From assembly GCA_947259995.1 (NCBI GenBank), contig CAMYOK010000011.1, positions 62,001 through 126,000 of the forward strand: DNA of 64,000 bases. Reading direction: 5' to 3'. Each line of letters begins with the position of its first letter. The stretch's first letter is position 1. Below the pieces are notes generated by a model. That model was not told where the DNA came from and ran no database searches. It saw nothing but the letters and a program-made list of their open reading frames with translations. Positions 1 through 64,000 of this stretch are shown piece after piece. Source of the stretch: an uncultured Pseudomonadales bacterium. GTDB lineage: Bacteria; Pseudomonadota; Gammaproteobacteria; Pseudomonadales; Pseudohongiellaceae. A program made the position numbers and the translations under genes.

Positions 1-914
1 TGAGCGCGACTTATCCCTGTGACGAAGAGATTAGGGTCATAGCCTGGCTTACTGACCATGGCCAACACGCCACCCGTTGCTGGATCGATTGCAACGACTG
101 CGCCGCGCTTGTCGCCCAAGGCTTTCTCAGCCGCCGCTTGCAGCCTGCTATCCATGTGCAGGACGATATCGCGACCGGGGATCGGATCGGTGCGATCCAA
201 AACACGCATCACCTGCCCACGGTTATTTTTCTCAACCGTTTCGTATCCTACCTGCCCGTGCAATAGCGATTCATAAGTCTTCTCGATGCCAGTTTTACCG
301 ATCTGATGAGTGCCGCGATAATTAGCGGCAGTATCTGCATCCATCGCTGTCATTTCATCTTTGTTGATTTCAGAGACGTAACCGATGGCATGGGAGGCCC
401 GCTCACGGAATGGGTAATGCCGAACTAGTTGTGCTTCCACTGCGATGCCTGGCAATAGATGTTGATTCACGGCAATGTTTGCCATTTCCTCTTCGCTGAG
501 CTGATACCGCAGTGGGACCGAGGTGTGTGGCACTGCGCGTCGACTTTGGCGTGCGCGATACTGTTCGATATCATCGTCACTCAAATCTATCACTGAGCGC
601 AGCAGGTCCAGTGAGACATCAAGATTAGAGGCAGTTTCACGGACCACTGTTAGGTTAAAAATAGGTCGGTTATCGGCGAGCAAGACCCCATTACGGTCGT
701 AGATTAAGCCGCGATTAGGTGCCACATATTGGGAATGAAGTCGGTTACCATCAGAACGGGCGGCGAAATAGTCATAGCGATACACTTGCAAGTACACCAT
801 CCAAGCGATGAGCGCACTAATAAGCAGAAAGATAAAAACACCAGCGACAATCATGCGCCTGTTAAAAATCAGGGTGTCGCGCTCATGATCATTTAGCTTG
901 AATTTTTCCGCCAT
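1..914 (-). CDS. mrdA: Penicillin-binding protein 2 (peptidoglycan transpeptidase), N-terminal part
   Basis: PBP2 is the elongasome transpeptidase that cross-links side-wall peptidoglycan in the periplasm with RodA. The frame is open from an ATG at 914 to the left window edge, about 304 codons. Seen: a short cytoplasmic head (MAEKFKLNDHERD), one membrane segment near residues 20-40, a PBP-dimer-type region with NRGLIYDRNGVLLADNRP near residues 72-90, and GIEKTYE and GRDIVLHMDSRLQ stretches typical of this family. The catalytic SxxK serine lies beyond the edge, so the gene is cut by the window and not broken. A purine-rich AGAAGGG sits just before the ATG. It is the most downstream gene shown of a minus-strand run that starts with proA, an order usual in gammaproteobacteria. 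Confidence 0.93.
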   Translation of the reverse strand, partial: MAEKFKLNDHERDTLIFNRRMIVAGVFIFLLISALIAWMVYLQVYRYDYFAARSDGNRLHSQYVAPNRGLIYDRNGVLLADNRPIFNLTVVRETASNLDVSLDLLRSVIDLSDDDIEQYRARQSRRAVPHTSVPLRYQLSEEEMANIAVNQHLLPGIAVEAQLVRHYPFRERASHAIGYVSEINKDEMTAMDADTAANYRGTHQIGKTGIEKTYESLLHGQVGYETVEKNNRGQVMRVLDRTDPIPGRDIVLHMDSRLQAAAEKALGDKRGAVVAIDPATGGVLAMVSKPGYDPNLFVTGISRA

Positions 915-970
915 AATCCCTTCTGCTCACCAACTAACTCTCTATATGACCGGCTAAATGGCAAATAGTT

Positions 971-1444
971 TTATCCCGCCCGATGATAGGGGTGGGAATT
1001 GAGAATACTCCACGCCCTGTAGACTTGCTCAGCCACTAAAATTCTAACCAATGGGTGTGGCAATGTTAACGCAGAAAGCGACCATTTCTCGTCCGCTCGC
1101 GCGAGGCAATCTGCTCCTAAACCATCGGGGCCGCCCACCAACAACGCCACATGCTGCCCCTGCATACGAATCGCATCGAAACGAGCTGCTAAATCTTCTG
1201 TACTCAAGACTTTGCCGCCCACCTCCATGGCTACTACATAATCTTGCGTTCGCACACGACTGAGCAGCGCGTCAGATTCCTTCTTGATTGCCTGTGCAAT
1301 ATCAATGCTTTTGCCACGTTTAGCCATTGGGACTTCGGTAACGCCAAAATTGAAATCCGCAGGGAGTCGTTTCGCATACTCGCTAACCCCCTCATCAACC
1401 CAACGGGGCATCCGAGTCCCAATCGATAGCAAATTAATCTTCAT
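971..1444 (-). CDS. rlmH: 23S rRNA pseudouridine1915 N3-methyltransferase RlmH
   Basis: RlmH methylates pseudouridine 1915 in helix 69 of 23S rRNA on 70S ribosomes, using S-adenosylmethionine. The protein is 157 residues from the ATG at 1444, the normal size for this SPOUT-fold family. The start gives the family's MKINLLSIG head; an upstream in-frame start would add 15 residues that do not look like RlmH. The cofactor-loop motif LLVGGPDGLG is visible in the middle, and the C-terminus ends HPYHRAG, matching the conserved HPYHR ending. The start lies inside the end of rsfS (11-base overlap), so translation is probably coupled. mrdA follows 56 bases downstream. Confidence 0.95.
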   Translation of the reverse strand: MKINLLSIGTRMPRWVDEGVSEYAKRLPADFNFGVTEVPMAKRGKSIDIAQAIKKESDALLSRVRTQDYVVAMEVGGKVLSTEDLAARFDAIRMQGQHVALLVGGPDGLGADCLARADEKWSLSALTLPHPLVRILVAEQVYRAWSILNSHPYHRAG

Positions 1445-1880
1445 CGTTACCGGGCATATCGACTGGAATCTCACCTGGTTTATTGTCAAAATTCCACAGG
1501 TCTTCGAGGCTATAAAGCGCCCGCGTTCTTGCCAGCATGATATGCACTACTACCGCCCCTAAATCGACCAGGATCCATTCCGCCTGCAGACGCCCTTCAT
1601 CTCCTAAGACTGGTTGCCCTGCCGCCTTGACCGCACGACCTAGCTCATCTGCCATCGAGCGCAAGTGAGTCGTGGAGGAGCCTGTCACGATCACCATATA
1701 ATCGGTTACTTGCGTAAGTTTCTGCACGTCCAAGCAAACAATGTCCTGCCCCTTCATCTCTTCGAGTGCATGTACTGCAAGCTCTGATAATTGTTTTGTA
1801 TTCAAACCGAGTGTATTCCTTGTCTTGTATGTAACTGGCTTGCGCCAATTTTGTGTTTGCTTAATCTTTAGATTGAGCAC
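1434..1880 (-). CDS. rsfS: Ribosomal silencing factor RsfS
   Basis: RsfS (Iojap/YbeB family) binds ribosomal protein uL14 and blocks joining of the 30S and 50S subunits during starvation. The core reads EEMKGQDIVCLDV, TDYMVIVTGSSTTHLRSMAD and LGAVVVHIM, the usual family blocks. The start is uncertain. The ATG at 1880 gives 148 residues but adds a basic, unlike-family leader and overlaps nadD by 20 bases. An in-frame TTG at 1805 (LNTKQLSELAV) gives about 123 residues, nearer to the usual 105-120. It lies between nadD and rlmH, as in E. coli and Pseudomonas. Confidence 0.92.
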   Translation of the reverse strand: MLNLKIKQTQNWRKPVTYKTRNTLGLNTKQLSELAVHALEEMKGQDIVCLDVQKLTQVTDYMVIVTGSSTTHLRSMADELGRAVKAAGQPVLGDEGRLQAEWILVDLGAVVVHIMLARTRALYSLEDLWNFDNKPGEIPVDMPGNDED

Positions 1881-2520
1881 TGTTTTGGTATAAAGCGTTC
1901 GAGCTTATATAGTCTGCAACTACTGCCGGTATTAACGCTGTCGACTGACTATTACTGTGTAGATTTTCACGCACTGCTGTCGAAGATATCTCTAATTTAG
2001 GTTCTTGTAAGCGCCAAATCCTTCCTTGCGGCACACTAAAAAAACGATCGACCGAAGACACTTCTCGATACTGCAAATCCAACTCCAGGGCCTCATCGAT
2101 CTCCGCTGGCACTCCCGGCCTATCTAACACCAGCACATTTGCTAAGGCGAAAATGGCCTGCCAATGGTGCCACTTTGGCAATGTGGCAAAGGCATCAATG
2201 CCGAGCACGAGCACTAACATAGCACCTGGATGCTCACTAGCGATCGAAGCGAGGGTATCAACGGTATAGGAGACCCCCTCCCGTTGGCATTCGCGATCAT
2301 CGACAAAGACTTTAGGCATTTGCGCAGTGGCTAGCCGCAGCATTTGTAATCGATCTTGCGCGCTGGCTTGTGCCGCATTGCGATGATTGGGAACATGACA
2401 GGGCACCATATTAAGCGCATCAAGTTGCAAAACTTGCATTGCCACTTTTGCTGCCTCTAAGTGCGCGTTGTGTACTGGGTCAAACATGCCTCCCATAACA
2501 CCTATACGTCTTACCGCCAT
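1861..2520 (-). CDS. nadD: Nicotinate-mononucleotide adenylyltransferase NadD
   Basis: NadD joins nicotinate mononucleotide with ATP to give nicotinic acid adenine dinucleotide, the step before NAD synthetase. The protein has 219 residues, standard for the family. The nucleotidyltransferase signature GGMFDPVHNAHLE sits near residues 10-22, and the second signature ISSTAVRENL lies near the C-terminus. The ATG at 2520 is the only good start. It follows proA with a gap of 46 bases and its tail runs into rsfS. nadC, the enzyme making its substrate, is also in this window (53188-54030), but in a separate unit. Confidence 0.96.
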   Translation of the reverse strand: MAVRRIGVMGGMFDPVHNAHLEAAKVAMQVLQLDALNMVPCHVPNHRNAAQASAQDRLQMLRLATAQMPKVFVDDRECQREGVSYTVDTLASIASEHPGAMLVLVLGIDAFATLPKWHHWQAIFALANVLVLDRPGVPAEIDEALELDLQYREVSSVDRFFSVPQGRIWRLQEPKLEISSTAVRENLHSNSQSTALIPAVVADYISSNALYQNSAQSKD

Positions 2521-2566
2521 AATTTATGCGCCCCACACAATGAATAAACCATTGCCTCTGCGCGCA

Positions 2567-3862
2567 TTAGACACGAATCTGCCCATCGCCCAATACTATG
2601 TACTTTTGTGAGGTAAGCCCTTCTAGACCTACAGGTCCGCGCGCATGCAACTTGTCTGTCGAAATACCGATCTCTGCCCCAAGCCCATATTCGAAGCCAT
2701 CAGCGAAACGCGTTGACGCATTCACCATCACTGAGCTGGAATCGACTTCGCGCAAGAACCGCTGCGCTCGTGAATAATCCTCCGTGACGATTGCTTCAGT
2801 GTGAGCTGAGCTATAACGGGCAATATGGTCCATCGCTTCATCAAGGCTTGCGACTACTTTCACGGCGAGAATGGGAGCTAGGTATTCGGTCTCCCAATCG
2901 CTCTGTTGCGCAGGCACGGAGCCTTCCATTAGCAATAGGGCTTTTGCACAGGCACGAACTTCAACACCAGCCTCACGATAGGCCTGCGCCAAACGTGGCA
3001 GCACGGCTTGCGCGACTCCCTCCCCCACAAGCAGAGTTTCCATGGTATTACAGGTGCCATAGCGCGAAGTCTTAGCGTTCACTGCAATACTAAACGCTTT
3101 TTCCAGATCCGCCTTATCATCGATGAACACATGACAGTTGCCATCGAGATGTTTGATCACTGGCACGCGCGCATCGGCGCTGATGCGCTCGATCAAGGAT
3201 TTGCCCCCTCGAGGCACAATAACGTCCACATACTCTGGCATCGTGATTAACCGGCCAACAGCAGCGCGGTCAGTCGTAGCCACTACCTGTACAGCGTTTT
3301 GATCGATGCCTGCCGACTGCAAGCCCAACTGTATGCATTGCGCTAGGGCTTGATTCGAATGAATCGATTCTGATCCGCCGCGCAGAATCACAGCATTACC
3401 TGATTTCAGGCACAGACTGGCAGCCTCGCAAGTCACATTAGGACGAGACTCATAGATCATTCCCACAACGCCTAATGGTACTCGCATCTTGCCTACTTGA
3501 ATGCCAGTAGGGCGAAAACGCAAATCTGTGATTTCACCCACCGGGTCGGGCAAACTTGCCACTTGCTTGAGCCCTTCGATCATATTATCGAAGCGTGCTG
3601 GCGTTAGCTCCAAGCGGTCTAGCATCGCGCTATCTAAACCCTTGTTTTTGCCGTTTGCTAAATCCAGCGCATTGGCTTGGATAATAGTATCGCGCTGCGC
3701 ATCGATAGCATCGGCCATCGCGAGTAGTGCCGCATTTTTCTGAGCAGTTTGAGCCTTCGCGACCGCGCGCGCAGCTTGGCGCGCTTGCTGACCCAATTGC
3801 GTCATATAGGATTCGATATCCTCTCCCTGCACCGCAGCGAGAGTCTGATCATTGCTTGCCAT
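2567..3862 (-). CDS. proA: Gamma-glutamyl phosphate reductase ProA
   Basis: ProA reduces gamma-glutamyl phosphate to glutamate semialdehyde with NADPH, the second step of proline synthesis. The protein is 431 residues with the aldehyde-dehydrogenase fold. Visible family blocks are [28 protein letters not shown], the catalytic-cysteine stretch [15 protein letters not shown], and the C-terminal [13 protein letters not shown]. The ATG at 3862 opens the minus-strand run proA-nadD-rsfS-rlmH-mrdA. proB, usually its partner, is not in the window. Upstream, 120 bases separate it from the DUF523 gene on the same strand. Confidence 0.97.
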
Positions 3863-3982
3863 GATAAAACCCGTACTAATAAAACGATTTTGCAGCGCGC
3901 CTTAAAAACAGCGCAGAGCCGCATAAAAGCGGACATTATAGCCCGCGAGCAGGGTGACAGACAAAGCAAAACTGGATAGGGG

Positions 3983-4978
3983 TCAAATATCGTTCTGCAG
4001 GCTTAGTTCAGCCGGATAGGGACGCATATACCAGGAGTCGCGGATATAGTCGTTTGGGTGTTTGCGGAAATAATGGTTCAAGAGTGTAATCGGCACTATT
4101 AGCGGCAATTGACCGCGCAAATAGCTGGCGAAAGACTCATTGAGCTCAGCCTTGTCATCGCTGTCTAAGTAGTTTTTCAAATAGCCTTGGATATGCTGCA
4201 ACACATTCACATGTCGTCCGCGGGTGGCCCTAATTTTCAGGGCCGCCATGAGATCACGAATATACGCGTCACAAGTCTCCTCAAGATTGCCTTTGGTGGC
4301 TGCGGCCACTAGGGGACCCAGCGCTTTATAGGTAGGCAAACAGTGACTCATAAGAATGAGCTTATGTCGCGCATGAAAAGTCACTAGGCCACGCACCGTC
4401 AGCCCTTCTCGTTGCAAGGCGCGCCACCGCGACATGACATAGACGCGCTGAACGAAATTTTCTCGAAGCACTGGGTCACCCAGTCGCCCCTCTTCCTCGA
4501 CAGGCAAATTAGGAAAATTTTGCATCAAATTAGCCGCGTAGATCCCGACACCGTCACGACGTGGTCGACTCCCATCGTAAACTTTAACTCTCTCCATACC
4601 GCAACTGGGAGACGATTTCTTTAAGATATAGCCACACAAGTTTTCTTGCCAAGAACGCTGTTCCTGCGCGCAGTCAGTCAAGGCTTGTGTGTAATCTAAG
4701 GATTCGTCTACCGAAGAGACGCAGGCGACAGAAGAATCTTTCGCAATTAGTCGGATGGGCCGACGGGGAATCCCAAGCCCAATACTGACCTCCGGACAAA
4801 ACTGCTTAAATTCGAAATATTGCCCGAGAGTTTTGGAGACAAAATTATCGAGTTGATGCTGCCCATCGAAACGCACCTTCTCCCCGAGCAGGCAACTGCT
4901 TATGCCCACGGGAATTTTCTCCAATGGCGTCTCGCCTTGTTCATTTCCAGATTCTATTGTTGCTTCAGTTACCTTCAT
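3983..4978 (-). CDS. DUF523-DUF1722 two-domain protein
   Basis: This is a cytoplasmic protein of 331 residues joining two families of unknown function. The DUF523 part (about residues 20-170) has GISSCLLGEKVRFDG near its start and SSPSCGMERVKVY, both with conserved cysteines. The DUF1722 part (about 200-320) has GLVTFHARHKLILMSH and PLIVPITLLNHYFRKH followed by DYIRDSWYMRPYP, typical of YbgA-like proteins. The fusion itself is common in gammaproteobacteria, where it is often found near DNA photolyase; no photolyase is present here. The biochemical role is unknown. It is followed 120 bases later by proA and preceded 16 bases earlier by a small membrane protein gene, so all may share a transcript. 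Confidence 0.88.
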   Translation of the reverse strand: MKVTEATIESGNEQGETPLEKIPVGISSCLLGEKVRFDGQHQLDNFVSKTLGQYFEFKQFCPEVSIGLGIPRRPIRLIAKDSSVACVSSVDESLDYTQALTDCAQEQRSWQENLCGYILKKSSPSCGMERVKVYDGSRPRRDGVGIYAANLMQNFPNLPVEEEGRLGDPVLRENFVQRVYVMSRWRALQREGLTVRGLVTFHARHKLILMSHCLPTYKALGPLVAAATKGNLEETCDAYIRDLMAALKIRATRGRHVNVLQHIQGYLKNYLDSDDKAELNESFASYLRGQLPLIVPITLLNHYFRKHPNDYIRDSWYMRPYPAELSLQNDI

Positions 4979-4994
4979 CTCTCTCCTCGCAGTC

Positions 4995-5489
4995 CTACAG
5001 CCTTTGTTCTGCTAACACATTGACTTCCACCATCTTATCCACCTCCATGCGGAAATTAGGGGAGTAATTCATTCTCGTTGCGACCCACGAGCTACGCACA
5101 TAGGCGTTTCGCATCATCTCTTCCCAGCGATTCATGCGGGGGACAAACTCCTCGCGATCAAATAGGCCTTGCTGGAACTGATAATAGCTATTTTCCCACT
5201 CGCGCCATACGCCTGCCAAGAAATAGCCATGTTGCACTGCTTCGGCCGCACTCAAATCATGCCCGCTATTGGCTTTGGCGATAACCTCTGCGAGGTCGAC
5301 CTCTGTTGCCACCCACTCAGAAAACATCATTTGTTTTTCCGATATGGAGTCGCGCGTTTGCGATTTCATCATCTCGGTGTTCTGGCGAATTTCTAGGCCT
5401 AGAAAGACTATACCCATGATTACGGCGATACTTGCGGATAGGTTCATCCAATCATGTTGTTTTTTCTTTTGGGTTTTCATTATCGCCAC
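4995..5489 (-). CDS. Small single-pass membrane protein of unknown function
   Basis: The frame encodes 164 residues (or 161 from the second ATG at 5480). A basic head (KTQKKKQHDW) is followed by one hydrophobic segment near residues 17-32 that runs directly into GLEIRQNTEMMKSQ, then a soluble helical region rich in W, E and R. I recognise this layout, a membrane helix followed by an E-I-R-Q-N stretch, from many unnamed proteins of marine proteobacteria, but know no function. It overlaps the end of the GIY-YIG gene by 38 bases (or 29 from the second start) and sits 16 bases before the DUF523 gene, suggesting an operon. Confidence 0.7.
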   Translation of the reverse strand: MAIMKTQKKKQHDWMNLSASIAVIMGIVFLGLEIRQNTEMMKSQTRDSISEKQMMFSEWVATEVDLAEVIAKANSGHDLSAAEAVQHGYFLAGVWREWENSYYQFQQGLFDREEFVPRMNRWEEMMRNAYVRSSWVATRMNYSPNFRMEVDKMVEVNVLAEQRL

Positions 5490-5805
5490 CTTTGTTGTGT
5501 ACTATTTTGTTCTTCTCGTTGTCTACAAAAAGGCTCTGGATAGTTGACTGATTAAGAACGAGCGCCTCTTTCACTTTGCGTGGCTGTTTTTTCAGCCACA
5601 CCTCAAAACGACTTGCCTCAGACCTGTCTTTGACTTGCACTTGAAAAACTAAAGTCAGCGGCCCTTTGCCGCGCAAGTATCGCGCCCCTTTCGCCCCCCC
5701 TTGCTGATGCTCTTCGAAGCGGCGTTGCACATCCGTGCTGATACCCGTGTATAGAGTACCGTTTCGGCATCGAACAAGGTATAGAAACCACGGTTTGGCA
5801 CTCAT
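5452..5805 (-). CDS. GIY-YIG nuclease-superfamily protein (UPF0213/YhbQ-like)
   Basis: This small cytoplasmic protein of 117 residues carries a GIY-YIG-type fold. Its head reads WFLYLVRCRNGTLYTGIST, giving the two-strand core, followed by DVQRRFEEHQQG with the conserved arginine, and KGARYLRGKGPLTLVF. That matches the YhbQ/UPF0213 type, which has been linked to DNA repair but whose substrate is not settled. The last 35 or so residues (STIQSLFVDNEKNKI onward) go beyond the domain and overlap the next gene in another frame. The start at 5805 overlaps the stop of the upstream hydrolase gene by four bases, so the two are probably co-translated. Confidence 0.88.
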   Translation of the reverse strand: MSAKPWFLYLVRCRNGTLYTGISTDVQRRFEEHQQGGAKGARYLRGKGPLTLVFQVQVKDRSEASRFEVWLKKQPRKVKEALVLNQSTIQSLFVDNEKNKIVHNKGGDNENPKEKTT

Positions 5806-6689
5806 GAGTCTTGCGGCCCACGCTGCAACCAGCCAGTCTGGTGTTCTACCACTTCACCATCCTCCGCCAGTTTTATCAAATGTGCTTGCAAGGTTTTCAT
5901 TGCCCATGGCAACAAATGCTCAGGCACATCATCATAGACTTGGCGGTTCAACGCCTCGATGGGAATAGCGCCAAAGGCGAAGGAGTCAGCCAATACACGC
6001 CTAATCTTGGACTCGCGCCGCAAACGATGTCGCAGCAGTTTTTCGATTTCCTGGTAGGGCTTCGACATTACTCTGCCATGGGCAGGCGCTATGAAGCGTA
6101 AAGTCTCGCTTTTAAGTCGCTGCAATGAGTTTAAATAGTCACGCATATTCCCGTCAGGAGGCAGAATGACAGGCGTGGTGCCTTCCAAAATATGATCGCC
6201 AGTAAAAAGCACTCCCTCGCCCTTGAGCAAAAAACAAAAGTGATTAGACACATGTCCTGGAGTGTGGAGTAGCTTGATGGCGAAGTCCGCACAGCCAATG
6301 CTCTCCCCATCCTCATAGCGGCGAGAAGGCGTAAAGCTAGGATCTTGGCCACTGCCTTGCGGGGCTGGCAATCCCACTACTTGCGTATCGATATGGCGCA
6401 ATAATAATGCGGTTCCGGGGGAGTGATCTCCGTGTGTGTGCGTCACAAACACCGCCTCAACAGGCCTGCCGTCTATGATGTCGAGCAAGCGGGCGATGTG
6501 TTCTGCATCTGCCGGCCCCGGATCCACCACGGCCAGACGATCGCTACCCACGATATAACTGTTAGTGCCTGGGCCGGTCATGGGGCCCGCGTTATTGCCT
6601 AGTACTCGCAGCACAGGGATATTGGTCCCTACAACGGGCACAGGCTTACCGGCGATGAAATCTTCTTGCACACTGCTCCCCTTTGTCAC
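5802..6689 (-). CDS. Metallo-beta-lactamase-fold hydrolase (LACTB2-like)
   Basis: The protein is a 295-residue metallo-beta-lactamase-fold enzyme. The metal-binding motif HTHGDH is at residues 84-89, with HTPGHVSNHFCF giving the next histidine and APAHGRV the last one. The leader GPMTGPGTNSYIVG and a C-terminal winged-helix-like region (RRESKIRRVLADS, VPEHLLPWAMKTLQAHL) resemble the LACTB2 group of endoribonuclease or thioesterase-like hydrolases. The true substrate cannot be read from sequence. It is the first gene of a minus-strand run that continues with the GIY-YIG gene (four-base overlap). The 264-base gap upstream separates it from the divergent serine genes. Confidence 0.87.
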   Translation of the reverse strand: MTKGSSVQEDFIAGKPVPVVGTNIPVLRVLGNNAGPMTGPGTNSYIVGSDRLAVVDPGPADAEHIARLLDIIDGRPVEAVFVTHTHGDHSPGTALLLRHIDTQVVGLPAPQGSGQDPSFTPSRRYEDGESIGCADFAIKLLHTPGHVSNHFCFLLKGEGVLFTGDHILEGTTPVILPPDGNMRDYLNSLQRLKSETLRFIAPAHGRVMSKPYQEIEKLLRHRLRRESKIRRVLADSFAFGAIPIEALNRQVYDDVPEHLLPWAMKTLQAHLIKLAEDGEVVEHQTGWLQRGPQDS

Positions 6690-6953
6690 CCCCTGTAATT
6701 ACAGAGCGTTTGCCATCATAGCCCGTTTGCGACAAGGCGAAAACCCGTTTGCATACGGCCAAGGAGCACCGCTGCCGCTTGCAGGCAATACTGGTAATTT
6801 ATGACAAATAGAGATATAAAGTGCGCTTTTTAAACCCCAGCGCGTGTGCATAGATTGATCCTTACCCGTGTTCTCAGTGTTCCTCGATTTACTCTGCGAT
6901 TCGAAAAAGTATCCTGCCTTGTACGCGAAAACACGGTGTAAAAGGTAATTGCG

Positions 6954-8132
6954 ATGTTCAAAATTAAGACTTTCAACAAAATTTCAAGTAAAGGCCTCGT
7001 GCGATTTCCTGGAACTTACGAAGTAAGCCCAGAAGCCAACGACGCAGATGCCATTTTGGTGAGAAGTCATAAACTTCAAGATACCGATGCAAATGCCAAC
7101 CTCAAAGCGGTTGCGCGTGCTGGGGCGGGTGTCAACAACGTACCGGTCGCCCAATACACCGAACAAGGGATTGTCGTATTCAACACCCCTGGTGCGAACG
7201 CCAATGCCGTGAAAGAGCTTGTGCTGTGCGGCCTTTTGCTGTCCTCTCGAGGCATCCTTCCCGGCATGGCCTACGTCAACTCTCTCATCGATATGCAAGA
7301 TAATGCGGCAATGTCGAAATTATTGGAAAAAGAGAAAAGCCGCTTCAAAGGCTCCGAGATTGCAGGCAAAACCTTGGGCATAGTAGGCCTCGGTGCTATC
7401 GGCTCCTTAGTCGCCGAGATGGCCATCGGGCTTGGTATGAAAGTCCTAGGGTATGACCCAGCGCTATCAGTAGATGCGGCATGGCGCCTCCCCAATCAGG
7501 TCCATAAAATTGAGAACCTGACAGCCTTGCTCGCTAACTCCGATTTCGTCAGCTTGCACCTCCCCGTTTTGGAGTCCACTCGCCACTTAATCAATGAGAC
7601 GACCATCGCCAATATGAAGAAAGGCCTTTGTCTGCTGAATTTCTCCCGCGAAGAAATCGTTGACACAAATGCCGTCGTTAAAGGTCTCGATAACGGTTTG
7701 CTACGTATGTATGTTGCGGACTTCCCATGTGCAGAGCTAATCGGCCGTGACGATGTGATACTAATGCCACACATCGGCGCTAGCACTGACGAAGCCGAAG
7801 AGAACTGCGCCATCATGGCAGCGGATCAACTCATGGACTTCCTCGAGCATGGCAACATTAAGAATTCAGTCAACTTCCCAGCCTTAGCGCTGGATCGCGT
7901 TGCTGGTGCAGAAAAAGGCACACGCTTGGCCATTAGTAATAAAAACGTCCCTAAGATGTTGGGTCAGATTTTATCGGTTCTCGCCGATCAAAATGTCAAT
8001 GTCATCGATATGATCAATCGCAGCCGAAATGAGATTGCCTACAATCTTATCGACGTCGATTCTCCAATTTCCGATGAAGCCATTGCTCGTATTGCCGAGA
8101 TCCAAGACGTCATCAAGGTCAATGTGCTGTAG
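6954..8132 (+). CDS. serA: D-3-phosphoglycerate dehydrogenase with ACT domain
   Basis: The enzyme oxidises 3-phosphoglycerate to 3-phosphohydroxypyruvate with NAD, the first step of serine synthesis. It has 392 residues. The Rossmann motif GIVGLGAIGS is visible near residue 140, the catalytic arginine in NFSREEIVD, and the catalytic histidine in MPHIGASTDEAEEN. An ACT-type regulatory domain (residues about 320-392, with LSVLADQNVNVIDMINRSR) suggests feedback by serine. It lacks the extra intervening domain of the longest forms, and differs from the E. coli type in its N-terminal domain. serC follows 61 bases downstream, so this is a two-gene serine operon. The ATG is preceded by AAAGGTAATTGCG, an adequate ribosome site. 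Confidence 0.92.
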   Translation: MFKIKTFNKISSKGLVRFPGTYEVSPEANDADAILVRSHKLQDTDANANLKAVARAGAGVNNVPVAQYTEQGIVVFNTPGANANAVKELVLCGLLLSSRGILPGMAYVNSLIDMQDNAAMSKLLEKEKSRFKGSEIAGKTLGIVGLGAIGSLVAEMAIGLGMKVLGYDPALSVDAAWRLPNQVHKIENLTALLANSDFVSLHLPVLESTRHLINETTIANMKKGLCLLNFSREEIVDTNAVVKGLDNGLLRMYVADFPCAELIGRDDVILMPHIGASTDEAEENCAIMAADQLMDFLEHGNIKNSVNFPALALDRVAGAEKGTRLAISNKNVPKMLGQILSVLADQNVNVIDMINRSRNEIAYNLIDVDSPISDEAIARIAEIQDVIKVNVL

Positions 8133-8193
8133 CGCGCCTTCGCCTCAGCCAACAGATTTTACAGTTTTTTCACTTAGCAATTAGGATGTCACT

Positions 8194-9282
8194 ATGAAAC
8201 GCGTATTCAACTTTGGTGCCGGTCCCGCCATGTTGCCAACCTCTGTAATGGAGAAGGCACGTGACGAGTTTCTAAACTTTAACGATTTAGGCGCAGGCCT
8301 TATTGAGATCAGCCATCGTTCTAAAGAGTTCGATGCCGTCATCAATCGTACCGACGAGCTATTTCGTGAGTTATCAGGCTTGCCTGACAACTTCAAAATC
8401 CTCTACGTTCATGGCGGCGCACAGATGCAATTCTCTGCGATCCCGATGAACCTGATTGGGCGCAACCCTGCTCACAAAGCGGCCTACTTAGAGACTGGCA
8501 ACTTCGCCTCTCTTGCACGCAAAGAGGCCTCTCGCTATGGCAATATTAACGTTGCCGCAACTAGTGAAGCGACAAACTTCGATCGCATTCCAGACTTCGA
8601 CCCAGCCAGTCTTGATGCCGACACATCTTATGTCCACCTCACAAGTAACAACACCATTTTCGGCACGCGTTGGAACCAATTCCCAGATACTGGGGATATT
8701 CCACTAGTCGCCGATATGACCTCTGAGCTGCTGTCTCGTCAGCTTGACTACAACAAGTTTGGCGCTATCTTTGCTGGCCTTCAGAAGAACCTTGGCCCAG
8801 CTGGCATGGCATTGGTGCTGATGCGTGAAGACTTATTGGGCAACGCCCTGCCTTACACTCCTTCTCTACTCGATTACTCCGTTTACGAAAAGAGCCATTC
8901 GCTGCAGAACACTAACAACACCTTCGCCATTTATATGATGTGCTTGGTGCTTGAGTGGTTGAAAGAGCAAGGTGGCGTAGCCGCGATAGAAGCGGTTAAC
9001 GAGAAGAAAGCGGCGTTGTTGTACGATGCGATCGATAGCACAGACTTCTACATTGGGTCTGCGCACAAGCCCGATCGCTCTGTCATGAATGTGACTTTCA
9101 ACATCGCAAAACCAGAGCTTTCCGATGCCTTCTTAAGTGAAGCAAATAAACTTGGGCTCTACGCACTAAAAGGTCATCGCTTAGTAGGGGGCATCCGCGC
9201 CTCGATCTACAATGCAATGCCAATAGAAGGCTGTGCTGCCTTAGTTGAGTTCATGAAAGACTTCGAACGTCGCAACGGTTAG
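8194..9282 (+). CDS. serC: Phosphoserine aminotransferase SerC
   Basis: SerC transfers an amino group from glutamate to 3-phosphohydroxypyruvate, giving phosphoserine; it also serves pyridoxal phosphate synthesis. The protein has 362 residues, normal for the family. Visible blocks are FNFGAGPAMLP at the start, VHGGAQMQFSAIPMN, and GLQKNLGPAG with the lysine that binds pyridoxal phosphate. C-terminal KGHRLVGGIRASIYNAM is the usual substrate-binding end. It directly follows the phosphoglycerate dehydrogenase gene and ends at a clear hairpin. No serB is seen in the window. Confidence 0.97.
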   Translation: MKRVFNFGAGPAMLPTSVMEKARDEFLNFNDLGAGLIEISHRSKEFDAVINRTDELFRELSGLPDNFKILYVHGGAQMQFSAIPMNLIGRNPAHKAAYLETGNFASLARKEASRYGNINVAATSEATNFDRIPDFDPASLDADTSYVHLTSNNTIFGTRWNQFPDTGDIPLVADMTSELLSRQLDYNKFGAIFAGLQKNLGPAGMALVLMREDLLGNALPYTPSLLDYSVYEKSHSLQNTNNTFAIYMMCLVLEWLKEQGGVAAIEAVNEKKAALLYDAIDSTDFYIGSAHKPDRSVMNVTFNIAKPELSDAFLSEANKLGLYALKGHRLVGGIRASIYNAMPIEGCAALVEFMKDFERRNG

Positions 9283-9287
9283 AAAAA

Positions 9288-9319
9288 AAAGGGGTAGCAC
9301 GCTCTTGTTCTACCCCTTT
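9288..9319 (+). terminator. Hairpin terminator after serC
   Basis: The arms AAAGGGGTAG and CTACCCCTTT pair perfectly over ten bases around a 12-base loop. The hairpin starts six bases after the serC stop and ends only 11 bases before the dinB start. The T-run after it is short (TTTC), so termination may be partial. Confidence 0.75.
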
Positions 9320-9330
9320 CTCGCCTTACA

Positions 9331-10440
9331 ATGGCGTCTATGAGCGCCATCTCCCGAAAAATCATTCACTGCGATTGCGACTGCTTCTATGCCGCGATAG
9401 AAACTCGTGACGACCCGACTTTGGTCGGCAAGCCACTCGCCGTTGGCGGCAGGCCCGATAAACGCGGAGTAGTAGCAACCTGCAACTACGAGGCGCGTAA
9501 ATTTGGCATCCACTCCGCTATGCCGATGGCGACAGCATTAAGACATTGCCCACAACTACTGATTATTCATCCGCGCATGGAGCAATACCGAGAAGCCTCC
9601 AAAGCAGTGCAGCAAATTTTTCAGGAGTTTACCCCTCTCATCGAGCCACTCTCACTTGACGAGGCATTCTTAGATGTCACCGAGTCCACCAAGTTTCAAG
9701 GCAGCGCCACGCTCATCGCCCAAGAGATTCGCCGCAGGGTGCGTGAAGATGTCGGTATCACAATTTCTGCCGGTATTGCGCCGAATAAATTCATCGCCAA
9801 AGTCGCAAGCGATTGGAACAAGCCCGATGGACAGTTCGTCGTGAAACCTGAGCAAGTAGATGAATTTGTCCGCTTACTCGCAGTGAAGAAAATATTTGGT
9901 GTAGGAAAAGTCACCGCGAAACGCATGCATGCTTTAGGCATTCAAACATGCGGCGATCTTCGTGAGCTCTCAATACAAGAGCTTAGCGAACATTTTGGCA
10001 GCTTTGGCGAACGGCTCTATCGACTTTGCCGTGGCATAGACGAGCGCCCAGTCAACACCGAGCGCATACGAAAATCTCTTAGTGTGGAAAACACCTACGA
10101 TAACGACTTACAAGATGTCGAGGCCTGTCTTGCTAAACTTCCCGCGCTGCACAAGCAACTGCTGACGCGACTAGGCAAGGTCGAAACTGATTACTACATT
10201 AGCAAAAAATACTTCAAGCTCAAGTTTGATAATTTTGTCAGCACTACGATAGAGACGATGTCCAATGATACCGAGCTTGCGGGCTACTTGACGCTATGCC
10301 AAGAAGCATTTACCCGTGGCAATAGACCGGTAAGACTCGTCGGCATGGGAGTAAAGCTTGAGCCTAAACGTGTAATGGAGAGCGCCTTGCTCAATGGCGA
10401 CTCCATCCACAAACGACAGTTGCGTTTACGCTTTGACTAA
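9331..10440 (+). CDS. dinB: DNA polymerase IV (Y-family)
   Basis: DinB is the error-prone Y-family polymerase that copies past lesions. The protein is 369 residues from the ATG at 9331; a second in-frame ATG at 9340 (MSAISRK) is equally possible. Catalytic carboxylates are visible in IIHCDCDCFYAAIE and SLDEAFLDV. GVGKVTAKRMHALG is a helix-hairpin-helix, and a little-finger domain follows. I see no CTGT-N8-ACAG LexA box between serC and dinB, and no good Shine-Dalgarno before either ATG. The 48-base gap is filled by the serC hairpin, so expression may come from readthrough or from a promoter inside serC. Confidence 0.94.
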   Translation: MASMSAISRKIIHCDCDCFYAAIETRDDPTLVGKPLAVGGRPDKRGVVATCNYEARKFGIHSAMPMATALRHCPQLLIIHPRMEQYREASKAVQQIFQEFTPLIEPLSLDEAFLDVTESTKFQGSATLIAQEIRRRVREDVGITISAGIAPNKFIAKVASDWNKPDGQFVVKPEQVDEFVRLLAVKKIFGVGKVTAKRMHALGIQTCGDLRELSIQELSEHFGSFGERLYRLCRGIDERPVNTERIRKSLSVENTYDNDLQDVEACLAKLPALHKQLLTRLGKVETDYYISKKYFKLKFDNFVSTTIETMSNDTELAGYLTLCQEAFTRGNRPVRLVGMGVKLEPKRVMESALLNGDSIHKRQLRLRFD

Positions 10441-10457
10441 AGCAAAGTGCAGGCATC

Positions 10458-10964
10458 ATGAAACTAACTAATGCACCAAGACCCCCAATTTCAAACTACA
10501 TTACGGTAGAGGGAGAGCAACGACTGCGCGACGAACTGCAATACCTATGGAAGGTAGAGCGGCCCGAAGTCACCCAGTCGGTTAGTGATGCGGCAGCACT
10601 GGGTGATCGCTCAGAGAACGCCGAATATATTTACGGCAAGCGGCGACTACGAGAGATCGACCGACGTGTTCGACACCTGCGCAAACGCCTAGAAGTTCTC
10701 ACTGTCGTCAACAGCAAACCTAGCGACCCAAGCAAAATTTACTTTGGGGCATGGGTAAAAGTTGAAGATGAAGCGGGCTATGAGCACTGCTTCCGACTCA
10801 TCGGTCGCGACGAAGTAGGCGAAGGCGACGGTTATATCAGTATTGACGCACCTCTAGGCAAGGCGCTTTTGGGAAAGAGCGCCGATGACGAAGTCAGTAT
10901 TAAGACCCCTAGCGGTAGAAAGCTTTGGATTGTATTAGCCGTCAGCTACACGGGCAGACTATGA
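10458..10964 (+). CDS. greB: Transcription elongation factor GreB
   Basis: GreB enters the RNA polymerase secondary channel and triggers cleavage of backtracked transcripts. The protein has 168 residues. The N-terminal coiled-coil has the family block LGDRSENAEYIYGKRRLREI, in which acidic residues at the tip act in cleavage, and the C-terminal FKBP-like domain has FGAWVKVEDEAGYEH and IDAPLGKALLGK. KRRLREIDRR favours GreB over GreA. It follows dinB by 17 bases. Its stop overlaps the start of the next gene as ATGA, so the two are coupled. Confidence 0.95.
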   Translation: MKLTNAPRPPISNYITVEGEQRLRDELQYLWKVERPEVTQSVSDAAALGDRSENAEYIYGKRRLREIDRRVRHLRKRLEVLTVVNSKPSDPSKIYFGAWVKVEDEAGYEHCFRLIGRDEVGEGDGYISIDAPLGKALLGKSADDEVSIKTPSGRKLWIVLAVSYTGRL

Positions 10965-11953
10965 CCCATGTAACCGTCTTAGCCATCGAGCACGGCCTCG
11001 CCTCTAGCATCACCATTCCCCTAGAGATGATTCGCGCCGCCGATGTTATCCAGAGAATTCGTCAGCGTGCAGCCCCAAAGCATCACATTGCAATCGCTAG
11101 TCATGACGGCAAACCAGCGGTCATGACCGGTGGCATTAGTATTATGGCCGAACAAAGTGTGGCACAGATCGAGAAAACAGACCTTATTTTCATTCCGGCA
11201 TTATGGGGAAACCCCAACGCCACAGTTAATAAACACCCGGGAATATGTGACTGGCTCCGCCAACAGCATAGCGCCGGTGCAAGTATTTGCAGCGTTGGCA
11301 CAGGCAGTTATTTTCCTGCCCATGCTGGATTATTGAATGCTCGTAGCGCAACGACCCATTGGTATTATTTCGATGATTTCCAGAAACGCTACCCAAAGAT
11401 TAAACTCCAACGAAAACGCTTCATCACGCATGCCGACAATTTGTATTGCACCGGTAGCGTCAATGCCGTTCGCGATGTTGCCCTCCACTTCGTAGAGCAG
11501 CTTTTCACGGCCGAAATAGCCGATGAGGTAGCCCATCACTTCACACACGAATTGAAACGCTCTTACGAATCAATGTTGCTCGCAGATGAGGAAAAGAACA
11601 CCCATCACGATGAGCAAATAATCAAGATTCAAGAGTGGTTGCAGAAGCACTACCAGCAAACCATTTCCCTGAAAGAACTCGCGCAACAATTTGACCTTAG
11701 TGTGCGCTCCTTCAATCGCAGGTTTCGCAATGCGGCAGACAAAACGCCATTAGAATATTTACAAGAAATTCGGCTTGAGCAAGCCAAGTCGCTGCTTAAA
11801 CATAGCAATCTGACTGTAGCAGAGATCGCCTATGAAATTGGTTATCAAGACACAAGTTCGTTCACCTCTTTATTCAAGCGCACCAATGGTGTCACACCGA
11901 AAGAGTATCGGCATTTAGTCAGGACAAAATTATTTAATGTTGATGCTGAGTAA
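10961..11953 (+). CDS. GlxA-family transcriptional regulator (DJ-1/PfpI domain plus AraC HTH)
   Basis: The protein has 330 residues from the ATG at 10961, which overlaps the greB stop (ATGA). The N-terminal half (about residues 1-190) is a DJ-1/PfpI-type domain with DLIFIPALWG and a cysteine in GASICSVGTGSYF at the usual nucleophile elbow. The C-terminal half is an AraC double helix-turn-helix with SVRSFNRRFRNAADKTPLEYL and EIAYEIGYQDTSSFTSLFKR. Proteins of this layout usually activate catabolic operons in response to small nitrogenous or quaternary amine compounds. No obvious target lies next to it, so the ligand is unknown. An 11-base-pair hairpin follows the stop. Confidence 0.9.
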   Translation: MTHVTVLAIEHGLASSITIPLEMIRAADVIQRIRQRAAPKHHIAIASHDGKPAVMTGGISIMAEQSVAQIEKTDLIFIPALWGNPNATVNKHPGICDWLRQQHSAGASICSVGTGSYFPAHAGLLNARSATTHWYYFDDFQKRYPKIKLQRKRFITHADNLYCTGSVNAVRDVALHFVEQLFTAEIADEVAHHFTHELKRSYESMLLADEEKNTHHDEQIIKIQEWLQKHYQQTISLKELAQQFDLSVRSFNRRFRNAADKTPLEYLQEIRLEQAKSLLKHSNLTVAEIAYEIGYQDTSSFTSLFKRTNGVTPKEYRHLVRTKLFNVDAE

Positions 11954-11960
11954 GGAGGGG

Positions 11961-11989
11961 CCTGTAGGAGTCTCGTGAACTCCTACAGG
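11961..11989 (+). terminator. Perfect 11-bp hairpin between convergent genes
   Basis: CCTGTAGGAGT and ACTCCTACAGG form a perfect 11-base-pair stem with a seven-base loop. It sits eight bases after the GlxA-family gene and 17 before the convergent DUF1244 stop, where a bidirectional terminator belongs. No T-run follows on either strand. The arm resembles the TGTAGGAG arm of Pseudomonas REP elements, but I see only this one copy. Confidence 0.6.
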
Positions 11990-12005
11990 CTAGACTCATA
12001 TCACC

Positions 12006-12263
12006 CTATCGGGGTGTTTGATATTTTTCTTTCCATGTTGAATATGGCATCCCATAAACGAGCTCTCGAGCTTGCTCGTAATCGATTTCCAAGTCTTTTT
12101 CTTGGGCCGCTGCGCTGTACCACTTTGCAAGGCAATTGCGACAGAACCCAGCGAGATTCATTAAATCGATATTCTGGACATCTTTGTTCTCATCTAGGTG
12201 TTTCAGCAGGCGTCTAAAGACTGCTGCTTCCAACTCGACTCGATCTTGATCATTCAAACTCAT
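12006..12263 (-). CDS. DUF1244 family small protein
   Basis: This 85-residue cytoplasmic protein belongs to DUF1244, a small all-helical family with no established function. The family core is plain: EAAVFRRLLKHLDENKDVQNID followed by a cysteine-bearing LAGFCRNCLAKWY and then ELVYGMPYSTWKEKYQ. The two cysteines in FCRNCL could bind metal or form a disulfide, which is only a suggestion. The family is widespread in proteobacteria. The gene lies 25 bases after the HPF-like gene on the same strand and is probably co-transcribed with it. Confidence 0.87.
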   Translation of the reverse strand: MSLNDQDRVELEAAVFRRLLKHLDENKDVQNIDLMNLAGFCRNCLAKWYSAAAQEKDLEIDYEQARELVYGMPYSTWKEKYQTPR

Positions 12264-12288
12264 GGAAATTCTCGTCTCTTAGTATGCG

Positions 12289-12768
12289 TTATGCGACTCG
12301 GGTATCAATTGCCGTAACGTCATTATAGTCTTCTTTCATATAGAGGGTGTCTTCTAGGTCGTCGTCTTCGCTGGCACTAAGCTCATCTGCCTCACCCTCT
12401 TCAGCCTCTGGCACGACATCAAAGTTTTCTGCCGCTAGAGTGGCTTTACGATGTTTTTTATCCGTCGCTTTTAATTGGCGTTCGGCTGCATTGAATGCAT
12501 CACGTACGGCGACGTAAATATCTTCATGTTCGGGCTTATCATGCTGGCCCTGTTTCACGATAATTTCTTTATTTGCAGTGTGTATTTCTAAAGTGACGCT
12601 GAACACTTTGCCTTTGTGATGATTATTGTGGGGAGAATCCAACACAACACGCCCGCCGATGATGTCATTACTAAAACGTTGCAACTTTTCGATACGTTTT
12701 TTTACGTTGTCTGCTAGCGCTTCAGATTGGTCGATATTGTGAAAAACAACTTGGAATTCATTTGACAT
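12289..12768 (-). CDS. HPF/RaiA-family ribosome-associated protein with acidic tail
   Basis: The N-terminal 100 residues form an S30AE-type domain (FQVVFHNIDQSEALADNVKKR, VFSVTLEIHTANKEIIVKQG, DIYVAVRDAFNAAERQLKA), the fold by which HPF and RaiA bind the 30S decoding site in stationary phase. Total length is 159 residues. In place of the long-HPF dimerisation domain there is an acidic, low-complexity tail (EAEEGEADELSASEDDDLED). It could be a distinct ribosome-hibernation protein; the role of the tail is unknown. The ATG at 12768 is preceded by AAGGAGATAAGAACTT, a strong ribosome site. The DUF1244 gene follows 25 bases downstream. Confidence 0.86.
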   Translation of the reverse strand: MSNEFQVVFHNIDQSEALADNVKKRIEKLQRFSNDIIGGRVVLDSPHNNHHKGKVFSVTLEIHTANKEIIVKQGQHDKPEHEDIYVAVRDAFNAAERQLKATDKKHRKATLAAENFDVVPEAEEGEADELSASEDDDLEDTLYMKEDYNDVTAIDTRVA

Positions 12769-12836
12769 AAGTTCTTATCTCCTTGTTATCGTGACACTAA
12801 AAATAGAAATAGTTTTCGCTTACTTGGGCCCTCCTC

Positions 12837-13871
12837 TTAATAACCTATAAATTTATCTGCAAGATGCCCGATTGCCAGGGCATAGTTATTCGCACAATTG
12901 TATTTCAAGATCGTGCGGAAATTGTTGTACGTGATAAAGGCTCGTCCTTGTTCGCCATCAGGCAAAATGATCGAGGCCATGAAATCATTCGTTGGCAAAT
13001 CACTCCCGTCTGCACGCCGAACACCGGCCGCTTGCCAGTCCTTCAATGGCATCTGCACTGTGTGATGCCGTAAGACACTGCAAGAGTTCTGTGTAGGGGC
13101 TTGCTGCCATTGCTGCGCATTGGCAAAGTAGTTATCTGGCAGCTGCACCTCACGCCCCCATGTTTGATCATCCTGCCATTGCGCAGCGCGCAGATAGTTG
13201 GCGATAGAGGCGAAAACATCGGCCTCACTGTTCCAGATATCCCGTTTGCCATCGCCATCAAAATCTTGCGCAAACTCTTGAAAACTTGAAGGCATGAACT
13301 GACTTTGACCCATCGCACCAGCCCAAGACCCCTTCATGTCGGCATGGGCGATATGCCCCTCATTAAGAATGTCTAATGCGCTTAATAATTCGCGGCGGAA
13401 ATAGGCGGAACGTCGAGGATCATAAGCGAGGGTAACTAGGGCCCGGACCACATCAGTACCACCGGTGAAACTGCCGTAGTTTGTTTCAACCCCCCAAAAA
13501 GCCACAATAAAGCGGGGAGCAACACCGTAATGTTCACCCACTTGTGCCAACAATTCTTTATGCTCGCGCAAACGCTCTCGGCCAGTATTAATCCGCCAAG
13601 AAGTGACTCGTTTCTCAAGGTATTGAGCGAAAGTTTCGGTAAATTCAGCTTGATTGCGGTCGTTCGCGACGACCTGAGGGATAGGGGTAATATCGTTGAG
13701 CGCGACCTCGATTATATCTTCGCGTATGCCTCTTTCTCTGGCCTCGGCAATAAGTTCTGCCAACCAATCTTGAAATTCGACTTGTGGTTCCTGTGCATGG
13801 TTCCTAGAGGTAACCGTTAAACTTAGGAATGCCACCAAGATTGAACATGCGGCGAGTCGAGCGAGTTGCAT
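12837..13871 (-). CDS. Lytic murein transglycosylase, MltB/SLT_2 family
   Basis: The enzyme cleaves peptidoglycan glycan strands to 1,6-anhydromuramyl products in the periplasm. The protein has 344 residues. A signal peptide (LAACSILVAFLSLTVTSRNHA, about residues 5-26) is visible; the cysteine at residue 9 is not in a clear lipobox. The catalytic glutamate is in FIVAFWGVETNYGSF. AGAMGQSQFMPSSFQEFAQD and DGDGKRDIWN are typical of the SLT_2 group. No C-terminal peptidoglycan-binding domain follows. This makes it one of several wall-recycling genes in the window (AmpG-like, ampD, ampE, VanY-type). Confidence 0.92.
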   Translation of the reverse strand: MQLARLAACSILVAFLSLTVTSRNHAQEPQVEFQDWLAELIAEARERGIREDIIEVALNDITPIPQVVANDRNQAEFTETFAQYLEKRVTSWRINTGRERLREHKELLAQVGEHYGVAPRFIVAFWGVETNYGSFTGGTDVVRALVTLAYDPRRSAYFRRELLSALDILNEGHIAHADMKGSWAGAMGQSQFMPSSFQEFAQDFDGDGKRDIWNSEADVFASIANYLRAAQWQDDQTWGREVQLPDNYFANAQQWQQAPTQNSCSVLRHHTVQMPLKDWQAAGVRRADGSDLPTNDFMASIILPDGEQGRAFITYNNFRTILKYNCANNYALAIGHLADKFIGY

Positions 13872-13990
13872 TCATTCTCCTTCTTAAGCTTGCAAGTCCA
13901 GACTACTCCAATCAATTTGATTTGTCTAAGGGTCTTTTGGAGATGTTTTTGAGGCAGGAAAAGCCTGCAATGTGGCAGGAAAATGGCGAC

Positions 13991-14521
13991 TTATTCGGAA
14001 TAACACCAATGCCAAGGCTCGTAGATGATCCCACAGGGATTGCCACGCGCGAAGGACATGTTAAAGCCGAAACCGGCAGCATTTGCCTGTAGCCAAGCGA
14101 AGGCAGTCGTGCCTTCAAATTCTTCTTCGAGCTTGGGACAGTCAGTCGATGCGATATCGATGGCACGCCCTGTATGATGCTCGCTATATCCGGGGGCCGC
14201 ATTCACGCAGAGTATGTCATCGATTGCTTGCCCCTTGTCTAATTTGCGCCGAATCAATTGCGCCTGATAGTCGATGCCTCGGAAAGCAGAAATCATGACT
14301 AACTCTATGCCTGCTTGCGCCGCCCGAGCACGCATGCGCACCCAAGCCGCTTCTGCGTTCGGAGTCAAACGCTGCTCTCTACCGAAAAAGTCTAGATCTG
14401 TCTGGACTAACTCCTTGGGTTCTTCATAAAACGATAATGGCGTTGTCTCCCTATAGCTTGCCGGGATTCCCAGTGCATCATGCAATGCAATTACGCGTTG
14501 TTGGTACTCTATGTCGATCAT
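13991..14521 (-). CDS. VanY-type D-alanyl-D-alanine carboxypeptidase (peptidase M15B)
   Basis: This 176-residue protein carries the M15B zinc-peptidase fold. Metal and catalytic residues are visible in YSEHHTGRAIDI (His and Asp ligands) and EPWHWCY near the C-terminus; FRGIDYQAQLIRRKLDKG is the usual family helix. It would remove terminal D-Ala from muropeptides. I see no clear signal peptide or membrane helix at the ATG at 14521, so it may act in the cytoplasm, as LdcB/LdcA-like enzymes do in recycling, or the true start may differ. It lies 119 bases upstream of the transglycosylase gene on the same strand. Confidence 0.88.
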   Translation of the reverse strand: MIDIEYQQRVIALHDALGIPASYRETTPLSFYEEPKELVQTDLDFFGREQRLTPNAEAAWVRMRARAAQAGIELVMISAFRGIDYQAQLIRRKLDKGQAIDDILCVNAAPGYSEHHTGRAIDIASTDCPKLEEEFEGTTAFAWLQANAAGFGFNMSFARGNPCGIIYEPWHWCYSE

Positions 14522-14762
14522 TAGGCCCTACTTCAGCAAGTGTTGTCGGAACGTTTAGGAAGAGACTAACCCTCAATTCATCCTATAGTGCTGGCCGCTC
14601 GCTAGGCAAGCCTAATCATCTCTATTGAAAACGTTACGCTGGCCATAATGACAAAAACTATGTCCAATATGAGCTACATCAAAGAGTGCGACTTGTCTAT
14701 ATTAGCCACACCTGATCCTTAGCCGCCTCTCGTGTGCAACAACCGTTCAATTAAGGAAATTT

Positions 14763-16679
14763 ATGTCACATCTGCCCGTCATAATCGGTATGGGAGGAAT
14801 AAATCCTGCTGGCCGCAGCTCTTCACATCATAGCTATCGCCGCCTAGTTCTTGACGAACTCAATGCCGAAGATGCCATGCAAACCCGTGCGAGCCTTGCC
14901 AGCTTGATGGGCCTGTTGAAGAAAAAAGACGCACAGTGGTTAGACGCTAACGACGCTCCTATCGAGTATTCAAGTTATTTGCTATCTCTTGACCCACTGT
15001 TGCGCGAAGGCACGTTGATTCGACAGCTGGAGGACAATTTGTTTGATCCTCAGCGCGTTGCGTACCACAAACGGGCAACACTCAATAGCGCTACTAATAA
15101 ACCACTGAGTTTTGTCATTCGCAGGCAGCATCTACCCGACGCCATTCCACTGGATTGGCAAATTAGCGAAGACTCACCGGGCAATGTTCGGGTCGAACTG
15201 CAAGGCAGTCTCGATGTGCTCACAGAGAACTATTTAAAGACTAGCGTTAACAGTGCGGGTCAACTTCCCCGTGGCTTTGATCCCAAGAACCTCTATGCCT
15301 CGCGTAACCATCCGCGTGGTCTGCAGATGACAATCTTTGGTGCCAGCGACGCAGTCCAGTCACTCGGTGTCGACTGGGAACATTTACTTAGCCAAGTGGC
15401 TCCTGACCAAGTGAGTGTCTATGCAGGTAGTTGCATGACGCAAATGGACTATAACGGTAATGGCGGCTTGATGCAGGCACGCCTATTGGGTAAAAAAGTC
15501 ACCTCTAAGCAACTACCTTTAGGATTCGCAGAGATGCCTGCGGATTTTATTAATGCCTATATCCTAGGTAATTTAGGGACAACCGGCACCAACGTCGCCG
15601 CATGCGCGACCTTCCTTTACAATTTGCGTCAAGGCATCAGAGACATTCAGTCAGGAACGCACCGAATTGCGATTATTGGCACCAGCGAGGCGCCAATCAC
15701 CAGCGAAGTCATTGAAGGCTATGCGACGATGGGCGCCTTAGCCGATGATGCGGCCCTTATGGCCCTGGATGCGCACCTCAAGGCACAGCGACCTGACTAC
15801 CGCAGAGCCTGTCGACCCTTTGGTTTGAATGCAGGCTTCACTTTGTCAGAGTCGGCACAATTTATAGTGCTATGCGACGATAGTCTCGCCGTAGAGATGG
15901 GGGCGAATATTCTAGGCGCAGTGAATGATGTTTTCGTCAATGCCGACGGATATAAAAAATCCATTGCTAGCCCCGGTGTAGGCAACTACATCACCGTCGC
16001 CAAAGCCGCTGCCGCCACACGCTGCATCATTGGCGAGGAGGGCTTGAGACAACGCAGTTATGTGCAAGCCCACGGCACCGGCACGCCACAAAACCGCACG
16101 ACAGAATCCCATATCTTAAGCACTGTCGCTAAAGCCAACGGTATCCAGGCATGGCCCGTGACAGCATTGAAGTCATACATCGGCCACTCTCTAGCGACCT
16201 CGGCCGGCGATCAATTGAGCGCTAGTTTAGGTTTGTGGCGTTATGGCATCATTCCAGGAATCACATCGACGCGAGCATTGGCCGACGATGTGCATCGCGA
16301 CAACCTTGAATTTCTCCTGCAGCACAAAAATGTCGGTGCCCAGGGGATGGATGCGGTGTTAATCAACTCGAAAGGTTTTGGAGGCAACAATGCGACCGCA
16401 TCAATACTTGCACCGCATATCGCCTTGCAGATGTTAGAGAAAAAACATGGCAAGGCGAAGATGCAAGACTACGGGCAACGCAATGATGCGGTGCAAGCGC
16501 AAGTAAAGAAATATGACGACGCCACGATCGCCGGACAGGCAGACACCATCTATCGCTTTGATCACCACGTCATGGACGGCGATTCAGTGTCTGTGTCGAC
16601 GAACAAAATACAAATCAAAGGCGCAAAGGGCGACATCAACCTAGAGATGCCAAACCCTTATGCAGACATGTGTGACTAA
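14763..16679 (+). CDS. fabY: FabY-type beta-ketoacyl-ACP synthase
   Basis: The protein has 638 residues, far longer than FabB/FabF (about 410), with a thiolase-type condensing core. The active-site cysteine is C281 in NVAACATF; the two histidines are H437 in QAHGTGTPQN and H475 in SYIGHSLATSAGD. The head LPVIIGMGGINPAGRSS and the overall size match what I recall of Pseudomonas aeruginosa FabY (PA5174), which starts fatty acid synthesis from acetyl-CoA and malonyl-ACP in place of FabH. It stands alone, with no ACP or other fab gene nearby. Its stop codon overlaps that of the convergent fumarase gene. The assignment to FabY over another large KAS is from memory of the family. Confidence 0.78.
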   Translation: MSHLPVIIGMGGINPAGRSSSHHSYRRLVLDELNAEDAMQTRASLASLMGLLKKKDAQWLDANDAPIEYSSYLLSLDPLLREGTLIRQLEDNLFDPQRVAYHKRATLNSATNKPLSFVIRRQHLPDAIPLDWQISEDSPGNVRVELQGSLDVLTENYLKTSVNSAGQLPRGFDPKNLYASRNHPRGLQMTIFGASDAVQSLGVDWEHLLSQVAPDQVSVYAGSCMTQMDYNGNGGLMQARLLGKKVTSKQLPLGFAEMPADFINAYILGNLGTTGTNVAACATFLYNLRQGIRDIQSGTHRIAIIGTSEAPITSEVIEGYATMGALADDAALMALDAHLKAQRPDYRRACRPFGLNAGFTLSESAQFIVLCDDSLAVEMGANILGAVNDVFVNADGYKKSIASPGVGNYITVAKAAAATRCIIGEEGLRQRSYVQAHGTGTPQNRTTESHILSTVAKANGIQAWPVTALKSYIGHSLATSAGDQLSASLGLWRYGIIPGITSTRALADDVHRDNLEFLLQHKNVGAQGMDAVLINSKGFGGNNATASILAPHIALQMLEKKHGKAKMQDYGQRNDAVQAQVKKYDDATIAGQADTIYRFDHHVMDGDSVSVSTNKIQIKGAKGDINLEMPNPYADMCD

Positions 16680-18196
16680 CGCACAGTGATTTTCTGTGCG
16701 ATACGCTGTTGCCACTCAATAGGGCCTGTGCGGTGCACTGACGTTCCATTAACGTCCACCGCCACAGTGACGGGCATATCTTCGACCTCAAATTCGTGAA
16801 TTGCTTCCATTCCCAAATCTTCGAACGCGACTATTCGCGCCTTGCGAATTGCTTTAGAGACTAAGTACGCAGCTCCACCCACCGCCATTAAATAAACAGC
16901 TTTGTGCTTTTGAATGGCATCGATTGCAAGTTGCCCACGCTCTGCCTTACCGATCATGCCGAGCAATCCGGTTTTATCTAACAGCGTCTCGGTAAACTTA
17001 TCCATGCGTGTGGCGGTAGTTGGACCTGCCGGTCCAATCACTTCTTCACGCACAGGGTCTACTGGCCCAACGTAGTAAATGAAACGTCCTTTTAGGTCGA
17101 CTCCATCCGGTAAAGACTCGCCTCGCGCGAACATCTCAACCATCCGCTTATGGGCCGCATCGCGGCCAGTCAGCATCTTGCCAGACAGCAATAGAGTTTC
17201 GCCTGGCTGCCACTGCGCCACGTCCTCAGGAGTGACGGTGTCCAGATTCACTCGACGCGCACGCGGGCCAGCGTCCCATGTGATTTTCGGCCAGTCCTCT
17301 AGCTTAGGTGCCTGCAAATGTGCAGGGCCACTACCATCTAGAACGAAATGAGCATGACGCGTTGCTGCACAGTTAGGAATCATCGCGACTGGCAATGACG
17401 CGGCGTGCGTTGGGTAGTCCTTGATCTTAATGTCTAAGACAGTTGTCAAACCACCGAGCCCTTGTGCGCCTATTCCTAGCGCGTTGACCTTGTCCATAAT
17501 CTCTAAGCGTAGCTCTTCGACGCGATTACTTGGACCACGCGCACGCAACTCATGAATATCGATCGGGTCCATCAACGACTCTTTCGCTAACACCGCCGCT
17601 TTTTCGGCAGTCCCGCCGATGCCAATCCCCAGCATGCCGGGTGGGCACCAACCAGCCCCCATCGTTGGTACAGTCTTGAGAATCCAGTCAACGATACTAT
17701 CGCTTGGGTTTAGCATGACCATCTTGGCTTTATTCTCAGAGCCCCCGCCTTTGGCCGCCACAGTGACATCCAATGTGTCGCCTGGAACAATCTCCATATG
17801 AATCACGGCTGGCGTGTTGTCTTTAGTATTTTTACGCGCTCCTGCTGGGTCGTCTAGGATAGAGGCCCTGAGAACATTGTCTGGATTCAAATAAGCACGT
17901 CGGACCCCTTCGTTGACCATGTCTGCAACGCTTAGCTCGCCTTCCCATTGAACCTGCATTCCCACTTTCAAAAATACTGTCACAATCCCAGTGTCTTGGC
18001 AGATTGGTCGCTTGCCTTCGGCACAAAGGCGCGAGTTAATCAAAATTTGGGCCATGGCGTCTTTTGCTGCCACGGACTCTTCTCTTTCGTAAGCGTCATT
18101 AACCGCTTGTATAAAGTCCAAAGGGTGATAGTAGGAGATGTATTGCAACGCGTCCGCGACGCTTTGCACGAGATCTTCTTGGCGGATTACAGTCAT
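16676..18196 (-). CDS. Class I fumarate hydratase (iron-sulfur)
   Basis: The enzyme interconverts fumarate and malate in the citric acid cycle using a [4Fe-4S] cluster. The protein has 506 residues with both halves of the class I family: the alpha part (KRPICQDTGIVTVFLKVG, MGAGWCPPGMLGIGIGGTAEKAA, MIPNCAATRHAHF, each with a candidate cluster cysteine) and the beta part (GKMLTGRDAAHKRM, YYVGPVDPVREEVIGPAGPTTATRMD). Class I fumarases are oxygen-sensitive; whether a class II enzyme exists elsewhere cannot be seen. It is transcribed alone and meets fabY tail to tail with a four-base overlap of the coding ends. Confidence 0.95.
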   Translation of the reverse strand: MTVIRQEDLVQSVADALQYISYYHPLDFIQAVNDAYEREESVAAKDAMAQILINSRLCAEGKRPICQDTGIVTVFLKVGMQVQWEGELSVADMVNEGVRRAYLNPDNVLRASILDDPAGARKNTKDNTPAVIHMEIVPGDTLDVTVAAKGGGSENKAKMVMLNPSDSIVDWILKTVPTMGAGWCPPGMLGIGIGGTAEKAAVLAKESLMDPIDIHELRARGPSNRVEELRLEIMDKVNALGIGAQGLGGLTTVLDIKIKDYPTHAASLPVAMIPNCAATRHAHFVLDGSGPAHLQAPKLEDWPKITWDAGPRARRVNLDTVTPEDVAQWQPGETLLLSGKMLTGRDAAHKRMVEMFARGESLPDGVDLKGRFIYYVGPVDPVREEVIGPAGPTTATRMDKFTETLLDKTGLLGMIGKAERGQLAIDAIQKHKAVYLMAVGGAAYLVSKAIRKARIVAFEDLGMEAIHEFEVEDMPVTVAVDVNGTSVHRTGPIEWQQRIAQKITVR

Positions 18197-18390
18197 GGAG
18201 TGGCAATTCCTGTGCTTTGGGCGAACTAGCCCTTGAAAAGAAAGCTAAATTCTACCACAGAGTCTGCGTGCATGACGCAACGCCACCACGGCATTCGCTT
18301 ATTCTAGATGGCTCCCTTAGACTGTTACACTTTGATGCCATTTTGAAACATCACAAACACCAGCATTACGCTCAGCTAAGGTGAACCGTC

Positions 18391-19155
18391 ATGACAGCTT
18401 CGAATGATCCGCATATCCACTACACGAAAAATCGTGGTGTTTTCATTTTGCAGATAGATCGCCCGGAGAAGAAAAACGCCCTAACTCAAGGTATGTATAC
18501 GGCGCTAGCGGAGGGGGTGAAGGCAGCAGACTCCGACCCCGAAGTGCGCGTCATCATGTTGCGTGGTACAGCGGACTGTTTCACCAGCGGCAATGACGTC
18601 AATGACTTTGTCAGCACACCAGAGAGCAATACCGAGCGCCCTTCTGTGGCATTCATGAAGGCCGTCGCACACGCTCGCAAACCCTTGGTCGCTGCCGTCA
18701 ACGGCCTTGCCATCGGCATTGGTACAACGATGCTCATGCACTGCGACCTTGTCTATGCCGCGCAGGATAGCTTTCTCCAACTGCCGTTTACCCGTTTAGG
18801 GCTTTGCCCCGAGGCTGGATCCAGCTTCTTAACGCCTAGCATCATGGGGCACCAAAGAGCCTCCGAATTACTCCTCTTAGGCGAACGCTTCTCCGCCGGC
18901 AAGGCAGCACAATATGGGCTTGTCAACGAAACCCTAGCAGCCGAGGAAGTCTTTGATTATGCGCTCACGAAGGCCCAGGAGCTCGCCGCATTGCCAAGCG
19001 AGGCAGTGCAGACCTCCAAGCATCTATTGAAGCGAAAGCAGGCGGAAGCGATAGACGAGACCATTGCATTAGAGCTAGTCAACTTCTCGAGACTTCTGCA
19101 AAGCCCTGAAGCTCAAGCCATCATGCAAGCATTCTTAGCGCGCAAAAAACCTTAA
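18391..19155 (+). CDS. Enoyl-CoA hydratase/isomerase family protein
   Basis: This is a 254-residue crotonase-fold enzyme acting on a CoA thioester. Oxyanion-hole glycines are visible in DCFTSGNDVNDF and in AVNGLAIGIGTTMLMHCD. One acidic residue sits at the usual position in RLGLCPEAGSSFLTP, a pattern nearer to enoyl-CoA isomerases and PaaG-like members than to two-glutamate hydratases. The exact substrate is open. It is a single gene; 11 bases separate it from the convergent J-protein gene, and a 194-base gap with no clear motif lies upstream. Confidence 0.88.
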   Translation: MTASNDPHIHYTKNRGVFILQIDRPEKKNALTQGMYTALAEGVKAADSDPEVRVIMLRGTADCFTSGNDVNDFVSTPESNTERPSVAFMKAVAHARKPLVAAVNGLAIGIGTTMLMHCDLVYAAQDSFLQLPFTRLGLCPEAGSSFLTPSIMGHQRASELLLLGERFSAGKAAQYGLVNETLAAEEVFDYALTKAQELAALPSEAVQTSKHLLKRKQAEAIDETIALELVNFSRLLQSPEAQAIMQAFLARKKP

Positions 19156-19166
19156 AATAGACACGG

Positions 19167-19922
19167 CTATTCGAGCAAATAGTCTCGTGCCTCGTTAATT
19201 TTCTTAGCGAGAAAGTCAGAACCGCCTCTGTCGGGATGCATTTTTTGCATAAGGCGGCGATGCGCTTGCACAATGTCATCTTTGCCGGCGTCCTCTCCTA
19301 AGCCTAGAATCTCGAGCGCCGTCCGTCGGTCCATAGCAGACTCGCTATTGCCTCCAGTGTCACGACCTGCCTGTTCCTCATAAGCTTGATTATTGTCGCG
19401 CCACTGGGTATGGGCGCGATCGAGATAGGCCTCTAACACCTGCAAAGAGTCTGCATCCTGTCGACACTCATCTGCTAACAATAACAGTTGCTCCAAAGAT
19501 AGCTGTGAAAGCGCTTGACCGGCAAACCGTCCTTCGAGCACCTCACCATCCATGTCCGCACTTTCATGCTGCAGAGTCATGTGCAAAAACCGCGTACGGA
19601 TACTAGAACTGTCCTGTGCCCCACTACTGCCATAGGCCGTTCGCGTCTTTGTTCGAAACATATTCCACAAGGGCAGCAAGCGCAAAACCAAATGCAGATT
19701 ACGCAGTAGAAATGTCCCAGCCACCATAATTGGCGCGATGATAAACGTCGGCGGAATACGACCTAACAAGATCAAAATGACGATGATCGTCAGCATCGTG
19801 GCTAGCAACAGAAGCAGGTTAAATTGTTTTTGATTTAGCGAGTAACGAATCGCCAGTTTGCGCAGGCCAATATAGGCAAACACTGGAATGAGGAGAATGA
19901 CAATATAGCGAAGTAAAAACAC
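19167..19922 (-). CDS. Membrane-anchored J-domain protein
   Basis: The protein has 251 residues. Three hydrophobic stretches fill residues 1-100 (IVILLIPVFAYIGL, LLLLLATMLTIIVILILLG, TFIIAPIMVAGTFLL). A J-domain closes the C-terminus (about 199-251), with the HPD triad at residues 229-231 in QKMHPDRGG. It would dock a DnaK chaperone at the inner membrane, as TIM14-like J-proteins do. The middle segment (FAGQALSQLSLEQLLLLADE) is a helical region often seen before such J-domains. It lies 38 bases after the VWA gene and is likely co-transcribed with it. Confidence 0.86.
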   Translation of the reverse strand: MFLLRYIVILLIPVFAYIGLRKLAIRYSLNQKQFNLLLLLATMLTIIVILILLGRIPPTFIIAPIMVAGTFLLRNLHLVLRLLPLWNMFRTKTRTAYGSSGAQDSSSIRTRFLHMTLQHESADMDGEVLEGRFAGQALSQLSLEQLLLLADECRQDADSLQVLEAYLDRAHTQWRDNNQAYEEQAGRDTGGNSESAMDRRTALEILGLGEDAGKDDIVQAHRRLMQKMHPDRGGSDFLAKKINEARDYLLE

Positions 19923-19960
19923 CTTAAACTCGAACCTCTTTAGGTCTCACTCGTCTCACG

Positions 19961-20674
19961 CTAGGAGCGCAGCTGCTGGGTTAAACGTTTCACCGCATCG
20001 TCTGCCTGCTGGCTGTGCTGTTCAAGCGCCTTGAACCCGCCACTGGCAAAGATCGCCACTGCTCGCAGCAATGCTCGCAACTGCGCCGCGCTGCTATTAT
20101 CAAACTGCGAATACGCGCCTTTAGAAAGCTTGGCCATTTGTTCAAACGTTTTACGGGCAACGGGATCTGCGCCCTCCTGGAACACAAATACCGGCACGTT
20201 CAATATACCGAGCTGGCCAGCAAGTTGACACAAAACATCGGTGTTTTCTTCCATGGCGTCACCCACATAAACAACACAATGTATTCTTTGTTGCTTATGC
20301 TCTTGCAGCGCATGGCGTAACACGCGTTCTATCTGGGTAGTGCCAGCTCTGCATTGAATCCCTGTCATCAAGCCTAGGAGATCTGTCGAGTTGCGACACC
20401 ATTGTGTTTTATAGAATTCGCCAAACCCACGAAAATAGCTCAGCTGAACCAACAAGCCACCAGCCTGCCCTGCCGCCAAAAACATTTCCGCTTGCAATTG
20501 ACTAGCTTGGTCCCAAGTTTGTTCGCGGCTAGCACTCGCATCCAGAGCGAAAAGCAAGCGCCCTAAGCCCTGCCCACTGTTTGCCTTGGGCAATGCTGCG
20601 ACTTTATTGAGAAATGCGCTCACTTGAGTGCTATTACTCACTTTCGATGAGAGATCTTTGCCGCTTTTAGACAT
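19961..20674 (-). CDS. VWA-domain protein
   Basis: This 237-residue cytoplasmic protein has one von Willebrand factor A domain (about residues 35-205). The metal-ion adhesion motif DxSxS is DASAS at residues 45-49, the threonine lies in STDLLGLM, and the third loop in YVGDAMEEN. No membrane helix is seen. VWA proteins of this kind scaffold protein complexes, often with an AAA ATPase or chaperone; here the neighbour is a membrane J-protein 38 bases downstream, which suggests they work together. Specific function is unknown. Confidence 0.8.
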   Translation of the reverse strand: MSKSGKDLSSKVSNSTQVSAFLNKVAALPKANSGQGLGRLLFALDASASREQTWDQASQLQAEMFLAAGQAGGLLVQLSYFRGFGEFYKTQWCRNSTDLLGLMTGIQCRAGTTQIERVLRHALQEHKQQRIHCVVYVGDAMEENTDVLCQLAGQLGILNVPVFVFQEGADPVARKTFEQMAKLSKGAYSQFDNSSAAQLRALLRAVAIFASGGFKALEQHSQQADDAVKRLTQQLRS

Positions 20675-20761
20675 GGCGGGCCACCTTCGGGGATTTTAAG
20701 CAAAAGGACTGAAACGAGATTGTCATGGTGCATAAGAAGCGTTGAGCTGACCTGACAATAA

Positions 20762-20785
20762 CTTGTATTGACCGAGCAATACAAG
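20762..20785 (-). terminator. Terminator of the tRNA-Leu transcript
   Basis: CTTGTATTG and CAATACAAG pair over nine bases around a six-base loop, followed on the minus strand by TTATTG. It lies nine bases beyond the CCA end of the tRNA. Confidence 0.7.
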
Positions 20786-20794
20786 CTGCCCCAC

Positions 20795-20879
20795 TGGTGC
20801 GGATGGGGAGACTCGAACTCCCACACCTCTCGATACTAGAACCTAAATCTAGCGCGTCTACCAATTCCGCCACATCCGC
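20795..20879 (-). tRNA. tRNA-Leu (anticodon UAG)
   Basis: On the minus strand the acceptor 5' arm GCGGATG pairs with CATCCGC, followed by discriminator A and an encoded CCA. The anticodon stem CTAGA/TCTAG encloses the loop TTTAGGT, giving anticodon TAG (UAG), which reads CUN leucine codons. A long variable arm (class II tRNA) follows, and the T-arm carries GTTCGAGTC. The length is 85 bases including CCA. It is a single tRNA, with its own promoter upstream and terminator downstream. Confidence 0.96.
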
Positions 20880-20966
20880 GTCGCGGGGCACTACTGTTTG
20901 GAGCAAGGCGCTCCAAGGTTTTCGGCAGCTTAAACAACACATCTGTGTAAGCGCGAAACGGGCGGC

Positions 20967-20994
20967 ATTATACCCGAAGCGCAGGACAAACCAA
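20967..20994 (-). promoter_or_regulatory. Promoter of tRNA-Leu with GC-rich discriminator
   Basis: On the minus strand a TTGGTT -35 box, a 16-base spacer and a perfect TATAAT -10 box are followed by GCCGCCCG. A GC-rich discriminator of this kind is typical of stable-RNA promoters under stringent control. Transcription would start about 80 bases before the tRNA. Confidence 0.75.
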
Positions 20995-21032
20995 GCCCTA
21001 ATATTAAGAAGTTACAAAATAGATTGATTTGT

Positions 21033-21812
21033 CTAGTTAGCCTGCATCGCCTCAATATTGTCTTGCAAGCGAATAATGGTCTGGTTTACCTGCAAACGGT
21101 AGGCATCGATCGACTCAACAGCCTCTTCTACATTCGCCATTCTATCTTGCAATCCGACCAAGGTGCTGTCGCCATTATTGAGGCTCGCACGGATATTAGC
21201 CATATCCTGAGCGACAGATTGAACACTTTGCATGCTAGCATTTAAACGAGTGATATTTGCCACAGCTTGCTCGACTTCGGTTTTTACGCGATTGAGCTCT
21301 ACCAAAGCATCTTGAGTTTGATTGGCATTACGCGAAATTAGCTGCGCTAGCGTCTCGGTTGTCTCGGTGTGCCCCTGACTAGCGTCTTGGAGCACCGCCA
21401 CTTTGCCCGTCACCTCATTCACGTCATTATTGGTTGAATTACGAGCCGCCCATAACTTGTCAATTTCAGAAAAATTGAAATCGAGTCGCTCAAGCACATT
21501 GGCTGTGGTCTCTTCTGCAGAGTCACCTACCAGCGCGAGTCGCCCTTCTAGATCCTCTAGGCGCATATTGGCCTGCCGCAAAGCATCAAGATTGTCTTGA
21601 TAGACGGTGTAGGCCAGATATGAGCCAGCGCCAATCGCGAGTGTGAGCAAACCAAGCATGACCCGTACAGGCCAAGTGCTCACTTTGACAGTTTCTCCGT
21701 AGCGAACACTAGGTTCGATCTCAGGCTGCCTGCGTTTATTCTGATGGTGCACCACTTCGTCTTTGGCCGGCACCATCGAGGGGATATCTAATAAATCGTC
21801 ATTATCTCTCAT
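21033..21812 (-). CDS. Single-pass membrane protein with coiled-coil, function unknown
   Basis: The protein has 259 residues: a charged cytoplasmic head of about 48 residues (with VHHQNKRRQPEIEP), one membrane helix near residues 49-70 (VMLGLLTLAIGAGSYLAYTV), then a long periplasmic region rich in D, N, L and V with heptad-like spacing (LDALRQANMRLEDLEGRLALV, VNEVTGKVAVLQDASQGHTE). That region predicts a long coiled coil. I do not recognise the family. The gene stands alone between tRNA-Leu and the divergent sodB. A structural or tethering role at the envelope is possible but only inferred from the shape. Confidence 0.75.
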   Translation of the reverse strand: MRDNDDLLDIPSMVPAKDEVVHHQNKRRQPEIEPSVRYGETVKVSTWPVRVMLGLLTLAIGAGSYLAYTVYQDNLDALRQANMRLEDLEGRLALVGDSAEETTANVLERLDFNFSEIDKLWAARNSTNNDVNEVTGKVAVLQDASQGHTETTETLAQLISRNANQTQDALVELNRVKTEVEQAVANITRLNASMQSVQSVAQDMANIRASLNNGDSTLVGLQDRMANVEEAVESIDAYRLQVNQTIIRLQDNIEAMQAN

Positions 21813-22008
21813 GTCGGCATTATCCTTTATATGCAGCTAATAGGTCTACACCGGTTTCAAGCACTTTGAGCTTCCTTGAAATACACAGCATTGTGGATTA
21901 TTCTCGCGGATTCTTTCTATTGCAATCAGGCAACGCAAATGCGGCTAAATCTTAGCTGTGAACGCCAAAAATGCAAGATATTCAACGAATCAATTAACTG
22001 AGGTTATT

Positions 22009-22602
22009 ATGAAATTAACATTGCCTGCTCTTCCCTATGCTCCCGAAGCATTGGAACCGCACATGTCAGCGGATACTTTTAGTTTTCACCACGGCAAGCA
22101 CCATAACGCTTATGTCGTTAAAGGCAATGAATTACTAGCAGACGCTGGCGTCGATGCAGACACTTTAGAGGCGCTCGTTCTTGAAGCAGCCAAAGTAGGC
22201 GGCGCGTTATTCAACAATGTCGGCCAATGCTACAACCATGAATTTTTCTGGAACAGCATGAGCCCAAATGGTGGCGGAGCTCCTAGTGGCGATATCGCTG
22301 CCAAAATCGACGCCGACTTCGGTAGCTTTGACAACTTCAAGAAAGAATTCGTCAATGGCGGCGTAACTCAGTTCGGTAGCGGCTGGGTATGGCTAGTATT
22401 GGAAAATGGCAAACTAAAGATCGCCAAAACAGCCAATGCAGAATCCCCACTAACAGCAGGAGCTACTCCTATTCTGGTCTGTGACGTGTGGGAACATGCC
22501 TATTATTTAGACTTCCAGAACCGTCGCCCCGACTTTTTGACGAGTTTTGTTGAAAATCTCGTAAACTGGGACTTCGCCAACAGCAATCTAGCCAAGGCAT
22601 AA
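22009..22602 (+). CDS. sodB: Superoxide dismutase, iron type
   Basis: SodB converts superoxide to hydrogen peroxide and oxygen in the cytoplasm. From the ATG at 22009 the protein has 197 residues and begins MKLTLPALPYAPEALEP; an upstream in-frame start would add 17 unlike-family residues. Metal ligands are visible: H27 (SFHHGKHHNAYV), H77 (QCYNHEFFW), D159 and H163 (CDVWEHAYYLDF). Gln at 73 (FNNVGQCYNH), rather than Gly there, indicates the iron form. A GAGGTT precedes the ATG. It stands alone, divergent from the coiled-coil gene. Confidence 0.96.
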   Translation: MKLTLPALPYAPEALEPHMSADTFSFHHGKHHNAYVVKGNELLADAGVDADTLEALVLEAAKVGGALFNNVGQCYNHEFFWNSMSPNGGGAPSGDIAAKIDADFGSFDNFKKEFVNGGVTQFGSGWVWLVLENGKLKIAKTANAESPLTAGATPILVCDVWEHAYYLDFQNRRPDFLTSFVENLVNWDFANSNLAKA

Positions 22603-22981
22603 GCTGGGTTTTCTCACTATTTTTGCGGGCAAATCATTTAAAAATACTGTTGCCTGTAATACAAAAAAAATAGGACACATTGCGCCTATTTTGGGCGATA
22701 CTGGGCCCGTTGATGCAGTTGAGCCGCAGCTTTCACAGGCTGTAGCTCACAGCTGAAAATAGCAAGAAGATGTGGACTTAATATCGTTTCACAAAGTTAC
22801 AATATGTTCACATTTAGTAGTTACGCAGGGGCATGACTTGAGGTAACCTTAGTTTTGTTCTTGCAACAAGTGGGCAGACTGTCGCACGTGGAGAGTGATA
22901 GTTCGGTAAGTAAAACTACCTTTTATCAGTGTGACGCCCATTAAAATCCTAGCAGCACATGTCAATTCAAGGAGAATTGAA
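22603..22981. other. Long leader region before the PHM-like gene
   Basis: This 379-base gap contains no gene I can support. A weak inverted repeat AAAATAGG/CCTATTTT (22667-22692) could end sodB transcription. A second imperfect one, TGAGC...GCTCA with inner AGC/GCT, lies near 22720-22750. The remaining sequence up to the strong ribosome site of the next gene is long enough for a regulated promoter or structured leader, but I see no known riboswitch. Confidence 0.5.
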
Positions 22982-23935
22982 ATGAAAAAAACAGTTTTGA
23001 CGACTTCTCTGCTCATGGCAGGCGTAAGCATGACTTTATCGTCAGCTTTCGCTGGTGTAGATCCATTGACTCAGGTCAAACCGGCTGACGCTGGCTGGGG
23101 GCTTAATGGCGCTCCAGACTACATCGTAGACGTACCAGCAGCATTGATTCCTGCAACTGGTGTACTTGACTACATCAATACAACTATCGACATGCCTTTC
23201 GAAGAAGAAAAGTGGGTTAAGTCTGTACAGTTTATCCCTGGTGATAAGCGCGTACTTCACCACCTTCTTTCTTATGTTGTGCCTGGTGATGACGCCGAGC
23301 ACGAATTTGACGAAGCCGATAACATCGACACAGTTGAATTCCTAGAAGGCTATGCTCCTGGTAAAGAAGATCCTACAACTTACCCAGAAGCTACTGGCGT
23401 TAAGATTCCTGTAGGCTCTGCAATCAGAATGTCTATTCACTACACTGCAATGGGCCAAGAAACAGAAGACGCAACTCGCGTTGGTCTTTGGTTCCATGAT
23501 GAGCAAGAAGATCTGAAAGCGTTCCGTACGTACTCAGTATCAGCTCGTGGTGGCCGTGAAGACGCTATCCTGATTCCACCAGGTGACATGAACTACGAAA
23601 TGTCAACTAACCACATCTTTGAAGAGGAAACTACTCTTTATAGCTTCCGTGCACACATGCACTACCGTGGTAAGTCAATGCGCGCAGCTGTGATCTACCC
23701 AGATCAAACTCGCGAAGAGATCATCAACGTTGCTAACTACAACTTCGGATGGCAGCCTACTTATCGTCTGGACGAGCCAATGACACTACCTGCGGGTTCA
23801 CGTGTTGTTGTTGAAGGTTCTTTCGATAACTCTCAGTACAACGTAGGTGTACCTGATCCATCTCAGCCAGCCCTTGGTGGTTTGCAGAGCTGGGACGAAA
23901 TGTTCATCGGATACTTCTCATATACTGATGAGTAA
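22982..23935 (+). CDS. Secreted PHM-like copper monooxygenase domain protein
   Basis: The protein has 317 residues. A signal peptide ends near AFA (residue 24). The rest matches copper type II monooxygenases related to peptidylglycine alpha-hydroxylating monooxygenase (PHM). All copper ligands expected from PHM are visible: H93-H94 (RVLHHLLSYV) and H153 (SIHYTAMG) for one site, H225 and H227 (RAHMHYRG) and M307 (SWDEMFIGY) for the other. GWQPTYRLDEPMTLPAGS and FDNSQYN-VGVPDP are family blocks I recall from environmental homologues. The start at 22982 has a strong AAGGAG site seven bases before it. A strong terminator follows, then the redoxin-cytochrome gene. The GGT/CGT/GTA-rich codon choice suggests high expression. 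Substrate unknown. Confidence 0.8.
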   Translation: MKKTVLTTSLLMAGVSMTLSSAFAGVDPLTQVKPADAGWGLNGAPDYIVDVPAALIPATGVLDYINTTIDMPFEEEKWVKSVQFIPGDKRVLHHLLSYVVPGDDAEHEFDEADNIDTVEFLEGYAPGKEDPTTYPEATGVKIPVGSAIRMSIHYTAMGQETEDATRVGLWFHDEQEDLKAFRTYSVSARGGREDAILIPPGDMNYEMSTNHIFEEETTLYSFRAHMHYRGKSMRAAVIYPDQTREEIINVANYNFGWQPTYRLDEPMTLPAGSRVVVEGSFDNSQYNVGVPDPSQPALGGLQSWDEMFIGYFSYTDE

Positions 23936-23950
23936 TCTGTGACTTAAAAA

Positions 23951-23984
23951 AAAAGGGGTTCGCGTTCGCGCGAACCCTTTTTTC
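23951..23984 (+). terminator. Strong intrinsic terminator after the PHM-like gene
   Basis: GGGTTCGCG and CGCGAACCC pair over nine bases around a TTCG loop, the stem is extended by A/T pairs, and TTTTTTC follows. It lies between the PHM-like gene and the redoxin-cytochrome gene, so the downstream gene is expressed at a lower level or from its own promoter. Confidence 0.9.
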
Positions 23985-24027
23985 TTGTTTTGAATTAAGT
24001 TTTTTCCGATCCACTGGAGTAGTTAAC

Positions 24028-24900
24028 ATGAAAATTTTAAAGTGCGTAGGCCTTTTGGCTGCGGTACTTGCTGGCTCACAATCATTCGCGGCACAAGAGC
24101 GAGTTGGTGATTTCAACCTGATTGACGAAACCGGTACTGCGCACCAGCTAAGCAAATACGGTTATCAGAAAGCGCTAGTTGTCATTTCTCAAGCGAATTC
24201 TTGCATTACTAACCAAGAGCTTTTTGGTGAGTATCGTATTCAACAGACAAAATGGGATAACGAGCAAATCAGCTTCGTTATGATGAACTCTTCTATCAAT
24301 GACAATCCAGCATCCGTTCGTCGTTGGAAGAATAGCTACAACCCAGACATGCCTGTACTAATCGATGACACACAGCTAGTTGCCGAGTTATTAGGCGTTA
24401 CTAAAGCGGGTGAAATCGTTGTTCTTGATCCAAACAGCATGTCTATTCTTTACCGTGGTCCTTTTGACACCCCTTCTCGTCAAGGTGAGCCAGGTACGAC
24501 ATTCTTAAAAGATACATTTGCAGCTATTGCCGCTGGCGAAGTTCGCGATCGTGACACTGTTGTAGTGGATTTCGAAGCACCAGAAAGCTGTGAACTTGAG
24601 TTCCCAGCAAAAATTACTAGTGCTGATGATGTTCCAGACTACGAAACAGAAGTTGCACCAGTATTGATCGAAAACTGTGTTGGTTGCCACATTGAAGGCG
24701 GCATTGGCCCGTTCGCAATGAATAGCCACCAGATGGTTCAGGGCTGGAGCCCAATGATGCGCGAAGTGATCATGACTAAGCGTATGCCTCCAATGAGCGT
24801 GGATCCAGAAATCCGCAGCTTTGAAAATGCTCGTACTATGTCTGTAGAAGACACACAGACATTGATTCATTGGATTAACGCAGGTGCGCCTCGCGAGTAA
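24028..24900 (+). CDS. Periplasmic redoxin-cytochrome c fusion protein
   Basis: The protein has 290 residues with a signal peptide (cleaved near residue 22). Residues about 23-175 form a thioredoxin/AhpC-type fold with a single cysteine, C59 in ANSCITNQELF; the CxxC pair of true thioredoxins is absent, as in the CPxxN redoxin subfamily I recall. Residues about 205-290 form a small heme c domain: CVGCH at 217-221, GPFAMNSHQMV, and MPPM at 253-256, a likely distal methionine. DTQTLIHWINAGAP closes it. It lies 92 bases after the PHM-like gene. In other phyla I recall redoxin, cytochrome and PHM domains in one chain, so the two products probably act as one complex, heme feeding copper. Confidence 0.82.
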   Translation: MKILKCVGLLAAVLAGSQSFAAQERVGDFNLIDETGTAHQLSKYGYQKALVVISQANSCITNQELFGEYRIQQTKWDNEQISFVMMNSSINDNPASVRRWKNSYNPDMPVLIDDTQLVAELLGVTKAGEIVVLDPNSMSILYRGPFDTPSRQGEPGTTFLKDTFAAIAAGEVRDRDTVVVDFEAPESCELEFPAKITSADDVPDYETEVAPVLIENCVGCHIEGGIGPFAMNSHQMVQGWSPMMREVIMTKRMPPMSVDPEIRSFENARTMSVEDTQTLIHWINAGAPRE

Positions 24901-24913
24901 TCGATGAAACATG

Positions 24914-24945
24914 AAAAAAGCCGTCCAATTGGACGGCTTTTTTTT
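24914..24945 (+). terminator. Intrinsic terminator after the redoxin-cytochrome gene
   Basis: GCCGTCC and GGACGGC pair around an AATT loop, with A-run before and eight T after. It is symmetric, so it can also end the convergent symporter transcript, whose stop lies about 30 bases away. Confidence 0.92.
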
Positions 24946-24973
24946 GCCTAAAATTTACTGCGGCTTTGCTCCT

Positions 24974-26425
24974 TTACTCTATACTTTCCTGCGCCTCTAA
25001 GCGCTCCTGCCAGTATTGCGCATTTTCAATACCCAATGCCGTAGGGTGGAACACAGGATCGATCCCCTGCGCTTTCTGAGCCTCGTAATCTGCTAAACAC
25101 TGGAAGGCTATCTTACTCAAAAAGAATATTGCGACTATATTCAGCCACGCCATAAGTCCAACCCCCGTATCCCCTAAGCTCCATGCCAACTCTGCCGTGT
25201 TTATTGTTCCGTAAACGACAGCAGAAATTACTGCAAACTTGAGTGCAGTATTCATCCAAGGGCGAGCGACAAATCGATTTATGTAGCTAACATTCGTTTC
25301 GGCAATATAGTAGTAAGCCAGAATCGTTGTAAACGCGAAGAAAAACAGAGCAACAGCAACGAATATATTACCAATGCCGGGCATCAATCCTTCTAAGGCC
25401 GCTTGTACATAACCAGGCCCGGCCCCGACACCCGCAACTCCAGTATAAATTGCATCTCCAGCCGCCGTCTCTACGTTATATAAGCCGGTTATCAGCAGCA
25501 TAAATCCCGTAGAAGAGCAGACAAAGATAGTATCGACGTAAACAGAGAATGCTTGCACTAAACCTTGTTTGGCAGGATGGCTGACAGAGGCGGCGGATGA
25601 GGCATGGGGCGCTGTGCCCTGCCCCGCTTCATTGGAGTAAACCCCACGGCGTACGCCCCACATGATCGCTAGCCCAAGGATTGCACCGAACGCCGAATCA
25701 ATGCCTAAAGCACTACTAATGATCAACCAAAACATCTCTGGCACACGGTCAATATTGATCAGAATAATGAACATGGCAACACAGATATAGGCGATTGCCA
25801 TAAAGGGGACAACGGCCGAAGCAAAAAGTGCTATACGACGCAAACCACCGAAAATAATGAAAGCGAGTAATAACGCCAATATAACGGCTGTAATAGAAGT
25901 ATCGATATTGAATGCCGTGCTGACACTATCGGCAATGGCATTGGCTTGTACACCGGGGAGCAATAGCCCGCAAGATACGATCGTAGTAAACGCAAATACC
26001 CAAGCATAACGCTTCATGCCTAAGCCTTTTTCTATGTAGAACGCCGGACCGCCGCGATACTCGCCGTTGATCTTCTCTTTGTATATTTGCCCGAGGGTCG
26101 ATTCGACAAATGCTGAACTTGCCCCTAGAAATGCGACTACCCACATCCAAAACAATGCACCTGGCCCGCCGAAAGTAATAGCAGTAGCAACACCGGCGAT
26201 ATTCCCAGTCCCCACTCGCCCCGCGAGTGTCATACTCAATGCCTGAAAGGGTGATATCCCTGTTGCTGATACCTTGCCTTGGAAAATAAGCCGAATCATT
26301 TCTCTAAAATGACGGATCTGCAGGAAGCGACCACGTATGGAGAAAAATAGGCCAGCCCCTAGGCAAAGAAACACTAGTGCTGGGCTCCAAACAATTGCAT
26401 TTATCTGACCAAACAACTCACTCAT
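24974..26425 (-). CDS. Sodium:alanine/glycine symporter (AGCS family)
   Basis: This inner-membrane carrier takes up alanine or glycine with sodium. From the ATG at 26425 it has 483 residues with about ten hydrophobic segments. Family blocks are visible: GTGNIAGVATAITFGGPGALFWMWVVAFLG, ESTLGQIYKE, FIEKGLG-like AFYIEKGLGMKRYAW, and RRGVYSNEAGQGTAPHASS. An earlier in-frame start at 26473 would add 16 residues and cannot be excluded. The specific substrate is not readable. It is a single gene, convergent with the redoxin-cytochrome gene and upstream of the unknown-protein cluster. Confidence 0.92.
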   Translation of the reverse strand: MSELFGQINAIVWSPALVFLCLGAGLFFSIRGRFLQIRHFREMIRLIFQGKVSATGISPFQALSMTLAGRVGTGNIAGVATAITFGGPGALFWMWVVAFLGASSAFVESTLGQIYKEKINGEYRGGPAFYIEKGLGMKRYAWVFAFTTIVSCGLLLPGVQANAIADSVSTAFNIDTSITAVILALLLAFIIFGGLRRIALFASAVVPFMAIAYICVAMFIILINIDRVPEMFWLIISSALGIDSAFGAILGLAIMWGVRRGVYSNEAGQGTAPHASSAASVSHPAKQGLVQAFSVYVDTIFVCSSTGFMLLITGLYNVETAAGDAIYTGVAGVGAGPGYVQAALEGLMPGIGNIFVAVALFFFAFTTILAYYYIAETNVSYINRFVARPWMNTALKFAVISAVVYGTINTAELAWSLGDTGVGLMAWLNIVAIFFLSKIAFQCLADYEAQKAQGIDPVFHPTALGIENAQYWQERLEAQESIE

Positions 26426-26740
26426 GCTCGCATTCCCGATTATTGTTTTGGAATAAAGTACCGAGAGTACCACATTGTTTTAAGTTTTCGGCCAATGGCT
26501 AGAGCTCCCTACTGCCTCAGCGAGACAATCGCGCAAACCACGCTTCTATTTACGAACCAAGCAACGTTGGAATCTACGCCAAGCTAATGCAAATCCAGCC
26601 CACTGCGGCATCGGCTGTAAGCGTGTGGCGTTTCTGTGGCTGCTAAAGTAAAGAGCGGATTGTTTCGACCTATGATGTCGGGTACAAGATCGTGCTAGCG
26701 TTTAAGTGAAGTTGTTGGACTCTTTGGCTTATTGTGCAGA
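26426..26740. other. Gap with no recognised element
   Basis: This 315-base stretch separates the symporter gene from the end of the paralogous secreted-protein gene, both on the minus strand. I looked for a glycine riboswitch because of the symporter and did not recognise its conserved core. No hairpin with a T-run stands out. Confidence 0.4.
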
Positions 26741-27898
26741 TTACATGACCATACTGTGCTTCATGTTCATAACTTCGCGGGCACGGTTTCGTTCCGAGTG
26801 CATCAATTCACCGACCGCCGGTCCGCCCTGATTGTAGATTCCGCCACGTAGCGCGAAACGCAAATAGTCCATCGATTCTGCATTGTTGCTAGTCTTGTTG
26901 GTAAAGAACTCGACAGCCTGATCCATTAACTGGTCCAGATTTTCTGCGTTCGGGAAGGCAAGGATATCGGCGACGACGGTTTCCAGCATGTTCAGGTTGT
27001 CTAGGATAATGGCAGCCTCGGGTGACTGGCTGTACAGGTCTGGAGCGATCGCAGGCGCCATTGGCAGTTCGCTGGGGGTGGGGAACATCGTCATACCACC
27101 GGAGGTACCGGCCTTATTCCAGAAACGCTCAAGCGCTATATTTACACCACCGTCAAACTGGCTGTCCAAACCTTGCAGGATCACCGCCTCCAATGCGGCG
27201 AGTTGTAACCATTGCTGTGTCCACAGGAAACCGCGCAGCAGTGGAAACGCCGATTTCAGCCCGTTTGCCTGATCGTGTTCTAGCAGATAGTTACCCGCCT
27301 TCGGTGCAGGGGCTACGGAATGTTGATCATCGCTAAGATAGTCGGAGATCGCTGCTGTGACGGCGGCGGGTTTGTCTTCGATCGAATCATCGATATAGAT
27401 AACAAATAGTCTTTCCTCGAAGTTACTGCCGCGTTTGAAAATCTCCGCTGTGTGACGACTTATGGCAGAGCTGTTCTCGAAGGCTGTTTCCGCCGCTTCT
27501 TCGCTGTGTTTGCCGCGCATCATTTCCATAAGCCTGACTCGTGCCTCGACCTCCAGATTGTGGTGCGGACCATCGCCCAAGCCCATGAGCATTACGCCAC
27601 TATGCGACATCATCTCTCTCATGGACATCTTGGCCTGCATGTTCAGGCTCGTTTGTAGTTCATTCCGAGCCTGCTGCGTCGCTGGATTAGCATTGATTGC
27701 AGCAATTTCCTCAAAGGATTTAGCCTGAGTCACGTCGAAGGCGTTAAACAAGTCCGCGACCTGTGGATACTGCTGTCGTATCTCGGCCGCTTCCTGTGCC
27801 GTCAGAGCACTGCTAAAGAGGCAGGCAACTAAAATGGCAGAGGCCAGCAAGGTTTTTCTTGTGACCGACTTGGGCTCGTGATTGAGTTTGTTTTTCAT
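26741..27898 (-). CDS. Secreted protein of unknown family, paralogue A
   Basis: The protein has 385 residues. A signal peptide (LLASAILVACLFSSALTAQ, about residues 17-35) leads a soluble, mostly helical chain. I know no family for it. It is a clear paralogue of the protein at 30925-32046: shared blocks include an SFEEI-type helix near the start, APAIAPDLYSQSPEAA followed by IILDNLNMLETVVADILA, TNKTSNNAESMDYL, and LRGGIYNQGGPA at residues 350-361. Several histidines and methionines (MMSHSGVMLM, DGPHHNLEVE, C-terminal MNMKHSMVM) could bind metal, which is speculation. GAGGAA precedes the start at good spacing. It follows the PHM gene pair on the same strand after 390 bases. Confidence 0.75.
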   Translation of the reverse strand: MKNKLNHEPKSVTRKTLLASAILVACLFSSALTAQEAAEIRQQYPQVADLFNAFDVTQAKSFEEIAAINANPATQQARNELQTSLNMQAKMSMREMMSHSGVMLMGLGDGPHHNLEVEARVRLMEMMRGKHSEEAAETAFENSSAISRHTAEIFKRGSNFEERLFVIYIDDSIEDKPAAVTAAISDYLSDDQHSVAPAPKAGNYLLEHDQANGLKSAFPLLRGFLWTQQWLQLAALEAVILQGLDSQFDGGVNIALERFWNKAGTSGGMTMFPTPSELPMAPAIAPDLYSQSPEAAIILDNLNMLETVVADILAFPNAENLDQLMDQAVEFFTNKTSNNAESMDYLRFALRGGIYNQGGPAVGELMHSERNRAREVMNMKHSMVM

Positions 27899-28288
27899 GT
27901 TCTAATTCCTCGATTGGTTCTATTTTCACCGCCTAGCAATTCGAGGCTGGCGGGGCCAATCTATGTATTGATCCCGATTGCGGGATGTGGAAACAGTATA
28001 AACGCATCCCTGCGCAGGTGCCATCGCACTCCCTAGTTTCGCGATTTTCCTCACGACCAGAAGCAATTCCATAGATCAGCAGTGCTTGGCACAAGGTTAG
28101 TAATGTCGAAACTGGCATTGAAATAGCTAGGATAGCTTTATGAGAATTTGTTCGCCGTTCCTGCTCAAGTCGGTCAGTTAGACGCCACATTATGTCAAAG
28201 CGGGAGAGGAACAGAGCAAGTGCTAGGAGGAAACACAAAGAAGGGAATAATGTGCAAGCAGCAAATGTGCTTGCACATTACCCAAGGG
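27899..28288. other. Gap between paralogue A and the twin-cysteine gene
   Basis: This 390-base gap lies between two minus-strand genes. A 101-codon minus-strand frame (27933-28238) with two hydrophobic stretches fills most of it, but it has no good ribosome site or recognisable homologue and ends in a composition unlike a protein. A small inverted repeat around GATCCCGATTGCGGGAT (27970-27986) is present. I cannot assign a function. Confidence 0.4.
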
Positions 28289-29206
28289 TCAAGGATTAAC
28301 GGTTACTGGGAAGTAAGCGTTGGAATAGCAGCAAACATTATCGAATTGGCTATCTGGAGCCTCGAAATTATCTACTCTAAGGCGGATTATGTAATCCCCA
28401 GGCTCTGGGAAGGTCACCTGAGTTGACACCTCGGTCCATTCATTAACGTATGGATCGATTGGATTGTTTTCTGCGCGCACACTTCCAGGAATCTCCGGCG
28501 TTTCTATTTCCGCCTTAGCAGGGCCCTGATGCATAGCCCAGAAAGTGCCAAGATCGTAATAGGGCACAACGTCTGCATAACCATCACGCTCTCCTCGATC
28601 CTGCATCTGCGCAGAAAGCGTGAGTGGCTGGCCCACTTTGACCGTTTTAGGCTCAGCATAGATACCCACTTCATTAGTGGACTCTGGACCACCTTCGCTG
28701 AATCTAATAGCAGGTCTCAAGGAGCCTGCAGCGGATACGCCAGCACTTAACTCATAGGCAGCTGATGTAGCGCGGCCTGGTATAGAGTAAGTGTTGCCGC
28801 CAGAGGTGAGCGTCCAAATAACTTCGGTGCCCGCCATGTCTGCAGGTACAACTACGCCAAAGGCGCCGCGTTCCTGAATACCAACGAATCCACGTCTGCT
28901 ATAGACGGGAAAATGCGTCGGCTGTGCGCCTTGAAATTGCGCCGGTTCCAACATGTTATTAGGCCCTAGCGGTACATCCACAGTCTCCTCTCTATTCTGA
29001 TTGGCGAAGCCAAAAATCAAGGTTGTGGTCCCATCTTCATTGGCAATCCAGCCATTGAACATAGGCGCTACTATTTCTCCAGTCTTTGAGCGAGTCCCCA
29101 AAGGATAATCGCGAGCCCTTTCTGGTAGTTGAGCATGCAGGGGGGCTGCTACAAGCAGCCCCGCCAGCATAGGTAATAATAGTCTAGAAACTTTCAAACA
29201 ACTCAT
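28289..29206 (-). CDS. Secreted twin-cysteine beta-sandwich-like protein, unknown
   Basis: The protein has 305 residues with a signal peptide (LLLPMLAGLLVAAPLHAQ, to about residue 26). The remainder is rich in short beta-like strands; the last 90 residues (KTVKVGQPLTLSAQ, VTFPEPGDYIIRLRVDN) resemble an immunoglobulin or PKD-like sandwich. It ends with vicinal cysteines C292-C293 in FDNVCCYSNAYFPVTV. I recall similar CCWTN/CCYSN endings in unnamed secreted proteins found beside cytochrome-PHM genes, but cannot check. Its ATG overlaps the stop of the cytochrome c-PHM gene by one base (TAATG), so translation is coupled and the two products probably form a pair. A role in copper delivery or substrate binding would fit but is unproven. 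Confidence 0.76.
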   Translation of the reverse strand: MSCLKVSRLLLPMLAGLLVAAPLHAQLPERARDYPLGTRSKTGEIVAPMFNGWIANEDGTTTLIFGFANQNREETVDVPLGPNNMLEPAQFQGAQPTHFPVYSRRGFVGIQERGAFGVVVPADMAGTEVIWTLTSGGNTYSIPGRATSAAYELSAGVSAAGSLRPAIRFSEGGPESTNEVGIYAEPKTVKVGQPLTLSAQMQDRGERDGYADVVPYYDLGTFWAMHQGPAKAEIETPEIPGSVRAENNPIDPYVNEWTEVSTQVTFPEPGDYIIRLRVDNFEAPDSQFDNVCCYSNAYFPVTVNP

Positions 29207-30543
29207 TATTGCGCCCCACCATCCAAGCTAGCAACACTGCTATTGTCTCGTTCTTTGCGCTCGCTTAGAAGGGTCTCATAAGCTTCGTCATCGAGGTGAG
29301 AAACCGCGATCCATGCATGAGACATCTCATCCGTCGTACGCTGACCAGAGCCCACCCACTGATCCGGGTCAGGATTCATGGGGTTGTCTGCAGTGTTGTC
29401 ATACCATGCGGTCATGATAAGGGTCGCGCCCGCAGGAATAAGAGGCTGATAACCTTCTTCATAGGTGTGGCTGTGGTTCCAAGCGGAGGTCCAATTGGAA
29501 GCCTGACTTAATACTTCTGTTCTGCCCGTTTCCGGATAGAACACTTCCAATGACATTGCGACACCGCGCAGATGCATGTGAGGCTGCCAACTATCGATGC
29601 GAACCGGATGGTCGAAAGACCTGAATCCCTGTGTCATAAGTTTGCCATGGGGGGCAATCATATAATCATCCGTTGACGCAGAGAGCGTATAGGCGCGCAA
29701 GTCTTGGCGGTAGCTTTCTTCTTCGACAAAGTTATCTTCTTCGTCGTGGTACCAGATACCTATAGTCACTTGGTCATTTGGCACCGCAGTGCCATCGGGG
29801 AAATAGTGAATCTCCCACTCAACTTTCGAATTCGCCGGCACTTTTCGGCAAGCACCTTCTGGTACTTTCTCTCCAAGCTTGCCGATCGCAAATTCTGACA
29901 GACGGTCGCCATCGACCCATTCGCCGTTTGCGTCCAGAACCTTGAAGTGCGAGTTGGCATGGTGAGTTGAGCCTATCGCTGCTGCCGAAGGACGTGTCTC
30001 TACAGCCTTAATGCAACGACTCTCGTCGATGCCCGAATCTACAATTGGCTTCCACCACAGGTCTTGACCATTCGCAGGGACATCCCAAGCTTCAGATTTA
30101 ATAGTGTGATCGGGCTCTCCGAGCTCAGCGGCTAAACGCCATTCGTCCACAGCGGGAAACATCTTGGGCTCCGGTAAATCTTCTGGATTGCCCATTGGAG
30201 AACCAGCGTTAACCCAGTCTACGATTGTATCGATCTCTTCTTGTGACAGACGCCAGTCATTTTGGAGATGTTGAACGCCAACGTCGTTATCGTAATGATA
30301 AGGAGGCATCTCTCGGTTCGCGACTCTCATCTGAATGAGTGGAGCCCAAGGACGCACTTCTTCATAGCTCATGAATGACATCGGCCCAACTGATCCAGGT
30401 TGGTGGCAGTTCTGACAATTCTCCTGAATTAGCCGAGACACCTCTTTGGCATAAGTGGGGTGTGTAGCGGCTTCCTGAGCACTGCTAAGTGCTGGGAATG
30501 CTGCAAAAACTAATAGCGTTTTTAAAACTTTTTGATACATCAT
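29206..30543 (-). CDS. Cytochrome c-PHM fusion, periplasmic copper monooxygenase-like
   Basis: The protein has 445 residues with a signal peptide (to about residue 22). Residues 25-120 form a heme c domain: CQNCH at 43-47, GPMSFMSYEEVRPWAP, and MPPY at 79-82 as candidate distal methionine. Residues 130-425 form a PHM-like copper domain with all six ligands visible: H194-H195 (STHHANS), H246 (EIHYFPDG), H322 and H324 (QPHMHLRG), M407 (TTDEMSHAW). The fusion suggests electrons reach copper from heme in place of ascorbate. It is coupled to the twin-cysteine gene by TAATG. Two starts (30543 and 30540) are adjacent. A palindrome overlapping a likely -10 box lies about 70 bases upstream. Substrate unknown. 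Confidence 0.82.
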   Translation of the reverse strand: MMYQKVLKTLLVFAAFPALSSAQEAATHPTYAKEVSRLIQENCQNCHQPGSVGPMSFMSYEEVRPWAPLIQMRVANREMPPYHYDNDVGVQHLQNDWRLSQEEIDTIVDWVNAGSPMGNPEDLPEPKMFPAVDEWRLAAELGEPDHTIKSEAWDVPANGQDLWWKPIVDSGIDESRCIKAVETRPSAAAIGSTHHANSHFKVLDANGEWVDGDRLSEFAIGKLGEKVPEGACRKVPANSKVEWEIHYFPDGTAVPNDQVTIGIWYHDEEDNFVEEESYRQDLRAYTLSASTDDYMIAPHGKLMTQGFRSFDHPVRIDSWQPHMHLRGVAMSLEVFYPETGRTEVLSQASNWTSAWNHSHTYEEGYQPLIPAGATLIMTAWYDNTADNPMNPDPDQWVGSGQRTTDEMSHAWIAVSHLDDEAYETLLSERKERDNSSVASLDGGAQ

Positions 30544-30924
30544 TTTCCATATCCTCTTACTGGGATGGGCATTTTGAATACACTGATCGGTATTTCGAAC
30601 TCTTAATTCAATGAGTATAATTACATGTAATGCTCATTTGAGCCTACTACTTCCAGTCCTTAAATGTTACGAATTGTCGACTAGATGTGCAAGCTTCTCG
30701 AGTTATTACGCACCAACATAAAGCCGAAAGACCTTTAACTTACTGACATTCGGCAAAAAATGCACCAAAACGAAGCGAAGAAGCAAGCACGTTTTCATTT
30801 CCTTTAGTAATGCCCCTGAATCTGAATTGGAACTTTTACTATCCAGAATCCGGAGTTTCGTTGCCAACGAGCTTATAAATTACGGTGCAATTATTGGCTC
30901 CCACTCATTTGCTGGGCAAAGAAG
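30544..30924. other. Regulatory gap before the cytochrome c-PHM gene
   Basis: This 381-base gap holds the promoter-operator candidate listed at 30611-30637. It also holds an inverted repeat GCCGAA/TTCGGC (30723-30754, 20-base loop) that could weakly terminate transcription from paralogue B on the minus strand. No gene is supported in it. Confidence 0.5.
30611..30637 (-). promoter_or_regulatory. Palindromic operator candidate overlapping a -10 box
   Basis: ATGAG and CTCAT flank an ATTACATGTAAT palindrome, making a 27-base imperfect dyad. On the minus strand it overlaps TATACT, a good -10 box, about 70 bases before the cytochrome c-PHM start. No good -35 box is seen, which fits a regulated promoter. 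Confidence 0.5.
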
Positions 30925-32046
30925 CTAAAGCGGATCAGGCTGTGAACCGATACTGATGTGGGGGTTCTCCGACTGCTCCCGTGACCAGTTTCGGTCCGGC
31001 CGATCAAGGCCACCCCGGGCAGGTCCTCCGGCATTGTAGATACCACCTCGTAGCGTGTAGTACAGATAATCGATTTCATCGCTGAAGTTGCTAGTTTTGT
31101 CGGTGTAATTTTGCACGGCCAGTTCTATTTCCTGCCATCGATCTTCTACTTCCGGATGGGCGAGGATGTCGCCGATGACGACTTTTAACAATTCCAGATT
31201 ATCAATGATATAAGCAGCATCCGGATACAGTTCAAAGAAAGTGGGGGCGATAACGGGGCTGGTAGGGATGTCTGTGGGCAGAGAAACTAGACTGCCATGC
31301 TGGCGGTTTATTTTCTCATTGTAGAGCTCCAATAGGTGTGCAATAGCTTGATCGCGTGATGCTACATCCGGCTCTGTTACCAACAGCTCCAGCGCGCCAA
31401 TCTTCAACCATTGCGATGCCCAGGTTAAGCCACTGAGTTGCGGGAAGCCGGCATTGAAAGCATAGGCCCACGGGTGTTCCGATAACAACTCATCGGATTT
31501 CGGCTTGGCGGCGATAGAGTGCAAGTCATTCTGCAAATAGCTCTCTACCGCAAGTGCCACCGCGCCCTTCTTATCCTCGAAGGCTGGGTTGATGTAAATC
31601 TCAATAAGTAATTCAATAAATTGGCGGCCCTTTTGCAGGGTCTCTACCGCTACGGGAGGTAAGTTGCCGACATCCGCCAAGGCGGTACCTACCTCTTCGG
31701 CATTATAGTTTCCCCTAACGACTCCCAACAGGCCAGGAATCGCCCGACTTTCAAACACGCGATGTGGCCCCAGCATTGCCGAATGATCACCGGCAGAGTG
31801 GTAGTGTGAGTTTTTCGATTCCTCGAGTTCCTCAAGAGTTTCCAACAAGACTCTCTGACCTATGGCTGCAATGTCAGATGCATTAGCAAGGCTAATTTCT
31901 TCATAGACTCGCGCCTGCACAATATCGTGGGCTAGCAGCAGTTGTTGCAGCTCAGGATACTGCTTCGCCAGAGCAGTGTCTTCGTCCGCCACTGCGGATA
32001 GGGAAAACAAGGCCAACAGAAAAGTTGCGAGTCTAAAACCTTTCAT
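30925..32046 (-). CDS. Secreted protein of unknown family, paralogue B
   Basis: From the ATG at 32046 the protein has 373 residues and begins with a clear signal peptide (GFRLATFLLALFSLSAVA). An ATG 39 bases further upstream adds 13 residues that would spoil it; AGGGTG lies eight bases before the chosen start. It is a paralogue of the protein at 26741-27898: shared blocks are VYEEISLANAS, SPVIAPTFFELYPDAAYIID followed by NLELLKVVIGDILA, TDKTSNFSDEIDYL and LRGGIYNAGGPA. The chain looks helical and soluble, with no catalytic motif I recognise. The two paralogues flank the cytochrome c-PHM and twin-cysteine genes on the same strand, so a shared role is likely. Confidence 0.75.
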   Translation of the reverse strand: MKGFRLATFLLALFSLSAVADEDTALAKQYPELQQLLLAHDIVQARVYEEISLANASDIAAIGQRVLLETLEELEESKNSHYHSAGDHSAMLGPHRVFESRAIPGLLGVVRGNYNAEEVGTALADVGNLPPVAVETLQKGRQFIELLIEIYINPAFEDKKGAVALAVESYLQNDLHSIAAKPKSDELLSEHPWAYAFNAGFPQLSGLTWASQWLKIGALELLVTEPDVASRDQAIAHLLELYNEKINRQHGSLVSLPTDIPTSPVIAPTFFELYPDAAYIIDNLELLKVVIGDILAHPEVEDRWQEIELAVQNYTDKTSNFSDEIDYLYYTLRGGIYNAGGPARGGLDRPDRNWSREQSENPHISIGSQPDPL

Positions 32047-32218
32047 GCCCAAGCACCCTGACTCACTTATTTGCGAAAAATTCATGCCTCCACCCTATAA
32101 AACTTATTGCGATGAGAAATGCCTCATATTGTCGCAGAAAATACTCGTTTGCAATTGGCTTTAGATCGACTTAATTGATAAAACCACTCTGCCCCATTGC
32201 GGTCTCACTTAGCGGAAT

Positions 32219-32240
32219 GAAAAAACACCCGTAATCGGGA
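32219..32240 (-). terminator. Likely terminator of the ABC-transporter operon
   Basis: Read on the minus strand, CCCG-ATTA-CGGG is followed within three bases by TTTTTT. It lies about 90 bases after the last permease gene. A seven-base inverted repeat, GACATAC/GTATGTC (32247-32271), stands just before it. Confidence 0.55.
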
Positions 32241-32331
32241 GGTTTTGACATACCCACCGCGAGAGTATGTCATTTATAGTGAATTCGCTTTACACCCCAG
32301 CTAAATCGTCGGGAATGTGCTGACCTTTTAT

Positions 32332-33561
32332 TCAATGTGAAGGTGAAATAGCTTGTGCTGGCGAAGCGTATGACGCACTTCGAGCAGGCCCCAACACTGA
32401 CAATTGTCCCAGAAGAATCAACACTAGCATTCCAATCGGTATGAAATACCAATCGAGCTTAGGAGTGTCGAACATTTGCACTAGAAACATATTGAACACA
32501 ATACTCAGTACAGCACCTAGCAACACCCCTGTTCCGCTAACTAAGAAATTTTCCAACAACAAATAGCGCAAAATACCCGCTCGCGTCGCGCCGAGCGCCC
32601 GCCGAGTTCCGATCTGCCTTTGCCGTTTATTAATACCGAACACAGACAAGCCTACGATGCCCATGGCGGTGATAAACATCAAAGTAGCAATGACAACATA
32701 CAAAATTTTCCCCATTGCCCCATCTAAGCGATACAGCTCGGCTCGAGACTGTGTCATAGAGAGATTGTTGCGCACGATGCGCTCGTGAGCAGAAGCTGCT
32801 AGGCGCTCTTCCACTTCCAGCATTATGTCATCACGTTGCCCATGTTCTGTCCGCACAAGATAGGTAGTATTGCCATCGATGATAATATCGGGAATCAACA
32901 CGGATCTCTCGACGATCCAATCAGAGTTAGGCCAAGGTGATTGTAATTTCTCGACGATTCCGATAACACGCAACCCATGATTTTCGTAGTCATATATTGT
33001 TTTCCCCACAGCTTCCAAAGCTGCACCGGGAAACATCTCCTGCGCAAAAGCCAATGAGACAACAACTTGATCGGCACCAAGAGCCTCACTATTACTGCGT
33101 TTACGGACTTGCTCGGCGCCAAACGTTTCACCCGCGACTAGTTTTAATCCCATTGTAGTTACAGCATGCTCGTCCACTCTATAGACGGCAGCGTTTGTGG
33201 TGAATTCGCGTTGATCTGGTTCACTCATAAAGGCATCCGATGAACCACTCCCTCCAGCAGGAACAGCGCTCACAATGGCCGCATCAATGACCCCTGGCAA
33301 GGCCCTAATCATATTGATATCTTCGTCTTGCACTGTACTCTCATTGAAACTCTCACCAAACCCAAAACTGCTAATGTGAAAGATGTTGGCCTCGTCTAAT
33401 CCGGTGGGGCTTGCCATTTTAGCGTTCCGATCTTGAATGATGTCCACGGCATTGACCATCACCGTCATCGTAAACGCAATTTGCAAAGCAATGAGAATGA
33501 CTCCCAATTTATTGCGCAACTGCGTGCGAAATATGGGGCCTACTTCTAAAGAGATGCTCAT
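32332..33561 (-). CDS. MacB/FtsX-type ABC permease, second subunit
   Basis: The protein has 409 residues: one N-terminal membrane helix (LGVILIALQIAFTMTVMVNA), a large periplasmic domain of about 220 residues of MacB-PCD type, and an FtsX domain with three membrane helices at the C-terminus. RRQIGTRRALGATRAGILRYLL is the usual cytoplasmic coupling-helix region. Such permeases do not form a channel; they transmit ATP-driven motion to the periplasm. It is nine bases after the first permease gene and differs clearly from it, so the transporter is probably a heterodimer. It is the last gene of the four-gene unit. Confidence 0.9.
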   Translation of the reverse strand: MSISLEVGPIFRTQLRNKLGVILIALQIAFTMTVMVNAVDIIQDRNAKMASPTGLDEANIFHISSFGFGESFNESTVQDEDINMIRALPGVIDAAIVSAVPAGGSGSSDAFMSEPDQREFTTNAAVYRVDEHAVTTMGLKLVAGETFGAEQVRKRSNSEALGADQVVVSLAFAQEMFPGAALEAVGKTIYDYENHGLRVIGIVEKLQSPWPNSDWIVERSVLIPDIIIDGNTTYLVRTEHGQRDDIMLEVEERLAASAHERIVRNNLSMTQSRAELYRLDGAMGKILYVVIATLMFITAMGIVGLSVFGINKRQRQIGTRRALGATRAGILRYLLLENFLVSGTGVLLGAVLSIVFNMFLVQMFDTPKLDWYFIPIGMLVLILLGQLSVLGPARSASYASPAQAISPSH

Positions 33562-33570
33562 ATTGTGTTC

Positions 33571-34878
33571 CTATTGAATTTTGAGGTGAGTAGCGGGGCT
33601 GATGCTGCATGCTCGCCAAGTTGGATAAATCCCTGCCGCAATACTGCTCAAAATCGCTAGCGCCACAGTCACTACGATCATCGCTGGGTCTAGCTGCATC
33701 CATTCAATATTCATCTGCTCACCCATGAGTAACTTCGCACCTTTCAATCCAAGAGTGGACACCCCTAGACCTAGCACTCCACCCATTAAACCGAGAAAAC
33801 CCGCTTCTACAATGTGTTGCGTAAGCAAAGCGCCTTTGTGCGCCCCAAGAGCTTGACGAACGCCTATTTCGGAGGCTTTGCCAAGAAATTTTGCGAGCAA
33901 CAAACCTACAGTGTTGAGTAAGCAAACAGCTAAAAGCATTGCGGCCAACGCAGTAAGTATTCGTGTTTCATCTGGCTGTACTTCCTGCTTTACTAACCAC
34001 TCCCTAACATTGTACAAACGCTTATCTTGCGGAATCTGCATCCGACCATAAGCCCTTTCCTGTGCAACATATTGGGCAAGATAGTCTGTGTAGGCCTGCT
34101 TTTCTTCACGGGTGCTCAGTTCCACCCAAAACTGTACCCATGCGCACTCGCTATCAAGAAACGCTTCATAGCTATTATCTGTGCGAGGTGCCCAACAACT
34201 TGTATTACCTGCACGCTGCAAACGTTGTCCTGCGATTAAAGACCATGGAATGTAAGCTTCCTCTGTCCGACTAAAACCACCATTATTGACGTCGTAGAAT
34301 TTTGGCGCAGGTTGCCAGTTCTCAAGCACTCCAATGACTCTAAAGCTCTTACCTGCAAGATTGACCACCCGCCCGACTGAATTTTCCCCACCGAAAAGTT
34401 TAAGATTGAGCGCCTCGGACAATACAAGCACTTGTTGTTGGTTTTCATCCGCCACGCTATCCCATCCGGTACCAAACGCGAACGGCACATCGAACATCTT
34501 AAAAAAGTCTGCAGTGCTACCGCGCCCATCAATATAGAATGGGTTTAGCTCTGTATTTTCAGGCTCTACAACCCCTTGGAATTTTGAAGTTGCTACTCGG
34601 GGATAAGGAAACGGTGCATTTAGAAGAGCAGTAGCATCGCGATAGGTCAATTGCGGAGGTGGCTGCGACGCTGGATCAGCTGGATCACCATAGTCCAGTT
34701 GTATATGAAATAATTGATCGCTACTTTGCGGTATCGGATCTCCACCCATCACGTAATTGAGTGTGAACATCACCATAAAGGCCCCCACTCCAACTGCCAC
34801 CGCCAAGACCATGAGAGAGCTCAGCACTGGGTTACGTTTATAGCTCAACATACTCAGGCGAATGTAATATAAAAACAT
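33571..34878 (-). CDS. MacB/FtsX-type ABC permease, first subunit
   Basis: The protein has 435 residues with the four-helix MacB layout: an N-terminal helix (LMVLAVAVGVGAFMVMFTLNYV), a periplasmic domain of about 250 residues, then three helices in an FtsX domain (ASEIGVRQALGAHKGALLTQHIVEAG). NTSCWAPRTDNSYEAFLDSECAW in the periplasmic part has two cysteines that may form a disulfide. The gene is 12 bases after the ATPase gene and nine before the second permease. As a MacB-like exporter it would move a peptide, lipid or small toxic product from the periplasm outward with the fusion protein. Confidence 0.9.
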   Translation of the reverse strand: MFLYYIRLSMLSYKRNPVLSSLMVLAVAVGVGAFMVMFTLNYVMGGDPIPQSSDQLFHIQLDYGDPADPASQPPPQLTYRDATALLNAPFPYPRVATSKFQGVVEPENTELNPFYIDGRGSTADFFKMFDVPFAFGTGWDSVADENQQQVLVLSEALNLKLFGGENSVGRVVNLAGKSFRVIGVLENWQPAPKFYDVNNGGFSRTEEAYIPWSLIAGQRLQRAGNTSCWAPRTDNSYEAFLDSECAWVQFWVELSTREEKQAYTDYLAQYVAQERAYGRMQIPQDKRLYNVREWLVKQEVQPDETRILTALAAMLLAVCLLNTVGLLLAKFLGKASEIGVRQALGAHKGALLTQHIVEAGFLGLMGGVLGLGVSTLGLKGAKLLMGEQMNIEWMQLDPAMIVVTVALAILSSIAAGIYPTWRACSISPATHLKIQ

Positions 34879-34890
34879 TGATAAGCTCCC

Positions 34891-35586
34891 TCAGCCCGCG
34901 ATAGCCGGCGCAATATTCTCAACATCACTTTGTAGACAACCATCTAGAATATGGACATTCCTAGCACTACGACTTGCTAAGGAATCGTCATGTGTCACCA
35001 TAATGATGGTGGTTCCTGCGTCATTAATTTCTTGCAACAATTCCATTACCCCTGCGGCAGTGTTGGAATCCAAATTCCCAGTAGGCTCATCCGCTAACAA
35101 GAACCGGGGCTCTCCCACCAATGCGCGCGCAATCGCAACACGCTGCTGCTGCCCGCCAGACAATTGCGACGGCAAGTGATTTTTGCGTGCTAACAAACCC
35201 ACCGCATCCAAAGCCTTTTCTATTTTCTCTTTCCGTGCGCTAGCACCTAGACCGCGGTATCGTAGTGGCACATCAACGTTGTCGAAAAGATCTAGGTCAG
35301 GCATTAGATTGAAACTCTGAAAAATGAAACCAATTTTCTGATTGCGCAACTTCGCTCGCTCAAAATCACTAAGATGAGAGACATCCTGACCGTCTAACAA
35401 ATAGGCACCGCTATCGAAAGTTTCCAACAGCCCAGCAATATTCAGGAACGTTGTTTTACCGCAACCAGAAGGACCAGTGACAGTGACGAACTCACCCTCT
35501 CGCACATGTAGGCTAAAATCTTGTAAGGCATAGGTTTGCACGAAACTGGTTTTAAAACGTTTATTAATATTACGCATCTGCAGCAT
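34891..35586 (-). CDS. ABC transporter ATPase, MacB/LolD type
   Basis: This cytoplasmic ATPase has 231 residues. Walker A is GPSGCGKTT, the Q-loop is in IFQSFNLMPDLDLFDN, the signature is LSGGQQQRVAIARAL, and Walker B is RFLLADEPTG, followed by an H-loop in MVTHD. The N-terminal NINKRFKTSFVQTYALQDFSL is typical of the LolD/MacB family. It is encoded between the fusion protein and the two permeases and would power them. Unlike MacB itself, the ATPase is a separate chain. Confidence 0.94.
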   Translation of the reverse strand: MLQMRNINKRFKTSFVQTYALQDFSLHVREGEFVTVTGPSGCGKTTFLNIAGLLETFDSGAYLLDGQDVSHLSDFERAKLRNQKIGFIFQSFNLMPDLDLFDNVDVPLRYRGLGASARKEKIEKALDAVGLLARKNHLPSQLSGGQQQRVAIARALVGEPRFLLADEPTGNLDSNTAAGVMELLQEINDAGTTIIMVTHDDSLASRSARNVHILDGCLQSDVENIAPAIAG

Positions 35587-35616
35587 TGCCGCGTCTCCTT
35601 TTCAAATTGCATGATT

Positions 35617-36894
35617 TCAATTGTTTACCAACACTGTCTCAGCGTTGTTAAAAGTCTCTGTACTGGAAATCACGATGCGGTCCCCTTCGTCAAGCCCCTC
35701 TAGGATTTCCACACTACTCAAACTAGTGGCACCTATCATTATGGGTGTTCGATAAGCGATCGTATCCCGAAGCACATACGCCACTCGACCGTTGCCACTG
35801 TCTACAAATTGACCTCGAGGCACCATCAGCACTTGCTCCTTTTCTTCAATTAAAATGCGCGTGCTTAAACGTTGGTTTTGCCGCAAGTTCTCTGGCATGG
35901 TCGTCGAAAAACGCAACCTGCTTGTCACTTGATTGCCGATGATTTCGGGAGACACGGCAATCAAAATCGCGGGATAAAGGCTGCTACCAGCGCTAATCTC
36001 GGCAGCCATGCCAATAGATAGGTCGTTTACATAGGATTCAGGCACTTGTACCTCGATCTCAAAGGCGCTCAGATCGACCACACTTAGCACCGGCTGATCG
36101 CGTAGCACATTGGTTTTTTGATCCGCGAGTAAATTCCCTACGATGCCATCGACAGGTGAGCGCAGCGTTAAGTCATCTACTTGCCGTGCAAGATTTTCAA
36201 CAAGCAGTTCTTGTTGCTCCACTGCTAGCTTTCGGGTCTGTAATTCAAAGCGCAGACGTTCCTCTTCTAACGCTTCATTCAAATTGGCGTGCTTGTAGGA
36301 AACTTCAGCGCTCTCCATATTGTCCCGCGCCAAATCAAGCTCCATCTCACTCAGAACTCCCTGCCTAAATGCCTTCTGGGCTCGTTCTAACTCACGTTTG
36401 CTGGCTTTGAGCGAAATCTCTATCGAACTCAGGGCTTTCTGACTTTCTAAGCGCTGCTGTTGAGCGCTAATGTGCTGCCTATCATGCTCGACATTGAGTG
36501 AACTCAAGCGTGAACGCTCCTGTAGCAAGCTATTTTGCATCTCGGGACTTTCGATCCTAGCTAGGGGGGCTCCAGTAACAACGCTTTCACCTGACTCCAC
36601 TAAAAAGGTGATCGTGCCAGTGTCACTTGCGTAAAGTGTAGGACTCACAGCCGCGACAACACGCCCCTGTACAGTGAGGTCACGCACAAAATCACTTCGT
36701 TCGACGATACCAAAACGAAGTCGCTCGGCAGCCACTACAACTTGAGCTTGGCTCCAACGCTGGAACAGCGGGAGCAACTTCCAAGAAACAGGCAACAGCA
36801 CAAGCGCAGCCAATGCGATTATGACTAGCATTCGATTACGTGAGGGTGGCTCTAAAGGGGAGTCTTGCGCTGAGGTATCGGTGATCTTCATCAA
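35617..36894 (-). CDS. Membrane-fusion (HlyD/MacA-type) periplasmic adaptor
   Basis: The protein has 425 residues with one N-terminal membrane helix (MLVIIALAALVLLPVSW) after a cytoplasmic head. A lipoyl-like half (TITFLVESGESVVTGAPLARIESPE), a long coiled-coil hairpin (about residues 115-240, rich in E, Q, R, L) and the second lipoyl-like half (LTLRSPVDGIVGNLLAD) follow, then beta-barrel and membrane-proximal domains. This is the MacA-type adaptor that links the inner-membrane pump to an outer-membrane channel. No TolC gene is present, so a general TolC would be used. It is the first gene of the four-gene unit, next to the groESL terminator. Confidence 0.92.
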   Translation of the reverse strand: MMKITDTSAQDSPLEPPSRNRMLVIIALAALVLLPVSWKLLPLFQRWSQAQVVVAAERLRFGIVERSDFVRDLTVQGRVVAAVSPTLYASDTGTITFLVESGESVVTGAPLARIESPEMQNSLLQERSRLSSLNVEHDRQHISAQQQRLESQKALSSIEISLKASKRELERAQKAFRQGVLSEMELDLARDNMESAEVSYKHANLNEALEEERLRFELQTRKLAVEQQELLVENLARQVDDLTLRSPVDGIVGNLLADQKTNVLRDQPVLSVVDLSAFEIEVQVPESYVNDLSIGMAAEISAGSSLYPAILIAVSPEIIGNQVTSRLRFSTTMPENLRQNQRLSTRILIEEKEQVLMVPRGQFVDSGNGRVAYVLRDTIAYRTPIMIGATSLSSVEILEGLDEGDRIVISSTETFNNAETVLVNN

Positions 36895-36990
36895 AAAGCC
36901 GCTTTTAGTATCTTAGTTCACTTTGGGACGGCCAATGCGTAAAAAGGGTTTAGTTCAATTGAAAAATAGGCGACTTCCTAATATCAAAAA

Positions 36991-37030
36991 TCAATAAAAA
37001 AGGCCCGTAAACACTAGGCTTACGGGCCTT
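36991..37030 (-). terminator. Intrinsic terminator of groESL
   Basis: On the minus strand, AAGGCCCGTAA and TTACGGGCCTT pair over 11 bases around a nine-base loop, followed by a run of T (TTTTTATTGA). It lies about 30 bases after the groEL stop. Confidence 0.93.
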
Positions 37031-37061
37031 CTTGAGACTCAATGGAACTGAGTGGGGACGC

Positions 37062-38738
<1,677 letters not shown>

Positions 38739-38776
38739 TTACGTGTTCAAGTTTTTAAGGGAACAAAGCGTGTGGA

Positions 38777-39067
38777 TCAGGACTCGATCACACCGTAAAT
38801 TTCGCTTTCATTGAGAATCAGAAGTTCTTCGCTGTCGATTTTGATCGTATTGCTAGCATATTTACCGAACACGACTGTATCGCCCACTTTTAAATCGACT
38901 GGACGCTTTTCGCCATTATCGAGAATGCGGCCTGGCCCGACTGCAAGGACTTCCCCTTGCGCAGGTTTCTCAGTCGCTGAACCGGGTAGCACAATACCCC
39001 CTGCAGTCTTAGTCTCCTCTTCCTTACGTCGCACTACGACTCGGTCTTGCAAAGGTCTGATTTTCAT
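38777..39067 (-). CDS. groS: Co-chaperonin GroES
   Basis: GroES caps GroEL. From the ATG at 39067 the protein has 96 residues and begins [18 protein letters not shown], the normal head; a longer in-frame reading with 33 extra residues is not the gene. The mobile loop [18 protein letters not shown] and the block [13 protein letters not shown] are visible. GGAGAAGAAAAGAA precedes the ATG. Its sigma-32 promoter lies about 150 bases upstream, between fxsA and groES, an order conserved in gammaproteobacteria. Confidence 0.97.
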
Positions 39068-39211
39068 TTCTTTTCTTCTCCTGAAACGGTTTTTGAATGC
39101 GTCACAACTGCTGTGCGTATAAACCTGTTCTACAGCAATTTGTTTGGTTTTTGCTTCCCTCGTCATTGCTTGGCAGTTTGCTTTGCCAGCATATGACGAT
39201 GTGGTGCCTTT

Positions 39212-39240
39212 TAAATGGGGTGTGGAAGTAGTTTTTCAAT
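39212..39240 (-). promoter_or_regulatory. Heat-shock (sigma-32) promoter of groESL
   Basis: On the minus strand ATTGAAA (-35) is followed after 13 bases by CCCCATTTA (-10). This is close to the RpoH consensus CTTGAAA-N13-CCCCATNTA. It lies about 145 bases upstream of groES and no CIRCE repeat is seen, so control is by RpoH as in enteric bacteria. Confidence 0.9.
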
Positions 39241-39294
39241 GCCTAATGCAAAAAATATTTGCATATCGGGCCCTTTAATTTAGGGATGTGAGCG

Positions 39295-39792
39295 CTAGTC
39301 ACGGTCACGCTCCTCTAAGGTGGGATTTGGCTTGGTCTCGTTGCGAAACTCCCCGTCGAAAGTATCGCCATGAGCCCCTCCAGTAGGGCCGTGTTGAAAA
39401 CCCCCAGCACCGGTTTGCATGCCCCCCATGAACATAAACTTTCCCGATCTCAACGTTCTCTGAGCAAGCAAGCGTCGAATTGGCGGGAAAAGCAAAGAAA
39501 AGCCAATCGTGTCCGTAAGAAACCCCGGGGTGAGCAGCAAGGCACCGGCGAAGGCGATCATCATCCCTTCGAGGATCTCTTGTGCGGGGATCTCCCCTCT
39601 TTGCAAACGCTGCTGAAAACGTGCAAGCGTGCTAAACCCTTGACGTTTAAGTAAATTAATACCAATTATCGCCGTTCCGAGCACCAACAATATGGTGTAG
39701 AGCCCTCCTATTTCATCACTGACCCGCAAGATCAACATGATCTCGATAAAGGGGATGACGATAAACATCAATAATGGAATAGGCACTTTCAC
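39295..39792 (-). CDS. fxsA: FxsA family membrane protein
   Basis: This is a 165-residue inner-membrane protein of the FxsA family, named for suppression of F-plasmid exclusion of phage T7. The family core is visible: IPLLMFIVIPFIEIMLILRVSDEIG, TIIGINLLKRQGF-like AIIGINLLKRQGFSTLARFQ, EILEGMMIAFAGALLLTPGFLTD and a FLLFPPIRRLL-like end. The last 50 residues are a glycine-rich polar tail (MGGMQTGAGGFQHGPTGGAHG). It precedes groESL on the same strand, separated by the heat-shock promoter. Normal cellular role is unknown. Confidence 0.9.
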   Translation of the reverse strand: MKVPIPLLMFIVIPFIEIMLILRVSDEIGGLYTILLVLGTAIIGINLLKRQGFSTLARFQQRLQRGEIPAQEILEGMMIAFAGALLLTPGFLTDTIGFSLLFPPIRRLLAQRTLRSGKFMFMGGMQTGAGGFQHGPTGGAHGDTFDGEFRNETKPNPTLEERDRD

Positions 39793-39835
39793 TCCTCGGA
39801 TTAAAATAGATGGCGCGGCTGCGGTTTATATACCC

Positions 39836-41191
39836 TCAAGCTTCTTGGGGAACGTCATATTTGTCTTGGTACTGCCGAATTTGCTTTCCAATCCATAGTA
39901 ATAACAACAGCCCAGGTATTACCATCAGGGCGGTGAGCACAAAAAACAATGCCCAATCACCCTCTAGGTAATCAACGATACCCCCACTGCCAGCCGCTAA
40001 ACTAGTGCGACCGAAATTGGAAACAGAGGACATTAAGGCGTATTGCGTGCCTGTGAATGTGCGGCTAGTAAAATAGGAGATGAAGGAGATAAACGCGACA
40101 GTGGCAAACGCAGCACTGAAATTATCGACGAGTAAGGTCACTAACAACAGATTGACGTTGGGCCCCGTGATCGCCATCAATGCGAACAGCAAATTAGAAG
40201 AGGCCATGGCGATCCCCCCCACCATCAGGCCTTTTATGACGCCAAAGCGAGTATTGATCAACGCCCCTAGTAAACTAAATGCGGCTGTCACCAAGCCCCC
40301 GAAAAACTTAGAATACAATGCAATCTCATCAGTGCTAAAGCCAATTTCGCCATAGAAAACAAGGGACATACGCCCCAACATGGCCTCGCCTAAACGAAAC
40401 ACCAATAGCAATAACAGTATCGAAAAACCCAGCTTTAACCCGCAGCGGCTGAAAAACTCGACAAATGGGGCTTCGATGTAAGTTTTGAACCAATGCACGA
40501 CAGGGTTGTGACTTACCGTTTGCGACTCTGCAATCGCGCTTATTGGCTCTACTTCCGGCTCTTTGATCAACAGCACTAAGCCCATCATGACGACGTAGAG
40601 CAGTGCGAGGATTCGATAGACCTCTGGCCAGCTAAACCCAAGTGTTTCTCCACCTAGATAGAGCGCAAATGCACCTCCTAAAAACCCATAACCCGCCCAC
40701 CAGCCAGTCGTACTGACCGCTGCCGAGAATGGCATTTTGTCATCCGCTTCCTCTTTACTGAAAATATTGATGCGGTATGCGTCAACAGCGATATCTTGGG
40801 TCGCCGAGAAGAACGCAATACTCAGGGCACAAAGGCTCACGAACACAAGATTCTGCGTAGGGTCGGTACTACTCAACACCAAGATCGACAGAAGTATTGC
40901 CGCCTGCGTCAATAGAATCCACGAGCGACGCTGCCCTAAGCGCCCGAGTACGGGCAAACGATAGCGGTCGATTAAAGGCGCCCACATCCAATTGACTGCA
41001 TAGACAGTGGCGACGGCACCGAAATAGCCTATAGCGGAGCGCGATAAGCCCGATGCCTGCAGCCAAAGGGTCATGACGGAGCCATGCAATACCCAAGGAA
41101 AGCCACTGGAAAACCCCAGCAAGAAAATCATGACAAAGCGTTTATCCAGCAGCTGTGTCAACGACTGCTTGAGGGTCTTCTGTGTACTCAA
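39836..41191 (-). CDS. AmpG-like muropeptide permease (MFS)
   Basis: The protein has 451 residues and about 12 membrane helices, of the AmpG branch of the major facilitator superfamily. The head MIFLLGFSSGFPWVLHGSVMTLWLQ and MWAPLIDRYRLPVLGRLGQRRSWILLTQ are typical. AmpG imports anhydro-muropeptides released by lytic transglycosylases, for recycling and for sensing in AmpC control. The window also encodes AmpD, AmpE and a lytic transglycosylase, which supports this reading. The gene follows yajQ by 30 bases on the same strand. Confidence 0.87.
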   Translation of the reverse strand: MSTQKTLKQSLTQLLDKRFVMIFLLGFSSGFPWVLHGSVMTLWLQASGLSRSAIGYFGAVATVYAVNWMWAPLIDRYRLPVLGRLGQRRSWILLTQAAILLSILVLSSTDPTQNLVFVSLCALSIAFFSATQDIAVDAYRINIFSKEEADDKMPFSAAVSTTGWWAGYGFLGGAFALYLGGETLGFSWPEVYRILALLYVVMMGLVLLIKEPEVEPISAIAESQTVSHNPVVHWFKTYIEAPFVEFFSRCGLKLGFSILLLLLVFRLGEAMLGRMSLVFYGEIGFSTDEIALYSKFFGGLVTAAFSLLGALINTRFGVIKGLMVGGIAMASSNLLFALMAITGPNVNLLLVTLLVDNFSAAFATVAFISFISYFTSRTFTGTQYALMSSVSNFGRTSLAAGSGGIVDYLEGDWALFFVLTALMVIPGLLLLLWIGKQIRQYQDKYDVPQEA

Positions 41192-41221
41192 GGGTTTTTC
41201 GGCTCAACTGTAGGCAAGGGA

Positions 41222-41704
41222 TTAATCTCTGAAATTATTGAATTGTAAAGGCAGTTCTAGCTTGGCTTCACGCAGCATAGCAATCACTTCCTGGAGGTCG
41301 TCACGTTTTTTCCCTGTGACACGGAGTTTCTCTCCTTGAATCGCAGTCTGCACTTTTAGTTTTGCCTCTTTGATCATCTTAACTAATTTGCGTGCCTCAT
41401 CAGCTTCGATCCCCTGCACTATGGTGATCTCAAGCAAGCACTGCTTTCCAGATTTTTGCACCTCTCCCGTGGTAAGGGATTTTACGTCGACATTGCGCTT
41501 AACCAGCTTGCCCTTGAGAATGTCTAGCATCTGATCCAACTGAAACTCTGCCTCAGCTTTTAGGGTTACGGTCTTGTCGGTGAGTTCGAACTGTGCATCG
41601 ACTCCCTTAAAATCAAAACGAGTCCCCACTTCGCGTTTTGCTTGATCAACAGCATTATTGACCTCGGGCATATCCACTTCAGATACAATATCGAATGACG
41701 GCAT
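41222..41704 (-). CDS. yajQ: YajQ family nucleotide-binding protein
   Basis: The protein has 160 residues, the normal length for YajQ. Family blocks are plain: [29 protein letters not shown], and [28 protein letters not shown] followed by QFNNFRD at the end. YajQ proteins have a two-ferredoxin-like fold, bind nucleotides (cyclic di-GMP in Xanthomonas) and affect transcription or virulence in some species. It precedes the AmpG-like gene on the minus strand and is divergent from the ketopantoate reductase gene. Confidence 0.96.
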
Positions 41705-41793
41705 GTTAAAACCCCACCTTACATAGTTGCTAATTAACTCAAATCAATGCGGGCAATACTACCACTGACAACTAAGATGGTGAATCATAGTGT

Positions 41794-42786
41794 GTGCCGC
41801 AACAGACAACGGAGCCTGTAAGCATTAAAAAACATACACGTGAGAATCATCATTGGGCGGTGCTAGGCGCGGGAGCGATGGCCTGCCTATGGGCTGCTCG
41901 TCTATGGGAGCTACCTAATATTGCTCGTGTCTCCTTATTACTGCGCCGCCAAAGTGCTGTTGAAGACCTACAAGAAGCAGGTGGAGTGAGGTTGCATGAG
42001 GCAGAAATGGAGACTCTTGCTGCTGTCCAAGGCCAGCATATCCCACTCATCGACACAGCAATCTCCTACCTTCTTGTGTGTACTAAAGCGCAAGATGCCG
42101 AAAAGGCCATTGCCAGTGTCGCGCATTGCTTTACCCCCGACACAAAAATCGTGCTCTTGCAGAACGGCATTAAAATGCAACAGCATATCAGCCAAGCTTA
42201 TCCCAGCCACAAGGTCTATGCCCTGAGTACTAGTCAAGGTGCCTATCTGCACGCCCCCTTCGATGTGGTTCACGCAGGGTTTGGACAAAGTTATTTGGGC
42301 TTGTTAAGCCCTAGCGCAGCCAATGAAAGCACGAGCCCAGACACTTTGCTACACGCATTACCGGTGCAGAGAATGAATATACACTGGGACGCAAACATCA
42401 CTTCCCGCTTATGGATAAAGTTTGCAATAAACTGCGCTATCAACGCTCTCACGGTCATTTACAATTGCAAGAATGGGGAGCTTCTACACCATCCACAAAG
42501 CTTAAGAACCCTACGTGCTTTGTGCGAGGAAATACAACTTATTCTCAACCGAACACCCACTAGCCCTAGTATCGACAACCTTTTCCAGCAGGTCGAAGCG
42601 GTTTTACTTGCCACTGCTGAGAATATTTCTTCAACCCTACAAGATGCACGCAAAGGTCAGCCCAGTGAATTTATCCATTTCAACCCTTATCTGTGCGAAC
42701 TGGCACAAAGTCAGAAAATTGAGAACCCCGTAAACGAGCAAGTAATCGCACGTTTTTCGACAAGCTTCGCTAAGCTAGCAGACTAA
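41794..42786 (+). CDS. panE: Putative 2-dehydropantoate 2-reductase (ketopantoate reductase)
   Basis: The enzyme reduces ketopantoate to pantoate with NADPH for coenzyme A synthesis. The protein has 330 residues from a GTG at 41794; the true start may be slightly later, since HHWAVLGAGAMACLWAARL carries the Rossmann motif near residue 20-38. CTKAQDAEKAIASVA is the usual substrate lysine region, and LWIKFAINCAINALTVIYN with CKNGELL is the C-terminal helical signature with N and K. PanE-like proteins include other 2-ketoacid reductases, so the substrate is likely but not certain. Confidence 0.82.
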   Translation: MPQQTTEPVSIKKHTRENHHWAVLGAGAMACLWAARLWELPNIARVSLLLRRQSAVEDLQEAGGVRLHEAEMETLAAVQGQHIPLIDTAISYLLVCTKAQDAEKAIASVAHCFTPDTKIVLLQNGIKMQQHISQAYPSHKVYALSTSQGAYLHAPFDVVHAGFGQSYLGLLSPSAANESTSPDTLLHALPVQRMNIHWDANITSRLWIKFAINCAINALTVIYNCKNGELLHHPQSLRTLRALCEEIQLILNRTPTSPSIDNLFQQVEAVLLATAENISSTLQDARKGQPSEFIHFNPYLCELAQSQKIENPVNEQVIARFSTSFAKLAD

Positions 42787-42866
42787 TTGCAGTCCGTTAT
42801 CCTATGCCTTACTATCCCAGCAAGGCATTCAAAAACCAATAATAAAGCATCAAGGATAATAACAAT

Positions 42867-44570
42867 ATGAAGCAGCAATGGCGCACGTTTATGCTTGGCT
42901 GGGCAATCATTCTTATCGGTTCGCTTATCGCTCATCTAGTGCAAACAAGCGGCGGCATTACAATCAAAGATGTACGCTTCAATGGCGCCGATGGCAATAC
43001 CATTAGTGCCTATCTCTATATTCCACCCGGGGTCAATGCACAAAGCCCAGCACCTGGTATCCTCGCTGTGCACGGCTATATCAATTCAAGGGAAGTACAG
43101 TCTGGGTTTGCGATCGAATTCGCGCGTAGAGGCTACGTTGTGCTGGCGATGGACCAAGCGGGTCATGGTTATTCAGATGCCCCCGCCTTTGCAGCCGGTT
43201 TCGGCGGGCCTGCCGGACTCTCCTATCTGCGCAGCCTAGACATCGTCGACACAGACAATATTGGCCTAGAAGGGCACTCGATGGGTGGCTGGACCGTGCT
43301 TGCCGCAGCCGCGGCCTACCCGGACGACTACAAGTCAATGGTGTTAGAAGGCTCTAGCGTCGGCGGTGGTCGTTCAGCCCCTGGCACCACACAATGGCCG
43401 CGCAATGTAGCAGTAGTATTCTCCCAATTTGACGAGTTTGCTGCCTCGATGTGGCAAGTTCCTAAAGGCAGTGAGGTGGGCAATAGCGAAAACCTAAAAA
43501 CCCTTTTTGGTAGCAGCAGCGCTGTCAACGAGGGACAGCTATATGGCGATATCGCGGCAGGCACTGCACGCATTTGGCAATCTCCTCCCGTCACTCATCC
43601 AGGCGATCACATTTCCCATGCCGCCATCGGACACGCGATCGAATGGTTTCAACGCACATTAGACGGTGGTACCCCTTTGCCTGCCGACAATCAAATTTGG
43701 TTGGGCAAAGAGATCGGCACATTGCTCGGCTTAATCGGGTTCGTTGTGCTCACCTGCGGCAGCTTCAAAGCCCTGTTGACGATGCCTGCTTTCGCCTCAT
43801 TGCAGAAGCAACCAGTACAATTCGCCTACGAACAACGCTCCAAACGATGGTGGCTTGTATTGGCAATCAGCGCACTCATTCCTGTTATTAGTTTCTACCC
43901 GTTCATGAGTTGGGGCGCTCAGCTGCTTGGCGTTTCAGCATTATTACCCCAAAGCATTAGCAGCCAAGTAGCATTCTGGGGCGTCATGAATGGCATCATC
44001 TTCATGCTCATTGGCAAAGTGATCAAAGCGCAAGAGGTCACTTTCTCGACTCAACTATGGCCAAGTATTGGCCTGAGCCTTGCCGTCATTGCTATCTCCT
44101 ACACCTCTGTTGTGCTAGCGGACTTTTTCTTCCAGATCGATTTCCGCTTTTGGTTTGTCGGCATAAAAGCCATGAACCTCATGCAGTTCCAAATAATGCT
44201 TGTGTACTTACTACCATTTACCGCCTTCTTCCTTTTGGCACTGCGCGCCTTACATGCCGGTCTATCAGTACGCGGTGATTCGACAGCACGTTATTTCGCC
44301 AGCAATGTCGCGGCACTGATGGGTGGTTTTTTACTTTTCTTAGTCGCTCAGTATGCCAGCTTATTTCTCAGCGGTTTTCTTCTCACGCCGAATGAGCCGC
44401 TAAACACGATAGTGATGATACAATTCGTCCCTCTATTGACTATCGTTGGCATATTCACAAGTTATACCTATTCGCGCACCGCAAGCTATGTGCCTGGCGC
44501 ACTCATTTGTGGTCTGTTTGTAAGCTGGTATGTCGTAGCCGGGCAAGCTACACAATTTCCTGTGAATTAA
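42867..44570 (+). CDS. Alpha/beta hydrolase fused to a polytopic membrane domain
   Basis: The protein has 567 residues. One membrane helix at the N-terminus (MLGWAIILIGSLIAHLV) is followed by an alpha/beta hydrolase domain (about 30-270) placed on the far side of the membrane. The nucleophile is S138 in LEGHSMGGW, a candidate acid is D190 in FSQFDEF, and a histidine lies at 248 or 251 in HISHAAIGH. Residues about 283-565 hold some eight hydrophobic segments. The head resembles dienelactone hydrolase or acyl-peptidase-type folds. Similar membrane-tethered hydrolases are known but poorly characterised. The transporter permease follows 14 bases downstream, so it may process an imported compound or its ester. 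Confidence 0.8.
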   Translation: MKQQWRTFMLGWAIILIGSLIAHLVQTSGGITIKDVRFNGADGNTISAYLYIPPGVNAQSPAPGILAVHGYINSREVQSGFAIEFARRGYVVLAMDQAGHGYSDAPAFAAGFGGPAGLSYLRSLDIVDTDNIGLEGHSMGGWTVLAAAAAYPDDYKSMVLEGSSVGGGRSAPGTTQWPRNVAVVFSQFDEFAASMWQVPKGSEVGNSENLKTLFGSSSAVNEGQLYGDIAAGTARIWQSPPVTHPGDHISHAAIGHAIEWFQRTLDGGTPLPADNQIWLGKEIGTLLGLIGFVVLTCGSFKALLTMPAFASLQKQPVQFAYEQRSKRWWLVLAISALIPVISFYPFMSWGAQLLGVSALLPQSISSQVAFWGVMNGIIFMLIGKVIKAQEVTFSTQLWPSIGLSLAVIAISYTSVVLADFFFQIDFRFWFVGIKAMNLMQFQIMLVYLLPFTAFFLLALRALHAGLSVRGDSTARYFASNVAALMGGFLLFLVAQYASLFLSGFLLTPNEPLNTIVMIQFVPLLTIVGIFTSYTYSRTASYVPGALICGLFVSWYVVAGQATQFPVN

Positions 44571-44584
44571 GGAAGCACACCCAT

Positions 44585-45574
44585 TTGATTCAGCGTCGAC
44601 ATATTGTTTTATTGTTATCCCTGCTTGCGCTGACCCTTGTGAGTTTTCTGATCTCGTTCAGCAGCGGTAGTGCATCCCTAGGGTTTGGCGAAGTAATTAG
44701 CCAGTTGTTTGCACCAGAACCTGGCCTAGAACAACAGATCCTCTACGAGCTACGCATCCCTCGTAGTATCGCCGCCTTTGTGACTGGCGCCATGCTAGCC
44801 ATGTCAGGCGTGATAATGCAGGTGCTTCTGCGCAACCCCCTTGCCGACCCGTATATTCTAGGCATATCTGGTGGCTCTGCCGTTGCGGCACTTTCTGCTA
44901 TTCTTTTAGGCTTTAGTGGTCTTTGGATTTCCAATGCGGCATTTATCGGTGCATTGCTTGCGATTTTCATTGTGTTCGGCCTTGCTCAAAGTGGGCGCAA
45001 CTGGACAGCGACTCGACTCTTACTGACAGGCGTCGTCATGTCTGCGGGCTGGGGGGCCATTATCAATGTGCTACTCACCACCAGCGCCAACAACAGCGTC
45101 TATAGCATGCTGTTTTGGCTTATGGGAGACTTGAGTCAGAGTCGCGCTGGCATATTCAACACAGCATTTCTTGTCATCGCCTTTGCCCTTTTGATGTACT
45201 ACGCACGCGCCTTAAACGTGTTAAGTCGCGGCGATATGCAAGCCGCCGCTCTCGGCGTCAATGTCAGCAGACTAAGGCTTTTGCTGTATCTTGCCTCTTC
45301 GGTGTTAACCGCATGCGCAGTAAGCATTGCCGGCACGATCGGCTTTGTAGGGCTAGTCATTCCCCATATGCTAAGACTGCTCGGTGCACGAGATCATCGC
45401 TTTCTCATCCCAAGCGCCTTTCTATTAGGGGGCAGCTTTTTAATGATCGCCGACAGTTTTGCCAGAACGGTTATTGCCCCGACGCAACTCCCTGTGGGCG
45501 TTGTCACTGCTATCATCGGCGTCCCGGTGTTTTTGATAATCCTGCGACACAGCAGTAATCGGTTGCGGGAGTAA
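44585..45574 (+). CDS. FecCD/BtuC-type ABC importer permease
   Basis: The permease has about ten membrane helices and 330 residues from a TTG at 44585 (LIQRRHIVLLLSLL); AAGGAAG sits about nine bases before it. Upstream in-frame codons lie inside the hydrolase gene and are unlikely. Family motifs are plain: RIPRSIAAFVTGAMLAMSG, RNPLADPYILGISGGSAVAAL, FVGLVIPHMLRLLGARDHR. These importers carry siderophore-iron, heme or cobalamin. It is followed by its ATPase three bases later. No substrate-binding protein gene is present. Confidence 0.9.
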   Translation: MIQRRHIVLLLSLLALTLVSFLISFSSGSASLGFGEVISQLFAPEPGLEQQILYELRIPRSIAAFVTGAMLAMSGVIMQVLLRNPLADPYILGISGGSAVAALSAILLGFSGLWISNAAFIGALLAIFIVFGLAQSGRNWTATRLLLTGVVMSAGWGAIINVLLTTSANNSVYSMLFWLMGDLSQSRAGIFNTAFLVIAFALLMYYARALNVLSRGDMQAAALGVNVSRLRLLLYLASSVLTACAVSIAGTIGFVGLVIPHMLRLLGARDHRFLIPSAFLLGGSFLMIADSFARTVIAPTQLPVGVVTAIIGVPVFLIILRHSSNRLRE

Positions 45575-45577
45575 AGC

Positions 45578-46372
45578 ATGAGCAATGACCTAGGCAAGAC
45601 AGCCCCTCTGCTAGAGACTCAATCGCTTAGCTTGAGCATAGCAGGTCGAAAAATTTGTACGGAGCTCTCGTTACGAGTTCCCGCAGGCCAGTGTTTAGGA
45701 ATATTAGGTCAAAATGGCACTGGCAAAACCACTCTATTACACACCTTAATGAATCTGCGCAGCCCTGATTCTGGCGATATTATTTTAGGCGATAAGCCAT
45801 TAAAGACATGGGACCCCAAATCCTTAGCACAACAGTTAGGAATACTCTTTCAGAACACCCATGACATTATGCCTGCCACAGTCTTAGAGACTGCACTGAT
45901 TGGCAGGCATCCTCATCTCGCAGATTGGCAATGGGAAACAAAAACCGACCTTGCGCTAGCTCAGCAGGCCTTGGAGGAAGTGGGAATCGCCGAACTCGCA
46001 AATCGCGAAATCGCCTCGTTGTCAGGCGGTGAGAGACAACGCCTAGCGATCGCGACCTTACTCACTCAAGAACCCCGTTTATTTCTATTGGACGAACCCG
46101 GCAATCATTTAGATATCGCCTTTGCGCTGCGCTCATTGCAGCTCTTACGCGCTCACATCGAAAGACGACAATGCGCCCTGATTATGGCAACGCATGACAT
46201 CAATCTTGCTGCGCGTTACTGCGAACAAATTTTGTTGCTTTATGGAGAAGGCAAATTCGCTTTAGGGCGCTGCGCAGACGTATTAACGGCGCAAAACCTA
46301 AGCCGAGCCTATGATTGTGAAATTAGAGAGTTTGAAATAGAGAAAGGCAGAAGTGTGTTCTTTCCAGCATAA
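45578..46372 (+). CDS. FecE/BtuD-type ABC importer ATPase
   Basis: This ATPase has 264 residues. Walker A is GQNGTGKTT, the signature is LSGGERQRLAIATLL, Walker B is RLFLLDEPGNH, and the H-loop is ATHDINLAARYC. It pairs with the permease whose stop is three bases upstream, and the three plus-strand genes (hydrolase, permease, ATPase) look like one unit. The ligand is probably an iron chelate or a corrinoid. Neither a binding protein nor a TonB receptor is nearby to settle it, and I see no cobalamin riboswitch upstream. Confidence 0.92.
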   Translation: MSNDLGKTAPLLETQSLSLSIAGRKICTELSLRVPAGQCLGILGQNGTGKTTLLHTLMNLRSPDSGDIILGDKPLKTWDPKSLAQQLGILFQNTHDIMPATVLETALIGRHPHLADWQWETKTDLALAQQALEEVGIAELANREIASLSGGERQRLAIATLLTQEPRLFLLDEPGNHLDIAFALRSLQLLRAHIERRQCALIMATHDINLAARYCEQILLLYGEGKFALGRCADVLTAQNLSRAYDCEIREFEIEKGRSVFFPA

Positions 46373-46379
46373 GCAGCCC

Positions 46380-46412
46380 CTTCTCACAACGCTATTGCAG
46401 CGCTGTGAGAAG
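46380..46412. terminator. Convergent hairpin between the ABC importer and aceF
   Basis: CTTCTCACA and TGTGAGAAG pair over nine bases, with a partly paired inner loop. It lies eight bases after the ATPase stop and 12 before the aceF stop. There is no T-run, so termination strength is uncertain. Confidence 0.6.
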
Positions 46413-46423
46413 AAAGCCAATAA

Positions 46424-48055
46424 TTACAATACAAGCATTCTTATATCGCCAAGCAGTTTAGAGAGATAAGTCGCAAACATGCCACCGTCTACACCGTTCA
46501 CTGCGCGGTGATCGTAAGACAATGCTAGTGGTAGCATCTGACGCGGCTCAAACTGACCATTGATATAGACCGGCTTCACTTGTGTCTTAGAGACACCCAA
46601 GATAGCCACTTCAGGCGCATTGACGATTGGTGTGAATCCAGTGCCACCAAGTGCCCCCAAGCTAGAAATTGTAAAGCACGCCCCTGTCATATCTTCTTTA
46701 GATAAGCGACGGTTCTTAGCTTTTTCACTAAGCGTTATCACTTCTGCTGCCAACTCCCAGATAGACTTTTTGTCGACATCACGAATGACCGGGACCATTA
46801 AGCCAGCTTCTGTCGCCACCGCTACGCCGATATGCACATATTTTTTCTGAATGAGATACTCACCAGAGGAGTGCAAAGACACATTGAACTGTGGGTATTC
46901 GCTAAGCACTTTCGCACAAGCCTTCAATAAGAAAGGCAAGAAAGTTAGGCGCACGCCTTTTTTCTCGGCCTCCTTCTTCATTTCGCCACGGAATTTCTCA
47001 AGCTCTGTGATATCCGCTTCATCAAATTGCGTGACATGAGGAACTACCGACCAATTGCGCTGCATATTAGCGGCAGTCACTTTGTGCAGCTTGCTCATAG
47101 AGATCTCTTCGATCTCACCGAACTGACTGAAGTCGACATCGGGTATTGAAGCCATTACCGCACCACCGGCACTCGCCGCAGGTGCTTGCATACGCGCTTT
47201 CACAAATGCATGTAGGTCTTCTTTCAGAATTCGATTCTTGGCACCGGTACCCGCGACTTGTGTGAGATTCACACCCAGTTCACGTGCTAATTTGCGCACT
47301 GCAGGCCCCGCATACACATCGCCTTCATTGCCGCTTGCCTCGGCCGGTGCTGCGACAGGCGCCGCTGGCGCAGGCGAACTGGCTTTCTGTGGGCTTGGCG
47401 CTTTTGCTGCCGGAGCACTTGCAGGTTTTTCATCTTTCTCAGGCGCTGGTGCTGGTGCAGCTGCTGCAGACCCGCTCACCAATAGGTCGAGGATTGCAGA
47501 GCCTTGCGACACCTTATCGCCTACCTTCAGCTTTAGGGCTTTAACTTCGCCACCCTTGGGCGCCGGCACTTCCATTGCAGCCTTGTCAGACTCCAAAGTA
47601 ATAAGTGGGTCTTCTTCATTGACCGAATCACCAACAGCCACATGGATCTCGATCACTTCAACATCGCTGTCGCCACCAAGGTCTGGCACTTCTATTGTTT
47701 CTACACTGGAACTTGCAGCGGCAGGCGCTGGCTCGGGAGCACTGGCCTTCTCTTGTGCTGCTGGCGCTGATTCTTTCTTTGCCTCTGGCTCCGGTGCTGG
47801 CGCGGACTCTTCCGCCCCTTCAATTTCCATCGTTACGATCTCATCACCTTCCGATACCTGATCACCTAATTTGATCGAGATACTTTTAATGACACCGCTC
47901 TTTGGGCTTGGAATCTCCATAGCCGCTTTATCGCTTTCTAAAACCATCAACGAGTCGTTCTCGCTCACAGTTTGACCTTCGGCCACCAAGATTTCGATGA
48001 CTTCAACGTCCTGTGAATCCCCTAGATTCGGTACTTTTATGCTTTCAACTGGCAC
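46424..48055 (-). CDS. aceF: Pyruvate dehydrogenase E2, dihydrolipoyl acetyltransferase
   Basis: E2 transfers the acetyl group from lipoamide to coenzyme A in the pyruvate dehydrogenase complex. The protein has 543 residues: two lipoyl domains with lysines in ESDKAAMEIPSP (near 45) and ESDKAAMEVPAP (near 160), joined by Ala/Pro-rich linkers. A peripheral-subunit-binding domain (GPAVRKLARELGVNLTQVAG, near 260) and the catalytic domain with SYDHRAVNGVDG near the C-terminus follow. E. coli has three lipoyl domains; two is common in this lineage. aceE lies 50 bases upstream. Confidence 0.97.
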   Translation of the reverse strand: MPVESIKVPNLGDSQDVEVIEILVAEGQTVSENDSLMVLESDKAAMEIPSPKSGVIKSISIKLGDQVSEGDEIVTMEIEGAEESAPAPEPEAKKESAPAAQEKASAPEPAPAAASSSVETIEVPDLGGDSDVEVIEIHVAVGDSVNEEDPLITLESDKAAMEVPAPKGGEVKALKLKVGDKVSQGSAILDLLVSGSAAAAPAPAPEKDEKPASAPAAKAPSPQKASSPAPAAPVAAPAEASGNEGDVYAGPAVRKLARELGVNLTQVAGTGAKNRILKEDLHAFVKARMQAPAASAGGAVMASIPDVDFSQFGEIEEISMSKLHKVTAANMQRNWSVVPHVTQFDEADITELEKFRGEMKKEAEKKGVRLTFLPFLLKACAKVLSEYPQFNVSLHSSGEYLIQKKYVHIGVAVATEAGLMVPVIRDVDKKSIWELAAEVITLSEKAKNRRLSKEDMTGACFTISSLGALGGTGFTPIVNAPEVAILGVSKTQVKPVYINGQFEPRQMLPLALSYDHRAVNGVDGGMFATYLSKLLGDIRMLVL

Positions 48056-48105
48056 TGATCAATGCTCCTGAATAATCTGAATCTTTATTTTAATGAACGA
48101 ACGAC

Positions 48106-50799
48106 TTACATCGTTAACGGATCAACTTTATCTTGGTCAATGCCCATAGACTTCATCGCCTTGGCAATCGTATCGGCAGTGACTAAACCACGCTCCTTGA
48201 GCTCTGTTAATGCCGCGATCACCACGAAGCGATGGTCAACTTCGAAGAAATGGCGCAGATTCTCGCGCGTATCACTGCGGCCGAAACCGTCAGTGCCTAG
48301 AACTCGATATGTATCTGGTACGAATTCACGGATCTGATCCGCTTGGACTTTCATATAGTCCGTAGACGCGATAACAGGGCCAGAAGTTGCCGAGAGGCAC
48401 TTATGAACATAGCTCTCTTTTGGCTTCTTGGTCGGGTGCATCATATTGTAGCGTGTAGTCGACAAGCCATCTTTGCGCAGCTCATTGAAGCTAGTAACGC
48501 TCCAGACATCAACCGCCACCTTGTACTCATCTCGCAACACTTTCGCTGCTTCTCGTACTTCGCGCAGTATAGTGCCGCTACCTAACAGACGCACGCGATC
48601 CTTGTTAATTGCTTTGCCGGAAACTTTATACTCTTTTGTCCCACCATCTTCGAGCAAGTACATCCCTTTGATGATGCCTTCTTCGGCACCTTTTGGCATT
48701 TCTGGGTGCGTGTAGTTTTCATTCATCGTCGTGATGTAGAAATACACTGACTCGCGCTCTTTATACATGCGGCGCATGCCTTCATGCACGATGACGGCCA
48801 ACTCATAAGAGTAAGTCGCGTCATAGCTCACACAGTTCGGAATTGTAGAGGCTAGCAAATGGCTATGGCCATCTTGGTGCTGCAGGCCTTCGCCGTTCAA
48901 TGTTGTACGCCCTGCCGTTGCCCCGATCAAGAAGCCTCGCGCCTGTGAGTCGCCGGCGGCCCATGCCAAGTCGCCAATACGTTGGAAACCAAACATTGAG
49001 TAGTAAATATAAAATGGCACTAATGGGTAATCATTGACGCTATAAGAGGTCGCTGCGGCTAGCCATGCTGAGAAGGCACCCGCTTCCGTGATCCCCTCTT
49101 CGAGCATTTGGCCTTTCTTGTCTTCACGGTAATACATGATCTGCTTTGAATCGACTGGATCGTAAAGCTGACCTTCCGATGAATAGATACCAATTTGACG
49201 GAACATGCCTTCCATACCGAAGGTACGCGCTTCGTCTGGCACGATGGGTACGATGCGGTGTCCGATTTCTTTGTCTTTGCACAAAGTCGTTAGCATCCGC
49301 ACAAACGCCATAGTGGTGGAGATTTCGCGATCTTTAGTGCTTTGCAATTGCGCAGCAAAGGCATCAAGTTTCGGGATGGCCAGCTCTTGCGCAACAGAGC
49401 GACGAGCAGGCACAGGGCCACCTAGGGCCTCACGGCGCTTACGCAGGTAACGCATCTCCAAGCTGTCTTCTGCAGGGCGGTAATAAGGTACCGACTCAAG
49501 CTTGTCGTCTGTAATTGGAATATTGAAACGATCACGGAAGGTCTTCAAGCCTTCAACGTCAAGCTTCTTAACCGAGTGAGCAACGTTCTGCGCTTCCGCT
49601 GTTGAACCAAATGCATAACCTTTTACAGTTTTAGCAAGAATCACTGTTGGTTTGCCATTCGGTGTTGTTGCCTGCTTATAAGCGGCATACACTTTGAATG
49701 GATCGTGACCACCCCGGTTTAGATTCATGATGTCATCGTCTGACAAGTGCTCAACCATCTTCAAAAGCTCTGGGCTCTTACCGAAGAAATGTTCACGCGT
49801 ATAGGCGCCACCATGGCCCCAGTAGTTGATATATTCGCCATCGACCACTTCGTCCATGCGTTGCTGCAGTAAACCGTCTTTGTCGTTGGCCAATAGTGCG
49901 TCCCAATGACGCCCCCAAACCACTTTAATCACATTCCAACCAGCGCCACGGAACACGCCTTCTAGCTCTTGGATTACCTTGCCGTTACCACGCACAGGGC
50001 CATCGAGACGCTGGAGGTTACAGTTGATCACAAAAATAAGATTATCGAGTTTTTCGCGGCCGGCTTTGGCGATCGCGCCAAGTGATTCCGGCTCGTCCGT
50101 CTCACCGTCCCCTAAGAACGCCCATACTTTACGATCGCTATTGTCCATCAACTCACGGCTAGTGAGGTATTTCATCACATGCGCTTGATAGATCGCGGCA
50201 ATAGGGCCTAGGCCCATAGATACTGTCGGGAATTGCCAATAGTCCGGCATCAACCATGGGTGCGGGTAAGAAGAAAGGCCATTGCCGTTGACTTCTTGAC
50301 GGAAATTATCGAGCTGCTCTTCTGAAAGACGTCCTTCCAAGAACGAGCGAGCATAAATACCAGGAGAAGAGTGACCTTGGAAATAGATTAGATCACCGCC
50401 ATGGTCCTCACTCGCACCACGGAAAAAATAGTTGAAGCCAACATCATAAAGTGTGGCTGCCGATGAAAACGTCGAAATATGACCACCGAGTTCAGCGCCA
50501 GGCTTCTTGCCCGCGCGCATGACCATCGCCAAAGCGTTCCAGCGGATAATGCCGCGAATCTGGCGCTCCATGAACATGTCGCCTGGCATTTTCTCTTCTT
50601 CGAGAGTAGAGATGGTGTTGCGGTAGGGAGTTGTAACCGCTGAATAGGGGAGTGTCTGAGTATTACGGGTCGCCTCTTCGGCCAGTCTACCGAGTATGAA
50701 ATGGGCGCGCTCTAAACCTTCTTGATCGATGATTGAGCCTAACGCATCAAGCCATTCTTTGGTTTCGGTAGGGTTTAGATCTTCTTTAGGTAGGCTCAT
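48106..50799 (-). CDS. aceE: Pyruvate dehydrogenase E1, homodimeric type
   Basis: E1 decarboxylates pyruvate with thiamine diphosphate and passes the acetyl group to E2. The protein has 897 residues, close to the E. coli 887. The thiamine-diphosphate motif is FLGDGETDEPES leading to LIFVINCNLQRLDGPV; YWGHGGAYTREHFFGK, RTFGMEGMFRQIG and GEGLQHQDGHSHL are typical blocks. aceF follows 50 bases downstream. A 166-base gap precedes it, without a recognisable PdhR site. Confidence 0.97.
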   Translation of the reverse strand: MSLPKEDLNPTETKEWLDALGSIIDQEGLERAHFILGRLAEEATRNTQTLPYSAVTTPYRNTISTLEEEKMPGDMFMERQIRGIIRWNALAMVMRAGKKPGAELGGHISTFSSAATLYDVGFNYFFRGASEDHGGDLIYFQGHSSPGIYARSFLEGRLSEEQLDNFRQEVNGNGLSSYPHPWLMPDYWQFPTVSMGLGPIAAIYQAHVMKYLTSRELMDNSDRKVWAFLGDGETDEPESLGAIAKAGREKLDNLIFVINCNLQRLDGPVRGNGKVIQELEGVFRGAGWNVIKVVWGRHWDALLANDKDGLLQQRMDEVVDGEYINYWGHGGAYTREHFFGKSPELLKMVEHLSDDDIMNLNRGGHDPFKVYAAYKQATTPNGKPTVILAKTVKGYAFGSTAEAQNVAHSVKKLDVEGLKTFRDRFNIPITDDKLESVPYYRPAEDSLEMRYLRKRREALGGPVPARRSVAQELAIPKLDAFAAQLQSTKDREISTTMAFVRMLTTLCKDKEIGHRIVPIVPDEARTFGMEGMFRQIGIYSSEGQLYDPVDSKQIMYYREDKKGQMLEEGITEAGAFSAWLAAATSYSVNDYPLVPFYIYYSMFGFQRIGDLAWAAGDSQARGFLIGATAGRTTLNGEGLQHQDGHSHLLASTIPNCVSYDATYSYELAVIVHEGMRRMYKERESVYFYITTMNENYTHPEMPKGAEEGIIKGMYLLEDGGTKEYKVSGKAINKDRVRLLGSGTILREVREAAKVLRDEYKVAVDVWSVTSFNELRKDGLSTTRYNMMHPTKKPKESYVHKCLSATSGPVIASTDYMKVQADQIREFVPDTYRVLGTDGFGRSDTRENLRHFFEVDHRFVVIAALTELKERGLVTADTIAKAMKSMGIDQDKVDPLTM

Positions 50800-50965
50800 A
50801 GACTATTATTCTCGCTTTCTTTCCCTTGTGGGGATTCTATAAATTTGACAGGTCGCGATAGAGCAACCCGCCTTGTAAATTATTTACACCGTGGCCAGAT
50901 TTTACCTCAAGACACGGCTTTTTTTCAATGCCCGAAATCCGGTTTTGTAGTTAAACTACAAACTG

Positions 50966-51922
50966 TTACGTCCCGATACCATAGAAGGCCAATAGAGCGA
51001 GCGTACTAATCCAGATTATCTGGCTTCGATCCAATAATGCGACGAGATCTTCGATCTGCTGTACGCATTTACGGGGGCTAAGTTGAGCCGCCCCCTCTTC
51101 TAAATCGATGACCAAGGTATTCATACCGCCCGCTTCTTGGGAGTCATGCACAACCAACGCCTTGTAACCGGTGCCAGCCGCCGCATGGGCACAAAGCAAT
51201 ACGACATCCAAAGCGCTGTGCGCACTAACGAGCAGCTCTCGTAGACGTTTGAATCCTGCCTCAAAGTCACCTGCCAAGGCAAAAGTAAGGCCAAGCAACC
51301 TCGCCACGGGCCATTCAAGCACGAAGATTAGGCGGCGCAACCAATGCTCGTTCGCGGATTCAAAATCCAAATAGGAAAGCGCTCGCAGCTGCACAAGGGC
51401 ATAATACACAATTGCCCCAACTGGCCCTAGTATCAGGTACCAAAAGAGGATGGCGAAAAGCCGCTCGAAGGCATCGGTAAGGATGAATCGGTAGCAATGC
51501 TCATGCAATGCCTCGAAGTCAGCCCCCTTATCTAAACGGATCCCCGGCCAACGCTCCTGCAGGTACAACAACGCCGATTCAAACTCCTCTTCACGCCAAT
51601 ACTGCAAATAGCGTGACACCCATGTTTGTAAATTGCGTGGGTCGAACAGCGCTAGGAGCAATGCCACATGCACACAAAAGCTCACAAACCCAAACAACAC
51701 ACCGTCAATGGCATAGAGAAGCACCAATAAGGCCCCAACAGGGACAGCGATAGTGATAAGCACGCGCCATTCTTGTGACTCCCCCAGCACACTGGGAAGA
51801 CGCGACAATGGCGCCTGCATCCAAGCCACAAAGCGTTGAAACCAGCCATCGCCCGGCAAAGCACGGTCTTTTTGCCAATAGTGATTGATGAGCAAGGCAG
51901 CAAGAATGACTAAAAATTTCAT
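50966..51922 (-). CDS. ampE: AmpE-like inner-membrane regulatory protein
   Basis: The protein has 318 residues and several membrane segments (VLITIAVPVGALLVLLYAI, LLALFDP, FAILFWYLILGPVGAIVYYA, IWISTLALLAFYGIG). FLVILAALLINHYW and DRALPGDGWFQRF at the start and ILFWYLILGPVGA in the middle match the AmpE/CobD-like family. AmpE has been called a membrane sensor in AmpC beta-lactamase induction; its biochemical role is unsettled. It follows ampD by 15 bases, the usual pair. Confidence 0.85.
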   Translation of the reverse strand: MKFLVILAALLINHYWQKDRALPGDGWFQRFVAWMQAPLSRLPSVLGESQEWRVLITIAVPVGALLVLLYAIDGVLFGFVSFCVHVALLLALFDPRNLQTWVSRYLQYWREEEFESALLYLQERWPGIRLDKGADFEALHEHCYRFILTDAFERLFAILFWYLILGPVGAIVYYALVQLRALSYLDFESANEHWLRRLIFVLEWPVARLLGLTFALAGDFEAGFKRLRELLVSAHSALDVVLLCAHAAAGTGYKALVVHDSQEAGGMNTLVIDLEEGAAQLSPRKCVQQIEDLVALLDRSQIIWISTLALLAFYGIGT

Positions 51923-51937
51923 GGTATTCGTCCTAAC

Positions 51938-52495
51938 TCAGGCACATTGAGCACGGTAGTAAGCCCAATCGAAATGCGGACCAGGGTCCGTCTTACGCCC
52001 TGGCGCTATATCACTATGTCCTACGATGTTCGCAAAACTAATATCCGGGTATTCTGCCATTAACTGCTTCGTAACACTAATGAGACTGCGATATTGCTCA
52101 GCGGTAAACGCTTCATCATCGCAGCCCTCCAACTCAATTCCTATTGAGAAATCATTGCAGTTAGTGCGACCTTGAAAATTAGACTCACCGGCATGCCAAG
52201 CCTTTTTATCGAATGGAACGAATTGCGTAAACTGCCCCTGCCGATCAATGAGCAAATGGGCTGACACTGTCAAATGCGCAATTTCACGAAAATACGGGTC
52301 GTCATCTGGGTTCAAGGAGTTGCTAAAAAGGGCTTCAACATACCCTCCTCCATATTGCCCCGGCGGCAAACTAATGTTGTGAATCACCAGCAATGCAATT
52401 TTTGCGGTGTCTGTGCGCTCACTAAAATTAGGAGAGGCAATTTGCCGTGCCCCCACTAATTGGTGCTTCTTGATCAACGATCCTCCTTTGGACAT
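51938..52495 (-). CDS. ampD: 1,6-anhydro-N-acetylmuramyl-L-alanine amidase AmpD
   Basis: AmpD is the cytoplasmic zinc amidase that removes the peptide from anhydro-muropeptides, keeping AmpR inducer levels low. The protein has 185 residues, normal length. Zinc ligands are visible: H39 in LLVIHNISLPPG, a second histidine in the GHSDIAPGRKTDPG motif (with the Asp and Lys), and the C-terminal PHFDW. AWHAGES and NDFSIGIELEG are family blocks. It precedes ampE by 15 bases. Confidence 0.96.
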   Translation of the reverse strand: MSKGGSLIKKHQLVGARQIASPNFSERTDTAKIALLVIHNISLPPGQYGGGYVEALFSNSLNPDDDPYFREIAHLTVSAHLLIDRQGQFTQFVPFDKKAWHAGESNFQGRTNCNDFSIGIELEGCDDEAFTAEQYRSLISVTKQLMAEYPDISFANIVGHSDIAPGRKTDPGPHFDWAYYRAQCA

Positions 52496-52635
52496 GCATT
52501 ATTGCATCCCCCACTTCAATTGGGCGGTATTCTAACTAGTGGCTAGAAATCTATCCAATGTAGCCCACAAAGCTTCTATCAATCGCACCGGCTATACGCC
52601 ATAATTTCACAATACCATGCATTGGCAGAGAGGCG

Positions 52636-53166
52636 ATGAGCGAGAATAATCAACCACATACAACCAAGAAAACGGGAATGGCGATGCTGTTTATCAGTTT
52701 CGCGCTTGGATTAGGTGTGTTGACACTTTTTTTCGATTCAGCGTTGAGCACACGCCAGAACCCCAATCGCAACCCTGAAAGCACTCTGGCCGATGATGGC
52801 AGCATCAGCGTAACTCTGCGACGCAATCCACAAGGCCACTATCTCGTATCAGGCTTCATCAATGACGCACGGGCAAATTTCTTGTTGGACACCGGGGCGA
52901 CCGATGTGGTGATGTCCGAAGCACTAGCTGAACAGGCCGGATTAGAACGCGGTTACCCTACCCGCGCAATGACCGCCAATGGCGAACTCACTGTTTTCTC
53001 TGCCATCATCGACTCGGTTCAAATCGGCAATATTACACTCAATGGCGTCAGCTCAAGCATTAACCCCGCGATGCAAGGTGACACAGTCCTGCTTGGCATG
53101 AGCGCACTGAGGCACATAGAATTTACGCAGCGAGGGGACTCACTCACCTTGCGCTATATTCCCTAA
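52636..53166 (+). CDS. Membrane-anchored retropepsin-like aspartic protease
   Basis: The protein has 176 residues with one N-terminal membrane helix (AMLFISFALGLGVLTLFF) and a periplasmic domain of the clan AA single-domain aspartyl protease type (TIGR02281-like). The active-site motif is FLLDTGATDVVMS, with the paired NGVSSSINPAMQGDTVLLGMSAL later. It is thought to form a dimer; substrates are unknown. It lies 21 bases before nadC and is divergent from ampD. Confidence 0.87.
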   Translation: MSENNQPHTTKKTGMAMLFISFALGLGVLTLFFDSALSTRQNPNRNPESTLADDGSISVTLRRNPQGHYLVSGFINDARANFLLDTGATDVVMSEALAEQAGLERGYPTRAMTANGELTVFSAIIDSVQIGNITLNGVSSSINPAMQGDTVLLGMSALRHIEFTQRGDSLTLRYIP

Positions 53167-53187
53167 ACATCAAGGTATTCCTCCCGC

Positions 53188-54030
53188 ATGCAAAACATCC
53201 GCAACTTACAGACCGATATCGTAATCAATGTGACCAATGCGCTACGCGAAGATATTGGCGATGGCGACATCACGGCCCAGCTCATTCCTAAAGACAAGCA
53301 GGCAGTTGCGAGTATCTTTTGCCGCGAAGACGCCGTTATGTGCGGCACCCCCTGGGTAGAAGAAACTTTGCGACAAATCGACCCTACTATCCAACGCCAA
53401 TGGCAATGCAAAGAGGGAGACGAGGTCGGGCAGGACCAGGCTCTCATCGAGCTACGCGGCAATGCACGCTCGCTTCTCACTGCCGAACGCACATTGCTAA
53501 ACTTCATTCAGAGCTTATCAGGGACCGCCACGCTTTCCCGCGCCTATGCAAACAAGGTTGCGCATACGCAAGTCAAACTACTCGATACTCGCAAGACTAT
53601 TCCAGGGCTGCGCAGCGCACAAAAATATGCGGTAAGAATTGGCGGCTGTCATAATCATAGGATCGGTTTGTTTGACGCATTTCTAATAAAAGAAAATCAT
53701 ATCAACGCCTGCGGATCCATCAGTGCCGCTGTTGCAAAAGCGCAGCAACTACACCCTGGCAAACCCGTGGAAGTCGAAGTCGAGAACCTGCAACAACTCG
53801 AAGAGGCACTCGCAGCACAAGCCGATACCGTCATGCTAGATAATTTTTCGCTTGCAGATTTACGCAAAGCAGTCAAAATCAATTCAGGCAAAGTAAAACT
53901 TGAAGCCTCTGGTGGCATTAATGATAGGACTCTAGTCCCGATTGCAGAGACTGGCGTAGACTTTATCTCCATTGGCGCTTTAACCAAAGATTGCAAAGCC
54001 ATCGACTTATCGATGCTTTTTCACTCATAA
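53188..54030 (+). CDS. nadC: Quinolinate phosphoribosyltransferase NadC
   Basis: NadC makes nicotinate mononucleotide from quinolinate and PRPP in NAD synthesis. The protein has 280 residues, standard length. Family blocks are [69 protein letters not shown], and [13 protein letters not shown], then LEASGGIN. It follows the aspartic protease gene after 21 bases. nadD is in another unit of this window. Confidence 0.97.
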
Positions 54031-54054
54031 AACCTGTGCGTAGAAGGAGCTTTA

Positions 54055-54789
54055 ATGTTTCCGAAATTTCGCAACAAGACTCAAATTTCATGCAATGCAT
54101 CGCGGCATTTAGTTGCTCTTTGCTTGCCATTTCTTACCTCCAGCCTATTTAGTCTCGCTGCCAATGCACACCCAGGACCTTTGGATGAGAATGGTGGCCA
54201 TTACAATGGCGGCTCTTATCACTGCCACTTAGGACTATGTGAACAACCCGACACCTTCACTAGAGGCAACCGCGACAGTTTTTTCTTCGACCCCGAGAGT
54301 CGCAGCAAATTTTTCAACGAAGCTGACTGGCCCTATGACGAAGACTTCGATGGCGATTGTCAGGTCACCCGTACCGAAATCCTAGTTGCCACAAGTAGAG
54401 CTCCCGTTCGCTATACCAACCCTAGAAATTGCGAAGTACGCACAGGCGAATGGTTCGATGAATACACGGGCAAAGTGTTCACCGTTGCCACGCAAATCGA
54501 TCTCGACCATATTGTACCGCTGCGTTACGCCCATAACGTTGGAGGTGACCGCTGGCCAATGAATAAAAAAGTCGCATTCGCCAATGACCCAATGAACTTA
54601 GTACTCACAGAGCGTAGCGAGATTCGCAAGAAGGGCGACAAGGGCCCTAGCCGGTATCTACCCAGAGAAGAGTATCGATGCGATTACGCTAGGCAATGGG
54701 AGGCGATTGCAGAAAAATATGATCTACGCTTGACCAGTCGCGATAGGAACCGTGTTGCATCGATTCTAGAAGACTGTTCGGAGAACTAA
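54055..54789 (+). CDS. Secreted HNH nuclease (DUF1524-type) with an N-terminal His-rich motif
   Basis: The protein has 244 residues. A signal peptide (LVALCLPFLTSSLFSLAANA, about residues 20-40) is followed by a short HPGPLDENGGHYN-GGSYHCH motif rich in histidine, seen in other secreted small-domain proteins. The nuclease core has LDHIVPLRYAHNVG (HNH-like His) and PMNLVLTERSEIRKKGDKGP, which matches the GmrSD/DUF1524 HNH layout NLxLT...NxxKGDxxP. It would be an extracellular or periplasmic endonuclease for nutrient DNA or self-defence; the role is inferred. A bidirectional terminator separates it from the convergent cytochrome gene. Confidence 0.82.
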   Translation: MFPKFRNKTQISCNASRHLVALCLPFLTSSLFSLAANAHPGPLDENGGHYNGGSYHCHLGLCEQPDTFTRGNRDSFFFDPESRSKFFNEADWPYDEDFDGDCQVTRTEILVATSRAPVRYTNPRNCEVRTGEWFDEYTGKVFTVATQIDLDHIVPLRYAHNVGGDRWPMNKKVAFANDPMNLVLTERSEIRKKGDKGPSRYLPREEYRCDYARQWEAIAEKYDLRLTSRDRNRVASILEDCSEN

Positions 54790-54799
54790 AAATTAGAGC

Positions 54800-54831
54800 A
54801 AAAAAAAGGCCCTTAAAAGGGCCTTTTTTTT
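54800..54831. terminator. Bidirectional intrinsic terminator
   Basis: AGGCCCTT and AAGGGCCT pair around two A's, flanked by a long A-run and a long T-run. It lies between two convergent genes, the HNH nuclease and the small cytochrome c, and can serve both strands. Confidence 0.92.
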
Positions 54832-54840
54832 GCGCGATTG

Positions 54841-55242
54841 TTACGGCGCTGGTTCGATATTGATGTCTCTCATCATACCGCTGGAATAGTTTAGCTCTGT
54901 ATCACCTGCTGGAAACCCTAAGATCTCAAACATATAAGCCATCACTACTTCGTACTCACTGTCTAGCAATGCACCTGGCTTGTCCGCTGGCATCGCGCTC
55001 ATGACTTGCTCGAATAAGTACTGAACTGGCTGCCCTCTCCAAGATTGAAAGACGGTCTTGTAATAGTCGGCATTGTGACAAGTTGAGCAGTTAGACTCGA
55101 AAAGTGGCTTACCTTCCGCCGCTTGTTCCGCAGTATAAGCGCCCTCACTCAGGGATGTAGGAGCCGCACCAGCATCTGCAATCGCTGCTGTCGCTAGAAT
55201 TAAAGTCATCAATGTCGCTGTAAAGAGTTTTGCTGTTTTCAT
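54841..55242 (-). CDS. Small periplasmic c-type cytochrome
   Basis: From the ATG at 55242 the protein has 133 residues with a signal peptide (FTATLMTLILATAAIADA). GGAG lies nine bases before this ATG; an ATG six codons upstream is less likely. One heme-binding site, CSTCH, lies near the middle, with FESNCSTCHNADY and a distal-methionine candidate in SAMPADKPGALLD. The chain ends with a proline-rich tail. It would carry electrons in the periplasm; its partner is unknown. It is a single gene between the nuclease and the pilus accessory gene. Confidence 0.86.
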   Translation of the reverse strand: MKTAKLFTATLMTLILATAAIADAGAAPTSLSEGAYTAEQAAEGKPLFESNCSTCHNADYYKTVFQSWRGQPVQYLFEQVMSAMPADKPGALLDSEYEVVMAYMFEILGFPAGDTELNYSSGMMRDINIEPAP

Positions 55243-55453
55243 ATCCGAACACTCCGGCACGTAAGTGCAACTGTTTTACTATTCTTACGGTTTCCATAAT
55301 AGCATTTCAGGCTGAATCTAACCTGAACACCATAATCAGTTTTACGCATAAGCAGCTGATCCGAAGCAGTCCAGAACCCTAAGCATTTGCGCGAAAGGCG
55401 GCTACCTTAAACCAGCCGCCTACATTTATCAAGCTGGCTGAAACGGCTTTTTG

Positions 55454-56248
55454 TTAGACTTCCCCGGTCTTAAAGGGGGCGTTGATCATCGCTACCAGCA
55501 CTCCCTGCCTGTTAAACATCATAACAATATTACGGTAACGAGAGGTCAAAGGCAGGAAGTGAAAATCGTCAATTACCCCCTGCTCATTAGCGAGCACATG
55601 CTCGATCTGCTGTTTCATATCTGCATTGTTTGCCATTATTTCCTGCACATCCACTGCAGACCTTGTTACACGCGAAAAATGCTCAGCTAAAGGCTGGTAG
55701 AGTCCGAATTGTTCATGGGGCGGAATTTGCTCTTGTTCGGCTAATTGCAGATATTGTTGCAAACCTGGACCCGAGTCCGGCCGATCGGCAAACACCAGCA
55801 CAGGGCGCTGCTGACCAAACCTGTCCAGCTGCGCAAGATCGACTCCTTGCGATTCTAATGCTGCCGCGGGAACAGTATAGAAACTAGTGTCTAAAAACAC
55901 GACAGCAACAGGGCGTTGCTCGTAGATCGCCTTAATCCCCCAAACTAGCGCAACGCTTTGAATGAGCACCACAACGCCTATATCTCCCATGAGTTCTCGA
56001 CGAGATTTCTTCGGGTTATACAGAACGAGGGTTAACAACGGGCCTAGAACTAGGTCCACCGCCGCCACCAAACGAATGCCCTGCCAACCGCCCGAGGCTG
56101 AAAAATACGAGTCGGGGTACCAGAATAGTAACGCCACCCCAAGCAGGAGTGAAAAGACACTGAGACTGGCGAGAAAATGCAAAGCAGTAGCGGAATAACG
56201 AGTACGAGTTCTTGCGAGTGCAAACATAGAGGATAGGGTTTTCAGCAA
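55454..56248 (-). CDS. TfpX/TfpZ-type type IV pilin accessory protein
   Basis: The protein has 264 residues: three or four membrane helices in the first 125 residues ([75 protein letters not shown]), then a periplasmic domain ([18 protein letters not shown] onward). It matches the TfpZ/TfpY accessory family of Pseudomonas aeruginosa, where such genes sit next to pilA and help pilin stability or assembly. The start at 56248 overlaps the second pilin by seven bases; a later ATG at 56227 is also possible. Confidence 0.86.
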
Positions 56249-56649
56249 AGGCCTGCAGCAATACAGCTACCGCCTTCTGTCCATTGTATGGGGGCGGTTA
56301 ATGTTGGGGTCAGAGTATAGGTATTATTACTGACATCTGCCGTGCCTGTGGCCGTAATAACACCATCTAGAACCGTCGCAGATGCAATCCAGCCAGTGGC
56401 CGCAGCTGCTGGTGGGATGCCATTTGTCCCGGCATCCAAGTCTGTCAAGACTGTCACTCGGCCACTCTGAATGGCGATACCTACGGCAGTTTTATAGGGG
56501 GTGGTGGCAAGGATTACTTCGCTAAAACGAGCGCGTTCGGTGTAGGTTTGATAAGCGGGTAAGGCCACCGCTGCGAGGATGCCAATGATGGCGACGACGA
56601 TCATTAATTCTATGAGGGTAAACCCGTGCGAGTGTCGCTGCAGTTTCAT
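56242..56649 (-). CDS. Type IV pilin, second copy
   Basis: The protein has 135 residues. A short leader HSHG precedes the prepilin peptidase site, then [31 protein letters not shown], the type IVa N-methylated helix. The mature chain ends with a disulfide pair (GSCIAAGLC). It is closely related to the pilin at 56745-57167: leader context, helix and the [11 protein letters not shown] and [14 protein letters not shown] stretches. A strong hairpin lies between the two. The accessory gene overlaps its end. It may be a minor or alternate pilin. Confidence 0.93.
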
Positions 56650-56707
56650 AAGCCCTCTCCGTCGTTTTTACCTTTTAGTTGTACAGATTAGCACGGTTGA
56701 AAAGCGT

Positions 56708-56733
56708 TCGAGGCCTTATGAAAGGCCTCGAAC
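56708..56733 (-). terminator. Hairpin between the two pilin genes
   Basis: TTCGAGGCCTT and AAGGCCTCGAA pair perfectly over 11 bases with a four-base loop. On the minus strand it is followed by CGCTTTTC. It lies about 12 bases after the first pilin stop and about 60 before the second start. It may reduce transcription of the second pilin or protect the end of the major pilin mRNA. Confidence 0.75.
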
Positions 56734-56744
56734 AACAGTCATTG

Positions 56745-57167
56745 TTAGCATAGACCAGCAGCAATACATGTGCCAGTAGTCGTCCACTGGATAGGAGCTG
56801 CTACACCACCTGGAGTGAGGACATAAGTGTATGCAGTGCCGCCGAATGATGCAGCCAAACCTGTTGCTGTGATAATGCCATCGGTTACGCCAACACTCAA
56901 AACATCGCCGGTTGCGCCAGCGGCAGCAGGAATACCATTAGTGCCCGCATCTGCGTCTGCTAGTGCTGTTACGCGACCAGTCTGCGCTGCCACTTCGAAA
57001 GCACTCTTATAAGGAGTTGCTGCCAATACCACTTCAGAGAAAGTCGCACGCTGTGTGTAGGTTTGGTACGCAGGAAGCGCAACCGCTGCCAAAATACCGA
57101 TAATTGCTACAACGATCATTAATTCGATTAGTGTGAAACCATTTTGTGCTTGCTTAGCGTTAGTCAT
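56745..57167 (-). CDS. pilA: Type IV major pilin PilA
   Basis: From the ATG at 57167 (AGGAG seven bases before) the protein has 140 residues. The leader is TNAKQAQNG, cut before [31 protein letters not shown]. The C-terminal pair GTCIAAGLC forms the usual disulfide loop. A sigma-54-like promoter lies about 115 bases upstream. The gene is divergent from pilB-pilC-pilD, as in Pseudomonas. The position next to the promoter and the strong ribosome site suggest it is the major pilin; the next pilin and the TfpZ-like gene follow. Confidence 0.94.
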
Positions 57168-57608
57168 TTGTATCTCCTGAGATAAACGATTTGGGAAAGA
57201 GCCTAATTGCAAATTTTTTAGTAAGTTGTCGAATTCATTCAAGTAGCCGCCTTGTATGAAACGGTTATTAAACTTATTACACATGCCGTGCCAACATTAG
57301 CGCTCGGCCCCAAAAATAATTCTAACCCTATGTTTTATATGCATAATTTAATTATCCGCCCAATGCGGCTAAAAATGGACTGTTAACTCGCTCACAAAAC
57401 GTCGAGCACCACAGCTGACAATTTTTGTCAGTCTCTGACCTTCAGCGACACAAACACCCCTTATGGGCACAGCTAATCGAGCCCTTTGCCGAATTTTAGG
57501 ACGATAGTTACTCGACTTCATGACTGTTGAAGGAACTGGCGATGCTCTATACTGAGATCACAGCAAAAACAGTCCAAATTCATCGAAGCGCAGCAATAGT
57601 AGTAAACC
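57168..57608. other. Divergent promoter region of pilA and pilB
   Basis: This 441-base gap separates pilA from pilB. It holds the sigma-54-like site for pilA and a palindrome CTGACA-ATTTT-TGTCAG (57415-57431). A possible pilB promoter has TTGAAG (57527-57532), a 15-base spacer and TATACT (57548-57553). No gene is supported. Confidence 0.55.
57278..57294 (-). promoter_or_regulatory. Candidate RpoN (sigma-54) promoter of pilA
   Basis: On the minus strand TTGGCACG, a perfect -24 element, is followed after four bases by GTGTA, a 3-of-5 match to the -12 element TTGCW. The GG-N10-GT spacing fits, although the -12 dinucleotide is GT and not GC. pilA in Pseudomonas uses RpoN with PilR. Confidence 0.55.
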
Positions 57609-59306
57609 ATGCAAAAAAACATTAGCGGGCTCGCTAAACGACTTGTCTCAATCGGCATTTTGTCTGAGGCGCAAGCGCAGGAGTCATTGCGCAGTGCAAA
57701 TCGGGATAAAATCCCTTTAGTGACCCATTTGGTGAAAAATAAAATCGCCGACAGCCACCGTATCGCTACTGCCGCCTCCGCAGAATATGGCGCCCCGCTA
57801 ATGGACCTCAATGCATTTGACCTTACGCTTTGCCCCAAAGAACTTGTTGACCCGAAACTACTTCGCAAACATCGCGTTCTGCCTTTATATAAACGAGGCA
57901 ATAGACTCTATCTCGCAGTCTCCGACCCTACGAATATCAACGCTGTCGATGAAGTAAAATTCCACACAGGGCTGACAACGCAAGTAGTCATCGTCGATGA
58001 GACAACTCTCTCTCCTGCGATCGATCGTTTCATCGATGACTCAGAGGGTGGCAGCCATCTACTCGATGCAATCAATGATGTCGACTTAGAAGACCTCGAC
58101 ATAGAGGTCGCAGACAAAGAAGATCCTGCATTAACAAACGATGCGGCGGATGAGACTCCGATAGTACGTTTCGTTAACAAAGTGCTACTAGATGCCATCC
58201 GTAGTGGCGCCTCGGACATCCACTTCGAGCCTTATGAAAAAACTTTCCGCATTCGTACTCGCACCGACGGCATCCTTAGGGAGGTGTCACGCCCGCCTCT
58301 GCACTTAGCGGCCCGTATCTCTTCGCGCCTAAAGATCATGTCACAGATGGACATCTCTGAGCGCCGCGTACCGCAAGACGGCCGAATCAAGATGAAGCTT
58401 TCTCGCACGCGAGCAATAGACTTTCGCGCCAACACCCTTCCCACTTTATGGGGCGAGAAAATCGTCTTGCGTATTTTGGACCCTAGTAGTGCACAAATGG
58501 GCATCGATGCGCTTGGCTATGAAGAGGACCAGAAGGCTCTATTCATGGACTGCTTGAACAAGAGCCAAGGCATGATCCTCGTCACAGGCCCCACCGGTAG
58601 CGGTAAGACAGTCTCCTTGTACACCGGCCTCAATATTCTCAACACGAGTGAGCGTAATATTTCCACCGCGGAGGACCCGGTTGAGATCAACCTTGAAGGG
58701 GTTAACCAAGTCGCGGTCAACGCAAAGATTGGGCTTAGTTTTGCCGCCGCCTTGCGTGCCTTCCTGCGCCAAGACCCCGACATCATCATGGTGGGTGAGA
58801 TTCGTGACTTAGAAACCGCTGAGATTGCCATTAAGGCCTCGCAAACAGGCCATCTTGTGCTCTCGACCCTACACACCAATAGCGCTCCAGAGACGCTCAC
58901 ACGCCTGCGCAACATGGGGATTCCTTCGTTCAACCTAGCCACGTCAGTCTCTCTTATCATTGCTCAGCGCCTTTGCCGTCGATTGTGCTCCTATTGTAAA
59001 AAACCACTAAAGCTACCTGAGAGCACGCTACTCGAAGCCGGCTTTGCCAAGGAGCAACTCGACTCTCTCCAATTATTCGCCCCCGTCGGCTGTGATGCTT
59101 GCAACGAAGGATACAAAGGCAGAGTCGGAATATATGAAGTGGTTCCCGTTACAGATGGCATCGCTCGTATTATCATGGAAGACGGAAACTCTATTGCTAT
59201 CGCCGACCAAGCGAGTAAAGAGGGTTTCAACAATCTGCGCCAATCAGCATTGCAAAAAGTGGCAAAGGGTTTAACCAGTTTAGACGAGGCTAATCGCGTC
59301 ATCTAA
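57609..59306 (+). CDS. pilB: Type IV pilus extension ATPase PilB
   Basis: PilB is the cytoplasmic hexameric ATPase that drives pilus assembly. The protein has 565 residues: an N-terminal MshEN-type domain (residues about 5-150), then the ATPase core with Walker A GPTGSGKTV, the Asp box around EDPVEINLEGVNQVAVN, Walker B IIMVGEIRDLETAEIA and the His box LSTLHTNSA. Four cysteines near the C-terminus (CRRLCSYCKKP and GCDACNEGYKGR) form the zinc site. pilC follows 40 bases downstream. Confidence 0.96.
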   Translation: MQKNISGLAKRLVSIGILSEAQAQESLRSANRDKIPLVTHLVKNKIADSHRIATAASAEYGAPLMDLNAFDLTLCPKELVDPKLLRKHRVLPLYKRGNRLYLAVSDPTNINAVDEVKFHTGLTTQVVIVDETTLSPAIDRFIDDSEGGSHLLDAINDVDLEDLDIEVADKEDPALTNDAADETPIVRFVNKVLLDAIRSGASDIHFEPYEKTFRIRTRTDGILREVSRPPLHLAARISSRLKIMSQMDISERRVPQDGRIKMKLSRTRAIDFRANTLPTLWGEKIVLRILDPSSAQMGIDALGYEEDQKALFMDCLNKSQGMILVTGPTGSGKTVSLYTGLNILNTSERNISTAEDPVEINLEGVNQVAVNAKIGLSFAAALRAFLRQDPDIIMVGEIRDLETAEIAIKASQTGHLVLSTLHTNSAPETLTRLRNMGIPSFNLATSVSLIIAQRLCRRLCSYCKKPLKLPESTLLEAGFAKEQLDSLQLFAPVGCDACNEGYKGRVGIYEVVPVTDGIARIIMEDGNSIAIADQASKEGFNNLRQSALQKVAKGLTSLDEANRVI

Positions 59307-59346
59307 AACTCCGCCTTAGCGGACAATTTCTCTATCGAGGCTCATC

Positions 59347-60570
59347 ATGGCTGCACAGACATCGGCTAATGAAACAATTTACCTATGGCAAGGCACTGAT
59401 AAGAACGGCAATAAGACCAAAGGGGAAATCCCCGGAGCAAGCCAGGCCCTTGTAAAGGCACAATTGCGCAAACAGGGCGTCAATGCCACAAGAGTCAAAC
59501 GCAAACCCAAAGATTTGTTTGGCCCCAAGAAGAAAAAAATCACTCCTGGAGACATTGCGATCTTTAGTCGCCAACTCGCGACGATGATGAAAGCGGGCAT
59601 CCCCCTCGTGCAATCTTTTGAGATTGTGGGCGACAGCTTAGAGAATCCATCAATGGCTCAGCTTGTGCGCTCCGTTCGCGATGATGTTGCTGCCGGTAAT
59701 AATTTCGCCGACTCCATTCGCAAGCACCCACGATATTTCGATGAACTGTTTTGCAACCTCGTCGAATCAGGCGAACAGTCTGGTGCACTAGAAACCATGC
59801 TCGATCGCGTTGCCACTTACAAAGAAAAAACCGAAGCCTTGAAGTCGAAAATCAAAAAAGCGATGAACTACCCGATCGCCGTAGTTGTTGTGGCGATCAT
59901 CGTTACAGGCATTCTTTTGGTCAAAGTGGTGCCACAGTTTGCTGAAACTTTTTCTAGCTTTGGCGCGGATCTGCCCGCCTTCACGCTGTTTGTATTAGGC
60001 TTATCGGATTTGGCCATTGCCCATTGGTGGAAGGTGGTCATTGGCCTTGGGGTGGCTGGATACGCCTTCAAAGAGGCTCGCCTGCGCTCAAAAAGTTTCG
60101 CGGACTCTGTCGATCGTATCGCTCTCAAATTACCAATCATCGGCCCTATTATCGAAAAATCCTGTTATGCCCGTTTCACACGGACACTGTCGACTACATT
60201 TGCTGCCGGCGTCCCTTTAGTGGATGCTTTGGACTCTGTGGCTGGGGCCACAGGCAATATTGTCTACTCCACGGCAACCCGTAAAATCAAAGACGATGTG
60301 AGCGCCGGTCAACAATTAAACTTCGCCATACGCACAACGGCCTTGTTCCCAGTCATGATTACGCAAATGGTCGGCATTGGTGAAGAGTCTGGCGCACTCG
60401 ATGCCATGTTAGACAAATGTGCAACTTATTATGAGGCGGAAGTCGACAACGCTGTGGACGGTCTAACCTCTCTCATGGAACCCCTCATTATGTCGGTGTT
60501 AGGAACGCTTATTGGTGGCTTAATGATCGCGATGTATTTACCAATCTTCCAGCTCGGACAGGTGGTTTAA
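59347..60570 (+). CDS. pilC: Type IV pilus inner-membrane platform protein PilC
   Basis: PilC is the inner-membrane platform on which PilB acts. The protein has 407 residues with two repeated T2SSF domains: the first from FSRQLATMMKAGIPLVQSFE to AVVVVAIIVTGILLVKVVP, the second from FTRTLSTTFAAGVPLVDALDSV to LIGGLMIAMYLPIFQLGQVV. The N-terminal region is cytoplasmic. pilD follows five bases downstream. Confidence 0.97.
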   Translation: MAAQTSANETIYLWQGTDKNGNKTKGEIPGASQALVKAQLRKQGVNATRVKRKPKDLFGPKKKKITPGDIAIFSRQLATMMKAGIPLVQSFEIVGDSLENPSMAQLVRSVRDDVAAGNNFADSIRKHPRYFDELFCNLVESGEQSGALETMLDRVATYKEKTEALKSKIKKAMNYPIAVVVVAIIVTGILLVKVVPQFAETFSSFGADLPAFTLFVLGLSDLAIAHWWKVVIGLGVAGYAFKEARLRSKSFADSVDRIALKLPIIGPIIEKSCYARFTRTLSTTFAAGVPLVDALDSVAGATGNIVYSTATRKIKDDVSAGQQLNFAIRTTALFPVMITQMVGIGEESGALDAMLDKCATYYEAEVDNAVDGLTSLMEPLIMSVLGTLIGGLMIAMYLPIFQLGQVV

Positions 60571-60575
60571 CAACA

Positions 60576-61475
60576 ATGACAGTGCTAGAACTTCTTCAGA
60601 ACAACCCAAGCTACTTAATCATTTTTTGCACGATTCTTGGTTTACTCGTCGGCAGTTTTCTTAATGTCGTGATCTATCGAATACCGGTTATGCTGCAAAG
60701 AGAGTGGCGTCAACAATGTTGCGAATTTCTCGAACTCGATGAGAGCACTGTCAGTAAAGAAGGTACCGCAGAAACGCATAAGGTTTTCAACCTCGCCAAA
60801 CCAGAATCGCATTGCCCCAAGTGCAACGCCCCCGTGCGAGCCTGGCAAAATATCCCAATCATTAGCTATCTTTTACTGCGCGGACGTTGCAGCTCCTGCA
60901 AGACGGGTATCTCTATACGTTACCCAATTATAGAAGGCGTCACGGGCTTATTGTCAGCATTAGTCGCATGGCAGTTTGGTCCCACTTGGCTCACTTTAGC
61001 CTTACTGATACTGACATGGTGCCTAATCAGCCTCACCATGATCGACTTCGATCACCAGTTGCTGCCCGATAATATTACGATCCCTCTGCTTTGGCTCGGC
61101 CTTATGGTCAACACCTTGCTGCCCGATGCTACAGTCAGCCCAAGCGATGCCGTGATTGGCGCTGCAGTGGGTTATCTATCGCTTTGGTCGGTGTATTGGC
61201 TATTCAAAATTCTTACCGGCAAGGAAGGCATGGGTTACGGCGACTTTAAATTATTAGCGGCACTTGGCGCGTGGATGGGCTGGCAGCCAATTTTACTTAT
61301 CATCATCCTTTCTAGTCTCGTGGGCGCTATTATTGGCATAGTGATGCTTGTGGCGCTTGGCCGAGACCGTAACGTGCCCATTCCCTTCGGTCCCTATTTA
61401 GCGGGCGCGGGTTTTATCGCGTTGCTATGGGGAGACAGTTTCATGTCGCTCTATCTTGGCGCGCTGGTCAACTAG
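60576..61475 (+). CDS. pilD: Prepilin peptidase and N-methyltransferase PilD
   Basis: PilD cuts the leader from prepilins and methylates the new N-terminus. The protein has 299 residues with eight or so membrane helices. The zinc-binding tetracysteine pair is visible (HCPKCNAPVRAWQNIP and RCSSCKTGIS), as are the catalytic aspartates in MIDFDHQLLPDN and GYGDFKLLAALG. It is the last pilus gene of the unit; coaE begins just after the stop. Confidence 0.97.
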   Translation: MTVLELLQNNPSYLIIFCTILGLLVGSFLNVVIYRIPVMLQREWRQQCCEFLELDESTVSKEGTAETHKVFNLAKPESHCPKCNAPVRAWQNIPIISYLLLRGRCSSCKTGISIRYPIIEGVTGLLSALVAWQFGPTWLTLALLILTWCLISLTMIDFDHQLLPDNITIPLLWLGLMVNTLLPDATVSPSDAVIGAAVGYLSLWSVYWLFKILTGKEGMGYGDFKLLAALGAWMGWQPILLIIILSSLVGAIIGIVMLVALGRDRNVPIPFGPYLAGAGFIALLWGDSFMSLYLGALVN

Positions 61476-61476
61476 C

Positions 61477-62100
61477 GTGGAAAAACATGCTCCTAGAAAA
61501 TTGGTAGTTGGCGTCACAGGCGGGATCGGAAGCGGTAAAACGACTGTGACTGACATGCTCGCCGAACAAGGCATCGATATCATCGACGCCGATGTCGTTG
61601 CCAGACTAGTAGTACAGCCTGGCACGCAGGCCCTTAAGCAAATCGCTCAGCATTTTGGCGACGAAATAATTCATGCCGATGGTAGCCTCGATCGCAGCGC
61701 TTTGCGCGCCAAAGTATTTGCAGATGCAGACCAAAGAGCTTGGCTTGAATCTTTATTACACCCAATGATTCGACAGGAAATTCAACTGCAACTCGCGCAG
61801 TCTCAATCGCCTTACAGCGTATTGTCCTCGCCCTTATTGTTCGAATCTGGGCAGCATACACTTGTCGACAAAGTCCTGCTTGTAGACACTAGCGAAGAAT
61901 TGCAGCTTAGCCGAACACAAGTTCGCGACGATACTAGCGCCGAGGCTGTCACAGCCATCATGAAAGCACAGTGGTCACGAAAAAAGCGTCAGGAACATGC
62001 AGACTTAATCATTCTAAACGACGGCAGCTTAGCGGCGCTAAAGGCCGCCGTGCTAGAGTTACACCAGCAACTATTATCACTAACGGCCAAAGGCCCTTAG
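61477..62100 (+). CDS. coaE: Dephospho-CoA kinase CoaE
   Basis: CoaE phosphorylates dephospho-CoA, the last step of coenzyme A synthesis. The start is most likely the GTG at 61477, one base after the pilD stop, giving 207 residues ([16 protein letters not shown]); a TTG further upstream lies inside pilD and is less likely. Walker A is GGIGSGKTT, and [15 protein letters not shown] and SPLLFESG are family blocks. The order pilD-coaE-yacG is conserved in Pseudomonas and relatives. Confidence 0.95.
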
Positions 62101-62116
62101 CAAGCCCAAAGAGTTA

Positions 62117-62320
62117 ATGTATCAAATGAAACAACGTGAATTAAAAGTCAATTGCCCAACATGCAACGAAATCGTGCAATGGAATGAAAGCAGTCTATTC
62201 CGCCCTTTCTGCTCGGAACGCTGCAAACTGATTGATTTCGGAGATTGGGCGAGTGAACGTAACGTCATCGCGGGTGAGTCTGTCCCGACTCACATCGATG
62301 ATGAAGAAGAAGGCTATTAA
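62117..62320 (+). CDS. yacG: DNA gyrase inhibitor YacG (zinc protein)
   Basis: YacG is a small zinc-binding protein that binds GyrB and inhibits DNA gyrase in E. coli. The protein has 67 residues. The four zinc cysteines are at C13, C16, C32 and C36 ([29 protein letters not shown]). The end is acidic (DDEEEGY). An ATG three codons on (62126) is also possible. It follows coaE after 16 bases and meets the next gene tail to tail seven bases later. Confidence 0.95.
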
Positions 62321-62327
62321 TGCACCA

Positions 62328-64000
62328 TTAAAGTGGCGCGTATTTAGGCAGCGGTAGCCAATAGATTTTCCCAGTGTCGGCATTGAGCTCAGCATTCATT
62401 AGAAGCAAAATGAACTGACCATCGCGGGAGATTCTAATCTTATTAACCGTTTCGTCCTCAGCCAAACCCAGCGGATAACTATCGTGCAATAGATGTTTCT
62501 CGACGTCGAAGAAATAGAGTTTTTCGTTATCTGTCGCGATTAAGAGTTTGCCACTTGGATCAAACTCCGCACTCACTGGTGAGCCTTCGAGATACCATTC
62601 CCCATCATTGTTGTAGTAAACCCGCGGATCCATATCCACAATACTTGTGTGAGGCTCCACCTCATTGCCATTAGGGCAAGAATAAGCGAGTCGATTGCCA
62701 TCGGGAGAGACACTGAAATCTGTGCAGCCACTGCCCACAGGAATATCGGTACCAGGAACAAAGGTAATATCCTGGGTTTGCGGGTTAAAATCGAACGTCA
62801 CTAGATTCGACTCAGTGGTCAGGAACAAGTGTTGTTTAACATTATCGTATTCAATGCGCACAGGTCCTAACATTGGAATTGTAGCTCTCACTGGGTCGCC
62901 ATCTTTATTAAAGATTCCCATCCACAAGCCTTCTTCAGCCGGGCTGTCTTCCTCTAACTCGTACAAAGGATCGAACAACAGCGTAAAGACATTGCCGTCC
63001 TCACCAATCGCGAAATCTCGTGGAATAAACTCTCGACCGCCATCAGCTAAACGATGATAAGTAAAAGCACCACTGGCAATATCAAGCTGGTACATCCGTT
63101 GAGATTCAGGATGCGTTGAGAAATACACGGTGCCATTGGCAGCGTCTAGCTCCATCTGATCAGGTATCGTATTAAATTTATACACCGCGCCGGTTTCACC
63201 AGAGATGACATTTCTTTCCACCAAGCGATTATTCTTCGTATCGCCGATCAACACCCAGCCATGACAAAGTGGAATAAAGTCTAGACTCGGCTCTGTCACT
63301 ATTGAACCGCCAAACTGCGCGATACCTGTCACTGTACTCGTCGTTTGCGCAGAAACCTCGACAATGTTGAGTAAACTGAACTGCATAGGGTCTGAACCAG
63401 CAAGGTATTGCATTTGGACGCTATATTCTTGGCCAGCATATATCATAGAGGGAATATCGAGCACCCCTGAGGCCGAGTTAAAAGAGGGAGCCCCGGGCAC
63501 AAGGGTTTGCGAACCCGGCGGCGCCGTAAAAGCACTGCAATCGAGCAACTGTAGCCCAGTTAACCCTGAGCCACTGATGCTACCCGGCGGGGTAATGTCT
63601 GTCGCAGCACTGAGTTCGAATAGGGTGTTCTGTTGATCCACCAAAGACAGGGCAACATTGAACGCCCCTACGCCAGGCGCACTTAAACCCGGCACTGACA
63701 AGGTGAAACCATCGAACCTTGGACGATCCATCGCTTGTGCCGGAGCAGTCCCTACTGTGTACTCTAGGCTATAAAGCGGGCGGAATTTCACTCCGGTCCA
63801 AACAGGGAAACTTTCTGTCACATCCTCAGGAGACGTCGCACTCTGGACACGAATGCCCACATAGCGACTATTAGGAAGAATCGCATTGACTGAGCCGGTG
63901 ATATCGATACTGAGAGTTGCGCTTGAATTGCCGCCCGAAGCCTGCACGGCGTCTATAGTCGCGGCAGGCAACACACCGCCTGCGACAAAATCCGTGAGCT
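62328..64000 (-). CDS. Large secreted-type protein with beta-propeller-like region, 5' end cut off
   Basis: The frame is open from the stop at 62328 to the right window edge, so only the last 557 residues or so are seen. The last 330 residues have recurring beta-strand blocks of the YVTN or propeller type (GDTKNNRLVERN, GTVYFSTHPESQRMYQLDIA, FAIGEDGNVFTLLFDPL, FSVSPDGNRLAYSCPNGNE, ISRDGQFILLLMN). The part before that is a beta-rich, Ser/Thr/Pro-rich segment with single cysteines (LLDCSAFTAPPG, IPLCHGWVL). It resembles a secreted or outer-surface protein; the N-terminus is needed to tell. I see no enzyme motif. Confidence 0.75.
   Translation of the reverse strand, partial: LTDFVAGGVLPAATIDAVQASGGNSSATLSIDITGSVNAILPNSRYVGIRVQSATSPEDVTESFPVWTGVKFRPLYSLEYTVGTAPAQAMDRPRFDGFTLSVPGLSAPGVGAFNVALSLVDQQNTLFELSAATDITPPGSISGSGLTGLQLLDCSAFTAPPGSQTLVPGAPSFNSASGVLDIPSMIYAGQEYSVQMQYLAGSDPMQFSLLNIVEVSAQTTSTVTGIAQFGGSIVTEPSLDFIPLCHGWVLIGDTKNNRLVERNVISGETGAVYKFNTIPDQMELDAANGTVYFSTHPESQRMYQLDIASGAFTYHRLADGGREFIPRDFAIGEDGNVFTLLFDPLYELEEDSPAEEGLWMGIFNKDGDPVRATIPMLGPVRIEYDNVKQHLFLTTESNLVTFDFNPQTQDITFVPGTDIPVGSGCTDFSVSPDGNRLAYSCPNGNEVEPHTSIVDMDPRVYYNNDGEWYLEGSPVSAEFDPSGKLLIATDNEKLYFFDVEKHLLHDSYPLGLAEDETVNKIRISRDGQFILLLMNAELNADTGKIYWLPLPKYAPL

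Follow-up and report, generated by a model that had tools for sequence, protein, structure and literature searches.

A secreted, lineage-restricted protein family linked to bacterial cytochrome-PHM fusions and bearing possible sequence marks of copper binding

Two paralogous proteins, FA and FB, encoded in a 64,000-nt stretch of DNA (the window), belong to a secreted, lineage-restricted and previously unnamed family that, judging from its sequences and gene neighborhoods, appears to be functionally coupled to cytochrome-PHM systems and carries putative marks of copper binding. We put at about one in two the probability that these are secreted copper-binding accessory proteins, acting as metallochaperones or as a local reservoir for PHM-type systems. 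We know of no resolved route by which PHM/DBM-type enzymes in bacteria acquire their two coppers, and an orphan family tightly tied to bacterial cytochrome-PHM fusions provides a handle on copper supply. Members of one marine bacterial family hold 10–19 copies of cytochrome-PHM enzymes.

FA and FB align over their full length (35% identity, 217 bits, E = 1e-71), a similarity far above chance. Both begin with a signal-peptide-like segment, with a likely cleavage site preceded by A34, which is 95% conserved among relatives. The first-pass annotation had described two secreted paralogues on one strand, flanking the cytochrome-PHM and twin-cysteine genes, and the reading frames, strand and coordinates bear this out (Table 1). 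Most of the motifs listed there were also recovered: an SFEEI helix in one paralogue and VYEEI in the other, the TNKTSN/TDKTSN block, and the C-terminal motif in the versions LRGGIYNQGGPA and LRGGIYNAGGPA. The AIAP-type block (AIAPDLYSQSPEAA versus VIAPTFFELYPDAA) is looser than the pattern given for it. Among 55–79 relatives, the C-terminal motif LRGGIYNxGGPA is nearly invariant, whereas the KTSN block is not.

An in-frame upstream ATG is an alternative start for FB, extending the gene to 32085. Between the two paralogues, the gene of the twin-Cys protein (TwC) overlaps that of the cytochrome c-PHM fusion (cPHM) by 1 bp. Given the hairpin that follows TwC, FA may be transcribed apart from cPHM-TwC in the window, although this is weak evidence and, over the entire scan, hairpins were no more numerous than in shuffled sequence. 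A 101-aa ORF between TwC and FA (27933–28238) was rejected as spurious: its start codon is TTG, it matches no family, and the tabulated loci of relatives lack a gene call at this place.

Table 1. Features of the FA/FB locus and its surroundings, in window positions.
Feature	Position	Strand	Description
Stand-alone PHM	22931..23935	+	Cu2_monoox_C E = 3.8e-8; homologous to C-terminal half of the redoxin-cytochrome c-PHM fusion (rcPHM); six ligands intact
Redoxin-cytochrome c protein	24028..24900	+	Homologous to N-terminal half of rcPHM
Paralogue A (FA)	26741..27898	-	Secreted, 385 aa, Met/His-rich type; ORF, homology to FB
FA C-terminal MxMxHxMxM tail, residues 376–385	26744..26773	-	Disordered in model
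FA Met/His-rich loop, residues 86–115	27554..27643	-	30% Met+His across relatives; model confidence low at 99–106
Terminator-like hairpin, 16 pairs	28245..28283	-	Directly after TwC, between FA and the cPHM-TwC unit (window genome)
Twin-Cys protein (TwC)	28289..29206	-	Secreted, Ig-like beta-sandwich model, invariant C292-C293
Cytochrome c-PHM fusion (cPHM)	29206..30543	-	Six PHM copper-ligand residues (HH, H, HxH, M) all present
Paralogue B (FB)	30925..32046	-	Secreted, 373 aa, His type
FB His loop HYHxxxxHxxMxxxH	31762..31806	-	Residues 94–108 in 386-aa reading

The earlier statement that the pair belongs to no known family held in every database searched. Neither the window pair nor any of 21 members scanned matched a Pfam or NCBIfam model above its curated cut-off, and single-sequence and profile searches of the PDB gave no credible relative. 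Weak matches to DUF5954, DUF4179 and L27, below cut-off and in one or two members only, were taken as chance. The AlphaFold model of FA, built with 79 sequences, is confident and all-helical (mean pLDDT 82.6, pTM 0.82), with 234 of 385 residues at a pLDDT of at least 90 and only the loop and the tail disordered. Foldseek found no match for this model in the PDB (best E = 1.1, TM 0.13) and nothing below E = 0.28 in the PDB and viral models together. We describe the family as apparently lacking a known fold relative within that scope, and claim no new fold.

Profile searches placed all relatives in the window's own GTDB family (Pseudohongiella/OM182 type) within the genomes sampled. Named genomes, when scanned, yielded 135 encoded relatives; the 80 best come from MAGs and isolates, Pseudohongiella sp. 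and OM182 bacteria among them. No relative was found outside the GTDB family in partly overlapping samples of 392 genomes from the order, 369 from the class and 398 from the phylum. The window's genome holds a third copy elsewhere, beside a redoxin-cytochrome-PHM fusion gene.

A tree of 55 members resolves two fully supported deep clades, A (n = 27, with FA) and B (n = 28, with FB). Clade A proteins carry a Met/His-rich stretch before a GPxxxxE helix (such as MDHGGHGGHGGMAMEMDMNGH in locus L146) and a C-terminus that reads like AMDMQHNMIMSSPQ; Met and His make up 30% of residues 86–115 and 20% of residues 361–385, against 3–8% elsewhere. These are the low-confidence parts of the FA model, in which loop and tail are probably flexible. 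The best 25-residue segment holds on average 9.0 Met+His in clade A compared with 3.9 in a set of 220 secreted-like proteins encoded elsewhere in these loci (p = 9e-16) and 4.6 in clade B, a small excess over the same 3.9 (p = 5e-4), both p values being indicative only since the sequences are related. In clade B, H94, H96 and H101 are found in 28/28 members within the same loop, and H263 stands in for the M269/M271 region of clade A. H208 is common to nearly all members of both clades, and 134 of 139 members have no Cys past residue 60. Met/His-rich stretches, with thioether and imidazole ligands, are classic marks of periplasmic copper binding (PMC11840665; CopM, PMC4335983), and the Met/His segments and the absence of Cys suggest the same for FA and FB. 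The invariant or nearly invariant polar residues (K176, Y187, K200, H208, E237, K262, D300, N301, D311, R351 and R374) lie in many cases outside the Met/His segments, and the copper reading does not explain them.

The family is strongly linked to PHM-type genes. One lies at most four genes away in 44 of 55 loci from relatives, where about 2.5 would be expected if 17 PHM copies were spread over 3,000 genes, and in 40/84 loci of the named set, which is biased towards A. A is the next gene after TwC in 15 loci, at a median gap of 54 bp; rcPHM is the next gene after B in 22, at a median gap of 21.5 bp. Tight four-gene operons cPHM-TwC-B-rcPHM, each on a single strand, occur in two genomes, G016 (gaps of -1, 40 and 9 bp) and G050, and a third, G012, has the order cPHM-TwC-A-B-rcPHM. 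Context labels change on the tree far more rarely than shuffled labels do. The bracketed order B-cPHM-TwC-A, which the first-pass annotation had taken as a sign of a duplicated accessory or substrate protein, is real in the window genome and three close relatives but is not general. The two paralogues fall into separate deep clades, each usually with a partner of its own. In these four genomes rcPHM is split, with redoxin-cytochrome and PHM genes nearby on the opposite strand, and the bracketing is therefore a local merger of two modules.

Co-occurrence gives the same picture at the level of genomes. A close cPHM (E < 1e-80) is present in 32/32 family-bearing genomes and in 1/27 genomes of the same GTDB family that lack it, the exception being a cPHM fragment in G040 (Fisher p = 7e-16, not corrected for relatedness). 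Close cPHM genes are seldom seen outside the GTDB family, and those that are seen there are more distant. Among relatives G000–G057, the family-bearing genomes show a striking expansion of dicopper monooxygenases, with ~10–19 cytochrome-PHM-like copies each. The same genomes have 1–6 copies of the FA/FB family, too few to give most PHM copies a linked partner.

The two usual partners differ in their copper sites. In 40/41 cPHM proteins the full set of six copper ligands (HH, H, HxH, M) is intact, whereas the CuM HxH is replaced by [K/R]xN in 24/24 rcPHM fusions (for example L042:7049-8731(-) and L033:8234-9937(-)), 0/24 keeping the CuM histidines, and their CuH site is partly eroded; the PHM domain, missed by Pfam in both, was assigned by the ligand pattern and by similarity to the stand-alone PHM of the window. 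B's usual partner is thus a possible PHM pseudoenzyme with redoxin and cytochrome. The loss of the CuM histidines was unexpected, and it implies that B has some role beyond loading a normal dicopper site. A profile search of the PDB found no match for cPHM, and the literature searched assigns no function to bacterial cytochrome-PHM fusions. TwC proteins form a family of 1–15 copies per genome in which the vicinal pair C292-C293, close to the C-terminus, is invariant. The TwC model (pLDDT 71) shows only an Ig-like beta-sandwich resemblance, which suggests tandem Ig-like domains. On one contig (G000:C4), a cytochrome-PHM gene appears to be broken at residue 188, as if interrupted by an insertion: its halves (53184-53927 and 57853-58368) share a strand and are separated by ~3.9 kb.

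Clade A is also found in other surroundings. By our own count, 29 of the 84 loci of the named set, which favors A, place it in an operon with a TPR protein, a SorA/SoxC-like molybdenum oxidase, a cytochrome c and a DUF5916 outer-membrane-type protein (Pfam), after which comes a multicopper oxidase or YdbH gene; L090, L101, L110 and L113 show the full series of TPR, SorA-like oxidase, cytochrome c, DUF5916, FA and multicopper oxidase or YdbH. Many of these loci have no copper enzyme among the next genes, and the A proteins in them are as Met-rich as other A proteins. In a third arrangement, A follows a cupin gene and is convergent with cPHM-cPHM-TwC. A's partner is therefore not always a PHM. 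The first-pass annotation had asked whether homologues always lie near PHM-like or cytochrome genes and had held that unrelated contexts would speak against its reading: proximity to PHM is seen at 44/55 loci, and the molybdenum-oxidase context, about one third of the wider set, counts in part against it. Many FA genes have a cupin gene just upstream, together with one for a large HTH/NB-ARC/TPR regulator (L139, L157, L135, L076). Near a multicopper oxidase, the product of L113:11860-12216(-) is small and secreted and repeats segments that contain His, Met and Cys (GHGAAGNMECKMGD); it may be another metal-binding protein.

We infer from these data that members of the family bind copper, deliver it to PHM proteins and dock on them. 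FA and FB would be periplasmic, all-helical proteins serving the cytochrome-fused PHM-type copper proteins of their own gene clusters. The A form would hold Cu(I) in its flexible Met/His-rich loop and C-terminal Met/His tail. In the B form, the His cluster of the loop and the His found in place of the second Met pair would make up a His-dominated copper site. Docking on the partner would be the task of the folded core common to both, with its invariant H208, E237, D300, N301, D311, K262 and R351. This reading is suggested by the linkage, the co-occurrence, the Met/His enrichment, the Met-to-His exchange, the absence of Cys, the intact cPHM ligands and the multicopper oxidase genes adjoining some A copies; against it stand the A loci in the molybdenum-oxidase operon, the pairing of B with a PHM lacking CuM, the few family copies per PHM and the small Met/His excess of B. 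A more specific proposal, which we regard as doubtful, is that the two forms are a copper-loading pair for bacterial dicopper PHM, a lineage-specific fold with its ligand chemistry split between paralogues: Met-type A would handle Cu(I) on behalf of the catalytic cytochrome-PHM, and the CuM-less rcPHM pseudoenzyme, with which His-type B would work, would serve as an electron or copper carrier.

The main rival, possible although rather unlikely in our estimate, is a structural or assembly subunit that stabilizes periplasmic oxidoreductases with attached cytochromes, whether PHM fusions or the SorA-like/cytochrome pair, metal binding being secondary. All contexts share a secreted oxidoreductase and a c-type cytochrome, not always copper, and both the tight operons and the position of most invariant residues within the folded core fit such a role; it leaves unexplained why Met and His are so strongly enriched at particular positions and why the clades exchange Met for His, and 1–6 family copies are few for 10–19 PHM copies. 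That FA and FB are all-helical enzymes acting on what the monooxygenase uses or makes is very unlikely. The invariant polar residues listed above do resemble a functional pocket, yet the Pfam and PDB searches gave no enzyme as a fold or sequence relative, and the family also occurs with different oxidoreductases. PHM hydroxylates C-terminal glycine-extended peptides, and the gene linkage by itself would allow FA and FB to be substrates of the PHM-type enzyme; with a C-terminal Gly in 0/139 members and family members far from PHM genes, we consider this extremely unlikely. Of the two roles offered in the first-pass annotation, the accessory one is well supported by the linkage and agrees with the co-occurrence and the Met/His segments, and the substrate one has been dropped.

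It is also quite improbable that the proteins act as a copper sponge, buffering Cu(I) released near copper enzymes for protection and not for delivery, in the manner of SilE/PcoE or CopM. The flexible Met/His-rich segments, without fixed positions, resemble those of sponge-like domains (PMC11840665), and CopM, a periplasmic Met/His-rich protein required for copper resistance, offers a precedent (PMC4335983). FA and FB, however, sit with enzyme genes, no copper efflux or CopRS-type genes adjoin them in the loci read, and they exceed such sponges considerably in size and have a folded core that is conserved; FA, with 385 aa and 234 high-confidence residues, does not match a small, largely disordered sponge of the SilE/PcoE type.

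As copper-binding accessory proteins, FA and FB would have counterparts in several known systems. With CopM (DUF305), PcoE/SilE, CusF and the Met-rich domain of CueO they share secretion, Met/His-richness, a Cys-free mature protein and a Met-rich stretch that is likely flexible (PMC4335983, PMC11840665). They are unrelated in sequence to CopM and other Met/His-rich copper proteins (no DUF305 match at E <= 0.1 in 21 members or at E <= 1 in the window pair), have a folded helical core of ~350 residues and, unlike the CopM-type group, are linked to PHM and cytochrome genes and not to copper efflux genes. The linked enzymes resemble the eukaryotic PHM/DBM monooxygenases in the six copper ligands of cPHM and in the Cu2_monoox_C match of the stand-alone PHM, and differ from them in the fusion of cPHM to a c-type cytochrome. 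To our knowledge, the eukaryotic PHM/DBM family has no dedicated linked copper chaperone. PCuAC and Sco differ from FA and FB in sequence and in the predicted all-helical fold, with no Pfam match to those families; the likeness lies in the proposed role, in which one class of secreted enzyme would receive its copper from a protein encoded in its own operon, and linkage to a copper enzyme gene, a trait of metallochaperones, is found here at 44/55 loci (40/84 in the A-biased named set).
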